A stretch of DNA of 64,000 nt from Maribacter aestuarii (GTDB taxonomy: Bacteria; Bacteroidota; Bacteroidia; Flavobacteriales; Flavobacteriaceae). The notes beneath the pieces were generated by a model that did not search any database, was not told where the DNA came from, and saw only the letters and a program-made list of their open reading frames with translations. How positions within the stretch are numbered: the stretch's first letter is position 1; each line of letters begins with the position of its first letter. A program made the translations under genes and the position numbers. Shown piece by piece: positions 1-64,000 of this stretch. Where the stretch lies: the NCBI RefSeq assembly GCF_027474845.2, contig NZ_CP107031.2, positions 124,001 to 188,000 on the forward strand, in the 5' to 3' direction.

Positions 1-321
1 TTGATTCGGAACAATAGCAAACCGGTCCTTATGTTCACCAAGTGCAATATAAGCGTCTTCCGCTTTGTTCAAAGAGAGTCCGGCTTCAATCGCATTTTTA
101 TCCGGACCATGACATTTAAAGCAACGATCGGAAAGAATGGGTTTCACGTCGAACGTAAAATCTATTTTTTCCGGAATACCTTGTAAATCAGCCTTTGCAA
201 TTACTCTTTCAGAAGTAGAGGGATTTTGTTGACACGAATAATAGCTTCCGAAAAACAGGGAAAGCAGCAAACAAGTGAGTGCCTTGGTAAGGGTAGTATA
301 TTTTTTTAGAAAAGTTCCCAT
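1..321 (-). CDS. Planctomycete-type cytochrome c lipoprotein (PSCyt1-like), 5' part only
   Basis: The reading frame is open from an ATG at 321 to the left edge (107 codons visible). The N-terminus is a hydrophobic export signal followed by Cys30 (SYYSC), a weak lipobox. Residues 53-75 read FDVKPILSDRCFKCHGPD, a c-type heme motif (CxxCH) in the context typical of the PSCyt1 domain. In known families this domain usually precedes DUF1549 and DUF1553 domains in very large exported proteins; that part would lie outside the window. The role is probably periplasmic or surface electron transfer linked to oxidation of organic compounds (family inference). It shares strand with the ThuA/dehydrogenase gene on its right, but a hairpin terminator lies between them. 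Confidence 0.8.
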   Translation of the reverse strand, partial: MGTFLKKYTTLTKALTCLLLSLFFGSYYSCQQNPSTSERVIAKADLQGIPEKIDFTFDVKPILSDRCFKCHGPDKNAIEAGLSLNKAEDAYIALGEHKDRFAIVPNQ

Positions 322-508
322 ATAAAAAGTAAAGTGCTAAATACTGTTGTCACTTAAAGTTAATAACAATTAAGCATACCTACTAAGAAATTTCGACTAA
401 CAACTATTTTGAAGTCCTAAATACGAGTTCTGAATGTTTGGATGTTAAATGATTGATATTTAAGCAAATTAGCCTCCAACTGTAACCCAACAGTTTCCCA
501 TAAAGAAC

Positions 509-540
509 AAAAGCCCACTTTACTGCGGGCCTTTTTTTTC
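509..540 (-). terminator. Rho-independent terminator after the ThuA/dehydrogenase gene
   Basis: A GCCC/GGGC-centred hairpin flanked by A-rich and T-rich arms lies 17-48 bases beyond the stop codon at 557 on the minus strand. A T8 run on the plus side could also let it work in the other direction. The rest of 322-556 holds no open frame that I can support and should carry the promoter of the gene ending at 1. Confidence 0.6.
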
Positions 541-556
541 ACTATTAAAAAGATGA

Positions 557-3500
557 CTAGTTGAATGTTGCACTCATTAAAGCGACCATTGAGGGCTCCT
601 GACCTTCAGCCACTTTTCCAGAGATATAAATATCTTTCTTTCCACTGGATTTGGCACTTAAAGGAATGACTATAGCGGTTCCAGGGCTACCTGCCGGTGG
701 AGCAGCCATAGTACCTTGTCCAATAAGTTCTCCATCCGGGGAATCTAAACGTATGTCAAATTCATAAGAGGCCTTTGGGGCTTCTTGCCATCCTGCAGTC
801 AAAACCACAGCGTTAACACCAGCTAAATCGATATCCTCCAATTGAAACCAGCCTTTTTCTCCTTGTAATAAAAGTAAATCCTGACCACCGTAGGTAACGG
901 CCATCATATCCTGTGTTTTTGTATCGGCTGAAAATTTCACGGTATTACTTGCCAAGGCAACGGTTTTTGAACCGGTGAGCGGAACAGCACCTTCCTCAGA
1001 ACCATTATCGGTATAACTTGCCGTTAGGACCATCAAGTTCCCTTGATTATTATCCTCGGCGGCAATACTGCCAGAAGGCGGTAGCGATGGTTTTCTACCG
1101 CGCCCTACACTTCCGGCCAAGGAAATAATATAAGTTGCTATTTGCCGGGACTCGTCCGAAGTTATAGTTGGATGAGCAGGCATCATGACCTCGCCCCAAA
1201 CTCCTGAGCCACCTTCTACAATTTTCTTTTTTAAGTAGGCCATAGCATCCCTATCGCCCTTGTATTTTTTAGAGATATCCATATAATTAGGGCCTATAGA
1301 TGCTGAAGCTTCCTTATGGCAAGTCTTGCAGTCCATGGCTTGGGTCAATGCCTTACCTGTAACTGCTGCGGAGACCTGTTGATGACCTAAAGACATTGCC
1401 ACCTTATCCATACCTTCTAAATAATCTACCGATACATAAATATTATCCGGGTTAATTTCTCCACCTTCAGCATCGGTCACCTTAACTTCATACTTTACCG
1501 GTTGGCCAGGTACGTAAAATGACGAATTTCCACCCTTAATGGCGATATCCACTTCAGGTCGTGAATTCCCTGCCACGACGGATGTAGCCGCACTTTTCGC
1601 TGACTCTCCACCAGCATCTTTAACCACTACCGAAATTCTATAATCACCCACAGTGCCATAGGTATAAGAAATCTCCGGCTCCGTGGTTTCTTTGGTTTCG
1701 CCGTTACCCAAATCCCATAAGTAAGAAACAGCATCGTTCTCACGGTCATGAGCCTGCACTTTGGCATTAATAGAAAGCGGCACTTTCCCAGAAGTTTTAT
1801 CTACAATCATATTATCTATGACCGGAGGCCTATTACCACCATTAAAATCAACATAGCTCAAAGCTGAATTATCATTAGCTGTAAACCAACCGCTGCCATA
1901 CTCTAGAAGATACATCCTACCATCGGGACCCATTTCCATATCAATGAGGTTGTTTACTTTAATATCCGATGCAAAAGGCTCCATTTTGTTGAAACTTCCG
2001 TCTTCAAAAAGGCTCACGGCCATCATCCAACCACGCATCCAATCATAAATAATGACCTTACCGTCGTAATAACTCGGCAAACCACCCCCGTTCGGATATT
2101 CATCGGAATAGTAAGTAGGTCCGGCCATGGCGTTTCTTCCCCCGTACCAACTTGAGGAAAAGTACTCGTTTCCACATACGGATAGTAAACGTAAGCTCCC
2201 TGCGCTGGGGGCAACTCCCTTAATCCTGTATTGTTGCGAGAATCATTTATCGGATTCTCAGGGTCAAATTCATCTCCAGATTCACCCGTTTCGTAGTTAT
2301 AGTCGCGGTACGCAAAATTGTTCCCTATAAACAAGGGCCATCCGAAATTACCAGCCTGTCTGGCCTGGTTCATTTCATCGTACCCTCTTGGCCCTCTAGT
2401 ATCTAAGCTATCTGCTCGCGCATCTGGCCCTACATCTCCCCAATAAACATATCCTCTTTTTGAATCTACGGAAATACGATATGGGTTACGGTGCCCCATA
2501 GTATATATTTCGGGTCGGGTCTTTTCCGTTCCTACCGCAAATAAATTACCTTCCGGAATCTCATAGGTACCATCTTCCTTAACTTTAATACGAAGAATTT
2601 TACCTCTTAAATCGTTTGTGTTTCCAGAAGACCTCCTGGCATCGTACTGTGAATGCCCCGGTATATCGTTCAAAGGCGCAAAACCATTATTCACATATTT
2701 TACGTCCTTTTCATTGAATGGTGTGGAATTATCACCTGTAGATAAATATAAAAGTCCATCTCCACCAAAGGCAATGGAACCTCCTGTATGACAGCAAATT
2801 TCACGGTCAGAATTCACATCCAATATCTTTTGTTCGGAAGACATATCAAAAACACCATCTTTGAACTTGAACCTGGACAAGCGATTTACGGACTCATCGC
2901 CGGTTGGAGCATAGAAGACGTAAATCCAGTTGTTGTTGGAATAATCCGGGTCTTTTTGAAGGCCCATTAAACCTTCCTCGGCATTCACGCCGGGAGTATT
3001 CAACGTCTTGTGATAGACATCAAATTTGGCCACTTCGGTCAGCTCCTCGGTTTCTGCATCAAATAGCATAACTTCTCCCCTTCGTTGTCCGATAAGCACA
3101 TCGTTATTAGGAAGAACCGTCATCTCGGTGGGTTCAAAGAACTTTCCTTCTGTAAGGACCACCTTGGAGAACCTATCAATTTCCGGTGGTATCTGTGTAG
3201 TGGCCTTGCTGTAATCCAGATTCAGATTTTCTCCAATGGCATATTGAATACCGCCCAAAATGTGCTTTAAGAAAAGCTCTTCTGAAAAACTTTCTTGTGT
3301 ATGGCCGGCACCGGTATAAAAGGCTCTACCACCATCAAATTCATGATACCACGAAAAAGGATGGTTTTCGCCATTTTGGCCTCCTTCATACGTTGATTCA
3401 TCAACCGTCATAATTACATTTACGTCCGGGTTAATGTTCTTGTAGTTATAGATTTCGTCAGACCTAGTCCAAACGGAATCGGTAAAATGCTGCGTGGCAA

Positions 3501-3963
3501 TGAAACTATTGTCCTTTATAATAAAATTAGCTTCGGGTGTTCCTGCCGGGTGACTCAAAAATTGTGCACCTACTAATTTATTGTACCAACCCCAATCGTA
3601 CTCACAGTCCGCAGCAGCATGTATACCCACAAATCCTCCTCCAGATTGGATATACCTTTCAAAGGCAGCTTCCTGGTTATGGTCCAATACATTCATGGTT
3701 GTGCTCAAAAACACGATGGCAGAATATTGTTTCAGATTTTCATCATTGAACAAGTCTGCATTTTTTGTGGTGTCGACGGCAAATCCGTTTTCCGAACCTA
3801 ACTTTTGAATGGTAGCGATGCCTGTTGGGATAGAGGCATGTTTGAAACCCATCGTTTTTGAAAATACCAAAATTTTAGGCTTGCCATCTCTTTCATTACT
3901 ACAAGATGCAAGAACAAGAGTGAATAATAGTATGAGAATAGGAAGAACTTTTTTCATGTGCAC
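557..3963 (-). pseudogene. ThuA - glucose/sorbosone dehydrogenase - PKD - cytochrome c lipoprotein, interrupted by a 1-base frameshift
   Basis: Two overlapping frames (2023-3963 and 557-2128) join into one 1135-residue protein if a single base is restored in the C5 run at 2139-2143; the repaired junction reads VGTGGRNAMAGP. Domains in order: signal peptide with lipobox LASC; ThuA-like domain (about 30-245); GSDH beta-propeller (about 265-710, with GHRNPYRIS and HTGG motifs); PKD domain (about 710-800); c-type cytochrome with CKTCH at about 879-883; and a C-terminal beta-sandwich resembling a carbohydrate-binding module. The family is predicted to oxidise sugars or polyols outside the cytoplasm and pass electrons to its own heme. 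Read as it stands, translation stops 37 codons past the break and loses the end of the propeller and the heme. The start could be the ATG at 3963 or at 3957. A sequencing or assembly error is a live alternative to a true mutation. Confidence 0.85.
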
Positions 3964-4079
3964 AATTTTGCCGTTAACTATTTATTTAATCCCTAAAAAT
4001 ACATATTACTCCATACACATTTTAATATTTTTTTTATTAGGTTGTATTTTTAAGAATAATCCACCAATAAACCCGTACG

Positions 4080-4661
4080 ATGTCCAAAATTCAGGAACTG
4101 TATTTTAATAACGATGACCAATGGCGAATTTGGTTACACGAAAATCATAACAAATCCGAAGGAATTTATTTGATTTTCTATAAGTTAGCGCACGAAAATG
4201 ACAGTATGCGATGGGAAGAAGCCGTAAAAGTAGCCCTCTGTTTTGGATGGATAGACAGTACGGTAAAAAGTCTTGGCGATGGAAAGCGACGCCAATATTT
4301 CTGCCCTAGAAAACCAAAAAGTGTGTGGAGCAAAGTCAATAAAAATTATATAAAGAGCCTACTTAAAGAAGACTTGATGCATGAGAGTGGATTGACCTCC
4401 ATTAAAATTGCAAAGGAAAACGGTTCTTGGACTGCCTTGGATGATGTGGAAAATGGTATAGTTCCCCAAGACTTAAAAGTTGCTTTTGATAAAAATCCCC
4501 GAGCATTTAAAAATTATAAAGCCTTCACCAGAGGCCAGCGTAAGAGTTATCTTTACTGGCTTAATCAGGCCAAAAGGGAGGTAACCAGACAAAAACGTAT
4601 CACAGAAATTGTACGCCTTTGTGAATTAAACCAAAAATACCGTTTAGAAAGCTCTCGTTAG
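4080..4661 (+). CDS. YdeI/OmpD-associated family protein
   Basis: A 193-residue cytoplasmic protein with no signal peptide. The N-terminal half has the pattern seen in the family (W-x2-WL-x2-H-N..., KLAHENDSMRWEEAV, then ALCFGWIDS). The C-terminal half has the YdeI/OmpD-associated helical module with a basic lysine/arginine-rich end. The family has been linked to bacteriocin protection in Salmonella, but its molecular activity is unknown. It is divergent from the ThuA gene and 21 bases upstream of the cyanophycinase gene, so the two may be cotranscribed. A second, differently built YdeI-like protein lies at 24768. Confidence 0.8.
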   Translation: MSKIQELYFNNDDQWRIWLHENHNKSEGIYLIFYKLAHENDSMRWEEAVKVALCFGWIDSTVKSLGDGKRRQYFCPRKPKSVWSKVNKNYIKSLLKEDLMHESGLTSIKIAKENGSWTALDDVENGIVPQDLKVAFDKNPRAFKNYKAFTRGQRKSYLYWLNQAKREVTRQKRITEIVRLCELNQKYRLESSR

Positions 4662-4682
4662 TCCAAATAAAATTATAAAAAT

Positions 4683-5546
4683 ATGATAATTAAATACTTA
4701 CAAATACTTATCCTACTATTTACTTCAGCTATTTTTTATGGCCAAAATTTGCCAGGTAACGCTGTGACGACCGGACCTAAAAAGGGTAGTTTGGTAATTG
4801 CGGGAGGTGGCCGAATGGGCACGGAAATAACAGAAAAATTTATCACCTTGGCGGGTGGCAGAAAGGCTCCAATCGTGGTAATCCCAACTGCGGCAGGTGG
4901 AGAAATAGATTTGGAAAACGTTTGGTTTGCCGAACAATTAAAGAATTATGGCGCTACCAACGTTCACATCTTACATACTTATGATAAAGACGAAGCCGAT
5001 TCTGACAGTTTTACCAAACTTTTGAAGAGTGCTAATGCGGTGTGGTTCGGAGGAGGTCGGCAATGGCGCTTGGTTGACGCTTATGACGGCACACAAACGG
5101 AAAAATTGTTACTGGAATTATTAAATCGAGGTGGTGTTATAGGTGGCACCTCGGCAGGGGCAACCATTCAAGGTTCCTATTTGGCTAGGGGCGATACCAA
5201 GAACAATCAAATTATGATGGGCGATCACGAAGAGGGTTTCGGATATATAAAAAATATTGCCATTGACCAACACGTGCTGGCCAGGAACCGTCAGTTCGAT
5301 ATGTTCGACATCCTAAAAAACAGACCGGAGCTATTGGGCATCGGGATTGATGAAAGTACCGCCATCGTAGTCCAGGGGAATGAATTTGAAGTCATTGGCG
5401 AGAGTAACGTATTAATTTATGATGGCACTTTCTGGTCACGGGAAGGAAGCGATTTGAAAACGCTGCCGAAAAAAGAAAATGTATTCTACTTTTTACAAAG
5501 TGGGGATAGATATGATATGAGGGATAGAAAAGTGATAACGGAGTAA
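4683..5546 (+). CDS. Exported cyanophycinase-like peptidase (S51)
   Basis: A 287-residue protein with a signal peptide (about 1-20, ending FYGQN). The body is a class I glutamine-amidotransferase-like fold: GGGRMG at about 41, WFGGGRQ at about 121, and the nucleophile elbow GGTSAGA with Ser157. Cyanophycinases hydrolyse cyanophycin (multi-L-arginyl-poly-L-aspartate) to beta-Asp-Arg dipeptides, and exported members act on external polymer. Exact substrate cannot be read from sequence, as other exported S51 peptidases look alike. The block of exported amidohydrolases beginning about 0.9 kb downstream would be suitable partners for releasing amino acids from dipeptides (inference). Confidence 0.85.
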   Translation: MIIKYLQILILLFTSAIFYGQNLPGNAVTTGPKKGSLVIAGGGRMGTEITEKFITLAGGRKAPIVVIPTAAGGEIDLENVWFAEQLKNYGATNVHILHTYDKDEADSDSFTKLLKSANAVWFGGGRQWRLVDAYDGTQTEKLLLELLNRGGVIGGTSAGATIQGSYLARGDTKNNQIMMGDHEEGFGYIKNIAIDQHVLARNRQFDMFDILKNRPELLGIGIDESTAIVVQGNEFEVIGESNVLIYDGTFWSREGSDLKTLPKKENVFYFLQSGDRYDMRDRKVITE

Positions 5547-5555
5547 ATCCGTTAT
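5535..5555 (+). terminator. Hairpin over the stop codon of the cyanophycinase gene
   Basis: A perfect 8-bp stem (ATAACGGA/TCCGTTAT) with a 5-base loop includes the TAA stop at 5544-5546. No T tract follows, so it may stabilise the mRNA end or act as a weak terminator. Confidence 0.35.
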
Positions 5556-5576
5556 ACCCATTCGTAAATTAAATCT

Positions 5577-5584
5577 TATTTTTG
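5577..5584 (+). promoter_or_regulatory. Candidate Bacteroidota -7 element
   Basis: TATTTTTG matches the TAnnTTTG consensus and lies 75 bases before the phosphatidyltransferase start. I see no clear -33 TTTG at the usual spacing. Confidence 0.3.
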
Positions 5585-5658
5585 TATCAATGTAATTCAA
5601 AAGGTGTACCAAGCTAGCGTGTTTCCGTTATTGGTTTTCCTCTTGGATTACTTTTAAA

Positions 5659-6426
5659 ATGTCAAAATTACCCAAGAAAAATCAATTTTTGGACTTATCG
5701 GATTATGGTAGACCGATAGCGAAAGTTATTGCACATTCGCTTAAAAACACCTCCTTCACTCCAATTCATGTTACCATTGCCTTCGTAATTTCGGGGCTGC
5801 TGGCCATTGCCTGCATTCTAAACCATTATTATTGGGCCACCGCATTTTTTTTGGTGCTAAAATCTGTTTTGGATGCCGCAGATGGAGAACTGGCACGTAT
5901 TAAAGAAACCCCGAGCTACACGGGAAGGTATTTGGACTCTGTTTCGGATATCATACTAAATTTGTTATTGTTAATTACGATTTGGTACGTCACGGATGGT
6001 TCCATCCTGTTTACGCTATTGGCTTTCTGTGGAATTCAATTGCAGGGAACCTTATACAATTACTATTACGTAATTCTTCGCAACCGCTACAATGGGGATA
6101 CCACAAGCCGTATTTTTGAGAATGACCCCCCAAAAGCCATGAAGGGAGAGAAACAAAAGACCGTGAACGTACTTTTTGCCTTGTACACTTTTTTCTACGG
6201 TACTTTTGACAGGATTATTCACTATTTAGACCGTGAGGCCGTAAAAAGCAAAAGACTCCCCAATTGGTTCATGACGGCCGTCTCCACTTTTGGCCTAGGA
6301 TTTCAATTATTGGTTATTGGGTTGATGCTAGCTTTCAATTTAAAAGATTACATCGTCCCATTTTTCATTGGTTATTCTCTTTTTATAGGGGTGTTTATTG
6401 GTATACGAAGGTTTATAAACCGATAA
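5659..6426 (+). CDS. CDP-alcohol phosphatidyltransferase family membrane protein
   Basis: A 255-residue integral membrane enzyme. It has the complete family signature D-x2-DG-x2-AR-x8-G-x3-D-x3-D, with Asp72, Asp75, Gly76, Ala79-Arg80, Gly89, Asp93 and Asp97; these bind the divalent metals and CDP. Hydrophobic stretches at about 37-68, 98-130 and 205-253 suggest five or six membrane helices. The family transfers a phosphoalcohol from a CDP-lipid or CDP-alcohol to a second alcohol in phospholipid or inositol-phosphate synthesis. The alcohol acceptor cannot be assigned from sequence. The stop is 19 bases from the next start, so it may be cotranscribed with the amidohydrolase. Confidence 0.87.
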   Translation: MSKLPKKNQFLDLSDYGRPIAKVIAHSLKNTSFTPIHVTIAFVISGLLAIACILNHYYWATAFFLVLKSVLDAADGELARIKETPSYTGRYLDSVSDIILNLLLLITIWYVTDGSILFTLLAFCGIQLQGTLYNYYYVILRNRYNGDTTSRIFENDPPKAMKGEKQKTVNVLFALYTFFYGTFDRIIHYLDREAVKSKRLPNWFMTAVSTFGLGFQLLVIGLMLAFNLKDYIVPFFIGYSLFIGVFIGIRRFINR

Positions 6427-6445
6427 TTATCTTTAATTTTCTAGG

Positions 6446-7870
6446 ATGAAAATCCAAGAACCTCTCTTAAGCCTTATTCTGTTTTCTATTCTGATACTCT
6501 GCTCCTGTTCGGAAGAAAAAATCCAAACTTACGATATTGTCGTGCGTAATGGTAATATCATAGACCTACAGACTGGAAATATGGAATTACGACATATTTT
6601 TATTTCTGATGGACGTATTCAAAAAATTACCGATATAGATGACGATTCAAGTTTTGAAGCAAAAAATAGCATTGACGCAACCGGTAAATATATTCTTCCC
6701 GGTTTTTGGGATAACCATGTTCATTTTAGGGGCGGCGATAGTTTAATCGGTGCCAACAAAAACTTCCTCAATTTATTTATGGCCAACGGAATCACGACGG
6801 TGCGTGATGCCGGAGGTGATTTGACCCCGTCCGTTATGGAATGGAAAAAAGAAATTAAGGCCGGTGCGCTCACCGGTCCAAACATCTTTACCTCTGGACC
6901 CAAAATAGATGGTCCCGACCCCACTTGGGCCGGTTCTTTGGAAGTTGAAAACGAAGAGGACATAACCAAAGCTTTGGATTCCCTACAAAGTATTCCTGTC
7001 GATTTTGTAAAACTGTATGAAAGCAGATTGGCCGGAGAAAACTACTTAAAAACCATTGAAGCAGCCGAAGAACGAGGATTAATTACCTCTGGACATATGC
7101 CGTTTACGGTAACCCTTGACGAAACCATAGCAGCTGGAATTGACGCGATAGAGCATTTATATTATGTCATGAAGGGTTGCTCTGCAAAGGAAGAGGAAAT
7201 CACAAAACGATTGGCGAACAATGAAATGGGCTTTTGGGACGCCATGCCGGCGCTAATGGCGAGTTACCAGGATTCAACTGCACAAAGCACCTTTGCCCGT
7301 CTTAAGAATAATAATGTATATGTGGTCCCCAGCCTCCATATTGGCAACGTCTTAAGCTATTTGGATGAAATAGACCATAGCAAAGACCACTACTTACAAT
7401 ACATGACAGATGGAATACGAAAGACTTACCAAGGTCGTATCAATCGGGTGTTGAATGCCACGGAAAAGGCCGTTCAAGACAGAAAGGATTTGGACGATTT
7501 CTTTGTAAAATTGGCAAAGTCATTAAATGACGCTGGTGTAGGACTATTGGCCGGTTCGGACAGCGGTGCTTTCAACTCCTTCACGTATCCGGGTATTTCT
7601 CTTCACCAAGAATTGGAAGCACTGGTAAATGCTGGAATTTCTCCGTTAGAGGCCTTACAGACTTCGGCATATAACGGTTCAAAATTTCTAAAACAAGAGT
7701 CAGATTATGGTTCAGTGGTAGTAGGCAAAATAAGTGATATGGTGCTTTTGGAAGCAAATCCTTTGGAAGACATTTCCAATACGAAGAAAATCGCTTGGGT
7801 AATCAAGGGAGATATAGTATTGGATAATGACGGGCTCCAGGAATTGTTGGACGATGTTTTAGTCGAATAG
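6446..7870 (+). CDS. Amidohydrolase lipoprotein (imidazolonepropionase/Xaa-dipeptidase-like)
   Basis: 474 residues. A signal peptide ends in the lipobox ILCSC (Cys21), so the protein should be a membrane-anchored lipoprotein facing the periplasm or outside. The amidohydrolase TIM barrel shows the metal-site series in order: HVH (His91, His93), a barrel Lys in FVKLYES, His in GHMPF, His in IEHLYY, and Asp in GSDSG. Related enzymes hydrolyse cyclic amides or dipeptides such as Xaa-Pro and Xaa-Arg. It is the first of three exported amidohydrolases here that share architecture but are clearly diverged. Substrate is unknown; peptide-derived compounds are likeliest given the neighbours. Confidence 0.85.
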   Translation: MKIQEPLLSLILFSILILCSCSEEKIQTYDIVVRNGNIIDLQTGNMELRHIFISDGRIQKITDIDDDSSFEAKNSIDATGKYILPGFWDNHVHFRGGDSLIGANKNFLNLFMANGITTVRDAGGDLTPSVMEWKKEIKAGALTGPNIFTSGPKIDGPDPTWAGSLEVENEEDITKALDSLQSIPVDFVKLYESRLAGENYLKTIEAAEERGLITSGHMPFTVTLDETIAAGIDAIEHLYYVMKGCSAKEEEITKRLANNEMGFWDAMPALMASYQDSTAQSTFARLKNNNVYVVPSLHIGNVLSYLDEIDHSKDHYLQYMTDGIRKTYQGRINRVLNATEKAVQDRKDLDDFFVKLAKSLNDAGVGLLAGSDSGAFNSFTYPGISLHQELEALVNAGISPLEALQTSAYNGSKFLKQESDYGSVVVGKISDMVLLEANPLEDISNTKKIAWVIKGDIVLDNDGLQELLDDVLVE

Positions 7871-7949
7871 TCGAAAAAAAATTACAAGACAATTACTCCT
7901 TTTAGAGGACGAATTCCTTTTTTCAATAACCATTGAAAATTAAAACAGT

Positions 7950-7957
7950 TATCTTTA
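7950..7957 (+). promoter_or_regulatory. Candidate -7 element before the amidohydrolase/amidase genes
   Basis: TATCTTTA matches 7 of 8 positions of TAnnTTTG and lies 23 bases upstream of the ATG at 7981. A TTG at 7933-7935 is closer than the usual spacing, so only the -7 half is persuasive. Confidence 0.3.
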
Positions 7958-7980
7958 ATCTGGCTCAAAAATAACCTCAA

Positions 7981-9354
7981 ATGAAAAAAATAAGCTTCCT
8001 TATATTCCTCCTAGTATTGGCCTCCTGCGGCCAATCACAAGAAAAAATAAGTCCTACAGCTATATTGATTTCAAACGCACATATTGTTGATGTGAAGGAC
8101 GGAACTATCCTCGAAAACCAGTATGTTGTCATCGATTCCGGTAAAATAAAACAAATCTCGACCGTCCAGGAAAACGTCAATAACTATACGACGACTATAG
8201 ATGGAACCGGTAAATATATGATTCCAGGTTTGGCAGAAATGCACGCTCATATTCCTCCGCCCACGACAGATACCAAACGAATTGAAGAAACCCTATTTCT
8301 ATACCTATCCAACGGTATTACCACCATCCGTGGTATGCTAGGCGATCCGCTCCATTTGGAATTACGAAAGAAAGCAGCAAAGGGAGAAATTGTGAGTCCG
8401 AGAATTTTCACGTCCAGTCCGTCTTTAAATGGGAACTCAGTTACAAGTATTGAAGAAGCCAAGGAAAAAGTAACGGCCTATCAAAAGGATGGTTATGACT
8501 TTTTAAAAATTCACCCCGGCATTCAATTAGAAATTTTTGACCAAATTGTAAAGACGGCAAAGGAAGTGGAAATTCCGTTTTCCGGCCACGTTCCTGTGGA
8601 TGTGGGTATTCGCCACGCTTTAAAAAGCAAGTACGCCTCCATAGACCATGTAGACGGATTTTTAGAAGGCTTAGTGCCTGAGTCCGAAAATGTGAATAAA
8701 ACAGAAAATGGTTTCTTCGGGTATGCCTTTACACCCTTGGCCGAAATGGAGCGCATTGATGAATTGGTTCAAATGGCTAAAGAGAACGAGGTATGGATCG
8801 TTCCCACGCAGAGCCTTTTTGAGCGCTGGTTCGCCCCTATTTCTGCAGACGAACTCTTAAAACAACCGGAAATGAAATATATGCCCAGTGCCACCTTGGC
8901 CAACTGGAAAAGTACCAAAGACCGTTATATGGCTCAAGAAGATTTTAATGAGGAGCAATGGCAACGCTTTGATTCGATAAGAAAACAACTGATAAAAAAA
9001 CTGAGTGAGAACGGATACGGCATGTTACTCGGTTCCGATGCCCCGCAGCTGTTTAACGTGCCCGGTTTTTCCATACATCATGAAATTCAGGGGATGTTGG
9101 GTGCGGGAATGTCCCCTTTGGAAATTCTTAAATCGGGAACCGTAAACCCAGCCATTTTCTTTGAAATGCAGGACAAGTTTGGAGAAATAAAAGAAGGACT
9201 AGATGCAGATTTGGTCTTGTTGGATGCCAATCCTTTAGAGGATTTAAAGGCTTTAAAACAGATTTCTGGTGTCATGCGCCATGGAAAATGGATTTCAAAA
9301 ATAGAAATTGATGAGAAATTGGCCACAATCGCAAGAAATGCCAGCAATAACTAA
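7981..9354 (+). CDS. Amidohydrolase lipoprotein
   Basis: 457 residues with an N-terminal lipobox LASC (Cys16). Metal-site motifs follow the amidohydrolase order: AEMHAH (His88, His90), FLKIHPG, GHVPV, IDHVDGF and the late Asp in LGSDAP. The C-terminus has the usual cap that returns to the small beta-sandwich (DADLVLLDANPLEDL). It is 110 bases after the previous amidohydrolase and 46 bases before the amidase gene, all on one strand. It resembles the previous gene in layout but not closely in sequence, so the two probably differ in substrate. The barrel carries Lys where many relatives have a carboxylated Lys; carboxylation cannot be judged from sequence. Confidence 0.85.
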   Translation: MKKISFLIFLLVLASCGQSQEKISPTAILISNAHIVDVKDGTILENQYVVIDSGKIKQISTVQENVNNYTTTIDGTGKYMIPGLAEMHAHIPPPTTDTKRIEETLFLYLSNGITTIRGMLGDPLHLELRKKAAKGEIVSPRIFTSSPSLNGNSVTSIEEAKEKVTAYQKDGYDFLKIHPGIQLEIFDQIVKTAKEVEIPFSGHVPVDVGIRHALKSKYASIDHVDGFLEGLVPESENVNKTENGFFGYAFTPLAEMERIDELVQMAKENEVWIVPTQSLFERWFAPISADELLKQPEMKYMPSATLANWKSTKDRYMAQEDFNEEQWQRFDSIRKQLIKKLSENGYGMLLGSDAPQLFNVPGFSIHHEIQGMLGAGMSPLEILKSGTVNPAIFFEMQDKFGEIKEGLDADLVLLDANPLEDLKALKQISGVMRHGKWISKIEIDEKLATIARNASNN

Positions 9355-9400
9355 TGCATTTTAGTAATGGTTAATGCAAAACAATAACTAGACAAAGACT

Positions 9401-10933
9401 ATGAACAGAATTCCTTTACTCCTACTGCTACTTTTATGCATCTTAAGTTGCAAAGAAGAAAAACCTGTATCAAAGCATTCAGCAGTAATTGATCTTACCG
9501 AACTTACGATTGCGGAAATACATGAAAATTATAAGAACGGCACCTACGACATTGAAGCTTTAACGTCGGCTTACTTGGAGCGCATCAAGGCCAAGGACAG
9601 TCTTATCAATTCCATTACTTACATAAACCCAAATGCCCTGGACGTTGCCAAGAAACTTGACGAGGAGTTCAAGTCCACCGGCAAACTGAGACCTTTGCAC
9701 GGTATTCCAATGATCGTGAAGGATAACTTTAATACCAAAGGTATGCCCACCACGGGAGGATCTTTGGCCCTAAAGGATTTTGTACCCGATAATAATGCCA
9801 CCATGGTACAGCAATTAATGGATGCCGGTGCCATTATCATCGCTAAGTCGAACATGGCAGAATGGGCATTTAGTCCCATGCACACCACGAGTTCTACGCA
9901 TGGAACCACTAAGAACCCATACAACACAAACTATGTTCCTGCAGGTTCCAGTGGGGGAACAGGTGCCTCAATAGCTGCAAATTTTGGGGTCATTGGTTTG
10001 GGAACAGATACTGGAAATTCAATTCGTGGTCCGGCCTCCCACAATGCCCTGGTAGGTTTTCGTAGCACCATGGGGCTAACCAGTAGGGCTGGGATTATCC
10101 CATTATACCTACGTAATGATATTGCCGGACCCATGTGCCGAACCGTGGAAGATGCCACTCGTACCCTGAACCTAATTTCAGGTTTAGACCCCAAAGATTC
10201 CATTACGTTCTATGCTAAGGGCAAACAGGAAACCGACTATATGCGCTATTTAGATACCAATGGACTTAAAAATGCGAGGATAGGAGTACTTAGGGAACTA
10301 AGCGATGACAATCCTGATTCCGAAATCACATCCCTTTTCAATAGGGCTATTCTTGATATAGGGAAATTGGGCGCCACGGTCATAGATTCCTTAATTATTC
10401 CAGATTTTGATTCATTACGACGGAATCAATGGTGCAATACCTTTAGGCAAGACATTGAATCGTATTTGGCCGAGTACGTAAAGAACGACACCCTTTCAAC
10501 GTTAGAAGATATTATAAGGTTGGGGCCTGCTGAAACCTTTGTTTCGGAGCGGTTAGTGCGCAACAGGGATGCAAAAAACGGTCGTAACGGTATTCCGTGT
10601 GGAAATACATATACCGATGTGCTTAATATTGCATTTAGGGAGGCCATTGAAACAACGATGGACGAACTGGAACTTGATGCCATTATTTACCCTTCTTGGA
10701 ATAATAGACCAGCGACAATTGCAAATTTTCAAGAGGAATATCGTGGTGATAACAGCCAAATTATCGCACCCCATACGGGACAACCGGGCTTTACAGTACC
10801 TATGGGCTTCACTTCTGGAAATCTTCCGGCCGGACTTCAATTTTTGGGCCGCATGTATTCCGAACCCACTCTGATCCGTTTGACCTATGCTTACGAGCAG
10901 GGTACCGAACACAGAAAAAAACCTAACCTCTAA
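9401..10933 (+). CDS. Amidase-signature lipoprotein
   Basis: 510 residues with the lipobox ILSC (Cys17). The amidase-signature core is complete: catalytic Lys107 in VKDN, the serine pair in AGSSGG (183/184), and the nucleophile Ser207 in TDTGNSIRGPA. The family hydrolyses carboxamides through a Ser-cisSer-Lys triad; the same fold gives GatA, but the export signal argues against a role in tRNA amidation. It sits between two exported amidohydrolases and only 11 bases before the next one, so it is probably in the same transcript. It is likely to deamidate or cleave small peptide-like amides at the cell envelope. The substrate is not determinable. Confidence 0.88.
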   Translation: MNRIPLLLLLLLCILSCKEEKPVSKHSAVIDLTELTIAEIHENYKNGTYDIEALTSAYLERIKAKDSLINSITYINPNALDVAKKLDEEFKSTGKLRPLHGIPMIVKDNFNTKGMPTTGGSLALKDFVPDNNATMVQQLMDAGAIIIAKSNMAEWAFSPMHTTSSTHGTTKNPYNTNYVPAGSSGGTGASIAANFGVIGLGTDTGNSIRGPASHNALVGFRSTMGLTSRAGIIPLYLRNDIAGPMCRTVEDATRTLNLISGLDPKDSITFYAKGKQETDYMRYLDTNGLKNARIGVLRELSDDNPDSEITSLFNRAILDIGKLGATVIDSLIIPDFDSLRRNQWCNTFRQDIESYLAEYVKNDTLSTLEDIIRLGPAETFVSERLVRNRDAKNGRNGIPCGNTYTDVLNIAFREAIETTMDELELDAIIYPSWNNRPATIANFQEEYRGDNSQIIAPHTGQPGFTVPMGFTSGNLPAGLQFLGRMYSEPTLIRLTYAYEQGTEHRKKPNL

Positions 10934-10944
10934 AAATAATTTAA

Positions 10945-12192
10945 ATGAAAGTATGTTCCGCGCTTGCCCTTTTCTGGATAACTACTTCTACGATAGCGCA
11001 AACCCTATTGATCCCGGACCGTATTTTCGACGGCATCCAAATGCATGAGAATTGGGTAATACTGGTTGAGGGAAATACCATCAGCTATGCAGGAACGGCA
11101 TCCGGTTTAAAAACTCCAAAAGGCACAAAAGAAATACTGCTAACGGGAAAAACCCTGATGCCCGGAATCATAGAAGGGCATTCCCATTTGCTTTTACATC
11201 CGTACAATGAAACGGATTGGAACGACCAAGTGCTAAAAGAATCCTCGGTAGAACGAGCGATTCGAGGCACCGTACATGCAAAAAACTCACTGATGGCCGG
11301 AGTAACGACCATGCGTGATCTAGGGGCGGAAGGTGCGGGTTATACAGATGTTTACCTGAAGAAAACCATTGAGGACGAAATCATTCCCGGGCCACGACTA
11401 TTGGTAGCAGGTCCGGCTATAGTTGCCACGGGGGCTTACGGACCAAAGGGATTTCATGATGGCGTTCAAGTTCCATTAGGAGCAGAACCGGCCAGTGGCG
11501 TGCCCAATGTAATTGAGACCGTTAGGCGACAATTGGGGAATGGGGCCGACTTTATAAAAATATATGCGGATTACCGCTGGACGCCCGGAGCGGATTCGCA
11601 ACCTACGTTTCTGCAAGAAGAAATAGACGCCATGGTAGCCACAGCAAAGAGCGCTGGAAAATATATAGTTGCACATGCCAGCACTCCAGAAGGGATGCGG
11701 CGCGCCATCAACGGTGGTGTGGAAACTATTGAGCACGGGGACGGCGGGACGTTAGAAATCTTTAAACTGATGAAAGACAACGGAATAGGCTTTTGCCCTA
11801 CCCTGGCAGCGGGTGACGCCATATCGCAATACCGTGGATGGAAAAAGGGAATTGACCCCAATCCCGAACGCATTACCAAGAAAAAGGCCTCTTTTAAACT
11901 GGCTTTGGAATCCGAAGTGCCGATTGTTTTTGGCGGAGATGTGGGTGTTTTTACCCACGGAGAAAATTATAGGGAAATGGAACTTATGGTGGAATACGGG
12001 ATGAAACCGCTAGATGTGCTCGTCTCTGCTACTTCACGAAATGCCAACATGTTTCACTTGGATAAGCTGGGGAAACTGGAAAAAGGATTTCTTGCGGATA
12101 TCATTGCCGTTGAGGGTCATCCCCTAAAGGACATTGCCAGTATAAAAAAGGTCGTTTTTGTGATGAAAGACGGGAAGATTTATAAGAAGTAG
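10945..12192 (+). CDS. Secreted amidohydrolase (prolidase/imidazolonepropionase-like)
   Basis: 415 residues. A signal peptide ends TIAQT at about residue 20; there is no lipobox, unlike the two relatives upstream. Motifs in order: EGHSH (His79, His81), a barrel Lys in FIKIYADYRW, His in AHAST, His in IEHGDGG, and Asp in FGGDVG. This set, including IYADYRW, recalls the Xaa-Pro/Xaa-Arg carboxypeptidase group of amidohydrolases. It begins 11 bases after the amidase stop, which supports an operon from 7981 to 12192. It is predicted to be periplasmic or secreted. Confidence 0.86.
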   Translation: MKVCSALALFWITTSTIAQTLLIPDRIFDGIQMHENWVILVEGNTISYAGTASGLKTPKGTKEILLTGKTLMPGIIEGHSHLLLHPYNETDWNDQVLKESSVERAIRGTVHAKNSLMAGVTTMRDLGAEGAGYTDVYLKKTIEDEIIPGPRLLVAGPAIVATGAYGPKGFHDGVQVPLGAEPASGVPNVIETVRRQLGNGADFIKIYADYRWTPGADSQPTFLQEEIDAMVATAKSAGKYIVAHASTPEGMRRAINGGVETIEHGDGGTLEIFKLMKDNGIGFCPTLAAGDAISQYRGWKKGIDPNPERITKKKASFKLALESEVPIVFGGDVGVFTHGENYREMELMVEYGMKPLDVLVSATSRNANMFHLDKLGKLEKGFLADIIAVEGHPLKDIASIKKVVFVMKDGKIYKK

Positions 12193-12210
12193 TTGATGGT
12201 AAGGTTAAAT

Positions 12211-12435
12211 TCATTCTATTATTTCATAATCAATATTTAATTTACGTAAAGTTCGTAAAGCAGAGGCAGAGTTTTTATCGTCCACCTCAATTTCTACAGC
12301 GTCTCCTTCTAACAATATATTTGTTAGTTCGGCGGACAAAGAGTTGCTATCATGAGATGAAATCTCGGTAATGCAATTGGCGATTCCTTTTTTATCTGGC
12401 CTTTGTGCATCACAAGACAATAAGTTTATTTTCAT
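12211..12435 (-). CDS. Small conserved-looking hypothetical protein
   Basis: 74 residues from the ATG at 12435; the TTG two codons upstream is a poorer start. The predicted pattern is a beta strand (INLLS), a helix-rich middle with two cysteines (positions 7 and 21), then an acidic strand and a helix-strand end (LRTLRKLNIDYEII). The final part resembles small alpha/beta proteins of the ribosomal L7/L12 C-terminal type, but I would not name a family. It is convergent with the amidohydrolase gene and in the same direction as the tricorn-like protease upstream, about 180 bases away. Function is unknown. Confidence 0.6.
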   Translation of the reverse strand: MKINLLSCDAQRPDKKGIANCITEISSHDSNSLSAELTNILLEGDAVEIEVDDKNSASALRTLRKLNIDYEIIE

Positions 12436-12543
12436 AATCAAAATTTATAAAGGCAAGATACAGAAGCAATTATCTATTAATTTTTATTTTTCGGTTTAAA
12501 ATACAACATCCGGAACATTGAAATATTTAAATCTAAAGTTCAA

Positions 12544-12565
12544 TTATAAAACTAGAATTTTATAA
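12544..12565 (-). other. AT-rich inverted repeat
   Basis: TTATAAAA and TTTTATAA arms flank a 6-base loop, 50-70 bases beyond the stop of the tricorn-like gene. No T run follows, so terminator and operator roles are both possible. Confidence 0.3.
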
Positions 12566-12615
12566 CTCAACGTAAATAGGATGCAACTATGAATTTATCA
12601 GTACTCCCTACTCGT

Positions 12616-15600
12616 TTAGTCCACCTCCTTCATCAACACCTCAATAGACCGTTCCAACTGCTCATCGCGACCTTTAGCGATTACCTCAGGTTGATTTTTA
12701 ACCAATATCTCCGGATTGGTTTCGTTGTTTTCCATCCACTCCCCAGCCTTATTTTTAGCACTTACGGGAACAACGCCCCAAACACCTCCGTTGGGCAAGC
12801 GTTCCCAACCCGCAAAACTACAGGTACCGGGAACGGGCATCCCTACGGTCTTACCAATTTTTAAATCCACATACCCACTCGCAAAACAAGAACCGTCACT
12901 GTACATGGATTCATTGAACATTGCCAAGGTCGGTTTCGTCCATCTGGATGTAGGTTCGCCCCCAACTACCCTATCTTCGGTTTCATAGGAGAGGAAAGGA
13001 ACACCTGTAAAGAACATGGCCAGATCGGCGACCAAATCACCGCCACCGTTAAAACGGGTATCCACAATAACCGCTTTCTTATCCATAAACTTACCCATCA
13101 TTTCTTCATAGATGGTCCTGTAGGGACCATCGCTCATACCCGGGATATGTACATAGCCAAGACTTCCATTGCTTTTTTCTAGAACTTCCTTCTCGTTCTG
13201 CTTTACCCATCGGGTATAGAGCAAGCCTCCCTCATCATTAAGAGAAATGGGTTTTACCGTGATTTGCTTTCTCACATTCTTATCATCCAAAATATCCAAC
13301 AACATAAACTGTCCTTTCCTTCTGTTCAGATAACTGGCGACATCGCGGGAAGGTAAAATAGTTTCCCCATCAATCTTTTCAATAATCATCCCAGGCTTTA
13401 ACTCAAAGCTCGCCTTGTCCAATGGGCCTCCTTTAATCACCTCAGCAATTTTAATTCCGTTACCGGTATGTTTATAGTCCATAAAAATTCCCAAGGATGC
13501 AGTTTCATCGCCATTGTCAATGTCATCATCATACCGCCCTCCGGCATGGGAGACGTTTAGTTCCCCCAAAAGTTCGGAAACCATCTCTGCAAACTCATAG
13601 GAATTTCCAATATGTGGGAGGTATTTTTCGTATTCGGTACGCATGGCTTTCCAGTCGATACCATGAAAATTACTGTGATAAAAAATCCCGTTCGTACGCA
13701 ACCAAATATGATCGAACATATACTTCCGCTCGGCATCGGCATCCAAAACCATTTCCGCATTCAGTTTTACCGGTTCTTTTTTTCCTTTCTTGACATCAAT
13801 CTTGGAAATTTTTCCATCGGCCAATAGGAATAGGTTCTCCTGCTCTTTATCCCACTGCAAACTCCCGGATTTAGCATCTAACTCCACGAGCATTTTAGTG
13901 CTTTTGGTCCGTATTTCAGTCTCCCAAAGGTTTAAATTGTCCTCAAAACGAGTAAGATAATATAGCTTTTCACCGTCTTCGGAAAGGACCGCATCCGATA
14001 GTCTAGAGGAGTGGATGGTTAGTCTTGCTTTGCGATCACGAACATCTTCAAAATCAAATTTAAGAGGTTTTACAGCTTCTTCTTTCTTGTCCTTTTCTTT
14101 GTTCTTTTTCTTTTTGTCATCTTCATCATCCGATTTATCATCCTCCTTTTCATCGCCTTCTTCGATCAGTTTCATCAAATCATATTCCTCCTTGTTCATA
14201 TTGAATTTTTCCCAACTGTCTTTTGTAAGAAACATACTATACACATCAAACTCTGATTGCCCACTGGTAGCATAGCTTTTAAGCCCCTCCCTATTGGCGA
14301 ACCAGATTATTTGATTTCCATCGTTCACCCATTTAGGCGCAATGTCGTAGTATCCACTCTCCGTAAGGTTCATACGAGTCTTTCCGTCTGCCGAAATCAG
14401 TAAGATTTCACTATTGCTCAACGTTACTCCCCAATCTACAAGAAGCCATTTGCTGTCCGGACTCCATTGGTAATACTTATCACCGTCAGAGAAATGATAC
14501 AAGTCGTCCGGAGTCAACAAGGTTGTCGTTTGGTTGGTCTTTAAATTTTTTACTTTCAATGTTCTACGTCCCTCTATATAAGCAATTGAATTACCATCCG
14601 GAGAAAACTCGGGCAGGTATACATCCGTGCCGGCGGTTACTAAGGTATCTTCCTTTACAAGGGTAGAAGCGAAGAAATAAGGTTCTTCTTGCCTGGTTTT
14701 CGTTGTTTTGAAAATGGTCCATTTTCCATCACGTTCGCTGGCATAGGCGACCGATTTTCCATCAGGCGTAAATTTTACGAAACGCTCTTGTTCCGGGGTA
14801 TTGGTCAAACGTTTCGTCATGGCTCCATCTACAGAGGTGACGAACACTTCTCCCCTGCTGACAAAAGCGATTTCCTTTCCATTCGGCGCAATATCCATTT
14901 CACGAACACCATCGTTAATGGAAACATATTCGACAGCATTGGTGGCGTCCTGGGTTCTTAACAGAATTTCAACCTTCTTGGGTTCTGAGCCCTCGGTAAA
15001 CGTGTAGAGCTCCCCATCATAACTGAAGGCCATTTTGCCATTGCCCATGCTCAAGGAACGAATGGGGTGAGTTTTGAACTGGGTGAGTTGTTGTTTTTGG
15101 GTCGGATTCGCCAAATCCAATTTATGAACGTTATAAGAACCGCTTTCTTCACTCAAATAATAAATCGATTCTTCATTTTGAGCATAGACTGGGTTTCTAT
15201 CTTCACCTTTGAAACTGGTTAACATGGTATGTTCCCCAGATGCAACGTCATAGGTCCAAATATCCCGTGTAATGGCGGAAACATGGTGTTTTCTAAAGGT
15301 ATCCTCATAGCCCTTTTTATCATGATAAACCATTTGGGTTCCGGCCTTGTTCACCTGTACATCCTCGGCAGGAACTGTCAGGACCTGTAACACCCTACCA
15401 CCCGAAGTGGGTACGCTGTATAATTCTGGCTGACGACTTATCGGATACTGACGGTGTAAAACGGCGTCTTGCCGAGCCGCTCCGAACAACACATTTATAT
15501 CATCAACGGAAAATGTAAAGGGCGTTTCGTCTGCACTGTGAAAAGTGAGTCTGGTTGCGGGGCCACCTTGGGCATCCATGGCGTATACATCAAAGTTTCC

Positions 15601-15855
15601 AAAACGATTGGAAGCAAAGGCCAATTTGGTACCATCTTTACTCCAGACCACAGCGAAATCATGGGCCTTATGAAAAGTTAATTGTTTGGCCGCACCGCCA
15701 TCTGCAGAAACCCTATAAATATCACCCTTATAGGTAAAAGCAATCGTATTTCCATCTGGTGAGATAGAAGGGTATCGAGTCCATTGTGGATTTGTTTGTG
15801 CAGTAATAGAAAGGGAGAATAGAAAGGCATAAAACACTAAAAAGCAATTTTTCAT
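12616..15855 (-). CDS. Tricorn-like S41 protease with TolB-type propeller and PDZ domain
   Basis: 1079 residues with an N-terminal signal peptide (cleavage near Thr-Ala-Gln). The first half has TolB/WD-type propeller repeats (YPSISPDGNTIAF, VVWSKDGTKLAFAS, PEFSPDGNSIAYI). A highly charged Glu/Asp/Lys linker follows at about 560-593, then a tricorn C1-like region, a PDZ domain (about 790-860) and an S41 tail-specific protease domain with the SDGS nucleophile region at 986-989. In the tricorn family the propeller gates peptide access and the S41 domain cleaves oligopeptides. The length matches bacterial tricorn homologues. It probably works in the periplasm on peptides released by other proteases, together with the nearby S9 peptidase and exported dipeptidases (inference). 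Confidence 0.88.
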   Translation of the reverse strand: MKNCFLVFYAFLFSLSITAQTNPQWTRYPSISPDGNTIAFTYKGDIYRVSADGGAAKQLTFHKAHDFAVVWSKDGTKLAFASNRFGNFDVYAMDAQGGPATRLTFHSADETPFTFSVDDINVLFGAARQDAVLHRQYPISRQPELYSVPTSGGRVLQVLTVPAEDVQVNKAGTQMVYHDKKGYEDTFRKHHVSAITRDIWTYDVASGEHTMLTSFKGEDRNPVYAQNEESIYYLSEESGSYNVHKLDLANPTQKQQLTQFKTHPIRSLSMGNGKMAFSYDGELYTFTEGSEPKKVEILLRTQDATNAVEYVSINDGVREMDIAPNGKEIAFVSRGEVFVTSVDGAMTKRLTNTPEQERFVKFTPDGKSVAYASERDGKWTIFKTTKTRQEEPYFFASTLVKEDTLVTAGTDVYLPEFSPDGNSIAYIEGRRTLKVKNLKTNQTTTLLTPDDLYHFSDGDKYYQWSPDSKWLLVDWGVTLSNSEILLISADGKTRMNLTESGYYDIAPKWVNDGNQIIWFANREGLKSYATSGQSEFDVYSMFLTKDSWEKFNMNKEEYDLMKLIEEGDEKEDDKSDDEDDKKKKNKEKDKKEEAVKPLKFDFEDVRDRKARLTIHSSRLSDAVLSEDGEKLYYLTRFEDNLNLWETEIRTKSTKMLVELDAKSGSLQWDKEQENLFLLADGKISKIDVKKGKKEPVKLNAEMVLDADAERKYMFDHIWLRTNGIFYHSNFHGIDWKAMRTEYEKYLPHIGNSYEFAEMVSELLGELNVSHAGGRYDDDIDNGDETASLGIFMDYKHTGNGIKIAEVIKGGPLDKASFELKPGMIIEKIDGETILPSRDVASYLNRRKGQFMLLDILDDKNVRKQITVKPISLNDEGGLLYTRWVKQNEKEVLEKSNGSLGYVHIPGMSDGPYRTIYEEMMGKFMDKKAVIVDTRFNGGGDLVADLAMFFTGVPFLSYETEDRVVGGEPTSRWTKPTLAMFNESMYSDGSCFASGYVDLKIGKTVGMPVPGTCSFAGWERLPNGGVWGVVPVSAKNKAGEWMENNETNPEILVKNQPEVIAKGRDEQLERSIEVLMKEVD

Positions 15856-15887
15856 AAGTATGTGTAGCTGAAAGAATTAAAAGTTGT

Positions 15888-15918
15888 GGAAGATAGGGAA
15901 ATGGCCCAATAGTACAAA
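15888..15918 (-). promoter_or_regulatory. Candidate promoter of the tricorn-like protease
   Basis: On the minus strand TTTG (15918-15915) and TATCTTCC (15895-15888) are 19 bases apart. The spacing fits the Bacteroidota sigma factor, but the -7 element matches only six of eight positions. Confidence 0.4.
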
Positions 15919-16009
15919 GACAAATATTGGCCGTTGGCGCTTTTGGTCATTTGTGCCTTAGCAAAAATTTAGTCATCAAGAAAGCACGATTAAATTAATG
16001 GACTATGAC

Positions 16010-16017
16010 TATTTTTG
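16010..16017 (+). promoter_or_regulatory. Candidate -7 element before the methyltransferase
   Basis: TATTTTTG matches TAnnTTTG and lies 39 bases before the TTG start at 16057. No -33 element is obvious at the expected distance. Confidence 0.3.
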
Positions 16018-16056
16018 ATTTTGAAATAAAAAATGGGTGATTCCTAAAATATACTT

Positions 16057-16650
16057 TTGAAAGAAGAACAACAATATTGGACCAATCGCTATGAAAACCA
16101 ATCTACGGGTTGGGATATTGGTTATCCGTCTACTCCAATCAAAGAATTTGCTGATCAGCTGACCCATAAGACAATTTCTATATTAATACCCGGCGCGGGA
16201 AATGCTTATGAAGCGGAATACCTCTGGAAACAAGGTTTCAAAAATGTCTACATTTTGGATATTTCCGAATACCCTTTAAAAGCCTTTAAAGAAAGAAATC
16301 CTGATTTTCCGGATATGCAGATAATACAAGAAGACTTTTTTAAGCACGAGGGGCAATATGACCTGATATTGGAACAAACATTTTTCTGTTCATTAGTGCC
16401 TACGGATGAAAATAGGAATGCTTACGCCGAGCACACCGCCTGTTTACTAAAACCGAATGGTAAATTGGTTGGGGTATGGTTCGATATTCCATTAACGGAA
16501 AATCTTGAAAAACGTCCCTTTGGAGGTACCAAGGAACTGTATTTAAATTATTTGAAACCCTACTTCAAAACCCAGACTTTTGAACGGTGCTATAATTCCA
16601 TTCCACCAAGAAGGGGTAACGAATTGTTCGGGATTTTTGAAAGGGTTTAA
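16057..16650 (+). CDS. TPMT-like SAM-dependent methyltransferase
   Basis: 197 residues starting at a TTG; there is no in-frame ATG that keeps the conserved N-terminus. That N-terminus (YWTNRYENQSTGWDIG, then STPIKEF) is characteristic of the thiopurine S-methyltransferase family. The SAM loop reads IPGAGNAYEAEYL, with an acidic residue after strand 2 (ILDIS) and the EQTFFCSL motif around residue 108. Bacterial members methylate thiols, selenium or tellurium compounds, or halides; the natural substrate here is unknown. It is cytoplasmic and stands alone, divergent from the protease gene and convergent with the membrane protein on its right, with 1 base between stop codons. Confidence 0.85.
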   Translation: MKEEQQYWTNRYENQSTGWDIGYPSTPIKEFADQLTHKTISILIPGAGNAYEAEYLWKQGFKNVYILDISEYPLKAFKERNPDFPDMQIIQEDFFKHEGQYDLILEQTFFCSLVPTDENRNAYAEHTACLLKPNGKLVGVWFDIPLTENLEKRPFGGTKELYLNYLKPYFKTQTFERCYNSIPPRRGNELFGIFERV

Positions 16651-16651
16651 A

Positions 16652-17185
16652 CTAGCTGATTTTTGGTTTGAATAATCCTCTCAGAGCGCCAACTAGTTTA
16701 TATATCAAGAAAAATAGCAAGCATAGAATACTTCCAAAACCTATTGGGATAACAGCCCCAAAGGTGAAAGCAGACCCAAGCACCCAACCAAGAAAATACT
16801 CCGATTTGTACAAGGGAAAAATAAAGGCCAGTATAAATACGGCTGCCATGATATAATCGGTGATTTCAATGCCATTCACAAAACTTACAGCAATAGCGAC
16901 CGCAAAAAGCAAACCGCCTAAAAATCGTAATCCTATTTTTTGTAGGGATTCTTTACTATTAGTTTTATCAATTCGCACATTTATACGATAGAGTAAAAAA
17001 TAAGTGAAAAAAGGAAATAATAAGGCACCCCACCAATTAGGTATTCCGGGTAAACTGTCATCATGTAATATGTAATGAACGGGGATACCGTCATGGAAGT
17101 AATCCCAGGCTACGTGGCCCCATATGATTATGCTAAAAATCGCTGTGATAAATATGCGCCTCGATAAATTCAGTTTTTCCTTCAT
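16652..17185 (-). CDS. Uncharacterised multi-pass membrane protein
   Basis: 177 residues from the ATG at 17185; an upstream in-frame ATG at 17212 would add nine residues. There are five or six hydrophobic segments, roughly at 10-28, 50-66, 83-102, 106-124 and 133-160. A periplasm-facing loop after the first helix is rich in His, Asp and Trp (HVAWDYFHDGIPVHYI, then PNWWGALLFP). I do not recognise a family. It has no close neighbour in the same direction, so there is no operon context to infer a job from. Confidence 0.65.
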   Translation of the reverse strand: MKEKLNLSRRIFITAIFSIIIWGHVAWDYFHDGIPVHYILHDDSLPGIPNWWGALLFPFFTYFLLYRINVRIDKTNSKESLQKIGLRFLGGLLFAVAIAVSFVNGIEITDYIMAAVFILAFIFPLYKSEYFLGWVLGSAFTFGAVIPIGFGSILCLLFFLIYKLVGALRGLFKPKIS

Positions 17186-17375
17186 TATGATTTTGATTGA
17201 TTGATTCAACATGTAAGACTGGAAAAAACATACATTGTTACAAAAGTCTCTTTAATAAAAAACTATCAATTGGGAACAACCCTTGTTAATATTAGGCGAA
17301 CTTACTTAACAACTCTTTAAGAAACCGACCCATGCATTTCCCCTATATTTAGGCGACTAAAAAACTCAACTAGAA

Positions 17376-20300
17376 ATGATTAAAAAATTACTCTTCCTAT
17401 CGATGCTTTTTGCATCATTATTTACCATCGCTCAAGAATTGGACATGAAACTCATGCAGGACCTAAAGCCCAGGAACATTGGACCTGGTGGTATGAGCGG
17501 ACGTGTAACCGCGATAGATGTTGTGACGGAAAATCCGGATGTCATGTATGTAGGTACGGCCTCTGGTGGTCTTTGGAAATCCACTTCTGGCGGTATTAAA
17601 TGGGAACCGATTTTTGATAAGGAAGTTACAGCTTCAGTAGGAGCCGTGGCCATACAGCAAAGTAATCCGTCTGTAATCTGGGTGGGTACTGGCGAAGGCA
17701 ACCCTAGAAACAGTCTGAATGGAGGTTATGGTGTCTACAAGTCCTTGGATGGCGGTAAGACCTGGAAGTCCATGGGTTTGGAAAAAACACGCCATATCCA
17801 TAGAATAAAAATTGACCCGATGAACCCCAATACTATTTATGTGGGAGCGATCGGCTCGCCCTGGGGAGAGCACCCGGAACGCGGTGTCTTTAAAACCATT
17901 GATGGAGGAGAAACATGGGAAAAAGTACTCTTTGTTAACAACAAAACAGGTGTGGCGGATTTAATCATGGACCCTACCAATCCTAACAAATTGATTGCTG
18001 CTATGTGGGAACACAAGCGTGACCCATGGTTCTTTAAATCTGGTGGAGCGGGCAGTGGATTGTACATGACCCATGATGGCGGGAAGAATTGGAAAAAGCT
18101 CACGGAAGAAGACGGGCTACCCAAAGGAGATTTAGGTCGTATTGGAGTAGCGATTGCACCAGGCAAGCCAAATATTGTATATGCTTTGATAGAAGCAAAG
18201 AAAAATGCGCTATACAAATCCGAAGACGGAGGCTATAAATGGAAAAAAATAAACGACAAGGATGATATTGGCAATCGCCCTTTTTATTATTCAGAAATCT
18301 ATGTAGACCCAGAAAATGAAAATCGTGTATTCTCCGTATTTACATATGTAAATGTATCAGAGGACGGCGGAAAAAGTTTTACGGAACTTATGCCTGCTTA
18401 TGGAGTCGACAACGGAGTTCATCCAGATCACCATGCTTTTTGGATCCATCCGGAAAATGGTCAGTTCATGATGGACGGGAACGATGGGGGACTAAATATC
18501 TCCAAGGACGGGGGTAAGTCATGGCGTTTTATCGGAAATCTACCCGTTGCCCAGTTCTACCATATTAATGTGGATAACGAGTATCCGTATAATGTATATG
18601 GTGGTATGCAGGACAATGGATCATGGAGGGGTCCGGCCTATGTCTGGAAAGCGCAAGGTATTCGCAATAGTTACTGGCAGGAAATCGCTTTTGGTGATGG
18701 ATTTGATGTAGTACCAGATTTGGATAATTCCCAATTTGGTTATGCCATGAGTCAGCAAGGTTTTGTATCGCGCTACGACCACGTAACGGGAAATAATTAC
18801 ATCGTGCGCCCTACCCCGCCGGATGCTGAAACCAAACTTCGTTTTAACTGGAATGCAGGTATTGGACAAGACCCGTTTGATAATAGCACCGTGTACTTTG
18901 GGAGTCAGTTCGTACATAAAAGTACCGATAAGGGGCTAACTTGGGTAGTCATATCTCCAGATTTGACCACTAACGACCCTGAAAAGCAAAAGCAGGCAGA
19001 AAGTGGTGGTTTAACCATGGATGCTACAGGAGCGGAAAACCATTGTACTATTTTGGTCATCGAACCTTCTACTATAGAAAAGGATATGCTTTGGGTCGCT
19101 ACCGATGATGGCCGCGTTCATTATACGCAAAATAGAGGTAACTCATGGATTGAAGTAACTGAAAATATAAAAGGACTACCCAAAGGAAGTTGGATTCCAC
19201 AAGTGAAAGCATCCACCAAAAATAAAGGGGAAGCTTTATTGATAGCGAACGATTACAGAAGATTCAACTACACCCCGTATGCCTACCGTACCAAAGATTA
19301 CGGTAAAACATGGACGAGAATTGTTGACGAAAACGATGTGGAAAGTTATACCCTTAGTATTGTTGAAGACACCGAAAATCCTAACCTTTTGTTCTTAGGT
19401 ACCGATGATGGTCTGTACGTTTCCTTTAACGCCGCACAAACCTGGCAAAAATGGAAAGAGGATTTTCCTACCGTATCCACCAAGGATCTGGTCATTCATC
19501 CAAGGGAACATGATTTGGTCATTGGTACATTTGGCCGCGCAGCATGGGTCATGGACGATATTAGACCATTAAGGACATTGGCTTCGGACAGATCAATACT
19601 AAGTAAGGATGCAGCCCTATTTACACCACCTGTCGCCTATCAAGCCGCTTATCAACAACCAACGGGAAGTCGCTTTGGAGGTGATGCCCTTTATCAAGGC
19701 GAAAACAAAAAATCCGGTGCGATGATTACCTATTTTTTAAAGGAGGGTAAAAAGAAGGGTGATAAGGCAAAAGATGATTCGGCAGAAAAAGATGATAAAG
19801 ACTCCATGGATGACGATGCGGCCTCATCTAGCTCAGAAGCGTCTAACGAGAAGGAGGATTCGGAGAAATTGACCGGGGTACAGAAAAAGGATTCCATTCA
19901 ATTTGACTTTTATGACGGTGACCGATTGATTCGCACTTTGAAGTATAAGACTCCAGAAAAAGCTGGTTTCCACAGAATTTATTGGGGTATGGATGAAAAA
20001 GGTCCAGACCGACCTTCTAGGAAAATCAGTAAAAGTAAAAGTGAACCGGGAGGAGTTGAAGTAAAACCTGGAACATATAAAATACAAATGAGTTTTGGGG
20101 ATGTTACCGATGAAACCATTATTCAGGTAAAGTCCGACCCACGGCTCCAAATCAATAGCAGCTCAATTAACGAGGTATACGAAACGAGTAAATCCATTGA
20201 AAAAATGACTCAAACCGCAGCCAATGCCGTTAAGCAATTGGTAGAGAGCAAAACAGTTGCAGAGAACTATAGTAAGGTATTAAAGGAGATGGACGAGAAG

Positions 20301-20642
20301 AAATACAAAGATCAAATTAAGGCCTCTAAAGACATCGTTAAAGAAATTGACTCGGTAATAGCCTTATATCTGGGCAAAGAGGACAAGCGTCAAGGAATAA
20401 CACGTAATCCAGAAATAACGGTTATGCAACGTATTGGGAACGCGAGTTATTACGCAGGAAGTCGAAAAAACGGGATTACAAAAACTGAGCGTGACCTCAT
20501 TAAGTACGCAAAAGAGGAACTAAGAATGGCTTTGGACAAAACCAATACGTTCTTTACGGATGATTGGAAAACCTATCGGGAATCCATAGAAAGTCTTGAG
20601 GTATCACCCTTTAAGGAGACAGAAACATTTAGTTTGAATTAA
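17376..20642 (+). CDS. Exported BNR/Asp-box beta-propeller protein (VPS10/sortilin-like)
   Basis: 1088 residues with a signal peptide (about 1-19). I count about eleven Asp-box-like repeats of the form S-x-D-G-G-x-x-W (for example SLDGGKTW, TIDGGETW, THDGGKNW, SKDGGKSW), which places it with the WD40/YVTN/BNR-like exported proteins common in Bacteroidota. An acidic, Ser- and Lys-rich low-complexity linker follows at about 788-830, then a beta-sandwich and a helical C-terminal region. No type IX secretion tail is visible. Members are often annotated as glycosyl hydrolases, but no glycosidase active site is evident, so binding or a structural role is as likely. The neighbours are exopeptidases. 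Confidence 0.82.
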   Translation: MIKKLLFLSMLFASLFTIAQELDMKLMQDLKPRNIGPGGMSGRVTAIDVVTENPDVMYVGTASGGLWKSTSGGIKWEPIFDKEVTASVGAVAIQQSNPSVIWVGTGEGNPRNSLNGGYGVYKSLDGGKTWKSMGLEKTRHIHRIKIDPMNPNTIYVGAIGSPWGEHPERGVFKTIDGGETWEKVLFVNNKTGVADLIMDPTNPNKLIAAMWEHKRDPWFFKSGGAGSGLYMTHDGGKNWKKLTEEDGLPKGDLGRIGVAIAPGKPNIVYALIEAKKNALYKSEDGGYKWKKINDKDDIGNRPFYYSEIYVDPENENRVFSVFTYVNVSEDGGKSFTELMPAYGVDNGVHPDHHAFWIHPENGQFMMDGNDGGLNISKDGGKSWRFIGNLPVAQFYHINVDNEYPYNVYGGMQDNGSWRGPAYVWKAQGIRNSYWQEIAFGDGFDVVPDLDNSQFGYAMSQQGFVSRYDHVTGNNYIVRPTPPDAETKLRFNWNAGIGQDPFDNSTVYFGSQFVHKSTDKGLTWVVISPDLTTNDPEKQKQAESGGLTMDATGAENHCTILVIEPSTIEKDMLWVATDDGRVHYTQNRGNSWIEVTENIKGLPKGSWIPQVKASTKNKGEALLIANDYRRFNYTPYAYRTKDYGKTWTRIVDENDVESYTLSIVEDTENPNLLFLGTDDGLYVSFNAAQTWQKWKEDFPTVSTKDLVIHPREHDLVIGTFGRAAWVMDDIRPLRTLASDRSILSKDAALFTPPVAYQAAYQQPTGSRFGGDALYQGENKKSGAMITYFLKEGKKKGDKAKDDSAEKDDKDSMDDDAASSSSEASNEKEDSEKLTGVQKKDSIQFDFYDGDRLIRTLKYKTPEKAGFHRIYWGMDEKGPDRPSRKISKSKSEPGGVEVKPGTYKIQMSFGDVTDETIIQVKSDPRLQINSSSINEVYETSKSIEKMTQTAANAVKQLVESKTVAENYSKVLKEMDEKKYKDQIKASKDIVKEIDSVIALYLGKEDKRQGITRNPEITVMQRIGNASYYAGSRKNGITKTERDLIKYAKEELRMALDKTNTFFTDDWKTYRESIESLEVSPFKETETFSLN

Positions 20643-20748
20643 AGCAAGTATTGAAAATTAGGTAACATTTCCAGAGGGGTTAAGAAGCTGAGCAAACGAG
20701 AATTACCCGCTGTTCGTATTAAAGAAATAATAAACAAAACAACACATC

Positions 20749-22683
20749 ATGAAAAAACTATCCATCTTATTCGCAATAGCCTTAGTATGGAGCTGTAAAG
20801 AAGAGCCAAAAGAGCCAACTATAGCTGAGACCATGAAAACTTACACCATAGAACAAATGATGGACAACGAAGCCATTGGTGGTGCAAGTTTCTCTATGGA
20901 TAAATCAAAAATTTTGCTTTCCAGTAATCGGTCTGGAATTTACAATATGTATACAGTTCCCATCACAGGTGGGCAAATGGACCCGTTGACACAGTCGGAT
21001 AGCACATCCATTTTCGCCATCTCCTACTTTCCCAATGATGAACGTGTACTCTTTCGAATGGACGGGAACGGCGATGAAATATATCATATCTACTTGAGGG
21101 ATATAGATGGTACGCATAAAGATTTAACACCTTATGAAGGTGCAAGAGCCAATTTTTATGGATGGACAAAGGATAAAAAAAGTTTCCTATTTGCTTCAAA
21201 TAAGAGGGACCCTAGATATACGGATTTGTATGAGATGGATTTGGAAACCCTAACACCAGAAATGTTGTATAAAAACGAAGATGGTTATTATTTGGGCGGA
21301 CTCTCCGATGATAAAAAATATCTACCATTGATCAAACCTATCAATACCAATGATTCCGACCTATTCATATATAATATGGAAGATAAATCCATGGTAAAGA
21401 TTAATGACAATCAAAGCGCGAACAGTCCAGAGGATTTTTCACCGGACGGTACGGCGCTATATTATACCACGGATGATGGAAGCGAATTTGCCCAACTGAT
21501 GAAATATAACATCGCGGACAAAACCAAGGAAAAGGTAATGACCCGTAGTTGGGATATTATGGGTACCTATTTTACTGAAAATGGGAAATATCAGGTAACC
21601 TACATTAACGAGGATGCCAAAAATTCAATTGAGATCAAGGAAGTTGCTACAGGTAAGAATATTGCCCTACCGGCAATCGAAGGTATGGATGTAAGCAATG
21701 TAGGGTTTTCAGATGACGAAACCTTGATGACGTTCTACGCTGGCGGTTCTCATACCCCTAGTAATCTGTATGTTTATAATTTAGAAACCCAAGAGCAGAC
21801 ACAACTAACCGATGTACTTAATGATGAGATTGAAGCCCGAGACTTGGTAAATGCCGAAGTCATTCGCTACAAGTCCTTTGACGGATTGGAAATTCCGGCG
21901 ATTTACTATAAGCCGCATCAAGCAACGTCAGAAAGTCCGGTTCCAGCATTGGTCTGGGTGCATGGGGGACCTGGAGGCCAATCCAGACAAAATTTTAGTT
22001 CTTTCATCCAGTACCTAGTAAATCACGGATATGCCGTTTTGGCCGTAAATAATAGAGGCAGTAGCGGCTACGGTAAGACTTTTTATCAAATGGACGACCT
22101 TAATCACGGCGATAAAGATTTGAAAGACTGTGTGGCCGGGAAAGACTGGCTGGCCCAACAACCAGAAATTGATGGGGAAAAAATAGGAATTATAGGAGGT
22201 TCTTACGGCGGATATATGACCATGGCCGCCCTCACCTATACGCCGGAAGAATTTGATGTGGGGGTGAACTTATTTGGGGTTACCAACTGGATTCGTACGC
22301 TACGCAGTATCCCTTCGTGGTGGGAAGCCCAGAAAGAAGCGCTATACTTGGAATTGGGAGACCCTAACAGCGCCGATTCTGTAAGACTTAGAGCCATTTC
22401 CCCCCTATTCCATACAGACAAAGTGACCAAACCTCTTATTGTGCTCCAAGGTTCCAAGGACCCTCGTGTGTTACAAGTGGAATCCGATGAAATAGTGGCC
22501 GGGGTAAAAAAGAACGGTGTTCCGGTAGAATATGTACTCTTCGAAGACGAAGGTCACGGTTTTGTGAAAAAAGAAAATCAAATTGAAGCCTACAGCCGTG
22601 TATTGGAATTCTTGGAGGTATACTTAAAGGGCGATAAAGGAAAACCCATTGAAGACGATGAGTATATAGAAAGCGACGTTTAA
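20749..22683 (+). CDS. S9 family prolyl-oligopeptidase-type lipoprotein
   Basis: 644 residues with the lipobox VWSC (Cys16). An N-terminal propeller (about 40-375) leads into an alpha/beta-hydrolase domain. The catalytic triad is visible as Ser485 in GGSYGGYMT, Asp571 in GSKDPRV and His603 in DEGHGF. The family contains dipeptidyl-peptidase IV and acylaminoacyl-peptidase types, which release short peptides from the N-terminus of oligopeptides. Anchoring as a lipoprotein puts it in the envelope. It lies 106 bases after the BNR protein in the same direction. A second S9 enzyme at 58049 is a soluble secreted form with a different elbow (GGSGGG). Confidence 0.9.
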   Translation: MKKLSILFAIALVWSCKEEPKEPTIAETMKTYTIEQMMDNEAIGGASFSMDKSKILLSSNRSGIYNMYTVPITGGQMDPLTQSDSTSIFAISYFPNDERVLFRMDGNGDEIYHIYLRDIDGTHKDLTPYEGARANFYGWTKDKKSFLFASNKRDPRYTDLYEMDLETLTPEMLYKNEDGYYLGGLSDDKKYLPLIKPINTNDSDLFIYNMEDKSMVKINDNQSANSPEDFSPDGTALYYTTDDGSEFAQLMKYNIADKTKEKVMTRSWDIMGTYFTENGKYQVTYINEDAKNSIEIKEVATGKNIALPAIEGMDVSNVGFSDDETLMTFYAGGSHTPSNLYVYNLETQEQTQLTDVLNDEIEARDLVNAEVIRYKSFDGLEIPAIYYKPHQATSESPVPALVWVHGGPGGQSRQNFSSFIQYLVNHGYAVLAVNNRGSSGYGKTFYQMDDLNHGDKDLKDCVAGKDWLAQQPEIDGEKIGIIGGSYGGYMTMAALTYTPEEFDVGVNLFGVTNWIRTLRSIPSWWEAQKEALYLELGDPNSADSVRLRAISPLFHTDKVTKPLIVLQGSKDPRVLQVESDEIVAGVKKNGVPVEYVLFEDEGHGFVKKENQIEAYSRVLEFLEVYLKGDKGKPIEDDEYIESDV

Positions 22684-22776
22684 TATAAATCATTCCTAAT
22701 AGAAGGTTTAAGAACTTGAAATTGAGCACTTAGGACAGGTCTAGACCATACCAAAATTTAACCTTGCTACTTTTTA

Positions 22777-23508
22777 ATGAAAAAATTTCTTTTAGTATTC
22801 GTTGTATTTAATATGTTGATGTTGTCCGCTCAAGAGACCGGCGAAGACAATTTGGGCTCTTGGCACATGTACTTTGGCTCCAATAGAATTTCGGAGAAAT
22901 TCAGTATCCATACTGAGGCTCAATTGCGCTATTATGAGCAAGCCGAAAATTTCAACCAATTACTATTACGAACAGGACTTAATTACCATATTAATCCAGA
23001 TGCTATTGTAACCGCTGGTTATGCCTATATAAATACCGACCCGAATTTTTTAGATAGTAGGATAATTTTTGGAGATATTTTAACGGACGATTTGAGGTTA
23101 AACGAACATCGTATTTTTCAGCAGTTTATTTTAAAGGATAAGGTCTGGGAAGTTTTATTTGAACACCGCTATAGGTTAGAACAACGTTTTATTACTGTTG
23201 GTGAAAACGAAGATCCAGAGTTTGAAAAGAGAACAGACCATCGTGCGCGCTATCGCCTCCAAGTAACTTTACCGCTCACGGATATTTTCTTCCTGAATTT
23301 TTACGATGAGATTTTCCTTAACCTACAGCGTGAAGCGTTTGACCAAAATCGTTTATATGCCGCAGTTGGGGTTAATGTAACTGAAAACCTTAGTGTTCAG
23401 GCAGGTTACCTGAAAAATCACTTTAGAACCGCGGATTTTGACCGACTTCAGATAGGTGTGTTCTACAATCCCGACTTAAGAGGTATATTCAAGAAAAAGA
23501 AAGAATGA
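22777..23508 (+). CDS. DUF2490 outer-membrane beta-barrel protein
   Basis: 243 residues with a signal peptide ending LSAQ. The rest alternates hydrophobic and polar residues as in an outer-membrane barrel, with the family hallmarks GSWHMYFGSNRISEKFS near residue 27, LRTGLNYHIN and HRYRLEQRF. DUF2490 proteins are widespread in Bacteroidota and their cargo or role is unknown. Its stop codon overlaps the start of the next gene by four bases (ATGA), implying translational coupling with the hydrolase-OsmC fusion. Confidence 0.83.
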   Translation: MKKFLLVFVVFNMLMLSAQETGEDNLGSWHMYFGSNRISEKFSIHTEAQLRYYEQAENFNQLLLRTGLNYHINPDAIVTAGYAYINTDPNFLDSRIIFGDILTDDLRLNEHRIFQQFILKDKVWEVLFEHRYRLEQRFITVGENEDPEFEKRTDHRARYRLQVTLPLTDIFFLNFYDEIFLNLQREAFDQNRLYAAVGVNVTENLSVQAGYLKNHFRTADFDRLQIGVFYNPDLRGIFKKKKE

Positions 23509-24716
23509 GTCTGCAAAAAGTTACTTTTAAAAACAAGGAAGGGGAAACACTCATTGGTCGCCTAGAAATGCCCGTAGATCAAGACCCCCATAACTACGCT
23601 ATTTTTGCGCACTGTTTTACTTGCAATAAAAACTTACTAGCCGTAAAAAATATAAGTAAGGCGCTAATAGCAAACGGATTTGCAGTTCTTAGATTTGATT
23701 TTACTGGATTAGGAGATAGTGAAGGGGATTTCTCGGATACCAACTTTTCTGGAAATGTATCGGACCTGGTGTGCGCGGCCGGATTCTTAAAGGAAAATTA
23801 TAGGGCGCCTACGCTTATGATAGGGCATTCCTTGGGTGGAGCGGCAGCCATATTCGCAGCTGCAGAAATAAGATCGGTACAAGCTATAGCTACTATTGGT
23901 GCGCCTTCTAACCCTAGACATGTTCAACATCTTTTTAAGAATGATCTGGCCCAAATAGAGACAACCGGCAAAGCGGTAGTAAATTTGAGCGGAAGGGATT
24001 TCACAATAAAGAAGCAATTTCTAGATGATTTGGAAAGCAAGTCATTGGCAGCGGTTGCCAAGGAAATTCGAAAACCACTCTTATTACTCCATTCCCCACA
24101 GGATAACACGGTAGGCATCAAAAATGCCGAGGAGATTTATGTCGCCGCACACCATCCAAAAAGTTTTGTTTCCTTAGACGGAGCCGATCATCTTCTAATG
24201 GACAAGAAAGATTCCTTGTATGCCGGGAAAGTCATTTCAGGTTGGGCGCAGCGCTATGTAACCATTCCATCCCCAACGGAATTAAAAAGCAAACATCAGG
24301 TTGTAGCAAGCTTAAACTTTGATGATGATTTCACGACCGAAATGAAAGTTGGCAATCACACTTTAATTGCGGACGAGCCTATCGATTTTGGCGGAAAAGA
24401 TTTTGGACCATCGCCCTACGAACTCGTATCGGCCGGTTTATCCGCGTGCACGGCCATGACGATTCAAATGTATGCGAAAAGAAAGGGATGGATGATACAG
24501 AACGTAGAGGTACACACCTCATATGATAAAAGTCACGCGGAGGACTGTGCCAATTGTGAAACGGACAGTGCCAAGATAGATACTTTCCATAGAGAAATTA
24601 AGCTAACAGGTGATTTGGATGAGAAGCAGAAAGCCCGGATTCTACAAATAGCCGATAAGTGTCCCGTTCACAAAACCCTGCATAGTGAGACCCAGGTAAT
24701 CACCAAATTCATTTAG
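23505..24716 (+). CDS. Bifunctional alpha/beta hydrolase - OsmC-like protein
   Basis: 403 residues, cytoplasmic. Residues 1-250 are an alpha/beta hydrolase with nucleophile elbow GHSLGG, an acid region in PQDNTVG and a final His in DGADHLLM. Residues 265-403 are an OsmC/Ohr-type domain with the two redox cysteines in SACTAMT and DKCPVHKTL. OsmC proteins reduce organic hydroperoxides; in this known fusion the hydrolase may release a substrate from an ester or thioester. A further CxNC pair (AEDCANC) sits between the two redox cysteines. It is cotranslated with the barrel gene through an ATGA overlap. Confidence 0.88.
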   Translation: MSLQKVTFKNKEGETLIGRLEMPVDQDPHNYAIFAHCFTCNKNLLAVKNISKALIANGFAVLRFDFTGLGDSEGDFSDTNFSGNVSDLVCAAGFLKENYRAPTLMIGHSLGGAAAIFAAAEIRSVQAIATIGAPSNPRHVQHLFKNDLAQIETTGKAVVNLSGRDFTIKKQFLDDLESKSLAAVAKEIRKPLLLLHSPQDNTVGIKNAEEIYVAAHHPKSFVSLDGADHLLMDKKDSLYAGKVISGWAQRYVTIPSPTELKSKHQVVASLNFDDDFTTEMKVGNHTLIADEPIDFGGKDFGPSPYELVSAGLSACTAMTIQMYAKRKGWMIQNVEVHTSYDKSHAEDCANCETDSAKIDTFHREIKLTGDLDEKQKARILQIADKCPVHKTLHSETQVITKFI

Positions 24717-24767
24717 AATATTTGAAGTTTTCTCCCTAAGTACAATAGATAAAGAAGTTATCAAAAT

Positions 24768-25262
24768 TTGAAGTCTTTACGTACCAAGCCCTTTGAAATA
24801 ACGATCACCGGAAGCTACTACAGCCTCTTACTCCCTGAACATATTATTGAACCCTTCCTTTCCCGAAATATTAGAAGAGTCCTGGCGAAAGCAGCTTTTA
24901 ATGGTAAAGAACTAAACCTTCATGGGGCCATACAAAAGCGAAAAGGTAATTACTATATGATGTTCGGTAAACGATATCAAAAAGAGCTGGGTGTTTTTCC
25001 CAATGATTATTTTCAACTTCAATTCTTTGAAGACACCTCAAAATATGGTGTTGAAATACCGGAGGAACTAGATGCCGTATTTTTGAGCGATTATGACGCC
25101 TTCAACATTTTTGAATCGTTTACTCCGGGCAAAAAAAGGGGTATTATCTATATGATTGCAAGGTATAAGAATTCTCAAACAAGAATAGACAAGTCAATTT
25201 TGCTTTGTGAAAATCTAAAAAAGGGTATTCGTGATCCACGGATGTTGTTAAAATCATTTTGA
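24768..25262 (+). CDS. YdeI-like protein with DUF1905 N-terminal domain
   Basis: 164 residues from a TTG start; no earlier in-frame ATG fits. The N-terminal half is a DUF1905-like beta barrel (FEITITGSYYSLLLPE, then KRKGNYYMMFGKRYQKEL). The C-terminal half is the YdeI/OmpD-associated helical module with the usual pattern of a proline-rich start (EIPEELDAVF), aromatic middle and YMIARYKNSQTRIDK end. It shares only this module with the protein at 4080. Function is unknown. It lies between the OsmC fusion and sodC on the same strand, at 51 and 64 bases. Confidence 0.72.
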   Translation: MKSLRTKPFEITITGSYYSLLLPEHIIEPFLSRNIRRVLAKAAFNGKELNLHGAIQKRKGNYYMMFGKRYQKELGVFPNDYFQLQFFEDTSKYGVEIPEELDAVFLSDYDAFNIFESFTPGKKRGIIYMIARYKNSQTRIDKSILLCENLKKGIRDPRMLLKSF

Positions 25263-25326
25263 TATGAGTTCATAAGACGCTTATATTTTCTTAATTTTAG
25301 AGTGTTAAACTATAAAACACTACATA

Positions 25327-25917
25327 ATGAAAAAAATATTAAAATTTGAACTAGCGGCACTGGCCTTATTGGTTATGTTTAGTTGTAAAGAAGCCAAAAA
25401 AGAAGCTTCCGATGCTGCAAACGATACAGAAGAGGCGATGGAAGAAATGATGGAGGAAGAAACGGTCGAAACCATCAAATTTATGATGGAACCTAAGAGC
25501 GATAGCTCTGTTGAAGGGGAAGTTACTTTCATAGAGGAGAATGGCGAAGTTAAAATGATGGCGGTTTTCAGCGGCCTTTCTGAAGGGGAGCACGCTATCC
25601 ACATCCATCAAACGGCCGATTGTTCCGCTGCGGATGGTACTTCTACAGGGGGTCATTGGAATCCAACTAATGAGCCGCACGGCAAATGGGGTGCAGAGGA
25701 AGGATATCATAAAGGCGATATTGGAAACTTTACTGCTGATGCCGATGGTAATGCTACAGTAGAGTTTTCTACGGATCAATGGTGTATTGGCTGCGATGAT
25801 GAGAACATGAACATATTGGGTAAAGCTGTTATCGTGCACCAAGGGGTGGATGATTTTACCTCTCAGCCCAGTGGGGATGCAGGCGCAAGGATAAGTTGTA
25901 CTGGCATAATACAATAG
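25327..25917 (+). CDS. sodC: Cu-Zn superoxide dismutase lipoprotein
   Basis: 196 residues with the lipobox MFSC (Cys20) and an acidic, methionine-rich linker up to about residue 50. All metal ligands are present: His92, His94, His110, His118, His128, Asp131 and His171. The structural disulfide pair would be Cys99 and Cys191. An extra CxxC (residues 153-156) precedes the last ligand. The enzyme dismutates superoxide at the cell envelope, protecting periplasmic targets. A strong terminator follows directly, so the ECF sigma gene downstream is probably a separate transcript. Confidence 0.93.
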   Translation: MKKILKFELAALALLVMFSCKEAKKEASDAANDTEEAMEEMMEEETVETIKFMMEPKSDSSVEGEVTFIEENGEVKMMAVFSGLSEGEHAIHIHQTADCSAADGTSTGGHWNPTNEPHGKWGAEEGYHKGDIGNFTADADGNATVEFSTDQWCIGCDDENMNILGKAVIVHQGVDDFTSQPSGDAGARISCTGIIQ

Positions 25918-25937
25918 GGTTCAAAATATTTGATATA

Positions 25938-25964
25938 AAAGCTGCTTACAAGGCGGCTTTTTTT
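25938..25964 (+). terminator. Rho-independent terminator after sodC
   Basis: An 8-bp stem (AAAGCTGC/GCGGCTTT, one wobble pair), a 7-base loop and a T7 tract lie 21 bases after the sodC stop. Confidence 0.8.
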
Positions 25965-25990
25965 ACTTTTTGAGTGGATAAGAAAATTAT

Positions 25991-26524
25991 ATGCAATTAG
26001 ACCTTTTGGTAGAACGTTTTAAAAAGAAGGACCCTTCTGCTTTTGAAACACTTTATGGTATGTACTCGCAGAACATCTGCGGTGTTATCAATACCATTGT
26101 AAAAAATGACGGGGTTGCCCAAGAAATCTGCCAAGATGTTTTTGTGAAAATCTGGAATAACTCCGATAGTTACAATTCCTCCAAAGGACGTTTTTTTACT
26201 TGGATTCTTAATATTGCTCGGAATGCGGCAATCGATGAAATACGTAGTAGGTCGTATAAAAATCAAAAAAAGAACCTTTCCGCGGACTTCTTCGTAGGTA
26301 TTTTGGAAAGCCGAGAGGAAGAGCATGTTAGTGTTGATACTTCTGGTTTGAAGAAATTGATAAAAACCCTTAAACATAAATGTGTTCAGATTATCGAACT
26401 ATTATATTTTAGGGGATATACCCAAAAGGAAGCCGCGGAAGAATTGGAAATACCGATTGGAACCGTTAAAACAAGAAATCGAAGTTGTATTTCCCAATTG
26501 CGGGAAAACATGGAATCTAAATAA
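25991..26524 (+). CDS. ECF-type RNA polymerase sigma factor
   Basis: 177 residues. Region 2 (about 10-88) has the usual helices, including EICQDVFVKIW and FFTWILNIARNAAID; region 4 (about 118-175) has the helix-turn-helix GYTQKEAAEELEIPIGTVKTR. It redirects RNA polymerase to stress or envelope promoters. Its stop codon TAA abuts the ATG of the anti-sigma factor (TAAATG), a typical coupled pair. Sigma regulation by a membrane-bound anti-sigma fits an envelope signal. Sitting next to sodC makes oxidative or envelope stress a plausible trigger (inference only). Confidence 0.92.
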   Translation: MQLDLLVERFKKKDPSAFETLYGMYSQNICGVINTIVKNDGVAQEICQDVFVKIWNNSDSYNSSKGRFFTWILNIARNAAIDEIRSRSYKNQKKNLSADFFVGILESREEEHVSVDTSGLKKLIKTLKHKCVQIIELLYFRGYTQKEAAEELEIPIGTVKTRNRSCISQLRENMESK

Positions 26525-27322
26525 ATGGATGTTAAAAATTACATAGCGTCAGGCATATTGGAACTCTACGTTGCAGGAGTACTTTCAGAAAGGGAAAATC
26601 TGGAAGTGCACGCCAATGCCATGGAATATCCAGAGATTTTAGCTGAAATAGAAACCATAGAAGCTGCTATCTTAGAATTGACCGCACAAGCATCCTCCGT
26701 GAAGCCACGGTCTTTCCAAACGGTTAAGCAGACCATTGATAGTGACGAATCAAAGGTAATCCCAATTTCCAAGGATAAAAGTTCCAATTGGACACAGTAT
26801 CTTGGTTGGGCAGCCTCTATTTTATTGGCGATAGGACTATTTATGGTCTATAATCAGAACAAGGTACTTAAATCGGAGCTTCAAGTTGTAGAAGTGGAAA
26901 ACAATCGATTGGAGCAGCAAATAGCCGATTCCGATACTTCTTTGGAAAAAACAAAATCACTTTTAAATACGATAAGGGATAAGGACATTACGGTAGTAGC
27001 ATTAGGCGGTCAGGCAGTATCACCTACGTCCTATGCCAAGGCCTATTGGAACAAACAGGAAGAAAAAGTGTTTATAGATGCGCAAGGACTTCCTGAACCG
27101 CCAGACGGGTTTGTATACCAGGTTTGGTCCCTTAAACTAAGTCCTTTAACACCTACGAGCATGGGTCTTTTAGAAGATTTTACTACGGATGAGAACAAGG
27201 TCTTTGCCTTGAACAATCCTAACGATTCCGAGGCCTTCGGTATAACATTGGAGCCCGCTGGTGGTAGTGAATCCCCTAATTTGGAACAGCTTTATACTTT
27301 GGGTGTTGTTTCCGCATCATAA
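26525..27322 (+). CDS. Membrane-bound anti-sigma factor (RskA-like)
   Basis: 265 residues. The cytoplasmic part (1-92) binds the sigma factor; it keeps the family helix (GILELYVAGVLSERENLEV) but lacks the HxxxCxxC zinc motif, so it would be a zinc-free anti-sigma domain. One membrane helix lies at about 96-113 (YLGWAASILLAIGLFMVY). A coiled coil (about 117-155) and an RskA C-terminal beta domain follow in the periplasm. Related proteins are released by regulated proteolysis. The start is immediately after the sigma stop codon. Confidence 0.87.
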   Translation: MDVKNYIASGILELYVAGVLSERENLEVHANAMEYPEILAEIETIEAAILELTAQASSVKPRSFQTVKQTIDSDESKVIPISKDKSSNWTQYLGWAASILLAIGLFMVYNQNKVLKSELQVVEVENNRLEQQIADSDTSLEKTKSLLNTIRDKDITVVALGGQAVSPTSYAKAYWNKQEEKVFIDAQGLPEPPDGFVYQVWSLKLSPLTPTSMGLLEDFTTDENKVFALNNPNDSEAFGITLEPAGGSESPNLEQLYTLGVVSAS

Positions 27323-27372
27323 TACTTTTTATGATTTCTAGTAGCTAAAAGAATTTTTCTTATTTTTCCACC

Positions 27373-27558
27373 ATGGATTTAAAGAAACTTTTTGGGACCG
27401 TACTTACACTACTAGGCATTGGAGGGTTGGTCTACGCGGCGATATTATTCGGAAATGGTACGGGTACTACAAAGGCCCTAATCGTATATGGTGTCTTAGG
27501 CGCTATATTTTTCTTTTCTGGCATAGGTCTTATCCGGACTACAAAGGCCAGTGAATAG
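27373..27558 (+). CDS. Small two-helix membrane protein
   Basis: 61 residues with two hydrophobic segments (about 10-26 and 35-52) and Gly-rich packing (TLLGIGGLVYAAILFGNGTG). It has no motif I recognise. It lies 50 bases after the anti-sigma gene, so it may belong to the same transcript and could be a small envelope-stress protein, but this rests only on position. Confidence 0.6.
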   Translation: MDLKKLFGTVLTLLGIGGLVYAAILFGNGTGTTKALIVYGVLGAIFFFSGIGLIRTTKASE

Positions 27559-27582
27559 CAAATTTTCAGCGTGAGGGTTTAT

Positions 27583-28644
27583 TTAGATGTCTTTTGATAC
27601 CCTATGTAGACTAAGTGTTTTGACCAACCACTTAGGTAGCGGTCTTGCGGGATTCCTTTTCTTCAAGTTTAAGTAGAGGCCCATTGCTTTCAAGATTGGT
27701 ACTTTATGTGTTTCCACAAGCTCAATTAATGTCCCGTCCGGATCCTCAACGTAGCCAAAATGACCAGCCGCATCGCCCATATCAAAACCTTTGGCGCTAT
27801 CTACGGTAAACGGATGGTTTATTGCTTCGGCCTTCGCTCGCAACTTATCCATACCGTGGACATCAAAACAAATATGTATGTATCCCAAATCTCCCCAAAG
27901 TCGGTCTTTATAAATTTTAATCGGTTTTCTGTCCAAGGCCTGTACCAGATCCAATTGGGTAACCCCCAATAACTCTCCAAAGCCGCCTACTTTTTCCCTG
28001 TTTTGGGAAATAATCACCCGTCTAAACTTCTCTTTCCCATGAGAATTGATGGATGTGGGAAGCACTAACGTTTCATCGACCAGAACCTTTGAATATCCTA
28101 AAAGCTCATGGTAAAAAGACATTGAAGTAGTCATGTCCGAGACCCCAATCACCGCTCCTATGACACCTCCAGAGGCAGACTTCGTGTTTGTGAACGATGA
28201 ATTACCTTGAACGACTTGCACAGGATTTCCCCACGGATCGTTAAAATGAAAAAAATCATTCTGTGAACCATGTTGAGTGATTTTAGACAAATCAGTTAGT
28301 TCTAGTTTTTGAAGTGATCCGTGCGTTTGGTTGATGTCAATACTCTTTATTTTCATCGCATTAATACCCAAATCTCCTAAAAGAACAGGTTTTTTGGGGG
28401 GATTTGGAACTCGGTCCTTGAACTGCCAGATTTCCAATCCGCCTCCACCCCTCATATTCAGGGAGAGATACGCATCCCTGCGTTGTGCTACGCCGTTTGT
28501 ATATTGCGTCATCAAACTGGCGGTTGCCTCGTCTTGGAATAAAAGAATATCAAAACCTAGGTGTTTGCGGTACCAGTTGAAAACCGCCTTGGTGTCCGAG
28601 ACGCCTATACCTATTTGCTGTATGCCGTTTATGATTTCATTCAT
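27583..28644 (-). CDS. Two-domain VOC (glyoxalase/dioxygenase fold) protein
   Basis: 353 residues made of two vicinal-oxygen-chelate units (about 6-125 and 155-315). The first begins GIQQIGIGVSDTKAVFNWYRKHLGFD; the second has VIGAVIGVSDMTTSMSFYHELLGY and ends YVEDPDGTLIELVET, with the glutamate that is a metal ligand in this fold. The substrate is unknown. Its ATG overlaps the stop of the upstream glycosyltransferase by one base (TAATG), so the two are translationally coupled, an unusual partnership. Confidence 0.83.
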   Translation of the reverse strand: MNEIINGIQQIGIGVSDTKAVFNWYRKHLGFDILLFQDEATASLMTQYTNGVAQRRDAYLSLNMRGGGGLEIWQFKDRVPNPPKKPVLLGDLGINAMKIKSIDINQTHGSLQKLELTDLSKITQHGSQNDFFHFNDPWGNPVQVVQGNSSFTNTKSASGGVIGAVIGVSDMTTSMSFYHELLGYSKVLVDETLVLPTSINSHGKEKFRRVIISQNREKVGGFGELLGVTQLDLVQALDRKPIKIYKDRLWGDLGYIHICFDVHGMDKLRAKAEAINHPFTVDSAKGFDMGDAAGHFGYVEDPDGTLIELVETHKVPILKAMGLYLNLKKRNPARPLPKWLVKTLSLHRVSKDI

Positions 28645-29336
28645 TAGGAAACACGAAGTAGTCTATCGTGTAAATATTTTAATTTTTTACCAGGATATCC
28701 CAACTTAAACAAGGTAACCAGCAATAAATTGGACAGGTTGACCCTCACATAAGAATTGTTTTCATATTTGCGGGCAGATACAATAAGGTCGTTCTGAACT
28801 ATGTTGTAGGGCACTTTATTCTTCTTCATGCGTTTAAAAAATTCAAAATCCTCCATCAACACTTGTTCTTCACTAAACCTTCCTAAATTTTCAAAAACTT
28901 CCTTTCGTATGAACAAACATTGGTCCCCCCCACCTGTAAAAATGCTGTCTTTGCCTGTAAATGAGGCATTTATCTTCAAAAAGAAATTTTCCTTATCAAA
29001 CTTATACGAAAAAAAACCTGCGTCATAACCATCCTTTATCGTCCTTTGGATATCGTGTAGGAAGGATTTTGGGGGTTTTACATCGGCATGTAAGAAAACC
29101 AAAATATCACCTTTAGCTATTCGAGACGCTTCATTCATTTGAGTAGCCCTTCCTTTCTTTGTACACTTCAAAAATCGTAGTCCCTTTTTGCTCTCAGCGT
29201 TAGGATCGTAGTTACTTTCTGGAGACAGGGCGACGATTATTTCGGAAGTTTCGATATTTTTTAAGCCGGAAAGCTCGCTTATCAAGCTTCTTAAGTTATC
29301 TTTCTCCTTATGCGCAGGAATGATTATACTCGTCAT
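28644..29336 (-). CDS. Family 2 glycosyltransferase, TIGR04283-like
   Basis: 230 residues from the ATG at 29336; a TTG at 29372 would add twelve residues without improving the fit. The GT-A fold shows TSIIIPAHKE at the start, the nucleotide-binding stretch GRATQMNEA, and the DxD-like LHADV (residues about 84-88). GGGDQCLFIR and a late MEDFEF acidic motif complete the active site. TIGR04283 enzymes are named for arsenosugar biosynthesis by genome association; no other gene of such a pathway is visible, so I keep only the family label. It is coupled to the VOC gene by a TAATG overlap. Confidence 0.83.
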   Translation of the reverse strand: MTSIIIPAHKEKDNLRSLISELSGLKNIETSEIIVALSPESNYDPNAESKKGLRFLKCTKKGRATQMNEASRIAKGDILVFLHADVKPPKSFLHDIQRTIKDGYDAGFFSYKFDKENFFLKINASFTGKDSIFTGGGDQCLFIRKEVFENLGRFSEEQVLMEDFEFFKRMKKNKVPYNIVQNDLIVSARKYENNSYVRVNLSNLLLVTLFKLGYPGKKLKYLHDRLLRVS

Positions 29337-29577
29337 ATTTGAATTCTTGGGGGCGTCTTCCTCTTGGATCAATATCTTGAAATTAATGTCATGCTTAATC
29401 TGCGGTTAAATCTACGTAATAAGTATCAAAAGGGTTTCATAATAGTAAATTAAGGATCATATTATGTAAAATGATTCTTACAAATACTATGAAAGCTTCA
29501 TTATTTTTTTCGACTTACTTTCCAAACCTTAATGGTTTTCTTTACGTAAGTTTAACCGAACTAACACAAATGTTACT

Positions 29578-30363
29578 ATGAAAAAAATTTCTTTCCTTTC
29601 TTTACTATTACTAGTTTTTCTGACCTGTGAAAATTGTGTCTATGGCCAAACCAAAAACACTTCAAATATTGATTTTAATGAGCTTTCAGAAGATTTTCTT
29701 AAACGGATTAAAATGGATAAGGACACTAAGGAAATTCAAGAAACATTGGCCAATACGACTATTGAAGAATTGGAGAATAAACTGGATACCGATGCCAAGA
29801 AACTGGCTTTCTGGGTAAACATTTACAACGGATTTATTCAAGTTATTCTTAAGGATAATCCAGAATTATACAATGATAGGGGAAGTTTCTTTAAAAAAGA
29901 GCAGATAGAAATTGCAGGCGAGATGGTTTCCTTCGCAAAAATTGAACATGGAATAATAAGAAAGTCGCAATGGGAATATGGCTTAGGAATGATTAGAAAA
30001 TGGTTTCCGAACAAGTTTGAACGAAAACTCCGTGTGAAAGAAAGGGATTATCGCATTCATTTCGCCTTAAACTGCGGTGCAAAGGATTGTCCTCCCGTAG
30101 CCATATATGAATGGGAACGTTTGGATGAGCAGTTTGATAAGGGAACCGAGAGGTATTTGGAAAGCACAACGGATTACAATAGTGAGAAAAAAGAAGTTGC
30201 CGTCACTTCCCTATTCAATTGGTTTCGTGGAGATTTTGGGTGTAAAAGTGGTGTAAAGGATATATTGAAGAAATACGAATTAATTCCCACAACCAAAGGA
30301 ATAGACCTAATCTATAAAAATTATGATTGGACCTTAGACTTGGATAATTTTATTGAACTCTAA
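29578..30363 (+). CDS. DUF547 exported protein
   Basis: 261 residues with a signal peptide ending about residue 23. DUF547 hallmarks are present: KLAFWVNIYNGFIQVIL, the motif HFALNCGAKDCPPVAIY with two conserved cysteines, and a late FNWFRGDFG. The family adopts a papain-like or related fold in some predictions, and its biological role is unknown. It is convergent with the Omp85-type barrel gene (2 bases between stops) and has a long (about 240 bases) leader region shared with the divergent glycosyltransferase gene. Confidence 0.85.
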   Translation: MKKISFLSLLLLVFLTCENCVYGQTKNTSNIDFNELSEDFLKRIKMDKDTKEIQETLANTTIEELENKLDTDAKKLAFWVNIYNGFIQVILKDNPELYNDRGSFFKKEQIEIAGEMVSFAKIEHGIIRKSQWEYGLGMIRKWFPNKFERKLRVKERDYRIHFALNCGAKDCPPVAIYEWERLDEQFDKGTERYLESTTDYNSEKKEVAVTSLFNWFRGDFGCKSGVKDILKKYELIPTTKGIDLIYKNYDWTLDLDNFIEL

Positions 30364-30365
30364 AT

Positions 30366-31460
30366 TTAAAATGCCTCGTTTATGGTGAAATAAAATTGAC
30401 CTCCCTGACCGGAGTGGCCATAGTCCACTCTAAGCCGTGTTCCTTCTTCCTTATTGATTACATACCGCAGACCACCGCCTACGGCGCCCCTATATGTGGT
30501 ACTAAATACATCACCAATGGATGGGCTTACGGTGCTAGCAGAACCAAAAAATGCTCCATTGAACCTTTTCCAAATTGGAAAACGGTATTCCGTAGTTAAA
30601 CTAAGTTCCGTATTATCCAGAAAACGCCTATTGTCAAAACCACGGGTTCTTTTCGTACCAAGGTAATTTAAATCCTGGAACGGAGTATTATTACTACGCG
30701 TTCCAAAAAATAAATTGGCGGCCAGCACTTGCTTTTCCTTTATTTTTTTGAAATAGCGCGCGTCAAATTCAAACTTCGTATAGCCAAAATCCGCACCTAA
30801 CCAAGTAGCTCCCTTGTAGAAAGAGCCCTCTAAATACCAACCCTTTGTCGGGAAAAAAATATTGTCGCGAGTATCATAAAGTGCTAAGAGTCCGATATTC
30901 GATATGGTTCCGCCCTCCTTCCCAATTTCGTTAGAATTGTCCAAGAGTCCACCGGGTTCCGGTTCCAGCACGTGGTAACCATCAAACTCATAGCCCAAAC
31001 CGATAGAAAACCGTGGTAGGATTTCTCGATAAGCCGCTAAACGGAACCTTGGAAAATCCGCCGTATAGGTTTCTTCATTTTCTGCATCAGAATTTATACC
31101 TCTTCCAAAATAATTATAGAAATATTTATAATATCCCAATTCCCCTCTTAGTCGCCATTTTTCTTCATCAAAGTACAGCTCATAGGGCACGAACAGTAAG
31201 AACTGTTTCTTAGTAGTAAACGTTAATCCTAGTTGAACCGAAGATGGTCTGGTGGTTACCTCCTCCCCAGGCATCCTAAAGGTAGAAAGTCCCAATACAC
31301 CGTATCCTAGGCCAGTTTCAGGTAAATAGAAAACTACCGGAAGGACATTTACTTTGAGATTTTTTATGGTATCATTTTGCGGTTGTGGGGATTGGGCCTT
31401 GAGGACCATGTTTCCGATTAGAAAGAACAGGAAACAAAAACAAATATATTCTTTAATCAT
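30366..31460 (-). CDS. BamA/TamA (Omp85) family outer-membrane barrel protein
   Basis: 364 residues from the ATG at 31460; a GTG at 31487 would add nine residues ahead of the signal peptide. The signal peptide ends LKAQS. The remainder is a beta-barrel with the C-terminal surface-antigen pattern (GAVGGGLRYVINKEEGTRLRVDYG) ending in Phe, as required for insertion by the Bam complex. No POTRA domain is visible; at this length the protein is a barrel-only Omp85 type. It may export or assemble something in the outer membrane, but the partner is unknown. It is divergent from the MMPL exporter. Confidence 0.83.
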   Translation of the reverse strand: MIKEYICFCFLFFLIGNMVLKAQSPQPQNDTIKNLKVNVLPVVFYLPETGLGYGVLGLSTFRMPGEEVTTRPSSVQLGLTFTTKKQFLLFVPYELYFDEEKWRLRGELGYYKYFYNYFGRGINSDAENEETYTADFPRFRLAAYREILPRFSIGLGYEFDGYHVLEPEPGGLLDNSNEIGKEGGTISNIGLLALYDTRDNIFFPTKGWYLEGSFYKGATWLGADFGYTKFEFDARYFKKIKEKQVLAANLFFGTRSNNTPFQDLNYLGTKRTRGFDNRRFLDNTELSLTTEYRFPIWKRFNGAFFGSASTVSPSIGDVFSTTYRGAVGGGLRYVINKEEGTRLRVDYGHSGQGGQFYFTINEAF

Positions 31461-31500
31461 GCTTCCAAAGTAATAACTTCCATTCACTATTAGCTGTTTT

Positions 31501-31534
31501 TTTGCAGTAAATACTAACCAGAATGGTAAATTTG
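31501..31534 (+). promoter_or_regulatory. Candidate promoter of the MMPL exporter
   Basis: TTTG (31501-31504) and TAAATTTG (31527-31534) are separated by 22 bases and end 36 bases before the ATG at 31571. It is one of the best TTTG/TAnnTTTG matches in the window, though the spacing is slightly long. Confidence 0.5.
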
Positions 31535-31570
31535 CATCGGAAATAAAAATAAGTTCCCTTTGGTTGTGCC

Positions 31571-33814
31571 ATGACCAGCTTCCGCTATCTAAAAATATTG
31601 TTCATTGCCCTTTTCATTGTCCTTGGCACGCTCTCGGTGCCCGTATTGGACAATTTGAAATTTTCTTTCGATTTTAGTCAGTTTTTTCCAGAGGAAGACC
31701 CGGATCTTACTTTTTATAACAATTTCGTGGAGGAGTTTGGGACGGATGATAATTTCTTGCTTATTGCCATAGCCAATGATACTACCGTTTTTGAACAAGA
31801 GTTTTTAAACCGGTTTCACGAATTTGCCACCGAAAGCCAGAGTTTTGATTACGTAACCGAAAGTTCTTCTTTGACCACGTTATCGTATCCCCTAAAGACC
31901 TCTTTTGGCTATACGGCACTACCCATCATCCATAGGGACAAACCCTCTCAGTACGCCAAAGATTGGCAGAAACTACAAGAAGATTCCCTTTTCGTCAACG
32001 TGCTAATTGACGAAAAATCGACGTCCCTCGTAGTTGCCCTGCAAACCGAGGATAATTTGGATTATAAGGAATCCGAGGTACTTCTTGGTCAGATTCGAAG
32101 TTCGTTAGGCAACCATCAGCTGACGGATTACCATATTTTAGGTAGGGCCTTTTTTTACGAAGCCATTGTAGAGATGCAAAAGAGTGAAGTTTTAAAGACC
32201 ACCTTAGTAGCTTCCATTTTAGTATTCCTAATCCTATTATTGGTTTACCGCAGTATTCCCGTCGTCTTAATTTCGGTTTTTTCCATAAGCATGTCATTAT
32301 TACTTTTTTTAGGGCTGCTTTCTGTCCTTGGAAAAGAACTTAATGCCATGGCGGCCTTCTATCCTGTTCTCATGCTTATAGTGGGCACCTCAGATGTAAT
32401 ACACGTAACGGACAGTTTTATTCGCAAGATTCAAAGTGGTACGGACAGGTATGTGGCCATTCTGGCTTCGTTGAAAGAGGTAGGTATGACTACACTACTC
32501 ACCTCGGTCACTACCGCGATCGGGTTTATAACCCTTCTATCCTCTAGGCTGGTCAGTATCCAAGATTTTGGAATCAATGCGGCTCTTGGAGTAATTGTGG
32601 CATACATAACCGTAATTCTTTTTACGGGTTCTTTATTAATTACCATATCCGAAAAAAAATTAATAGGACGTAAAAGCATCTCAAAAAAATGGAGTAACTA
32701 TTTATTGGACATCAACACGTTTACAAAAAAACACCCCAATTCCATCATCTACGGAACTGTTATGTTTACGCTTACCTGTCTACTGGGTATATACCTCATT
32801 GGTACCAATTATGAATTCAAGCAAACACTCCCGAACAATAGCAAGATAGCAGCCGATTTTGAGTTTTTTCAGAAGAATTACTCTGGGTTCCGCCCGTTGG
32901 AAATAGCGGTAACCGCCAGGAATGGTCATAAGGTGACCGACTTCATCGCTGCCAAAGAGATTGAGAAATTGAACATTTATCTAGGGGGAATTAAAAGTAT
33001 TGGCAATCTACAATCCTCCAACTTGGCCTATAAAGTAATGCACAAGGCGAATAACCTTAACCAATCCGCATTCTTTGTGCTACCCAATAACGAAAGTACT
33101 TTTGAAAACTATAAGCGGGATGCTAAAAAATTGGCGCGCAAACAAATGGATAGATTCGTGAATCCATCGGAAACTAGGGCAAGGATAAATGGGAGACTAC
33201 AGGACGTAGGCACCGATAGTTTAAAAATAATTTATACCCAAATAAGTATTTTCGCTTCGACCCGCATGGATACGACGGTCGTTACTGCCAAAGTAACTGG
33301 GAAAAGTATACTATTGGACAAAAATTCCGAATACATACGCAGCAATCTATTAGAGGGGCTTTTTTATGGTCTACTGCTTATTGGTGTTATTATGGCACTG
33401 GTATTCAGAGATTTTAAAATGTTCCTGATTTCATTAATCCCCAATGTATTACCCATTCTTTTTGCAGGTGCCATACTCGGATTTTTGGGTATTCCTTTAG
33501 AAGCCTCTTTATCAGTAGTGTTTGCCATAGTTTTTGGGATTGCCGTGGACGACACCATTCATTTTTTGGGTAAATATAAATTAGGTATTTCTCAAGGTCT
33601 TACGAAGGAAGAAGCGATTGAAAAGACCTTCTCACATACAGGAAGGGCACTGGTAATAACGACAATAATTCTATTTTTCGGCTTTATGGTGCTGCTATTT
33701 TCCATCCACCAGCCAAGTATTACCATTGGTTTGATAATTAGCGTAACGCTAGTAACCGCGTTAATTCTGGACCTTTTATTATTGCCGGTCCTTTTAAGAA
33801 AATTTATTAAGTAA
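31571..33814 (+). CDS. MMPL/RND-family exporter
   Basis: 747 residues with the duplicated layout of the RND superfamily: a TM helix at about 9-26, a large periplasmic loop, five clustered helices (about 212-365), a second loop (about 415-590) and five further helices to the C-terminus. The family signatures are VGTSDVIHVTDSF in the first half and FGIAVDDTIHFLGKY in the second; these carry acidic residues used in proton coupling. Members export lipids or hydrophobic compounds, or act as sterol/hopanoid carriers. The substrate is unknown. A periplasmic or outer-membrane partner could be the divergent Omp85-type barrel (inference). Confidence 0.88.
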   Translation: MTSFRYLKILFIALFIVLGTLSVPVLDNLKFSFDFSQFFPEEDPDLTFYNNFVEEFGTDDNFLLIAIANDTTVFEQEFLNRFHEFATESQSFDYVTESSSLTTLSYPLKTSFGYTALPIIHRDKPSQYAKDWQKLQEDSLFVNVLIDEKSTSLVVALQTEDNLDYKESEVLLGQIRSSLGNHQLTDYHILGRAFFYEAIVEMQKSEVLKTTLVASILVFLILLLVYRSIPVVLISVFSISMSLLLFLGLLSVLGKELNAMAAFYPVLMLIVGTSDVIHVTDSFIRKIQSGTDRYVAILASLKEVGMTTLLTSVTTAIGFITLLSSRLVSIQDFGINAALGVIVAYITVILFTGSLLITISEKKLIGRKSISKKWSNYLLDINTFTKKHPNSIIYGTVMFTLTCLLGIYLIGTNYEFKQTLPNNSKIAADFEFFQKNYSGFRPLEIAVTARNGHKVTDFIAAKEIEKLNIYLGGIKSIGNLQSSNLAYKVMHKANNLNQSAFFVLPNNESTFENYKRDAKKLARKQMDRFVNPSETRARINGRLQDVGTDSLKIIYTQISIFASTRMDTTVVTAKVTGKSILLDKNSEYIRSNLLEGLFYGLLLIGVIMALVFRDFKMFLISLIPNVLPILFAGAILGFLGIPLEASLSVVFAIVFGIAVDDTIHFLGKYKLGISQGLTKEEAIEKTFSHTGRALVITTIILFFGFMVLLFSIHQPSITIGLIISVTLVTALILDLLLLPVLLRKFIK

Positions 33815-33817
33815 AGT

Positions 33818-33934
33818 TTAAATTATACTTTTTTCGCGATTAAGCATTTTCTTAAGGGAGCGGTGGGCTACAATACTTTTACCGACCATAAAAACCATTG
33901 CTGTAATCCATAAAAAGAAGAGAAGGTATTCCAT
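33818..33934 (-). CDS. 38-residue single-helix membrane peptide
   Basis: A short open frame from ATG 33934 to TAA at 33818. It encodes a hydrophobic helix (residues 3-22) followed by a strongly basic tail with Lys/Arg/His, an orderly positive-inside pattern that argues for a real small membrane protein. It sits 3 bases from the stop of the MMPL exporter on the opposite strand. I recognise no family. Its small size limits confidence. Confidence 0.45.
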   Translation of the reverse strand: MEYLLFFLWITAMVFMVGKSIVAHRSLKKMLNREKSII

Positions 33935-34097
33935 AACTTTAAAAATTAAAGTGGTCTATAATTGGTTAAATTCAAGTCATACTTTAAACTAATTGGGGCT
34001 GCTTAAAATACGATATTATGCATTTGGTCGATAAATATATGTATTTCATCCATACAAGTCTTAATAAAAACTTAATTTTCGATGAAATGCACTATAG

Positions 34098-34125
34098 AAA
34101 ACGCCACGATTTAAAAATCGTGGCG
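34098..34125 (-). terminator. Terminator after the TPR lipoprotein
   Basis: An 11-bp perfect inverted repeat (arms 34102-34112 and 34115-34125, CGCCACGATTT) is followed on the minus strand by TTTT. It lies about 70 bases past the TPR gene stop. The rest of 33935-34193 shows no gene. Confidence 0.8.
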
Positions 34126-34193
34126 CATCCTAAAAAACAATCCAACCTAAAAACGATCCAGGATACAACCCAAAATATGGGGAGGACAGTTAA

Positions 34194-35471
34194 TTATAAA
34201 TCCTGGATTTGTTTTTTCATATTGGGCCCTAGTTCATATATGGCTCCAATTAATTCTCCCTTAAGCGCTGCCACCTTTTCTGAATTTCCATTTGCCTTAT
34301 AGACTTCGGCGGCATGGAATAAAAGTGCTGGTTCAAAGGTTTTACCATCTACGTGGTCCTTAACAATCTCTTGCGCCTTTTGCTTGTTACCCATTTTAAG
34401 GTGGCTGTAGGCCAACCAGCTATAAGATTCCGCAGTAGGTCTATTTTCTACCTCTTTTTCGGCTAATTGCAACGCTTTATCAAATTGTTTGGTTTCCTCG
34501 AGGTACAAGCCGACGTTGTAAGCATTATACATATCCCCATAATCAGGATTTTCGATAGCCAAAAAATATCTATCCAAATTTTCAGACCTCTTGTAATCAT
34601 CATTTAGGTAATCCGCAATTTCTGCTTTCAACAAATAATAATCAGGGGCATTGTACTGTTTCGTAACCGAATCCAGTATGCGCATAGCTTCTTCTGGATT
34701 ATCATCATTGGAAAACGCTATCCACGCAATACCTTTTTTTGCATAGGCATTTTTTGGGTCCAACTCCAAAGCCCTTAGATAATGGTTATAGGAATCAGTT
34801 ATTCTTCCTGCATGTCCATAATAATCGGCTAAATTGGTAAAGCTCCAAACCATCAACGCTTTGTTTTTGGAAGATTCCGCTTTCTCTTTTGCCTTTTCCA
34901 TGAATTTTATGGTGGTATCCAGGTCACCTTTGTAATCGTTCCATTTGGAAAGACGTATCAAGTAACCAAAATTTGACATGTTCTTTATACTATCTAAATA
35001 TTGCTCTGCCACATTGTAATTACCGAGTTCCATATGCACATCGAACAATAGACTGTGGGAATCCATTGATCCGCCACCAAGTTCACTCGCCTCTTCGGCT
35101 AGCACCAGAGCTTCCCTAAAGCGATGCTGGGAAATATAATTTCTGGCCAAAGCCCTTCTATAACCTTCTTTGCCAATATTTGCAATGGCCACTGCTTTGG
35201 TAAGCGCTTGTTCTGCTTTTTTTAAATAATGTATGTCTCCTGTATTTTTAAAGAACCGTGTATACTCACCTGCCACGTTTCCAAAGCTTAATAATTGTAT
35301 ACTGTCAGGTTTAATTTTTGAATTCCATAACTCAAAATACTTAGAAGTTGTTTCACTATCGGTACTGGCCAAGTACTTATCGTAATCCTCCTTTTTAGCA
35401 ATGTTGTTCTCATCTTTGGTACTGCAGGAGAACAGTAGTAGAATGGAAAATATATAAATTATAGGTTTCAT
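34194..35471 (-). CDS. TPR-repeat lipoprotein
   Basis: 425 residues with the lipobox LFSC (Cys16). From about residue 80 to the end there are some eight helical-hairpin repeats of tetratricopeptide type (for example YLRALELDPKNAYAKKGIAW). Such proteins serve as envelope scaffolds. It follows the two DUF4331 genes in the same direction, but a strong terminator separates them, so a shared role is only suggested by order. Confidence 0.8.
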   Translation of the reverse strand: MKPIIYIFSILLLFSCSTKDENNIAKKEDYDKYLASTDSETTSKYFELWNSKIKPDSIQLLSFGNVAGEYTRFFKNTGDIHYLKKAEQALTKAVAIANIGKEGYRRALARNYISQHRFREALVLAEEASELGGGSMDSHSLLFDVHMELGNYNVAEQYLDSIKNMSNFGYLIRLSKWNDYKGDLDTTIKFMEKAKEKAESSKNKALMVWSFTNLADYYGHAGRITDSYNHYLRALELDPKNAYAKKGIAWIAFSNDDNPEEAMRILDSVTKQYNAPDYYLLKAEIADYLNDDYKRSENLDRYFLAIENPDYGDMYNAYNVGLYLEETKQFDKALQLAEKEVENRPTAESYSWLAYSHLKMGNKQKAQEIVKDHVDGKTFEPALLFHAAEVYKANGNSEKVAALKGELIGAIYELGPNMKKQIQDL

Positions 35472-35503
35472 CAGTTTGTTTTTTTTTGATAATCAATTTA
35501 AAT

Positions 35504-35533
35504 AAAAAAGGGAGAGCGTTAAACCCTCCCTTT
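35504..35533 (-). terminator. Terminator after the DUF4331 pair
   Basis: The arms AAAGGGAG (35507-35514) and CTCCCTTT (35526-35533) form a stem, with an A-rich plus-strand run giving T6 on the minus strand. It lies about 65 bases past the stop at 35598. Confidence 0.75.
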
Positions 35534-35597
35534 AACTCCTTTTTCATCTGCAATTTCTATTGTTACCGGTTGTTGAATCCGGTCTCTTTTTCAAAGA

Positions 35598-36374
35598 CTA
35601 TTCAGGAGCCCCGATATACGGGAAAGTTGTTGTAATATTATCAGCTGTTAGACCTACTCCGTCCGTTACCAACTGTGGTAGACCCCCTTCGCCATTAAAA
35701 CGTGCTCCGTCACCACCTCCGAATAAAAGGATTAGGGAAACATCAATTACGTCATCTTGCAAAGTTCTACCAGTAAGACCAATAGCACCTTCATAATTTG
35801 GTCCACCGGAACCAGGGTTAAAATATGTTGTAGGTGCGTTTGGCGCTACTTCTAGAACATCCGTCGCCAAAACCGTAGTCAAAACTTCGGCGGTTACAGG
35901 GTTATTGGTAAAACCATCATCCTCAGGTCCGTTTAATATATCACCTAAAATATTTGGTTCATAGTTTATATCTGCAGGGTCTGCTCCCAACGCAACAGCA
36001 TAAGCATCATGTAGAGCCTCTAGCCTTGCCTCGTAGCCCGCTTGAAAGGAAGCCCCCTGTTCAGAAGGAATAGATACGTTATGTGCGTTTTTAGTCTCAT
36101 CATTACCGCCAAATACGGTATTGATTCCAGGTCTTCCCATAAAATCTTCTTGAGCAAAAGTTCCTGTGAAATCTGGCTCCATCATGGCTACCTCACATGG
36201 TTCACAAGTAGTTCCACCACAGTCTACCCCACTTTCATCACCGTTCATTATGCCATCATCGCAAGTGGCCATTGGCACTGGAGGTTCGGTAAAATCATCA
36301 TCGTTGTTACAAGATGATAATAAGGCTACGGCAAGAAGCGGTAGGTACAAATATTTTATATTGTTAAGTTTCAT
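35598..36374 (-). CDS. DUF4331 C-terminal-half lipoprotein
   Basis: 258 residues with the lipobox LSSC (Cys22). A Cys-rich linker (CDDGIMNGDESGVDCGG, about residues 38-54) precedes a region matching the latter part of DUF4331: FMGRPGINTVF near residue 98 and GRTLQDDVIDVSLILL near 205, ending FPYIGAPE. The first half of that family is missing here but is found in the gene 25 bases upstream. I infer that the family is split over two proteins that may associate. The role of DUF4331 is unknown. Confidence 0.7.
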   Translation of the reverse strand: MKLNNIKYLYLPLLAVALLSSCNNDDDFTEPPVPMATCDDGIMNGDESGVDCGGTTCEPCEVAMMEPDFTGTFAQEDFMGRPGINTVFGGNDETKNAHNVSIPSEQGASFQAGYEARLEALHDAYAVALGADPADINYEPNILGDILNGPEDDGFTNNPVTAEVLTTVLATDVLEVAPNAPTTYFNPGSGGPNYEGAIGLTGRTLQDDVIDVSLILLFGGGDGARFNGEGGLPQLVTDGVGLTADNITTTFPYIGAPE

Positions 36375-36399
36375 ATTTTCTATATTTTAATATTCTTAA

Positions 36400-37080
36400 T
36401 TACTGCTTTCTGTTTGTAGTTACCCATGTTTTGTAAACCGGCACTCCAATTACGTTCGTTCCCGTGGTCTCTCCTAACATACTGTTTGGAATCTCTACTA
36501 CGATAGACATGGTGTTAGCCCCGTCAAAAGTATCCTCCCCCGGTACATTAAAACCGGAATTGTCTTCCATAGAGGGAGCCAATACTTGGTTGAAACGAAA
36601 AAAGTCGAAGAAAAAAGCATCCTGTCTTGGACCGGCAAACAATGAAACACCGTCTGCTGTAGTTTCAACTATTGCAGTATCCGATGATATATCTACGGAA
36701 CCCAAGGGAGAACCTGCCAATACCGTACCGCTCAATCCTGTTGCGCTTGGTGCTGCAGGACCAAAGAAATACATTTTACCATCTCTAGGAATAACTTGAA
36801 TAACCAAATCTTCTACCACATCATTATCAGTGTCGATATTAATTTCCACTAAAACATCCTCATCAAAAGTCCCGTATGGTAGACCTTCTACTACATTCGT
36901 CTGTAGGTCCACTATAAAAACTGTGTTGTCCGAACCTTCTGTTGGTTCAAACGCGTAAAAATCGGCTATATCCGATGTAGTTCCCGTGGTGCCCGGCGCA
37001 TCAATGTGATCGGCCGCCACCAATAAAGCCCCTGCTATGGCTACTCCCGCAAGGCCCAAAAATAATTTTGATTTTTTCAT
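36400..37080 (-). CDS. DUF4331 N-terminal-half exported protein
   Basis: 226 residues with a signal peptide (about 1-22). Directly after it comes AADHIDAP...TSDIADFYAFEP, the start of the DUF4331 family, followed by the beta-rich part up to a C-terminus at KTWVTTNRKQ. The later family motifs (GRxLQDDVID, FPYL) are absent and appear in the next gene. The two genes are 25 bases apart and end in a common terminator. Function is unknown. Confidence 0.75.
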   Translation of the reverse strand: MKKSKLFLGLAGVAIAGALLVAADHIDAPGTTGTTSDIADFYAFEPTEGSDNTVFIVDLQTNVVEGLPYGTFDEDVLVEINIDTDNDVVEDLVIQVIPRDGKMYFFGPAAPSATGLSGTVLAGSPLGSVDISSDTAIVETTADGVSLFAGPRQDAFFFDFFRFNQVLAPSMEDNSGFNVPGEDTFDGANTMSIVVEIPNSMLGETTGTNVIGVPVYKTWVTTNRKQ

Positions 37081-37206
37081 TTTGCTTTTAATTTTTAGAT
37101 TAGAATCACCAATACTTACGGGGCAATAAATGGAGGGTTTGGTTTTAAATGTTAAAATTTTGTTAACGATATTTTACAGTGCACCGACTTTAAAGATTAG
37201 ATTAGG

Positions 37207-37255
37207 AAGGGGACAATTTCAATTTTGGTCGATTAAGGATTGACCAATCCCCTTT
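37207..37255 (+). other. Nested inverted repeat in the divergent spacer
   Basis: TTGGTC (37225-37230) pairs with GACCAA (37242-37247), and outside it AAGGGG (37207-37212) pairs with CCCCTT (37249-37254). It lies 32-80 bases before the LETM1-like gene, so it could fold in that mRNA leader or be a binding site. Confidence 0.4.
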
Positions 37256-37286
37256 ATTATATAACTTTGACGCTTTAATTCATCAC

Positions 37287-38486
37287 ATGAACCCATCAAC
37301 ATCTGGCTGGATAGATAAATTTGGCTTTTTAGTCAAAGATCATAAGAGCGCCTTTCTCTCCTTTGAGGAATTATATCGAAGTGTGAAGAAAACGGGGTTT
37401 GTGTATGGACTAAATACAGGAATACCACCATTCATTATTCCTGAACATAAACTGTCTGAAGACGAAAAGGCTAAGATTAATTTGTTGAGCGCACTTTATT
37501 TCACATTCAACTTAGAAACTAAAGAGGCCAACTTTAATACGTTTCTGGAATATATTTTCAAATTCTATAAAGCGCTTGAACTAGACCATGTATCTTTTTT
37601 GGGCAAGCTGTTTACGGGAAACAAAACCTCTTCCAAATTAGAGAAATTGTTGGAATCCAGGATATATATAGAAGATAATCTAATAAGTAAGACTTTCAAT
37701 GCCTTCATCACCAATTCGCTCCTTTTTATAGATGTGCTTTTGTTTAAAAAATACTTGACCGACCAACGTAATATTAAAAAATATGCGCAAAAAATAGAAT
37801 ATTTGGCTATTAATATTACGTATCACACGTTAAATTCCAAGGAGCAAAATAAGAGTGATGAGAACCTTGCTTTGCTCTTGGCCTCATCTTTGACCTATAT
37901 AGAAAGTGATATTCAAAATTTTGACGGTTCTTACAGGGAACAGCTTTTGCCAACAAATGCAGTTTGGGAAAATCGGTATTTATTGGATATGGCCTGTTTG
38001 ACCGTGTGGGAGGACCATTCGCTTGAATACAAGGAATCTGAATTTATTTTTGGAATTGGTAAGGATTTAGGACTGGACCAGGATTATATTCTCCAAGCAT
38101 TGACCAACGTAACTAATTTCTTTGCGGAGAACGAAGAAGCCATACCCTTTCTGAAACAGCAGAACCTTGGCCTTAAGTTTTACGAAAGTATGGGCAAATT
38201 GGTGAATAGGCTCATTTTAAGGAACAGCAAACGATTGCAAAAAGAACTTTCGGAAAGTGCGGAATTGGTAACCTTACTTTCAAAATCTACCGTCCGTGAT
38301 TTGAGTAAGGAAGAAAAGAAAAAAGTGCAAAGTCAGCTGCTGGATATTTTTAAAAGTATACCATCATTAGCCATATTTATCTTGCCGGGCGGGGCTATCC
38401 TCTTACCTATTTTCGTTAAACTGATACCCAAGTTGTTACCGTCTTCCTTTGATGAGAATAGAATAGAAAAAGAAGAAAAAAAGTGA
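37287..38486 (+). CDS. LETM1-like protein (LETM1-related biofilm-associated family)
   Basis: 399 residues. Most of the protein is predicted helical without a signal peptide. Near the C-terminus (about 350-390) it has the LETM1 signature: DIFKSIPSLAIFILPGGAIL then LLPIFVKLIPKLLPSSFDE, a hydrophobic helix ending in the characteristic PSSF-like turn. In mitochondria LETM1 is a cation/proton exchanger; bacterial members are described as biofilm-associated in Flavobacteria, but the mechanism is unknown. It stands alone, divergent from DUF4331 and convergent with the LytTR regulator. Confidence 0.75.
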   Translation: MNPSTSGWIDKFGFLVKDHKSAFLSFEELYRSVKKTGFVYGLNTGIPPFIIPEHKLSEDEKAKINLLSALYFTFNLETKEANFNTFLEYIFKFYKALELDHVSFLGKLFTGNKTSSKLEKLLESRIYIEDNLISKTFNAFITNSLLFIDVLLFKKYLTDQRNIKKYAQKIEYLAINITYHTLNSKEQNKSDENLALLLASSLTYIESDIQNFDGSYREQLLPTNAVWENRYLLDMACLTVWEDHSLEYKESEFIFGIGKDLGLDQDYILQALTNVTNFFAENEEAIPFLKQQNLGLKFYESMGKLVNRLILRNSKRLQKELSESAELVTLLSKSTVRDLSKEEKKKVQSQLLDIFKSIPSLAIFILPGGAILLPIFVKLIPKLLPSSFDENRIEKEEKK

Positions 38487-38506
38487 TGTTTTCGGGGTAT
38501 AGACAA

Positions 38507-38528
38507 AATCTATAATAAATTATAGATT
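38507..38528. terminator. AT-rich hairpin between convergent genes
   Basis: A perfect 10-bp stem (AATCTATAAT/ATTATAGATT) with a 2-base gap between the stops of the LETM1-like and LytTR genes. The A- and T-rich flanks suggest a shared bidirectional terminator, though no long T tract is present. Confidence 0.5.
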
Positions 38529-38554
38529 GCTTATTACCAATATTTTAAATAAAT

Positions 38555-39319
38555 TTACTCCAACCAAAGCTTAAAGTCCTTAACCCGCTCTCTACTTACG
38601 ATAATTTCTTGCTCAGAAAAGTGGTTCAGCTTAATTTGAAGGCGTGAATTCGTATAGGAAATGATATCCTTAATATGATTTATGTTTACATAGAACTTAC
38701 GGCTTACCCTAAAGAATATCTTAGGTTCCAATTCGTTTTCTAAATTTTCCAATGTAGTGTCCAACAAGTAATTTCTACCATCAGAAGTGGCGGCATAGGT
38801 ACCCTTGTTTTCGCTGTAAAAGCATTCGACCTCATCTGCATTGATAATCTTCAGATGCTGACCCACTTTCGCCGTGAATCTTTTTTTATATTCCCTTTCC
38901 AAAGGATTTACCAATAATTTCTTGATATCGTCAAAATCCAAGGCTAACTTCTGGGCGGATGGTTTCAAAGACTTGAATTTCTTCACAGCACTTTCCAATT
39001 CCTCGTCATCTATAGGTTTTAACAAGTAATCAATACTATTCAGCTTAAAAGCCTGCAAGGCATACTCGTCGTATGCAGTGGTAAAAATTATAGCGCTTTT
39101 CACCTCAATGATATCGAATATTTCAAAAGAAAGTCCGTCCGATAACTGAATGTCCAAAAAGATAAGATCAGGGTGTTCGTTTTCTTGAAACCATTCGATG
39201 GACTCTTCCACGGAATGTAGCATGGTAGATACCTCAACACCCAGCTCGGCCAACAAGCGCCCCAATCTCCTCGCTGCTGGTTTTTCATCTTCAATAATTA
39301 TTACGTTCATGCTATTCAT
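38555..39319 (-). CDS. LytTR-family response regulator
   Basis: 254 residues. A receiver domain (about 4-120) has the acidic pair ED, phospho-acceptor Asp56 in FLDIQLS, a Thr in TTAYDEYA and Lys in LLKPID. A LytTR DNA-binding domain (about 150-254) ends in FRVSRKFYVNINHIKD and SRERVKDFK. The start at 39319 has a GGGAGG 11-12 bases upstream; ATG 39310 is the alternative. It is the last gene of a run that includes a LytS-type histidine kinase and six 2TM domains, so the kinase at 41151 is its likely partner. Confidence 0.92.
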   Translation of the reverse strand: MNSMNVIIIEDEKPAARRLGRLLAELGVEVSTMLHSVEESIEWFQENEHPDLIFLDIQLSDGLSFEIFDIIEVKSAIIFTTAYDEYALQAFKLNSIDYLLKPIDDEELESAVKKFKSLKPSAQKLALDFDDIKKLLVNPLEREYKKRFTAKVGQHLKIINADEVECFYSENKGTYAATSDGRNYLLDTTLENLENELEPKIFFRVSRKFYVNINHIKDIISYTNSRLQIKLNHFSEQEIIVSRERVKDFKLWLE

Positions 39320-39372
39320 TTTTTTTAATCCCTCCCAGATAACTTATACATAATATACTCTTGTTTCTATTA

Positions 39373-39717
39373 CTATTTATACTTTGCCGAATCGTTCTTA
39401 TCGCTTTCCATGAATTTTCTAATCTGTGCTTCTTCCCAATTTTTACTTAAAATAGATTTCGTAGAAAATACGTTTAGCCCATGGAAGAACAATCCTATGC
39501 CCCAGAAAAACCACACAGCAAAAGTACCAACGTGCCAAAAAGGCCACATAAAGGTTTCGCCAAAATAAGAATTGCCGATAAGTTTAACCATAACGAGCAT
39601 CGTATTTATTACTAAATATACAGTAAGATGTTTGTAAAACCCTTTTAATGCAACCACCTTCTCCTTAGCCTTTTTTAATTTGGCGCTTTGGCTATAATCC
39701 TCCATTTCAATCTTCAT
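39373..39717 (-). CDS. 2TM-domain protein, copy 5 (diverged)
   Basis: 114 residues: a basic N-terminal helix (AKEKVVALKGFYKHLTVY), two membrane helices (about 30-46 and 65-88) and a C-terminal charged helix (KNWEEAQIRKFME). The loop between the helices is long, and the YNPxFGK motif of other copies is replaced by STKSILSK. Its start at 39717 overlaps the previous gene by 11 bases. It matches the 2TM family (PF13239). Confidence 0.8.
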   Translation of the reverse strand: MKIEMEDYSQSAKLKKAKEKVVALKGFYKHLTVYLVINTMLVMVKLIGNSYFGETFMWPFWHVGTFAVWFFWGIGLFFHGLNVFSTKSILSKNWEEAQIRKFMESDKNDSAKYK

Positions 39718-40066
39718 TTTCTTCCCGTAAAAATTTTTCTAATTGTCTTTTCTCCCACTTTTTTAAGAATTCAGGCTTTAATTCCTGCCATGTTTGGGAT
39801 TTGAATTTAAATACATACAGTCCGTGTATTGCAAGTCCAATACCCCAAATAATAGGGGTTCCCAAAAGATTAAGGCTTGCCCAGTCACTAAAATTCTTTT
39901 CTTGCATCCAAACATAATCGTCCTTGAACCAATTGAAGAGATTTAATTTTACAACTAACAAGAGAATATTTATAACTACATAAACTCTAAGGTGACGATA
40001 AAACTTTTTCATATCGTTCACGCGCTTCTGGGCTTTCAAAAATTTCTCTGATTGCTTGCTTTCCAT
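39707..40066 (-). CDS. 2TM-domain protein, copy 4 (most diverged)
   Basis: 119 residues. The N-terminal signature (KAQKRVNDMKKFYRHLRVYVVIN) and the second helix with WGIGLAIHGLYVF are kept, but the connecting loop is the longest in the set and the YNPxFGK motif has become a longer, different segment (FKSQTWQELKPEF). The C-terminal KKWEKRQLEKFL helix remains. Its start is one base from the stop of the next upstream copy and its end overlaps the downstream copy by 11 bases. Confidence 0.78.
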   Translation of the reverse strand: MESKQSEKFLKAQKRVNDMKKFYRHLRVYVVINILLLVVKLNLFNWFKDDYVWMQEKNFSDWASLNLLGTPIIWGIGLAIHGLYVFKFKSQTWQELKPEFLKKWEKRQLEKFLREENED

Positions 40067-40067
40067 G

Positions 40068-40400
40068 TTATTTAAATTTTTCAGCTTCCTTTCTATCCTT
40101 TTCTATATACCTCTGAATTTGGCGTTCTTCCCATTGTTTAGAGAAAATCGGGTTGTAGGAGAAGACCTTTAAGCCGTGGAAAAATAGACCGATTCCCCAA
40201 AAAAACCAAATGGCAAAACTTCCAAAATTTAAGGTGTCCATAAAAGAATCCCCATTACTCATTCTACCAATAATCGTGCTTAGCGTTATGAAACAGTTCA
40301 CCCCTATATAAGCTGCCAAATGCCAATAAAATCCTTTGAGTTCGTGTAAGCGCTTCTTGGCCCTTTTTAATTTAATTTTATCATCCTCCATTATTTCCAT
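40068..40400 (-). CDS. 2TM-domain protein, copy 3
   Basis: 110 residues with the motif order of the family: KRAKKRLHELKGFYWHLAAY, membrane helix, a loop of about 20 residues, FFWGIGLFFHGLKVFSYNPIF, and SKQWEERQIQRYIEK. It overlaps the upstream copy by 10 bases, so translation is probably coupled; ATG 40391 would remove the overlap. Confidence 0.8.
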   Translation of the reverse strand: MEIMEDDKIKLKRAKKRLHELKGFYWHLAAYIGVNCFITLSTIIGRMSNGDSFMDTLNFGSFAIWFFWGIGLFFHGLKVFSYNPIFSKQWEERQIQRYIEKDRKEAEKFK

Positions 40401-40693
40401 CTTTTTTGATCTTCTTCTTTTTCCATCAACTCCTTAATTTTACGGTTCTCCCAGTCCTTGCCAAAAAAAGGGTTGAAATCGAAGGCCTTTACTGCCTGAA
40501 ACACCAATCCTATCCCCCATCCAAATGCTGCCCATAGGAACCATGGGTATCTCCACTCGTCTATCCAGTAATTAAGGGCCCCCAGGAGGGTAATGAATAT
40601 TGCGTAAGACACTAAACTGCCGTAAAATTTCTTAAGCGCTTCAACCCGAGTTTTAGCCCTAAAATATTTGTCTTCTCTATTCCAATTTTCCAT
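40391..40693 (-). CDS. 2TM-domain protein, copy 2
   Basis: 100 residues. It has the short-loop form of the domain: RAKTRVEALKKFYGSLVSY, two helices separated by WIDEWRYPW, then FGWGIGLVFQAVKAFDFNPFF and GKDWENRKIKELMEK. Histidine of the usual HG motif is replaced by glutamine. It begins 43 bases after copy 1. Confidence 0.8.
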   Translation of the reverse strand: MENWNREDKYFRAKTRVEALKKFYGSLVSYAIFITLLGALNYWIDEWRYPWFLWAAFGWGIGLVFQAVKAFDFNPFFGKDWENRKIKELMEKEEDQKRWK

Positions 40694-40736
40694 GATATAA
40701 TTGTTTGGCTACTGTCTACTTAAAGATACCAATTTT

Positions 40737-41015
40737 TCAAAATTGGCTCTCGTCCATGAATTCCTTGATTTTACGTTCTTCCCAGTTTTTTCCGAAAATA
40801 GGATTATAGTTATAGGCTCTGCTCCAATGGGCTAGTAATCCTATTCCCCATCCCAAAGCGGGGAAAATAAACCACAGGAAACTAGTCGTATTAAAGTTAA
40901 CCCATGCTAAAAAAGAAATGACGATACAATAGGCGAGTAAGTTCATGTAAAAAGACTTAAGTGTTTCCAATCTTTCTTTAGCTTTTTGGTATCTGTAGGC
41001 GTTTATATTTTCCAT
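40737..41015 (-). CDS. 2TM-domain protein, copy 1 (closest to the kinase-fused copy)
   Basis: 92 residues. It is strikingly like the kinase C-terminus: RYQKAKERLETLKSFYMNLL, AYCIVI, TTSFLW, GWGIGLLAHW, YNPIFGKNWEERKIKEFMDE. This suggests that one derives from the other by recent duplication. It is separated from the kinase gene by 135 bases, the largest gap in the run. Confidence 0.82.
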   Translation of the reverse strand: MENINAYRYQKAKERLETLKSFYMNLLAYCIVISFLAWVNFNTTSFLWFIFPALGWGIGLLAHWSRAYNYNPIFGKNWEERKIKEFMDESQF

Positions 41016-41150
41016 GATATTAATTTTTTAATTAGTTATTAATTACACTTCAAATATCCCCAATGAGCTGCGTTTTCAAAAAAACAGATTACCGAACTGT
41101 AGTATTTAATGGATAGATTGACTTTGTAATTATAGCTGTTGGCAATAAAA

Positions 41151-42494
41151 TTAAAAGTCTTCTTTGTCCATCAATTCGCGTAGTTTTTTCTCCTCCCATC
41201 GTTTGCCCCAAATCGGGTTGTAACCAAAGGCCTCCATACCGTGCGTTAAAAGACCAAATCCCCATCCAAGAATAGGAAAAATAATCCATGGGAAACTGGT
41301 AGTTTTGAGGTTAAGGTAAGCCAAACATGGAATGACGATACAATAGGCAATGAGATTGCCATAAAATCCTTTAACGGCTTCCACACGCTCCTTGGCCTTC
41401 TGATACCTTTTATCCTCAATAAAATCTTCTTGCGACTCTACAACAGATACCTGTTGCGTTAGCATGGGCAAATGTACCGTGAAGTCTTTATTTGTTTTAT
41501 CTATAACCATTTCACGTTTACTGAGTAGCGCATAGCGTTGTCTTATATTCTGAAGCCCCACCCCACTACTCTTTTTAACGACCTGTTTTTCCTGTAAATT
41601 ATTGGTCACTTTCAAAAAGCCGTCTTCCTCATAGATACGGATGTGTAATGGTTTGACTGAATTTACCACGTTGTGTTTTACCGCATTTTCCAGCAATAAT
41701 TGAAGAGATAAAGGAACTATTTTGGCCTCTGGATTACTACTGGCCTCGGGAATCTCCAAAATAATACTATCCTCAAAACGCATTTTAAGCAATCGTACAT
41801 AAGTCTTGGCAAATTGAAGTTCTTCATCTACCGAAACCAAATCCTTATTCTTTTGCTCTAAAACGTACCGATATACTTTGGAAAGCGAGGTTGTGAATTT
41901 CTGGGCCTGATGTGGGTCTTCATCAATGAGACTGGTAAGCACGTTTAAACTATTAAATAAAAAATGCGGGTCTAATTGGTTCTTTAAGGCATCAAACTTT
42001 GCCGATGCCGTACCCGCTATTATTTTCTGTTCTTTGACTTTGCTTTCTTGACGATACTTGTAGTACCATATCGCATAGAAGATCAGCGCAATTCCCAACG
42101 CTATTAATATGGGCTGTCTATAGTTTTCCAATGTCTGTGAGGCCAAGACCTGTTGAAAAGATCTGTCATAAAAGCCTGTTAATATAATCCACCTAGCAAA
42201 AAATACCCCAATACAGGATACTAGGATATTACCCGAAACGGCTATGGCCATTCTTTTGGCAGTGTACAGAAAATTATCGTATCGTTTTAAAAGAAATACA
42301 AACCAAAACGTATTAACCATATAAAGGATGGTCGAGAATATCATTGTTTGAAAATATTCCGTCCATAAATCACTCACCAGATATTCATACTTCGTATTAT
42401 CCGTGAGAGAATAGTAGGCAATAAATCCAATAAAGACGAGCGTTCCTACTAGAAACGCCCTGAAAATCTCTTTTAGAAATCTATTTCTGCTCAT
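41151..42494 (-). CDS. LytS-type sensor histidine kinase fused to a C-terminal 2TM domain
   Basis: 447 residues. Four membrane helices (about 11-29, 47-69, 82-105, 127-146) precede a His_kinase domain with phospho-acceptor His177 in LDPHFLFNS. The ATP-binding domain has N-box ENAVKHN (269-275) and G-box GVGLQNIR (311-318). After it, residues 363-447 form a complete 2TM domain (RYQKAKERVEAVKGFYGNL to YNPIWGKRWEEKKLRELMD). Its start overlaps the TPR-like gene upstream by four bases (ATGA). The likely partner is the LytTR regulator at 38555. The 2TM end has no evident place in phosphotransfer and may interact with the stand-alone 2TM proteins. Confidence 0.9.
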   Translation of the reverse strand: MSRNRFLKEIFRAFLVGTLVFIGFIAYYSLTDNTKYEYLVSDLWTEYFQTMIFSTILYMVNTFWFVFLLKRYDNFLYTAKRMAIAVSGNILVSCIGVFFARWIILTGFYDRSFQQVLASQTLENYRQPILIALGIALIFYAIWYYKYRQESKVKEQKIIAGTASAKFDALKNQLDPHFLFNSLNVLTSLIDEDPHQAQKFTTSLSKVYRYVLEQKNKDLVSVDEELQFAKTYVRLLKMRFEDSIILEIPEASSNPEAKIVPLSLQLLLENAVKHNVVNSVKPLHIRIYEEDGFLKVTNNLQEKQVVKKSSGVGLQNIRQRYALLSKREMVIDKTNKDFTVHLPMLTQQVSVVESQEDFIEDKRYQKAKERVEAVKGFYGNLIAYCIVIPCLAYLNLKTTSFPWIIFPILGWGFGLLTHGMEAFGYNPIWGKRWEEKKLRELMDKEDF

Positions 42495-43114
42495 TTACCA
42501 CATTCTTTTGCAATGGTTTCCGCCCTATCGGCTCCCCAATTGGGATGAAAAGGACTCTCGGCTTTAAAGTTAGCAAAAAGTTCCAACGAACGTTCTACAT
42601 CCTGGCAATACGGAGTTACGTCCTGCCCAAAATAGCGCGCGGAGCCCATATCCCATTCTGCCTTGGAAAAAACTACCCTGGGATTATCGGGCGCCAGTTG
42701 TAAGGCCTGTGCATATAAAGCAGTTACTTTGCCAGATAGTGTCATTCCGTAGGTGGCCCCATCAAAAGCAATCCAAGCCGTATGGGTCATGGCCTGTTGC
42801 ACTAGAATTTCTGGGTTGTTCGGCGAAATCGATTTTGCTATATCTATATATTCCTGGGCCTTGTCCAGTTGTTGTTTCAATTTCTTCTCATCTTTTTCCC
42901 CAAAGGAAATTATGGTATTTATCTGGGCAACATAATAGTAGGGCAGCCAATTTTCGGGTTCTGCAGCACTAATACGTTCAAATAGATTGGAAGCCTCATT
43001 GGCTTTTCCTTCACCCCATAAGGTAAACGCCTTTTGCATTCCGGTGGTATATTGGTCTTGGGCCAGACCTGAAGTGGCGATAACTAGAACTACTAATGTG
43101 ATAATTTTTTTCAT
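42491..43114 (-). CDS. Exported TPR-like protein, first gene of the 2TM/LytTR run
   Basis: 207 residues with a signal peptide ending GLAQD. The mature part is helical with TPR-type repeats (FERISAAEPENWLPYYYVAQ, AKSISPNNPEILVQQAMTH, ALQLAPDNPRVVFSKAEW). It ends in a Cys-containing tail and may bind a ligand or partner in the periplasm. Coupling to the kinase gene by an ATGA overlap suggests it is an accessory sensor component (inference). Confidence 0.82.
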   Translation of the reverse strand: MKKIITLVVLVIATSGLAQDQYTTGMQKAFTLWGEGKANEASNLFERISAAEPENWLPYYYVAQINTIISFGEKDEKKLKQQLDKAQEYIDIAKSISPNNPEILVQQAMTHTAWIAFDGATYGMTLSGKVTALYAQALQLAPDNPRVVFSKAEWDMGSARYFGQDVTPYCQDVERSLELFANFKAESPFHPNWGADRAETIAKECGK

Positions 43115-43230
43115 GACTGATTGATTTATAGATTCATTTTTTTAGTTGCACAAATCTCCTTCTACTCCTTAGAAAACTAAAAAAAGAAATACCGAACCGT
43201 CAATTCCGAAGACTGAATTGAAATAAACCG

Positions 43231-43253
43231 AAAAACCCGGATAACATCCGGGT
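43231..43253 (-). terminator. Terminator of the sugar-type gene cluster
   Basis: A perfect 8-bp stem (ACCCGGAT/ATCCGGGT) with a 3-base loop and A5 on the plus strand gives a T5 run after it on the minus strand, 30 bases beyond the oxidoreductase stop. Confidence 0.8.
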
Positions 43254-43282
43254 CTTTCAGTTCGTAGTTAAAAAAGAAAATT

Positions 43283-44413
43283 TTATTTGGTAAACGTAAA
43301 ATCGGGTAACCTAATAAGCCGGCCTCCCTTTTGTGCCGACTCATGGGACAAAATACCCACACAGGTAATATTGGCCGATTGCCGTGCATTGGGATATGGC
43401 GAAGCACCCTTCATCAAAGCGTCGATAAAGGCATGGACCAAGTGCGGATGTGAACCACCATGGCCTGCTCCTTGTGTAAATGACAAGTGTGTATTGTCAT
43501 CCTCATCATAAACGCCCTTGGTGGTGAAGGATTGGATTTCCTCAGGCAATAATTTTGCGAAATCCGGGCTTTCTACTTCTTCCGGGATTTCTGGTTCCGG
43601 TTTTTTGGCGGTATGTACTACCAAAGGTTTTCCTTCGATCAATGGCCATTCCACGGATTTATTGGAACCGTAGACCTCAAAACTTTCCCTATACTGTCGG
43701 GCCACATCAAACAACGAACGGTATACTTGTGCGCTCAAATCGGAATCCTTAAACTTAATATGTGTAGTTTCTACGGCGTAGGGCGAATTGTATTCCTTAA
43801 TCAATTCCTCACGTATCGTTCCCGAACCAAAACAGGAAACATATTCGGCCTCATCTTGGGTCAATCCCAATACGGGGCCTACACAGTGCGTTGCGTAATG
43901 CATGGGTGGTAATCCTGGCCAATAATTGGGCCATCCGTCCATATCCTGCTGATGACTTGCTTTTAAAAATTGAACTTTACCAAGCTCCCCATTTTCATAC
44001 AGTTCTTTCATATACAGGAACTCCCGGGCATAGACCACGGTTTCCATCATCATATAGGTCAATCCGGTATCTTCAGTGAGTTCTACTATTTGTTTACATT
44101 CCTCCACCGTCGTGGCCATGGGAACGGTACAGGCGACATGTTTACCTGCTTTTAAAGCCTTTATCGATTGTTCACCGTGATTTGGTATTGGGGTGTTGAT
44201 ATGAACCGCATCAATACCGGAATCCTTTAATAACTCCTCATAGGACGTGTATCGCTTTGGGATGTCAAAAGCATCAGCAATTTCGTTCAGTTTGTCCTGG
44301 TTTCGCTGACAGACCGCAACCAATTCCGCATGCGGATGTTTCTTGTAGATAGGAATGAACTCGGCTCCGAAACCGAGTCCTATAATCGCTACTCTTATTT
44401 TAATATCACTCAT
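43283..44413 (-). CDS. Gfo/Idh/MocA-family oxidoreductase
   Basis: 376 residues from ATG 44413; a GTG at 44422 would overlap the upstream stop by one base. The Rossmann nucleotide site is VAIIGLGFGAEFI; the family EKP-type motif appears as the variant CTVPMA (about residues 94-99), with Thr-Val in place of Glu-Lys, which could alter the active site. A second half of beta-sheet type completes the fold. These enzymes oxidise or reduce sugars, often at C3, using NAD(P). The TIM-barrel gene upstream ends 8 bases before it. Confidence 0.85.
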   Translation of the reverse strand: MSDIKIRVAIIGLGFGAEFIPIYKKHPHAELVAVCQRNQDKLNEIADAFDIPKRYTSYEELLKDSGIDAVHINTPIPNHGEQSIKALKAGKHVACTVPMATTVEECKQIVELTEDTGLTYMMMETVVYAREFLYMKELYENGELGKVQFLKASHQQDMDGWPNYWPGLPPMHYATHCVGPVLGLTQDEAEYVSCFGSGTIREELIKEYNSPYAVETTHIKFKDSDLSAQVYRSLFDVARQYRESFEVYGSNKSVEWPLIEGKPLVVHTAKKPEPEIPEEVESPDFAKLLPEEIQSFTTKGVYDEDDNTHLSFTQGAGHGGSHPHLVHAFIDALMKGASPYPNARQSANITCVGILSHESAQKGGRLIRLPDFTFTK

Positions 44414-44421
44414 TACTATCA

Positions 44422-45282
44422 CTAATTATTAAACGTTCTCTTTAAAAATTCCAGCCCTTTTAGGGCAAACTCGTCCTGATTTGAGGCCAATTTCCTCCAA
44501 ATATTGACGGCGGCCGCCAATTTTTTATTTTCCGGGGTAAAACTTTCCATGACGATGGTCCCTTTATAATCAACATCTGACAATCCCTTTGCAAAATCCG
44601 ACCAAGGGGTAAGGCCAGTTCCCGGGATTCCCCTGTGATTTTCCGAGACTTGTACGTGGATTAATTTATCACCTACCAACGTAATTGCCTTATATATATC
44701 GTGCTCTTCAATGGTCATATGAAAACCATCCAAGGCAACCTTTAAACTTTCTTCATCGATATCCCGAATCAATTGCATGACCTGTTCGGCGGTATTGACC
44801 AAATCCGATTCAAATCGGTTCAATGGCTCCAAAGCAATATCCAATTGATATGCCCTGCCAATGGCCGCCAGCTTTCCCAAGTTGGTGACCGATCGGTTCC
44901 ATTCTATTTTTCGCTGCTCGTCGGATGCCAATCGTGCCTTCCCTACGGCGGCGTACAATGGCCCGGCAACGAAGGTTGCCTCCAACATCTTCGCAACTTC
45001 AAAACAGGCCTTCGCATGCTCAAAACAGTTTTCGTATAATTGAGGATTTTCCCCGGTCAAGTCCTTATCATCCCCAAAAACCACACATATAGAAGGCTTT
45101 AATCCATTGTCCAGCAATGCCTTTTTCACCATTTTCGCATCGATTAAAAAAGGGTCTTCCAAAGGTATCTCCACCACATCGAACCCCATTTCTTTTATTT
45201 TTGGAAATAGTGCTATGGACTCCGTTGTAAAGGGCGATTGCCATAGCCAGGTACTCACTCCAAAATTTATGTTGTTACTCAT
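44422..45282 (-). CDS. Sugar phosphate isomerase/epimerase-type TIM barrel
   Basis: 286 residues with no export signal. The metal ligands of the D-tagatose/D-psicose 3-epimerase group are visible in order: Glu in ALEPLNRFE, Asp in ALDGFHM, His in HVQVSENHRG and Glu in VMESF. The conserved HRGIPGTG loop follows. It is about 25 bases downstream of the ThuA/dehydrogenase gene and next to the oxidoreductase, so the three probably form an operon. Isomerisation, epimerisation or beta-elimination of a keto-sugar are possible activities. Confidence 0.87.
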   Translation of the reverse strand: MSNNINFGVSTWLWQSPFTTESIALFPKIKEMGFDVVEIPLEDPFLIDAKMVKKALLDNGLKPSICVVFGDDKDLTGENPQLYENCFEHAKACFEVAKMLEATFVAGPLYAAVGKARLASDEQRKIEWNRSVTNLGKLAAIGRAYQLDIALEPLNRFESDLVNTAEQVMQLIRDIDEESLKVALDGFHMTIEEHDIYKAITLVGDKLIHVQVSENHRGIPGTGLTPWSDFAKGLSDVDYKGTIVMESFTPENKKLAAAVNIWRKLASNQDEFALKGLEFLKRTFNN

Positions 45283-45307
45283 TCTTTCGCTTTCTAAATT
45301 TTGAATC

Positions 45308-48300
45308 CTATTTTACAATCATCACTCCTTGCATAATACGCCAGTGACCCGGGAACGTACAAATGAACGGATATTCCCCTGGAGTTTCTGGTGCCGTAAA
45401 CTTCAAGGAATAAGAGGCATCGGGATTCAATAAAGGGGTCGCATACAGTACATCGCTGGTTTGTGGCACATAGTTGAGTTCAGCCGCGTTAGGGTCCGCT
45501 GCCATTTTATCAGCTGCAGCTCCTACTATTTCCATTTTGCCCGGTTTGGTTATAATAAGGTTATGCTGCATAAAATCAGGGTTTTCTAAAACCAGTTCCA
45601 CCACCTCACCCGCTTTTACCTCAAACTTGGTGACATCAAATTTCATTTCATTGGTGATCGTCTTAATTGTAATCACTTTTGCATTAGAAACTTCTTCAGT
45701 TTTTAATTTTGAGGATTTATCAACGCCTGCACCATAATATTTCATTAAAAGTCCCGCTATATCAAAATTAGAGTAGGTTTTCGTTACTTGATTCGTATAG
45801 TTTTTCTCTACTTTATATTTCCAAATGCCATGTATCCTTATCATTTCTTCTCCTGACTGCAAATACAACTGCCAAAAATTCCCATAAATTCCACCTTGAC
45901 CACCAGTATCTTCTACCCTAACCGCTATGGTATTTTTACCTGCCTTTAATACCCCTACTGGAATATCATAGTTTCTGTTCGAACTAAAACTCGAAGCCAT
46001 ACTACCTACTTCTATCCCGTTAACATAGGTTATATCAGAATCGTCAATAGGACCTAGTGCTAATACCGTAGCTTTATCTGCCATATTTGCAGGCACTGTT
46101 ACTTCTTCTCTAAACCAAACTACCCCATCGATATCTAAACCTGCATCTTCCATATGTTGAGGAATTTCCATAGTTTCCCAACTTGTGTCATCATACGAAT
46201 CAGAACTCATATCACTAACATCTCCAGATGCTTTTTTGTAATTAGGATTCGCTGCCATAAACGCATTTAAGAATCCGTCTACATGCTTCGCCGATGCCGC
46301 ATATAAAGCTTTAAACAACCACAGATCACTTATAACTGCATCGTTATTACCAAGGTCATGCAATAACGAACCTACTTTTTGAGAAGATGGTCTTTCGGAA
46401 AAATAGAGTAAAGCTTCCAATTGTACATTTGGATTGCGGTCGTTCAACGTATTTGCCTTGAACAAGGCATCGTCTGAATCTTCATTTCTTGGTAATAACT
46501 GAATGGCTGCCTTACGGACACCTGCCGCCTTATGATATAGCGCCCCTTTTACCACCCCGAGCGCATTGCTATCCGATTCCAATGCTCCCAGTCCCGCTAT
46601 GGTCCAAAGCGCATGCAAGGCTGCATTGTTCAGCCCTTCATCATCTACTTCTTTTTTATTGACCAACATGTACAGGTCGTTAAGTATATCGGTATTACCG
46701 CGTTCCACTAAGAGGCGTTGGGCCGTCAATCTCCAAAATTGGTTATCGCTGCTTAATGCTTCAATCAATGCATCCGGGTCGTCCTTGGATAGTTCCATCG
46801 GCTCATAGTCATCCTCATATTTAGGCACCACCCTGTAAATCCTCCCGTGCGACTTATCACGTAACGGATTCACATAGGCATTACCCTCTCCGTTTTCCGC
46901 ATCGTAACCTCCCCTTTCCTCGTTAGGTGTCGGGTTATGCTGCACGATAAAATTATACCAATCCGCAACCCAGACCGCACCGTCCGGGCCCGTTTTTGCT
47001 TCTACCGGAGAGGTCCATTCATCGGCCGACGCAAAAAGATTACCGGCATCCTCCTCTACGTACCCGGCCCCGTCTTTTACGATCCTTGCCTGATGTACCA
47101 AACCACCAGTGGGTTCACATACGAACGCAATTTTGTTCCAATATTCCTCCGGATAATCCCTTGCGGTATAAAAATGATGTCCTGCGGCGGCCGTAAAGCC
47201 TCCAAAAACATCCACCTGTCTGTAATTGGGAGTAATTGGTTGCATATCATAATGGCCATCGATTTTGGCACTTCCATCAGTACCAATTCCCTTTACATCT
47301 TCAAAATTGGCATTGGGTATACCTACAAATACACTATGGGTATTATTAGCGGTAGAGGCAAAAATAGAGTTGTCTTCGGTTAGACCTAATCCCCATGTAT
47401 TGTTACTGGTATTTGCTACTACTTCAAATGTTTTACGCTTTGGATTAAAGCGATATACATTTTGGTTGAATTTAAAATCCTGACCAAAAATGCTCCCTTC
47501 GAATCCAGAATAGCCTACGACGCCATACAAGTTATTATCTATGCCATATTGAAGATTGGACGGACCAGCATGGGTGTCAAAGGTTCCCCAACCTTCTATC
47601 AGGATTTCCTGAACGTCAGCCTTATCATCCCCGTTCGTATCTTTTAAAAAGATAAATTCCGGAGCTTGTGAGACTACGATACCACCATCATAAAAAGCAA
47701 AACTGGTAGGGATGTTTAGCTTATCCGCGAATATGGTGACCTTATCGGCTTTTCCATCGCCATCCGTATCCTCCAAAATTTTAATCTTATCGTCACCTAT
47801 ACTATTATCATTACGTACCGTATTGGGATAATCCACAGTTTCAATGACCCAAAGTCGACCTTTCTCATCCCAGTTCATGGCAATAGGATTGATAATATCC
47901 GGCTCGGATGCAAACAGTTTCACCTCAAAACCTGCAGGCACCTGAATGAACTTTTGGGATTCTTGTGGTGATAAGGGTAACTGGAATTTTGGTGCAGGAT
48001 CTCGTTTTTCATAATTAGGAATATTAGCACGGTCCTCGTACTTAAGGGTTGGCATATCTTTCATAAAAGCATCCCTGTTCGTTTTTGCCTGCTCATCAAC
48101 CGCCCAAAGAATTCCTGATTTTACCAATTCCTGAAATCCGGGATTGTTCCATGTGCGTTCATCATGACCATAGGCGGTGTAAAAAACCTTGCCCTCTCCT
48201 ACTTCCTTCACCCATGTCCATGGCTCACGATGGTCTCCATCCACACGCTCCATCAAAACGGTAATATCATCCGAAATTTTATCGTGTACATAGGTTTCAT

Positions 48301-48807
48301 CCCATGTTTCAAAAGGTTCTAAATCCTTGGTTACGGCATGTTCCTTATTCACGATTTCTGCTGTAAACGTACCGGTCTCGTGGCTCATGAACTGCGCTCC
48401 GACCAAATCAATATATTCCGGGGAATTCTTAAAACAAAAACTTGCCGAATGAATCGGAATAAAGGCCTTTCCACCTTTAACAAAATCCAATAAGGCCTTC
48501 TCCTCGTTCTTGGTAATTTCTTCGTGGTTGGCATATATGATGAGTACATCGTATTTATCTAGATTAGCGGAATTTAAATCGGAAGGTTTTTCGGTATACG
48601 TAATATTGATGCCCTCTTTGGTCAGCGCCGATACCAAAATTGGGAAATAGGCCCTAGAGTTATGATGCTCTATGGCGTGGCCAAGGAACAATAGTTCAAT
48701 TTTTCTGGGTTGATCATCTTTTCTTTCCTCTTTTTTTCCTTCGTGGAACAGGCGACAAAAAAAACAGTGATAGCCAAAAACGAAATGTATAAATACTTGA
48801 TTTTCAT
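45308..48807 (-). pseudogene. ThuA - dehydrogenase - HEAT - azurin-type lipoprotein, frameshifted in its signal-peptide region
   Basis: The long frame at 45308-48691 (1127 residues) begins abruptly inside ThuA. Another frame, from ATG 48807, encodes a signal peptide with lipobox FVAC and runs into the body if one base is added to the A7 run (minus strand) at 48731-48737; the full product is 1166 residues. Domains: ThuA (about 50-255), membrane-bound dehydrogenase propeller (about 280-620), HEAT-like repeats (about 640-830), beta-sandwich (about 850-990), and an azurin-type cupredoxin at the end (about 1030-1166). The copper ligands of the cupredoxin are His in MQHNL, then CTFPGHxxxM. It is predicted to oxidise a sugar or glycoside and transfer electrons to its own copper domain. 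No CxxCH is present. As written, the export signal is lost. Sequencing error is possible. Confidence 0.83.
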
Positions 48808-48874
48808 AGTGTGGTACATTTACTTCCTTTCAATATTACTTAAATTTTAGTGCAAAAATTCACTCTGATTTATC

Positions 48875-48938
48875 ACATACTAACTGTTTTATATCATATA
48901 ATGTTAAATTTTATCGATTTTTTGATAAATAAGTATGT
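48875..48938. promoter_or_regulatory. Inverted repeat ACATACT...AGTATGT in the AraC/ThuA divergent spacer
   Basis: ACATACT (48875-48881) and AGTATGT (48932-48938) lie 50 bases apart in the spacer between the AraC-type gene and the ThuA gene. They are candidate sites for the divergently encoded regulator; arms of 7 bases could arise by chance. Confidence 0.35.
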
Positions 48939-48977
48939 ATTTTAGACCAACTAGTAAAAAACCAATTGTAAAAATTC

Positions 48978-49847
48978 TTGAAAAACGCATTACAAAAATC
49001 TCCCATACCCCAGACAAAAGCGTTTTTGGCCAAATACCTTAAAGAGCCCGTTTTTGATCCGCACTGGCACTTTCATCCTGAATATCAATTATTCATGGTA
49101 CTCAACGGTAATGGAACCCGCTTTATAGGCGATAATGTAAAGCGTTTTAAGGTCGGGGATATTACGTTTACAGGTCCTAACCTACCCCATTTGTGGCGTA
49201 GTGACCACCAAAAGGAACAAGAAAACAATATCGCTTGGTCCGAAGGAGTCGTCGTTTATTTTAAGGAAGATCTTTTAGGGGAAAAGCTTTTGAAAAGTGA
49301 TGAAGCTATACGGCTTAGACAGGTCCTTCATAAGAGTTTACGCGGAATGGAATTTACTGGGGAAACCGCCAAGGAACTTAAAGAACTCTTATTGGCACTT
49401 ATACCCCTGGAGGGATTTGAAGGTATCCTACAATTATTGAAAGTCCTGAATTTTATAAGCCATACCAAGGAATACCAATTATTGGCTAGTCCCGGTTATA
49501 CGAACACCCTTAGGGAAGCGGATACAGAACGGATGTATGCGGTCTACGCCTATGTCATGAAAAATTTTAAAAAGAAGATTGCCCTGCCAGAACTTGCCAA
49601 ACTCACAAATATGACCCCAACCTCGTTCAGCAGGTATTTTAAATTGCATGCCAACAAATCGTTCACCCAATTCGTTAGTGAAATCAGGATTGGCCACGCC
49701 TGTAAATTATTGATCGAACAAAAAAAGAACGTATCCCAAGCCAGTTATGAAAGTGGTTTTCAAACGCTATCGAATTTCAATAGACAGTTTAAGGCCATTA
49801 CACAGCGTACCCCAATGGCATACAAAAAGGAATACGAGGTTTATTAA
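48978..49847 (+). CDS. AraC-family transcriptional regulator with cupin domain
   Basis: 289 residues from a TTG; an in-frame stop lies two codons upstream (48969), so no earlier start is possible. An N-terminal cupin (residues about 27-75, HWHFHPEYQLFMVLNG and PNLPHLW) senses a ligand. The C-terminal AraC DNA-binding domain has two helix-turn-helix units (LPELAKLTNMTPTSFSRYF, then SQASYESGFQTLSNFNRQFK). It is divergent from the ThuA gene, so it is the likely regulator of the 43283-48807 operon, probably activating in response to a sugar (inference). Confidence 0.9.
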   Translation: MKNALQKSPIPQTKAFLAKYLKEPVFDPHWHFHPEYQLFMVLNGNGTRFIGDNVKRFKVGDITFTGPNLPHLWRSDHQKEQENNIAWSEGVVVYFKEDLLGEKLLKSDEAIRLRQVLHKSLRGMEFTGETAKELKELLLALIPLEGFEGILQLLKVLNFISHTKEYQLLASPGYTNTLREADTERMYAVYAYVMKNFKKKIALPELAKLTNMTPTSFSRYFKLHANKSFTQFVSEIRIGHACKLLIEQKKNVSQASYESGFQTLSNFNRQFKAITQRTPMAYKKEYEVY

Positions 49848-49879
49848 ATCGATTCCCCTATTTGCTTTAATTTTGTCCA

Positions 49880-51433
49880 ATGGTCAAGAATGTACAAGTA
49901 CGCTTAACGTTGGAGGAAGAAGCTCAAAACGGCATGCTGCTAAAAAAGCTTGCACGCCAATTTGATATCCTCGAAGCCATCATTGCCTTTAAAGTACTTC
50001 GGAAATCCATCGATGCGCGGAAAGCTACCGTGTATTTCAATTACAAATTGGACGTATATATCAACGAGCCACTACCGGATGATGGTATTTCTTTTGACTA
50101 TAAAGATGTATCCAAAGCAAAATCGGTGCATATCATTGGTTTTGGTCCTGCGGGTATGTGGGCCGCATTACGTTGTTTGGAATTAGGCTACAAGCCTATT
50201 GTCTTGGAGCGTGGGAAAAATGTTCGTGATAGAAGACGTGATCTAAAAGCGATTAATCAGGATCATTTGGTGAACGAAGATTCCAACTACTGTTTCGGTG
50301 AAGGCGGTGCGGGCACCTATTCGGATGGCAAACTCTATACCCGAAGCCTAAAACGGGGAGACGTTCGTAGAGTTTTTGAAAGTCTGGTGTACCATGGTGC
50401 TACAAATCAGATTCTGGTTGATGCACATCCGCATATTGGCACAAACAAACTACCGAAAATTGTACAAAATATTCGAGAAACGATTCTTCATTATGGCGGT
50501 GAGGTCCATTTTGACACTAAAGTAACCGATTTCATCATTAACGATAATCGCTTAAAAGCCATCGTTTTAAATGACTCAGTTGAAATGGAAACCCAACGGG
50601 TCATCTTAGCGACCGGACACTCAGCTAGGGATATTTTTTACTTGTTGGATAAAAAGAAAATTGCGCTGAAGGCAAAGTCATTTGCTATGGGGGTTCGTGT
50701 AGAGCACCCACAACAAATTATAGATTCCATTCAATATAGCTGTTCCGGGGAGCGCCATGCCTTATTGCCGGCGGCGGCATATAGCCTGGTGCAACAAGTG
50801 AAGAACCGAGGGGTGTATTCCTTTTGCATGTGTCCCGGTGGTTTTATCGTACCAGCGGCCACTGCTCCGGGAGAGGTCGTGGTAAACGGTATGTCTCCCT
50901 CAAAAAGAAACAACCTGTATGCCAATTCAGGGATTGTTGTAGAAATAAACGTGGATGAGGACATGCCCAAGTATGAGAAATATGGGGCACTTAAAGGCTT
51001 GGAATATCAGAAAAATCTGGAACGACTCGCCTTTACCTCGGGAGGAAGAAGTCAGGTAGCACCTGCACAGCGACTGACCGATTTTGTGGAAGGAAAATTA
51101 TCCAAAGACCTTAACGCCACATCCTACCAACCGGGATTAAATTCGGCTCCTTTACATTCTTTACTGCCAAAACTAATCGGCAGCCGACTTCGCCAAGGTT
51201 TTGTTGAATTTGGCAAAAAAATGTATGGCTATTATACCCAAGAAGCTAATATTGTTGGGGTAGAATCCAGAACATCTTCCCCGGTTACCATCCCTAGAAA
51301 TGAAAATTTGGAGCATCCCACTATTAAAGGGCTATTCCCGTGTGGTGAAGGTGGTGGTTATGCAGGTGGAATCGTCTCTGCGGCCATGGACGGGGAACGT
51401 TGTGCAGAGGCGGCAATTAAAGCCATTCCCTGA
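49880..51433 (+). CDS. FAD-dependent dehydrogenase (COG2509 type)
   Basis: 517 residues. An N-terminal domain (about 1-85) precedes a FAD-binding Rossmann motif, HIIGFGPAGMWAAL, and the ribose-binding VLERG. The family signature CFGEGGAGTYSDGKL (about 132-146) is present, with a second FAD-linked ATGHSARD and the late GEGGGYAGGIVSAAMDG motif. No signal peptide. The family is widespread and its substrate unknown. The start is 32 bases after the AraC stop; TAATTTTG just upstream is too close to the ATG to be its promoter unless the mRNA is leaderless. Confidence 0.87.
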   Translation: MVKNVQVRLTLEEEAQNGMLLKKLARQFDILEAIIAFKVLRKSIDARKATVYFNYKLDVYINEPLPDDGISFDYKDVSKAKSVHIIGFGPAGMWAALRCLELGYKPIVLERGKNVRDRRRDLKAINQDHLVNEDSNYCFGEGGAGTYSDGKLYTRSLKRGDVRRVFESLVYHGATNQILVDAHPHIGTNKLPKIVQNIRETILHYGGEVHFDTKVTDFIINDNRLKAIVLNDSVEMETQRVILATGHSARDIFYLLDKKKIALKAKSFAMGVRVEHPQQIIDSIQYSCSGERHALLPAAAYSLVQQVKNRGVYSFCMCPGGFIVPAATAPGEVVVNGMSPSKRNNLYANSGIVVEINVDEDMPKYEKYGALKGLEYQKNLERLAFTSGGRSQVAPAQRLTDFVEGKLSKDLNATSYQPGLNSAPLHSLLPKLIGSRLRQGFVEFGKKMYGYYTQEANIVGVESRTSSPVTIPRNENLEHPTIKGLFPCGEGGGYAGGIVSAAMDGERCAEAAIKAIP

Positions 51434-51565
51434 TACCTTCAAATATGGAAAATTAATAGGTATTAAAATAAAATAATGCTCCAGGTTGCCATTCGTAATC
51501 AAACAGTTTTCTTTCCTAATTACTACCTTAGGTTTTGTACGTAGTTCTTCTTACCTAAATAGCAG

Positions 51566-51573
51566 TATCTTTG
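51566..51573 (+). promoter_or_regulatory. Candidate -7 element before the DEAD-box gene
   Basis: TATCTTTG is an exact match to TAnnTTTG, 16 bases before the ATG at 51590. The nearest upstream TTTG (51534-51537) is 28 bases away, longer than usual. Confidence 0.45.
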
Positions 51574-51589
51574 CCGCTTATTAGAAATT

Positions 51590-52894
51590 ATGACCTTCAA
51601 AGAACTCGGCCTTGCCGAACCTATTTTAAAAGCCCTTGAGAAAGAGGGTTATACAGAACCCACTCCCATTCAAGAACAAGCCATTCCCATTTTACTAAAA
51701 GGAAAGGACCTTTTGGGTGTCGCTCAGACCGGTACCGGAAAAACAGCTGCTTTTGGTATTCCCATCCTTCATCATTTGTATGAGGGCATAAGCCTGAGCC
51801 AGAATAAAAGAAAGATAAAGGCACTGGTAGTGACCCCTACCCGTGAACTGGCCATACAGATTGGCGAGAGTTTTACCGCCTATGGTAAATATACCGGGCT
51901 TCGCAACACTGTTATATTTGGAGGTGTAAAGCAAGGAAAACAGGTCAATGCCCTACGAAATGGTATAGATATCTTGATTGCAACTCCGGGAAGACTACTT
52001 GATCTGATGAACCAAGGTTTTATAACCTTTAGGGACTTGGAATTTGTGGTTCTGGATGAAGCTGATCAGATGCTGGACATGGGCTTTATACATGATATTA
52101 AGAAGATAATTGCAAAACTACCTTCTAAAAGGCAGTCCTTGTTTTTTTCGGCCACTATGCCAAAAGCCATCGTAGAACTTTCCAGTAAAATGTTGGGAGA
52201 TTTTGAACGGGTTACCATCAAACCCGAGCAAGCCACGGCTGAAAAAGTGGAACAGGGCGTTTATTTTGTTAGCAAGCCCAACAAACCAAAATTATTGGTC
52301 CACCTGTTAAACGAAAAATCCAACGATTCCGTTTTGGTGTTTTCACGGACCAAACATGGTGCGAACAAGATTGTAAAAAAACTAGCGCAAGCGGACATTA
52401 GGTCTGCGGCCATACATGGTAACAAATCGCAAACCGCAAGGCAAAAGGCCCTAGGCGATTTTAAGGACGGTAAGCTAAAAGTATTGATTGCTACGGACAT
52501 TGCTGCTCGCGGAATTGACGTAGAAGAGCTTTCGCTTGTCGTTAACTACGACCTACCCAATGTTTCGGAAACTTACGTGCACCGCATTGGAAGGACCGGT
52601 CGTGCAGACGCCAGTGGAATAGCACTATCATTTTGTGACAAAGAAGAACGCCCCTATTTAAGGGATATAGAGAAACTTATCAGGCAAGCTGTACCCAGGA
52701 TGCCAGAGCACCAATTTGTCGATAATGATACAGATCAAGAAGAAAATGAGCAACGCCCTTCTAGACCAAAGAACCCTTCCGCAAATATAAACAGGAAGAA
52801 TTCTACTAAATCTAGAAACTCAAATTATAGAGGGAAAAATAACCGTAACAATAACCGACCTCAACGGCGAAACAATACAGAAACGACCGACTAA
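51590..52894 (+). CDS. DEAD-box RNA helicase, RhlE-like
   Basis: 434 residues. All core motifs are in order: Q-motif ([11 protein letters not shown]), Walker [23 protein letters not shown] in [26 protein letters not shown] and HRIGRTGR. The C-terminus (about 385-434) is an Asn-, Arg- and Lys-rich disordered tail typical of RhlE-type helicases that bind structured RNA. It probably helps ribosome assembly or RNA turnover, including in the cold (family knowledge). A single gene, with a 50-base spacer before the peptidase. Confidence 0.92.
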
Positions 52895-52944
52895 CTTGCG
52901 TTCCAAATTCCTTGTATATTAGGGCCAATTAAATTTTAATCCGA

Positions 52945-53637
52945 ATGCAAAAACAATTGGTGGTCTATGGTAGTGGACGACACACCGTTCCCTTTTTAAA
53001 TTATATGGCAAAGGCTACTGGCAAGGAAAATTCGAACATATGCTTTATTCCTACTGCCAGCGGTGAGGACAAGGCCTATATAACGGAATTCTACAATGTG
53101 TGCTCTCAACTAGACGTAACGCCACATGTAATGTCCGTCTGGATCAACTCTTATGACCATAAGGAATCCTTTGAAGAAATAATTTCTAGAATGGATGCTA
53201 TAGTCGTAGGAGGTGGTAATACCTTGAATATGCTGGCTATTTGGAAGGCCCAGGGAATTGACACTGCCCTTAAAAAAGCTTATGAAAACGGGGTCGTCAT
53301 GGGCGGTGGCAGCGCGGGATCTTTATGTTGGTTCAATGGGGGCACTACGGATTCCAGACCTAAAGAACTGAGTATTGTAAAAGGGATGAAATTTATTGAT
53401 AAAAGTCATTGTCCGCATTATAACTCTGAAAAATTTAGACGCCCGTTATATCATCAAAATATATTGTCAGGAGCCCTTTCCGACGGTTATGCATGTGACG
53501 ACCGCTCCGCAATTCATTTCAAAAATGGGGAGGTTCATAAATCAATTTCTTTGGATTTCGATAATCACTCCTATTACGTCCACAAGAAGAACGGTAAAAT
53601 TATTGAGGATGCGATTCCATGTGAAGTAATCGGCTAA
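52945..53637 (+). CDS. Peptidase E-like (S51) cytoplasmic hydrolase
   Basis: 230 residues, close to the 229 of E. coli PepE, with no export signal. The fold motifs are FIPTASG (about 34-40), VVGGGNTLNML (about 87) and the nucleophile elbow GGGSAGSLCWF with Ser123. PepE cleaves Asp-Xaa dipeptides; this one is of the divergent type common in Bacteroidota, and its substrate may differ. It contrasts with the exported cyanophycinase of the same clan at 4683. Confidence 0.82.
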   Translation: MQKQLVVYGSGRHTVPFLNYMAKATGKENSNICFIPTASGEDKAYITEFYNVCSQLDVTPHVMSVWINSYDHKESFEEIISRMDAIVVGGGNTLNMLAIWKAQGIDTALKKAYENGVVMGGGSAGSLCWFNGGTTDSRPKELSIVKGMKFIDKSHCPHYNSEKFRRPLYHQNILSGALSDGYACDDRSAIHFKNGEVHKSISLDFDNHSYYVHKKNGKIIEDAIPCEVIG

Positions 53638-53716
53638 TTATTAAAAAATTATCCATTGATTATCAATCATTTGACTATCTTACCCCCTTCTGAAGACCAA
53701 TAAAAACCAAACTAAT

Positions 53717-55228
53717 ATGAAAGCTTTTTCTAACCTCTTGTTACTTCTTTGTGTTTACTCCCTATCCGCTCAAACGGATATTGAAAAAACTATGGAAACC
53801 GTAAACCAAAGCAAAATTGAAGGACATATCTATTTTCTAGCCGATGACCTTTTAAAAGGTCGGGCTACAGGTACCCCGGAATTGAAGATCACCGCATCCT
53901 ACCTGGCCAATACCCTGCGTGGTTATGGAGTAAAGCCCAATCCCAAAACCAATGATTACTACCAAGATGTAAAGTTGAAACGTGTATTACCCCCATCTGA
54001 AGTAAGCGTTCAAATCAACGACATGAAAATTGAAGATTATGCCCTCATTTTTCCTTCCCCTGTTCAACTTGAAGGTGATGCGCTTTTTTTGAACTACGGG
54101 CTATTGGATGATTATACCGGGAAGGACGTTAAAGACAAAGTGATTATAGTTAAAGCTGGTGGACCCGATGCTCAAGATGCACGCACCGCGTATGGCTTAC
54201 GAATGGAGAAACAAAAAATGGCTAAAGAAAAGGGTGTCTCAGCCATTATTGAGCTTTTGGATACCAATGAAAATACGTGGAATTTCATGTCACATAATTT
54301 TAATGAGGCGAAATTGATGGTAGCCGAGAACGAAAATGGGGAAGATGATAAAAGTTACGACCAACAAGTGGCCCACCTTTGGGCGTTGGATACCGGTGGT
54401 GCTTTGACTACAAAGTGGGAACCTTCTACGGCCTTAACGGCAAAAATCAAACTAAGCGAGAAAAACGAGGAAGCAGTAATATCCCAGAACGTTATTGGAA
54501 TTGTCGAAGGGACGGACCCAAAACTTAAAGACGAATACATTATTTACTCCGCACATTATGACCATGTTGGCATCGGCACACCGGACGAAACCGGGGATAC
54601 TATTTATAATGGGTCGAGGGACAACGCTGTTGGCACTACCACAGTTTTGAGTATGGCAGAAAACCTGGCCAAATACCCTACGAAGCGCTCTGCCCTGTTC
54701 ATCTTGTTTACTGGAGAGGAAGCAGGTTTATTAGGCAGCGAATATTATGTAGAAAATCCGGTTTTACCTCTAAATCAAATGGTCTACTGTTTCAATAGCG
54801 ATAATGGGGGTTACAACGATACTTCTTTGGCAACCATAATAGGTCTTACCCGCACAACAGCTGAAAAAAATATAGCAAGTGCGGCAACAACCTTTGGGCT
54901 AAAAGCCATAGAAGACCCTGCAAAGGAGCAGGGTTTGTTCGATAGAAGTGATAATGTCAATTTTGCCAAGAAAGGTATTCCTTCACCGACATTTTCATTG
55001 GGTTTTTCATCATTTGATGGCGATGTCACCAAATACTATCACCGACCAGGAGATGAAGCCGACACCTTAGACTATGATTACCTTCTAAAATTTTTTAGAG
55101 CTTACGTCCTTTCTGGCCGGCAAATTGGTAATGACCTTTCTACACCGACCTGGGTGGTTGGGGATAAATATGAGGCTGCCGGTAATGCCTTGTATCAGAA
55201 GGTACCAGAGGTTCCTATGAAGAACTGA
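53717..55228 (+). CDS. Secreted M28-family metallopeptidase
   Basis: 503 residues with a signal peptide ending LSAQT (about 19). An inserted PA-like domain occupies roughly 110-250. The zinc-site series is visible: His in SAHYDHVG, bridging Asp in GSRDNAVG, general base Glu-Glu in TGEEAGLLGS, Asp in NSDNGG, and His in YYHRPGDEADT. These are aminopeptidases that release N-terminal residues from peptides at the cell surface or in the periplasm. A weak promoter (TTG 53656-53658 and TATCTTAC 53676-53683) precedes it. Confidence 0.9.
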   Translation: MKAFSNLLLLLCVYSLSAQTDIEKTMETVNQSKIEGHIYFLADDLLKGRATGTPELKITASYLANTLRGYGVKPNPKTNDYYQDVKLKRVLPPSEVSVQINDMKIEDYALIFPSPVQLEGDALFLNYGLLDDYTGKDVKDKVIIVKAGGPDAQDARTAYGLRMEKQKMAKEKGVSAIIELLDTNENTWNFMSHNFNEAKLMVAENENGEDDKSYDQQVAHLWALDTGGALTTKWEPSTALTAKIKLSEKNEEAVISQNVIGIVEGTDPKLKDEYIIYSAHYDHVGIGTPDETGDTIYNGSRDNAVGTTTVLSMAENLAKYPTKRSALFILFTGEEAGLLGSEYYVENPVLPLNQMVYCFNSDNGGYNDTSLATIIGLTRTTAEKNIASAATTFGLKAIEDPAKEQGLFDRSDNVNFAKKGIPSPTFSLGFSSFDGDVTKYYHRPGDEADTLDYDYLLKFFRAYVLSGRQIGNDLSTPTWVVGDKYEAAGNALYQKVPEVPMKN

Positions 55229-55378
55229 TTACAGCGATTTATCGGCCCTAAGTATATGTTCAATTTCGCCTTTGGTCTCAGAAGGTTTGTTTTTAGCTTC
55301 CCAGTTTTTCACGTAAACGATTTAGAATCCGTACTATACCTTCGGAATATGGAATTGTAGCTTTAATTCAGGTACTCG
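55229..55378 (-). pseudogene. Decayed 3' end of a NAD-dependent epimerase gene
   Basis: The minus strand here aligns with the last 50 codons of the intact epimerase gene at 56939-57922. Recovered pieces are KATIPYSEGIVRI and, in another frame, YVKNWEAKNKPSETKGEIEH..ILRADKSL ending at TAA 55229-55231; the intact gene has KATIPFSEGIVRT and EIT-like end ENILRAYSRL. The frame breaks between the two pieces and nothing of the upstream gene remains. It abuts the stop of the M28 gene. It is a paralogue remnant, not a copy of the present gene. Confidence 0.75.
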
Positions 55379-55694
55379 AACAACAGCGAGATAACTAATC
55401 CTAGCATTTATATAATTTCGTCCTCATAAGATACTTAGATATTACTATTTCATCCATTAAGAATGAGGATTTTCATAAACTTAAGAGCTTAGTATTGATG
55501 AAATTCTAGTATTCCGTATTCTAAACACATTCCACAGAACTTAGCTAGTTGACAAAAGAAAAACTCCTCAAAATATATTTATCCAGTAAAAAGTCAGCTA
55601 TGTCATACCAAGTTTTATTGTATATTTAAGTGATTCAAAATCGTCTCTAAACTTCCCCCTTTTGAGGCACGTAAACCATTTTAACTTCTAAAGT
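55379..55694. other. Spacer with no supportable gene
   Basis: AT-rich, with stops in all frames and no terminator or promoter I can defend. It follows the epimerase remnant and may be further decayed sequence. Confidence 0.5.
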
Positions 55695-56033
55695 ATGAGC
55701 AGCTCAAAAAAACACTGGACAAAAAAAGAATTAAAAATCTATCTGTTATTACTTTGTGCACAAGCAGATTCACAACAATCTCAAGAAGAAATAGCACTGA
55801 TAAAGGCCAAAACAGATAACGACACTTTTAATAGAATTTATCAGGAATTTGTAAAAGATGAGGATGAGGATACCAGAATCCATAAAATAGAAATGGCTGT
55901 ACACAAGCACGAATTTAGCCATATGGAATTGACAGATCTACGAAAAGAAACCAATGAACTTTTCAATTCAGACAAAAAATATTCTGCCGCAGAACGCTTT
56001 CTAGACAAACTACTGGATAATATTATTTATTGA
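55695..56033 (+). CDS. Small TerB-like helical protein
   Basis: 112 residues, cytoplasmic, with a Lys-rich start and alternating helices. The pattern LKIYLLLLCAQADSQQSQEEI, then IKAKTDNDTFNRIYQEF and a Lys/Glu-rich end resembles short TerB-like (tellurite resistance-type) proteins of Bacteroidota; metal or stress functions are suggested for that family, but activity is unknown. It has no operon partner on either side, as spacers of 310-470 bases flank it. Confidence 0.6.
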   Translation: MSSSKKHWTKKELKIYLLLLCAQADSQQSQEEIALIKAKTDNDTFNRIYQEFVKDEDEDTRIHKIEMAVHKHEFSHMELTDLRKETNELFNSDKKYSAAERFLDKLLDNIIY

Positions 56034-56341
56034 GAATCAGATATTCTGTAGCCTAATAATTCCATCTCATCTAATGTTTGTCTAAAGATATCCTATAAGG
56101 CTATATATGCCCATTATAAAATTTAATGGCATTAAGGGGTAACTATGGCGTAAATGGTTCGGAAGAAGACGCTACGAATAAGTGAAAAAAGCTTTTAAAT
56201 ACTAAGAAGTAGGTAGTATAAGGGTAATGAATAAAGCGCAACTCATTACGGTGTACAATAAAATCGAGTAATGGATTTTAGACCACTATCAAAATGATAT
56301 TCCAACCAAATCCAAATATTCGACTTAAATAACCAGAAATA
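56034..56341. other. Spacer before the Pycsar-effector-like gene, no gene seen
   Basis: Stops occur in every frame; I find no cyclase remnant or transposase remnant. It carries no clear TTTG/TAnnTTTG pair, so the promoter of the next gene cannot be placed. Confidence 0.5.
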
Positions 56342-56932
56342 ATGGAAGAACCAGAAGACCAAAAAATTATAACACTTCAGAAAAAGCTTATTGAACAGTT
56401 GGAGTCTAAAGGCCATGCGGAGGAATTGGTGGATCACTATTGGGGCAGTATAAATTATGTATTGGGACTTATTCGTGCGTCCGAAGTAAAAGCAGGGCTT
56501 ATCCTAACCTTCTATGGTATTCTCCTTAATTTTATCTTTCAACAAATTGAAATACTGCTGACTGGAGGACCAAGGGAGTTTTTGATATACGTACTTTTGG
56601 GGCTTTGGTTTTTATGCACGGCCACATCTATCTATTTTAGTATTCGTTGCTTTATGCCTCGGCTAGAAAGCAACTATGATAAAAATGTTTTTTATTTTGG
56701 CGATGTTATTACCAAATTTGGTTCCATCAACGAATTTTCCAAAATCTTCTATAAGATTAGCTTAAACGAGGAAGAGTTATTTGACCAGCTTGGACAACAG
56801 ATATACATTATATCAAAAATTGCCGCCTTAAAGTTCAAATATGTAAATAGATCGTTACGCTTTTTGGCCTTTAGCCTGTTAATCTTTTTAATACTTGCTA
56901 TTTCTTACGCCATACTTACCCTAAGAGCATAA
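56342..56932 (+). CDS. Pycsar-effector-like (PycTM/DUF5706 family) membrane protein
   Basis: 196 residues. A charged N-terminal helix is followed by the family core: RASEVKAGLILTFYGILLNF (TM1 about 50-68), TM2 (about 79-101), a cytoplasmic stretch with FYFGDV and LNEEELFDQLGQQIYIISKIA and a conserved-looking KFKYVNRSLRF leading into TM3 (about 171-193). This resembles the membrane effector of the Pycsar anti-phage system, which in known systems is activated by a cyclic nucleotide made by a linked cyclase and disrupts the membrane. Here no cyclase is adjacent. It converges with the epimerase gene with 6 bases between stops. Confidence 0.72.
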   Translation: MEEPEDQKIITLQKKLIEQLESKGHAEELVDHYWGSINYVLGLIRASEVKAGLILTFYGILLNFIFQQIEILLTGGPREFLIYVLLGLWFLCTATSIYFSIRCFMPRLESNYDKNVFYFGDVITKFGSINEFSKIFYKISLNEEELFDQLGQQIYIISKIAALKFKYVNRSLRFLAFSLLIFLILAISYAILTLRA

Positions 56933-56938
56933 TCTTTG

Positions 56939-57922
56939 CTACAGTCTGCTGTAGGCCCTCAGGATATTTTCAATTTTAGCTTCGGTCTCAAGATCTATAT
57001 TTTGACGTTCCTGCTTTTCGTTTAACCAATTTATAGTTCGGACTATACCTTCGGAAAAGGGAATCGTGGCTTTAAATCCAGGAACAAAAGTCTTGATTTT
57101 TGTATTGTCAAAAATGACGCTCTCTGCTTTATCGGCTAACAAAGTTCCTGTAAAGGAAGGTTCGATTTTGCAAATAAAATCCGAAGCAATATGTACCATC
57201 TTCGCTTCCCTACCAAGGGCGTTAGCCAAAATTTTATAAATCATGTTCCAACTTAATATTTCGTCCGACGTAATATGAAAAGCGTGACCAATAGCCTGTG
57301 TTAAACCTAAAAGTCCGACAAGGCCTTTAGCAAAATCATCGGAATGCGTTACCGTCCAAAGTCCGGTTCCATCCCCATGGACAATAATTTCTTTTCCGTT
57401 TAATATTCGCTGTGCCGTATTGTATTTGTTAAAACCTCCAATGGCGATAGGAATAACGGTGTCATAGGTCAAAGAGGGCCGTACAATGGTTATTGGAAAG
57501 CCTTCCTCACGATATGATTTTAGCAATCGGTCCTCACACTGGATTTTTCCTTGAGAATAATCCCATAAATTGTTGCAAAGCGGTGTCGATTCTGTGATTA
57601 TTGGATAACTTAATGGAGTTTGGTAACAGGATGCCGAGCTTATAAAAACATATTGCTTGGTTCTTCCTTTAAAAAGGGCCAAATCCCTTTCAATATCGGC
57701 TGGGGTAAAGGCAATCCAGTTCACCACCACGTCCCACTTATGTTTTTTAAGCTCGTCTAGTTCTTCCGGTTTATTGATATCTCCAACAATGGACTTTGCC
57801 CCGTCAATCTCGACTTTAGACCTACCCCTATTCAATAGGAAAAGATCCATCCCTTTTTTAAGTGCTAGTTTGCTGGAGGGTGTGCTAATATTACCAGTTC
57901 CTCCCATGAATAATACTTTCAT
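56939..57922 (-). CDS. NAD-dependent epimerase/dehydratase (atypical SDR)
   Basis: 327 residues with the nucleotide-binding motif GGTGNIS (residues 7-13) in place of classical GxxGxxG, as in atypical SDRs. The active-site region is SSASCYQTP with a Tyr at about residue 100; the usual YxxxK is not clear, with YSQGK (about 122-126) as the best candidate. The C-terminal helix (EAKIENILRAYSRL) has a decayed paralogue at 55229-55378. Likely acts on nucleotide sugars, but the substrate is unknown. Confidence 0.83.
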   Translation of the reverse strand: MKVLFMGGTGNISTPSSKLALKKGMDLFLLNRGRSKVEIDGAKSIVGDINKPEELDELKKHKWDVVVNWIAFTPADIERDLALFKGRTKQYVFISSASCYQTPLSYPIITESTPLCNNLWDYSQGKIQCEDRLLKSYREEGFPITIVRPSLTYDTVIPIAIGGFNKYNTAQRILNGKEIIVHGDGTGLWTVTHSDDFAKGLVGLLGLTQAIGHAFHITSDEILSWNMIYKILANALGREAKMVHIASDFICKIEPSFTGTLLADKAESVIFDNTKIKTFVPGFKATIPFSEGIVRTINWLNEKQERQNIDLETEAKIENILRAYSRL

Positions 57923-58048
57923 ATAAATTTAAATTTTAAGTTACTCCTGCCGTCCAATCGGCCGTAATTTACAAGTTATCCTTGGAAGCACTGCCATAGC
58001 AACAGTTCGCTATATAATTGCTATATTCGATACTATCCATCAAACCTA

Positions 58049-60073
58049 ATGAAAATGAAAAGATTACTCCAGTTATTTTTTGTACTTACCACAGCTTTTG
58101 CCTATACGCAAGCCACTTCCAATTTAGAGCTTCTGGACATTTACAACATGGAATTTATTTCCGATCCACAGATTTCGCCAGATGGAAGTAAAATACTCTA
58201 TGTGCGAAACTTTAAGGACATCATGACCGATAAAAATCTTTCCAGTATATGGATTGTTAACTACGATGGTTCTGGCAACAGGCCAATTACAACGGGTAAC
58301 CAAAATGATGTATACCCTAGATGGTCTCACGATGGAAAAAAAATCATCTTTAAATCCAATAGGCAAGATGACCGAATGAAACTTTACCTCATGTGGATGG
58401 ATACTAAAGACGTAACCCCTTTAACCAATACGCCAAAAGCCCCTTCCAATATTTCATGGTCAAATGACGACCGTTATTTGGCGTTTACGATGTTCGTGCC
58501 CAAAAAAGAGGAATCCATTGTAAAAATGCCCTCCGCACCAGAAGGTGCCAAATGGAACACTCCGCCCACTTATATTGATAAATTGAATTACAGGGGTGAC
58601 GGTCAAGGCTATATAAAAGGGGGTAATGACCAACTCTTTACACTTTCTATTGATGGTGGTACACCTAGGCAGTTGACTACAGCAGACTTTGACCACGGCG
58701 CACCTGTTTGGTCAAAAGACAACCAAAGCTTGTACTTTTCGGCGAATTTCAATCCGGATGAAGCCTTTGAACCTGCTAACAGCGAAATTTATGAACTCAA
58801 CCTTACCACAACCGAAAAAAAGCCCTTGACCGACCGATATGGTCCGGATACCTCTCCTGTTCTTTCCCCTAGTGGCAAATTAATAGCTTATTCCGGATAT
58901 GATGACAAATTACAGGGGTATCAGATTACTGAGTTATATGTCATGAACGCGGACGGTACGGATTCAAGGTTAATCTCAGGAAATTTTGACAGGGATATAT
59001 CCAATGCTCAATGGGCTCTGGACGAAAAGGGACTTTATTTCCAATATGATGAGGAGGGCGATACAAAAATTGGTCATATCTCCCTAGCTGGCAAAGTTAC
59101 TACGCTAATGGACGGTTTGGGAGGCTTGTCTCTAGGAAGACCCTACAATGCCGCAGACTTCACCGTTTCTAATGATGCCCGCTTTGCTTCTACACTTGGT
59201 GGAACCCAGCATCCTTCAGATTTGGCGGTAGGTGACAAAAACGGAAGTAAACGATTAACTTTTGTGAACGACGATTTGTTCTCTTTTCGCAAACTTGGCA
59301 AAGTGAAAGAAATTTGGTGGGAATCATCGTATGACCAAAGAAAGGTTCAAGGATGGGTAGTTACCCCTCCAGACTTCGACCCCAAGAAAAAGTATCCTTT
59401 TATTTTAGAAATTCATGGTGGCCCCTTTAGCAGTTACGGCTCAGTTTATAGCGCAGAAATACAAGCTTATGCAGCAGCAGGGTATGTAGTCCTTTACAGT
59501 AACCCTAGGGGTAGCACCAGTTATGGGGAAGAATTTGGAAATCTGATTCACCATGATTATCCCAACCATGACTATGACGATTTAATGAGTGGTGTAGATA
59601 CAGTCATTAAAGAAGGATACGTAAATGAAGACGAGCTATTTGTGACCGGCGGTAGCGGTGGTGGTGTACTTACAGCATGGATAGTGGGTAAGACAGACCG
59701 TTTTAGGGCCGCCGTAGTGGCCAAACCTGTTATCAACTGGACCAGTTTTGTACTTTATGCGGACGGAGCAGCTTTTTTCTCCAAATATTGGTTCGGAAAA
59801 AAACCCTGGGAAGATCCAGAAAACTATTTCAGACGCTCCCCTCTATCCTATGTGGCCAATATCAATACCCCGACCATGTTATTGACAGGAGAAGAAGATT
59901 ACCGTACGCCCATTGCCGAATCGGAACAGTTTTATACCGCCCTGAAATTAGAGGGAGTAGAGACTGCCATGGTACGGATTCCGGGAGCATCACATGGTAT
60001 TGCCAATAAACCAAGCAATCTGATAGCCAAAATAGCAAGTATACTAGCCTGGTTTGAAAAGCACAAGGAATAA
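58049..60073 (+). CDS. Secreted S9 family peptidase (DPP IV/acylaminoacyl type)
   Basis: 674 residues with a signal peptide (about 1-22) and no lipobox. The N-terminal propeller has TolB-like motifs (DPQISPDGSKILYV, YPRWSHDGKKIIF). The C-terminal alpha/beta-hydrolase domain has Ser536 in GGSGGG, Asp617 in GEEDYRTP and His649 in GASHGIA, a full triad. It is predicted to release dipeptides or N-acyl amino acids in the periplasm. It is transcribed towards the adenylate cyclase 73 bases away, and a partial -7 (TATATTCG, 58022-58029) lies before it. Confidence 0.9.
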   Translation: MKMKRLLQLFFVLTTAFAYTQATSNLELLDIYNMEFISDPQISPDGSKILYVRNFKDIMTDKNLSSIWIVNYDGSGNRPITTGNQNDVYPRWSHDGKKIIFKSNRQDDRMKLYLMWMDTKDVTPLTNTPKAPSNISWSNDDRYLAFTMFVPKKEESIVKMPSAPEGAKWNTPPTYIDKLNYRGDGQGYIKGGNDQLFTLSIDGGTPRQLTTADFDHGAPVWSKDNQSLYFSANFNPDEAFEPANSEIYELNLTTTEKKPLTDRYGPDTSPVLSPSGKLIAYSGYDDKLQGYQITELYVMNADGTDSRLISGNFDRDISNAQWALDEKGLYFQYDEEGDTKIGHISLAGKVTTLMDGLGGLSLGRPYNAADFTVSNDARFASTLGGTQHPSDLAVGDKNGSKRLTFVNDDLFSFRKLGKVKEIWWESSYDQRKVQGWVVTPPDFDPKKKYPFILEIHGGPFSSYGSVYSAEIQAYAAAGYVVLYSNPRGSTSYGEEFGNLIHHDYPNHDYDDLMSGVDTVIKEGYVNEDELFVTGGSGGGVLTAWIVGKTDRFRAAVVAKPVINWTSFVLYADGAAFFSKYWFGKKPWEDPENYFRRSPLSYVANINTPTMLLTGEEDYRTPIAESEQFYTALKLEGVETAMVRIPGASHGIANKPSNLIAKIASILAWFEKHKE

Positions 60074-60146
60074 ATCGGACTAAAAATAAAGGGAATGAGT
60101 TTTACTAAGTATATGACTCAGATAAAAAGTTCGCTGTTAAAGCTCT

Positions 60147-62141
60147 ATGTTGAAACCACGAAAAATTAGTAATACATTTTATCGGCTTAGAAAAAATAGA
60201 ATAGTCCTACTCTTCATTTTTCTGTTTTTCCAAGGTCTAATTTCTGCTCAAACGGAATTGGAGTCACTTTACACCATTTGGGAAGACGTAAATGAACCGG
60301 ATTCCACACGCGCCCTAGCTCTATACGATTATATTTATGAAGGCCCTTTTTATAGTGCCCCAGATAGTGCCCTAGTCATGGCTAATCAATTATATGCCTT
60401 TACAAAGGAAACTAAATATGACAAAGGGACTGTAGATGCACTTAATCTGAAAGGGTACATTTCTTTTAGAACTGGAAACTATTCCGATGCATTTGCTTCA
60501 TATAAGGAGGGACTTTCACTTTCCGAAAAAATCAACTATAAATTAGGTACAGCGGATATTTTATTAAGAACAGGTTTTATATACCATGATAATGAAGATG
60601 TGGTTAATGCATTAAAATATTATCAGAAAAGTCTAAAGATTTATCAAGAAATAGACGATTTAGATGGTATTGGATCTATCTATAATGAGTTTGGAAGTAT
60701 TTATAGCGTTAAAGGCGATTTCGAAAAAGCGTTAGAGTATTATTTGAAGAGTATTGCCATAAATATGGAGCTTGATGATGAAATGGCGAATTCAGCACAA
60801 TACATTAATACTGGCAACCTCTATCTGAATAAGGACGACTATGAAAAAGCACTGGAGTACTTTCACAAAGGATTGGCCATTGAAAAAGAGAGAAATGATA
60901 AACTGGGTAGGGCTTCAGCTCTTTCGGGTATTGGAAGTGTTCATTTAGAGCAAAAAAATTATACCGAGGCATTAAACTACTTGGAAAGTAGTTTAGAAAT
61001 AAGTGAAAGTGTAAACGATGTGCAAGGGAGTACGTCCATCCTAATAAGTATAGCAGACCTACATCTAGATTTAGGTAACAATAAAAAAGCCATAGAATAT
61101 TGTAAAAAAAGCCTTGCTCTAGCTAAGACAGTTGGTGACTTGGGCGGTCAAGAGTATTCATGTGAATGTCTTTACGAGGCCTTTAGGGCAATTGGGAATA
61201 TTAATCAGGCATTGGCCTATCATGAAGAAATGATTCTCATTTCAGATAGTATTCAAACAGAAGAAACCGCCATAAAACTTCAGCAGATAGAATTTTCAAA
61301 ACAAGTATTGGAAGACAGTTTGGTACAAGTGGAGAAGGATATGGAGATACAAATGAGGCATCAAGCGGAGGTTCAAAAAAAGGATAAGAACCGAAATCTA
61401 GCTATCGGTATAGGTCTTATCTTCTTTTTACTCGCCGTTGGGTTCTATATCAGATGGCGATTTGTAAAAAAATCACGTGCAATTCTCGAAAAAGAAAAAA
61501 ACCGTTCCGAAAATTTATTGTTGAACATCTTGCCGGCAGAAATCGCAGAAGAACTTAAGGAGAAAGGCGAAGCATCCGCCCGTGATTTTGAATTGGTTTC
61601 AATTTTATTTACTGATTTTAAAGGTTTCACTGAGAAGTCGGCAGAACTATCCGCAGCAGAACTGATTGAAGAAATAAACGACTGTTTTAAGGCTTTTGAC
61701 CTCATATGTGAAAAGCACGGAATAGAAAAAATTAAAACCATAGGAGACGCATATATGGCTGCTGGTGGGCTACCAGTTCCTTCTGAAAATTCTGTACTTA
61801 ATACCATTTTAGCAGCTCTAGAAATGCAATCCTACATAACAAGGAGAATTTTAGAGAAGGAGAATACGGATGATTTTACTTTTGAAATGAGATTAGGTGT
61901 ACATACAGGACCTGTTGTTGCAGGAATAGTAGGTGTCAAGAAATTTCAATACGATATTTGGGGAGATACCGTAAATATTGCTTCTAGAATGGAGAGTAGC
62001 GGTGCGGTGGGCAAGGTAAATATCTCCCAGGAAACTTATGAGCTGATTAAGGATAATCCTACACTAAAATTTACATATCGAGGCAAGATAAACGCAAAGG
62101 GAAAAGGCGAAATAGACATGTGGTTCGTAGAAAAAATATAG
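60147..62141 (+). CDS. TPR-class III adenylate cyclase
   Basis: 664 residues. A signal peptide or uncleaved anchor (about 15-33) precedes a TPR array (about 75-370) on the outside, then a coiled stretch, a membrane helix (about 415-435) and a cytoplasmic class III cyclase domain (about 480-660). Metal-binding Asp490 (FTDFKGF) and Asp534 (GDAYMAA) are present. Lys530 and Asp603 (YDIWGDTVN) are the adenine-selecting pair, and Asn610/Arg614 are the transition-state residues, so cAMP is the expected product. The cyclase is in a sensor arrangement, and the TPR part probably reads a periplasmic signal. Confidence 0.9.
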   Translation: MLKPRKISNTFYRLRKNRIVLLFIFLFFQGLISAQTELESLYTIWEDVNEPDSTRALALYDYIYEGPFYSAPDSALVMANQLYAFTKETKYDKGTVDALNLKGYISFRTGNYSDAFASYKEGLSLSEKINYKLGTADILLRTGFIYHDNEDVVNALKYYQKSLKIYQEIDDLDGIGSIYNEFGSIYSVKGDFEKALEYYLKSIAINMELDDEMANSAQYINTGNLYLNKDDYEKALEYFHKGLAIEKERNDKLGRASALSGIGSVHLEQKNYTEALNYLESSLEISESVNDVQGSTSILISIADLHLDLGNNKKAIEYCKKSLALAKTVGDLGGQEYSCECLYEAFRAIGNINQALAYHEEMILISDSIQTEETAIKLQQIEFSKQVLEDSLVQVEKDMEIQMRHQAEVQKKDKNRNLAIGIGLIFFLLAVGFYIRWRFVKKSRAILEKEKNRSENLLLNILPAEIAEELKEKGEASARDFELVSILFTDFKGFTEKSAELSAAELIEEINDCFKAFDLICEKHGIEKIKTIGDAYMAAGGLPVPSENSVLNTILAALEMQSYITRRILEKENTDDFTFEMRLGVHTGPVVAGIVGVKKFQYDIWGDTVNIASRMESSGAVGKVNISQETYELIKDNPTLKFTYRGKINAKGKGEIDMWFVEKI

Positions 62142-62700
62142 ACTTTTTTTACTACTACTCCTAATTACCTTAAAATCATAAAATTTGAACACTTTTAAAA
62201 AGATTTCCTGATAATAGATCAGTTCTGTATAACTAACCAAATACTCCTTACCATTTGGCAATTCTGGGTATCACTTTTTAGGATTATTCTTATCGGCCTA
62301 GGTACTATACCTTTTTTTACATTCCATTTTAATTCTTCAAACTAAAATTATATTGCGGCAGGCCTTTGCTGAGTGGTTTGTTGATTTACCCTTAACCAAA
62401 AAAAGGTTTTATAGCATAGTTCTTTCCCAGTTCGTTTACGGATTCGCTTCTGCTCAAAAAATTACAACCAATCTTATTGTTACCTGTTTTTTGCAAATGA
62501 AATCTGTCAAGCACATTTTTACTAGCATTTTTGATAGGGACTAATTGGTAACGGCAAATATGGCTAACCTTTGCTACTTAAAATTTAGCTCACATAAAGG
62601 AAATTTTGTTTAACCTTATATAGTTTTATTTTTGAAATAATATTTTTTCAAGTACTTATAAATAAGTAACTTAGATAAATATTATTAAAATTTTATCGTT
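62142..62700. other. Spacer with a doubtful short frame
   Basis: The only open frame (62353-62544, TTG start, 63 codons) encodes AEWFVDLPLTKKRFYSIVLS, faintly like the start of a membrane sensor; it has no good start, no family match and no conserved end. I think it is a decayed fragment or chance. The rest is AT-rich with the DoxX promoter at its right end. Confidence 0.4.
62605..62634 (+). promoter_or_regulatory. Candidate promoter of the DoxX gene
   Basis: TTTG (62605-62608) and TATTTTTG (62627-62634) are 18 bases apart, 66 bases before the ATG at 62701. Both elements match the Bacteroidota consensus; the spacing is one base below the common range. Confidence 0.6.
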
Positions 62701-63123
62701 ATGGCCACTATAAAATCGTTAAACAAATGGGCTAATGCCCATACGTATTATCCCTTGGATGTGGTGCGTGTTGCACTCGGGGTCTTTCTTTTCATAAAAG
62801 GAGTGGATTTTATGTCCAATCATTCTCAAATGGTTGAGATGATGAAGCCTTTTCAAGATTTACCGGGAGGAATGTTGATAATGCATTATATTCTTCCGGC
62901 ACATTTTGTCGGAGGATTACTGATTGTATTCGGCTTGCTCACCCGTTGGGCGGTAGCCGCTCAACTGCCCATCCTAATTGGGGCGGTAATCGTAAACTTT
63001 ATAGGAGTAATGAACGGGGTAAACTTAATTTTAGCCTTGGTCACCTTAGCACTCTGTGTTTTTTTCTTGTTCTACGGTTCAGGAAAACACTCAGCGGATT
63101 ATTACCTGAAGATGCAGAAGTAA
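62701..63123 (+). CDS. DoxX-family membrane protein
   Basis: 140 residues with four membrane helices (about 20-38, 60-80, 85-103, 108-127). The DoxX pattern is seen: VRVALGVFLFIKGVDF, the central HYILPAHFVGGLLIVFGLLTR and a final hydrophobic pair. Such proteins are associated with quinone or thiosulfate metabolism in some organisms, but most have unknown roles. It is convergent with the LytTR gene (74 bases between stops, no clear terminator). Confidence 0.83.
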   Translation: MATIKSLNKWANAHTYYPLDVVRVALGVFLFIKGVDFMSNHSQMVEMMKPFQDLPGGMLIMHYILPAHFVGGLLIVFGLLTRWAVAAQLPILIGAVIVNFIGVMNGVNLILALVTLALCVFFLFYGSGKHSADYYLKMQK

Positions 63124-63196
63124 AGGGTTGCGTTTATGAGATTCATAGCAATCACTTCATTTATATTTCAGGCTGTAATAGCTCCAGCTAAAACCT

Positions 63197-63925
63197 TTAA
63201 ATGGTATGCAGACGGTTCATTAAGAGTTCCTTGTGGGTTTTGCTTAATGGAATCACCTTTCGTTTGATTTCTATGTGGTGATCTGTTACCACATCCAATT
63301 TAGCAATATTTACCATATAGCTTCTATGCACACGTATGAAACTAGCCTTTGGTAGGTTTTCTTCCATGGTCTTTAGGGTACATGAGAGGACCAACTTTCC
63401 CTTCAGCGTGACTATGGTAGCGTAATTGCGATTAGCTTCTATATAGAGAATATCTTGAAGCAGTAACTTTTCCATCTTTCCATTATGCCGTACGAAAATA
63501 CGATCCTGCAACACTTCAACATCATTGGGTGGTGTAATAGATTTCTTTTCGCCCATTTCTTCTACTACGAGCGCTATGGTTCGCTGAAGGTTTAACTTAT
63601 TAAAAGGTTTGGTTATAAATGCCCTAGGGTGGGTTTCTTTAGCCTTATTAAAAGTAGCCTCATCGGAATTAGCGGTCAAATAAATTATTGGTATGTTTTG
63701 AAATGCTTGGATAGCCCTGGCAGTTTCAATACCGTTCATTTTTCCTTTTAGGTTAATGTCCATTAAAAGTATATCAGGGGTATTTTCCCTTATATGCACA
63801 AGCGCATCTTCACCTCTTGACAACAAACCATCTACTTCGTATCCCAAATTGGTTAATTGTAATGATATGTTCGCTCCAATAATCATATCATCTTCAACAA
63901 TCAATATACTTGTAGTTTTCTTCAT
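63197..63925 (-). CDS. LytTR-type response regulator (second)
   Basis: 242 residues. The receiver domain (about 7-120) has Asp56 in LLMDINLKG, a Thr in LTANS and Lys in ITKPFN; the LytTR domain (about 140-242) has the core IFVRHNGK, YIEANRNYATI and FIRVHRSYMVN. It differs from the regulator at 38555 in having a longer receiver-LytTR linker and a CheY-like (not LytR-like) first half. Its ATG overlaps the TAA of the upstream kinase (TAATG), so it is coupled to that gene. Confidence 0.9.
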   Translation of the reverse strand: MKKTTSILIVEDDMIIGANISLQLTNLGYEVDGLLSRGEDALVHIRENTPDILLMDINLKGKMNGIETARAIQAFQNIPIIYLTANSDEATFNKAKETHPRAFITKPFNKLNLQRTIALVVEEMGEKKSITPPNDVEVLQDRIFVRHNGKMEKLLLQDILYIEANRNYATIVTLKGKLVLSCTLKTMEENLPKASFIRVHRSYMVNIAKLDVVTDHHIEIKRKVIPLSKTHKELLMNRLHTI

Positions 63926-64000
63926 TAAGCCGCTTTATTAAGTTGGAACTGAATTGATATCGCAGTACCCTTGTTTGTATTCAATATCATTTTACCATCA
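63925..64000 (-). CDS. C-terminal end of a sensor histidine kinase (partial)
   Basis: The frame ends at TAA 63925-63927 and runs off the right edge. The 24 visible codons read DGKMILNTNKGTAISIQFQL and NKAA, the last strand pair of a histidine kinase ATP-binding domain with the G-T motif. It is coupled to the LytTR regulator by a TAATG overlap and is its likely partner. Confidence 0.72.
   Translation of the reverse strand, partial: DGKMILNTNKGTAISIQFQLNKAA

What the first reader, a model, noticed from the sequence alone, without database searches (positions are those of the whole stretch)
38555..43114. Array of six 2TM domains built around a LytS/LytTR two-component system
Five stand-alone 2TM proteins lie between a LytTR regulator and a histidine kinase that itself ends in a 2TM domain, with a TPR-like exported protein at the front. 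All eight genes run in one direction with overlaps or short gaps. Copies differ in loop length (short in copies 1-2 and the kinase, long in copies 3-5) and in loss of the YNPxFGK motif in copies 4-5. The repeated pairing of a membrane domain with one sensor suggests they form a sensor or regulatory complex, with copies under different constraints. The arrangement, not the family itself, is the unusual point.
Basis: partly seen in the sequence, partly recalled or inferred. Interest (0 to 1): 0.8.

Follow-up and report, generated by a model that had tools for sequence, protein, structure and literature searches.

The report
Self-regulated membrane array of a sensor
A row of small two-helix membrane proteins belongs to a bacterial sensor system that appears to switch on its own genes and a set of cell-envelope genes; such rows are common in related bacteria, but what the small proteins do is unknown and now looks testable.

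Summary
In detail: six PF13239 (2TM) domains, the only six in this 3.86-Mb genome, lie in one eight-gene operon: exported TPR-like protein, PF06580 kinase with a C-terminal 2TM domain, five stand-alone 2TM proteins, LytTR regulator. The arrangement is not rare: 72 of 81 loci examined show kinase, array and regulator in a row, with 2-6 stand-alone copies, type II in 71 of 72 and type III in 72 of 72. New here: (i) a LytTR-type direct repeat (ACAATTCAT-12 bp-ACAGTTCGG) with a -7-like box 31 nt downstream lies before the array in 70 of 71 complete relatives and upstream of the kinase in 62 of 71; (ii) the same promoter type precedes TonB-receptor, DUF2141 and TPR genes, linked or dispersed, and in part of the genus a Toastrack gene of a PadR-PspC locus; (iii) in another family of the class, 7 of 8 fetched loci have one stand-alone 2TM and a kinase WITHOUT the domain, so free and fused forms stand in for each other. 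Best reading: the 2TM proteins are membrane partners of the kinase in an autoregulated envelope-sensing module. Contact, signal and sign of feedback are inferred. New variant of a known kind.

The parts
43190..43221 (-). predicted LytTR operator (direct repeat, 21-nt period) before the operon; -7-like box GAGATTTG at 43151-43158
   Evidence: matrix score 25.2; pattern hit with 3 mismatches; 31-nt distance read
42491..43114 (-). exported TPR-like protein, 207 aa
   Evidence: TPR homologue in 51 of 71 complete relatives
41151..42494 (-). PF06580 sensor histidine kinase, 447 aa, four N-terminal hydrophobic segments, C-terminal 2TM domain
   Evidence: His177 invariant in 39 of 39
41166..41402 (-). 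2TM domain (type K, class A) at the kinase C-terminus
   Evidence: PF13239
41090..41121 (-). predicted LytTR operator before the 2TM array; -7-like box GATATTTG at 41051-41058
   Evidence: matrix score 33.0; 1 mismatch to pattern; distance
40737..41015 (-). stand-alone 2TM copy 1, type I (class A, short loop)
   Evidence: 97.7 bits; type
40391..40693 (-). stand-alone 2TM copy 2, type II (class A); type present in 71 of 72 complete operons
40068..40400 (-). stand-alone 2TM copy 3, type III (class B, long loop); type present in 72 of 72; start overlaps copy 2 by 10 nt
39707..40066 (-). stand-alone 2TM copy 4, type IV (class B), YNPxFGK lost
   Evidence: 57.7 bits
39373..39717 (-). stand-alone 2TM copy 5, type V (class B), YNPxFGK lost; type seen in 6 of 72
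   Evidence: 85.5 bits
38555..39319 (-). response regulator, receiver + LytTR DNA-binding domain, 254 aa; Asp56 invariant in 72 of 72

Best explanation
This is a LytTR two-component module of the cell envelope in which the kinase works together with small 2TM membrane proteins. Proposed working: the membrane-bound kinase senses a state of the envelope through its own TM domain and through 2TM subunits (one fused at its C-terminus, others free); it phosphorylates the LytTR regulator; the regulator binds a 9-12-9 direct repeat just upstream of the promoter and activates (a) its own operon, (b) the 2TM array from a promoter of its own, and (c) envelope genes: a TonB-dependent receptor, DUF2141 and TPR exported proteins and, in part of the genus, a Toastrack gene in a PadR-PspC locus. 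The newly made free 2TM proteins then join or compete for the kinase complex and reset it (feedback). Shown by comparison here: operon, ordered subunits, operator, promoter geometry, recurrence of the operator at the linked receptor genes, free/fused interchange. Inferred: that this regulator is the binder, activation rather than repression, direct 2TM-kinase contact, the negative sign of the feedback, the signal.
For: Operon and domains. Kinase, 2-6 stand-alone 2TM and regulator in a row in 72 of 81 loci. Order K-(I)-II-III, then IV/V in varying order. Operator: a matrix refined on one clade and tested on the other exceeds the 99.9% shuffle level in 55 of 58 and 20 of 20 gaps; of 166 sites over 20 in 1.27 Mb (80 loci), 76 lie before the array, 57 within 1.5 kb upstream of the kinase, 33 elsewhere, 32 of these 33 beside TonB-receptor (pieces included) or DUF2141 genes by my comparison. 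-7-like box exactly 31 nt downstream in 71 of 78 array sites and 125 of 133 other sites though it is not in the matrix. 111 pattern hits against 4 for the reversed pattern summed over 36 genomes of the genus. Unfused form in family f67: 7 of 8 fetched loci show 2TM-kinase-regulator with no 2TM on the kinase (the 8th is cut by the contig end), operator score over 14 before the first gene in 8 of 8. Low dN for all copies.
Against: No complex was predicted or measured; the kinase model has pTM 0.46, the type II model 0.48, so nothing follows on contacts. 2TM proteins occur without this kinase: 44 of 54 PF13239-bearing genomes of the class sample show no kinase-length fusion over the cut-off; 11 such loci that I read show neither kinase nor operator. 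The separate array promoter is missing in 7 of 7 other genomes of the family. In f67 the -7-like box is at 31 nt in 2, at 32 nt in 3 and not found in 3 of 8 sites. The T-run 7-9 nt after the repeat is in 72 of 78 array sites but only 67 of 133 others. In this genome alone the pattern is weak: 7 hits against 4 reversed (3 mismatches), 2 against 2 (2 mismatches). Some dispersed sites could be read by other LytTR regulators; the best match to the beta-lactamase-fold target has no site in this genome.
Confidence: 0.6

Rival explanations
1. The 2TM proteins are output, not signalling parts: the regulator induces them to shield or remodel the inner membrane (as LiaI or PspB/C are thought to do elsewhere), and the kinase carries one only to sense the same membrane property.
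For: The array has its own operator-controlled promoter, as the envelope targets do; a Toastrack gene in a PspC locus shares the operator in part of the genus.
Against: The unfused family has a single 2TM gene overlapping or abutting the kinase gene and no array; 2TM is fused to the kinase elsewhere; types II and III are kept with the kinase in 71 and 72 of 72 loci.
Confidence: 0.22
2. The 2TM proteins are inner-membrane helpers of the TonB-dependent receptor pathway (assembly or energy coupling), and the kinase senses transport.
For: Receptor gene or pieces of it within the fetched flank in 22 of 80 kinase loci and in 9 of 17 loci of the three other groups, there mostly next to the operon; shared operator.
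Against: The receptor is about 37 kb from the operon in this genome and was not seen in the fetched flank of the other 58 of 80 loci; arrays persist without a neighbouring receptor.
Confidence: 0.1
3. The array is a tandem-duplication run without subunit logic; copy number drifts.
For: Copy number varies 2 to 6; type IV has up to three copies per locus, IV and V change places, and 7 of 72 operons hold a copy outside the six groups.
Against: Types II and III in 71 and 72 of 72 loci in the same order; low dN.
Confidence: 0.05

Closest known systems
LytTR Regulatory Systems (HdrRM, BrsRM; PMC6193735)
   Same: LytTR regulator, membrane protein in the operon, direct repeats mostly 12 bp apart and about 10 bp upstream of the upper promoter element, predicted autoregulation
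   Different: here the regulator has a receiver domain and a histidine kinase is present; several 2TM proteins lie between kinase and regulator; TonB/DUF2141/TPR genes share the operator
PF06580/LytTR two-component systems (LytSR, BtsSR type; recalled)
   Same: kinase with N-terminal TM bundle and LytTR response regulator
   Different: kinase with a C-terminal 2TM domain, plus 2-6 free 2TM proteins
LiaFSR / PspC-Toastrack envelope stress systems (PMC11237479, passages)
   Same: small membrane partners around a kinase; a Toastrack (DUF2807) gene among the predicted targets
   Different: no PspA/LiaH or LiaF in the operon; LytTR instead of HTH regulator; Toastrack site seen in 5 fetched genomes of the genus and weak here
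PF13239 2TM family and its PF06580 fusions
   Different: the names say nothing on copy number, operator or partners

Membership tests
PF13239 2TM | profile score over curated cut-off | tested here: met
   57.7 to 97.7 bits against 24.8
PF06580/LytTR two-component system | phospho-accepting His and N/G boxes in the kinase | tested here: met
   His177, Asn270, Gly311, Gly313 invariant in 39 of 39; assignment of these residues to boxes is recalled
PF06580/LytTR two-component system | receiver Asp and LytTR domain in the regulator | tested here: met
   Asp56 invariant in 72 of 72 (its role as phospho-acceptor is recalled); PF00072 and PF04397
LytTR Regulatory System (LRS) | direct repeats, 11-13 bp apart, just upstream of the upper promoter element | tested here: met
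   12 bp apart, T-run about 9 nt below the second repeat in 72 of 78 array sites
LytTR Regulatory System (LRS) | two-protein system distinct from two-component systems | tested here: not met
   kinase and receiver domain present; definition from abstract, headings and passages of PMC6193735
LytTR Regulatory System (LRS) | membrane protein inhibits the regulator | not testable with these tools
   needs genetics
Lia/PSP-type system | PspA/LiaH or LiaF/PspC protein in the locus | tested here: not met
   no such Pfam match among the ten proteins scanned, window 36400-43114

The most novel reading that the evidence does not exclude
A signalling rheostat in the membrane: the kinase carries one 2TM subunit covalently, and its own activity makes free class A and class B 2TM subunits that join or displace it, so that the number and mix of free subunits (2 to 6 genes, two types nearly always present) sets the gain of the sensor. 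This would be a way of tuning a two-component system by hetero-oligomers of a stand-alone version of the kinase's own domain, tied to a TonB-dependent receptor.
Probability: 0.35. Interest if true: 0.75.

Novelty: new variant of a known kind. Interest (0 to 1): 0.6.

Why it matters
The free/fused interchange, two nearly invariant subunit types and a precise operator make its role testable with a few deletions and one binding assay in a laboratory flavobacterium, and give predicted targets around an uncharacterised TonB-dependent receptor. It also extends the LytTR direct-repeat promoter logic described for LRS to a kinase-containing system of the Flavobacteriaceae.

Tried and rejected
The Flavobacterium johnsoniae coevolution paper (PMC10197871, passages) lists mutations in a LytTR gene (lines 2 and 5) and a histidine kinase gene (lines 1, 3, 4) with consecutive locus tags. 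I considered that this is our system, but consecutive tags leave no room for 2TM genes between them, so I do not use it; the locus itself was not examined.

Literature: ten searches listed nothing that looked like this operon or operator. This holds for the searched library only and is judged mostly from listings. Seven papers were opened, six by passages only (PMC10197871, PMC11237479, PMC5395568, PMC7440613, PMC6801697, PMC6337780); of PMC6193735 I saw abstract, outline, section 9 and passages. In the last four of the six the LytTR or 2TM words concern other things (the Xanthomonas one is a 'glycine zipper 2TM'). The ten papers, the one and two of the three were not opened.

Solved structures: the kinase finds a histidine kinase (6swj, residues 172-295) and nothing meaningful for the 2TM part; the TonB receptor finds only the N-terminal part of SusC homologues. 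Receptor specificity stays open. Two structure models gave topology only; no fold search was run because a two-helix hairpin would give meaningless hits.

Pattern hits in this genome at 194 kb (matrix 8.5) and 313 kb (none over 8) were judged chance; the one at 3731 kb before an S41-like gene scores 22.6 but lacks the -7-like box, so it is only a possible target. A search for the operator within about 1.5 kb of the 17 other LytTR domains of this genome found none over 12, but this control is weak: at that distance our own regulator gene shows none either, its nearest operator being 2.5 kb away. dS was above 1.3 or not computable in every comparison, so omega values are only indicative, and the L063 'c5' row compares with the regulator and is void. 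The clade-split test began from a matrix made on all loci before refining on one clade, a small leak.
Full report
WHAT IS THERE. Eight ORFs on the - strand, 43114 to 38555, are an exported TPR-like protein, a 447-aa kinase, five proteins of 92-119 aa and a 254-aa response regulator. Pfam gives PF13239 (2TM) for the five small proteins and for kinase residues 365-443, PF06580 for the kinase, Response_reg and LytTR for the regulator. No other PF13239 match exists in the 3.86-Mb genome. Hydropathy shows two hydrophobic regions in each small protein and four N-terminal plus one C-terminal pair in the kinase. The AlphaFold2 model of copy 2 (37 sequences, pLDDT 71.3, pTM 0.48) has a long first helix (2-45), a short loop, a second helix (52-71) and a C-terminal helix (80-99). 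The kinase model (39 sequences, pLDDT 78.7, pTM 0.46) shows the N-terminal helices, the catalytic part and helices 355-398, 405-422, 433-443. I infer a hairpin with both ends in the cytoplasm.

HOW COMMON. A scan of named genomes with the kinase kept the best 80 of 176 confirmed loci, among them Maribacter, Zobellia, Muricauda/Allomuricauda/Flagellimonas, Croceitalea, Eudoraea, Cellulophaga, Arenibacter and Pricia. With the window, 81 loci; 72 show kinase, array and regulator in a row; of the nine dropped, eight are cut by contig ends and one (L097) has no 2TM gene in the roughly 1.2 kb held after the kinase. Stand-alone copies: 2 in 9, 3 in 19, 4 in 26, 5 in 9, 6 in 9 operons; 241 of 350 distances between neighbouring genes are 60 nt or less, 101 of them overlaps. 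A LETM1-related gene (NF040639 in the window) is on the opposite strand in 69 of 71 complete relatives. In the same genus 35 of 35 relatives carry PF13239, 33 of 35 with three or more matches; the two with one match are 68 and 82% complete. In a class-wide sample 54 of 295 genomes (this one counted) have PF13239, 48 over the cut-off; 10 of the 54 have a match in an ORF of kinase length (447-480 aa), and all 10 have 2-5 stand-alone matches beside it; the other 44 have one to three matches and no such ORF over the cut-off (adjacency read from coordinates). The 10 are this genome, seven others of its family and two of another family of the order; one further genome of the family (G223) has a single unlinked copy, and family members without any match are not shown in the capped list. 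So the array is common near here, not unusual.

ORDERED SUBUNITS. A FastTree tree of 350 domains from the 72 operons separates the kinase domain from the copies (support 0.87). Groups drawn around the window's six domains have supports 0.63 to 0.88, so borders are soft: type II in 71, III in 72, I in 35, IV in 56, V in 6 of 72, and a copy outside all groups in 7; one stand-alone copy falls in the kinase group. The order is K-(I)-II-III, then IV and V in varying number and order; three operons have two type II copies and L042 has none. Types II and III overlap by exactly 10 nt in 42 of 71 adjacent pairs. A second tree of 120 domains with other families (midpoint root) joins K, I, II, the f67 proteins and 12 further copies (class A, support 0.74), and III, IV, V with 12 further copies (class B, 0.93); a third group (0.81) holds seven array copies of other families together with the three unlinked ones, on long branches. 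Identities to a close relative (L084) are 0.95 for the kinase part and 0.78-0.94 for the copies, dN 0.03-0.13, dS above 1.3 or saturated.

THE OPERATOR. The gap between kinase and copy 1 is conserved as a gap: 84-322 nt in 68 of 72 operons, 30, 740, 1012 and 2315 nt in the rest. It holds a direct repeat, ACAATTCAT-12 bp-ACAGTTCGG, 21-nt period, found in 78 of 79 gaps searched. A matrix refined on one clade and tested on the other exceeds the 99.9% level of dinucleotide shuffles in 55 of 58 and 20 of 20 gaps of 60 nt or more. In the 71 complete relatives a site over 14 is in the gap in 70 and within 1.5 kb upstream of the kinase in 62; the nine without the latter include five Zobellia whose degraded site scores 3.7-11.6, and L095, where only about 190 nt are held. 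Downstream comes a -7-like box: of 71 gaps long enough, 59 match TAnnTTTG in at least five of six positions exactly 31 nt after the repeat, the next best offset having 9. With a looser rule (A at position 2, TTT at 5-7, G or A at 8) 71 of 78 array sites and 125 of 133 other sites fit at 31; a T-run 7-9 nt after the repeat is in 72 of 78 and 67 of 133. The box was not in the matrix, so it is an independent check; many of these loci are closely related. The geometry resembles the LRS promoters of PMC6193735, Table 3. In the window the sites are 41090-41121 and 43190-43221.

THE REGULON. In the 80 loci (1.27 Mb) 166 sites exceed 20: 76 in the kinase-array gap, 57 within 1.5 kb upstream of the kinase, 33 elsewhere. 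By comparison, 32 of the 33 lie beside TonB-receptor genes (two loci with the gene in pieces) or DUF2141 genes; the one left (L050:9718) is inside the array. In this genome the receptor and a divergent DUF2141 gene lie about 37 kb from the operon with a site on each strand between them, both with the box at 31. Over 36 genomes of the genus the pattern with at most 2 mismatches has 111 hits against 4 reversed (sums over; 35 of 36 genomes have a hit; this genome alone has 2 against 2). I fetched 20 regions around hits that recur or lie outside the array. Genes just downstream: DUF2807 Toastrack in 5, DUF2141 in 5 (two with a divergent TonB gene), TonB followed by TPR in 2 (in L172 the TonB frame beside the site is only 337 aa), beta-lactamase-fold in 3, DUF7010 in 2, a 219-aa membrane protein in 2, an unassigned 204-aa protein in 1; one of each kind was scanned with Pfam, the rest assigned by matching N-termini. 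The Toastrack gene follows PadR and a PspC/LiaI-LiaF-TM/Toastrack gene; its match in this genome (67% identity) has a weak site, 15.8, with the box at 31. Dispersed targets are predictions.

FREE AND FUSED FORMS. Seven further genomes of the family have TonB (5 of 7), DUF2141 (5 of 7) and TPR (5 of 7) before kinase-2TM, 2-5 stand-alone copies and regulator (copy numbers by coordinates); sites over 14 occur in 7 of 7, none in the kinase-array gap, 12 of 13 sites with the box at 31; the 13th (L238:10905) looks stray. Two genomes of another family of the order have TonB-TPR-kinase-2TM-array-regulator with a 189-aa gene, methyltransferase-like in L131, inside the array, and sites of 16-22. In family f67 of the class 10 of 61 genomes have PF13239; I fetched eight. 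Seven show 2TM, kinase without 2TM, regulator, overlapping or nearly so; the eighth ends in the 2TM gene. TPR precedes in 5, TonB in 2, and a site scoring 16.5-38.2 lies before the first gene in 8 of 8, with the box at 31 in 2, at 32 in 3, not found in 3. Pfam finds PF06580 but no 2TM on the two f67 kinases tested; my own 2TM profile finds none on the other five. A protein in one lineage thus equals a domain of the kinase in another, the usual gene-fusion argument for partnership. Eleven other loci with one or two 2TM genes show neither kinase nor operator.

MECHANISM AND LIMITS. I take the 2TM proteins as membrane partners of the kinase, produced under its own control, and expect feedback. 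The LRS precedent, where the membrane protein inhibits, makes a negative sign more likely, but this system is not an LRS: it has a kinase and a receiver domain. Contact, sign and signal are untested. The rivals (membrane-protecting output; helper of the TonB pathway) are not excluded.

Noticed in passing
window 63197-63925 (-): A second LytTR response regulator lies in the window (LytTR domain at G000:C1:187209-187478); no operator of this type within about 1.5 kb.
   Followed up: partly
L128:8120-8554, L130:7756-8181: A separate 2TM gene (about 140-148 aa) apart from any kinase, in both loci beside a dihydrofolate-reductase-like gene; not in this genome. In the tree it groups, on long branches, with some array copies of other families.
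   Followed up: partly
window 37287-38486 (+): LETM1-related biofilm-associated protein (NF040639), convergent with the regulator gene and on the opposite strand in 69 of 71 complete relatives.
   Followed up: no
L205:2668 and L162:4171: Operator inside a PadR-PspC-Toastrack locus, between the PspC gene and a DUF2807 gene; strong in several genomes of the genus, weak (15.8) in this one.
   Followed up: partly
L078:6012-7218, L108:6602-7803: The TonB-receptor gene beside the kinase operon is in several pieces in both Pricia loci, while an operator-like site is still recognisable.
   Followed up: no
L112 and L094, between kinase and array: Gaps of 2315 and 1012 nt separate kinase and array, with the operator kept just before the array: what fills them was not examined.
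   Followed up: no
L131:8115-8684: An ICMT/PEMT-type methyltransferase-like gene lies inside the 2TM array of another family of the order; a gene of the same length is at the same place in L132.
   Followed up: no
L125:5076-5107 (-): Operator-like site (22.6) without the -7-like box before a gene with a weak S41-peptidase match in this genome.
   Followed up: no
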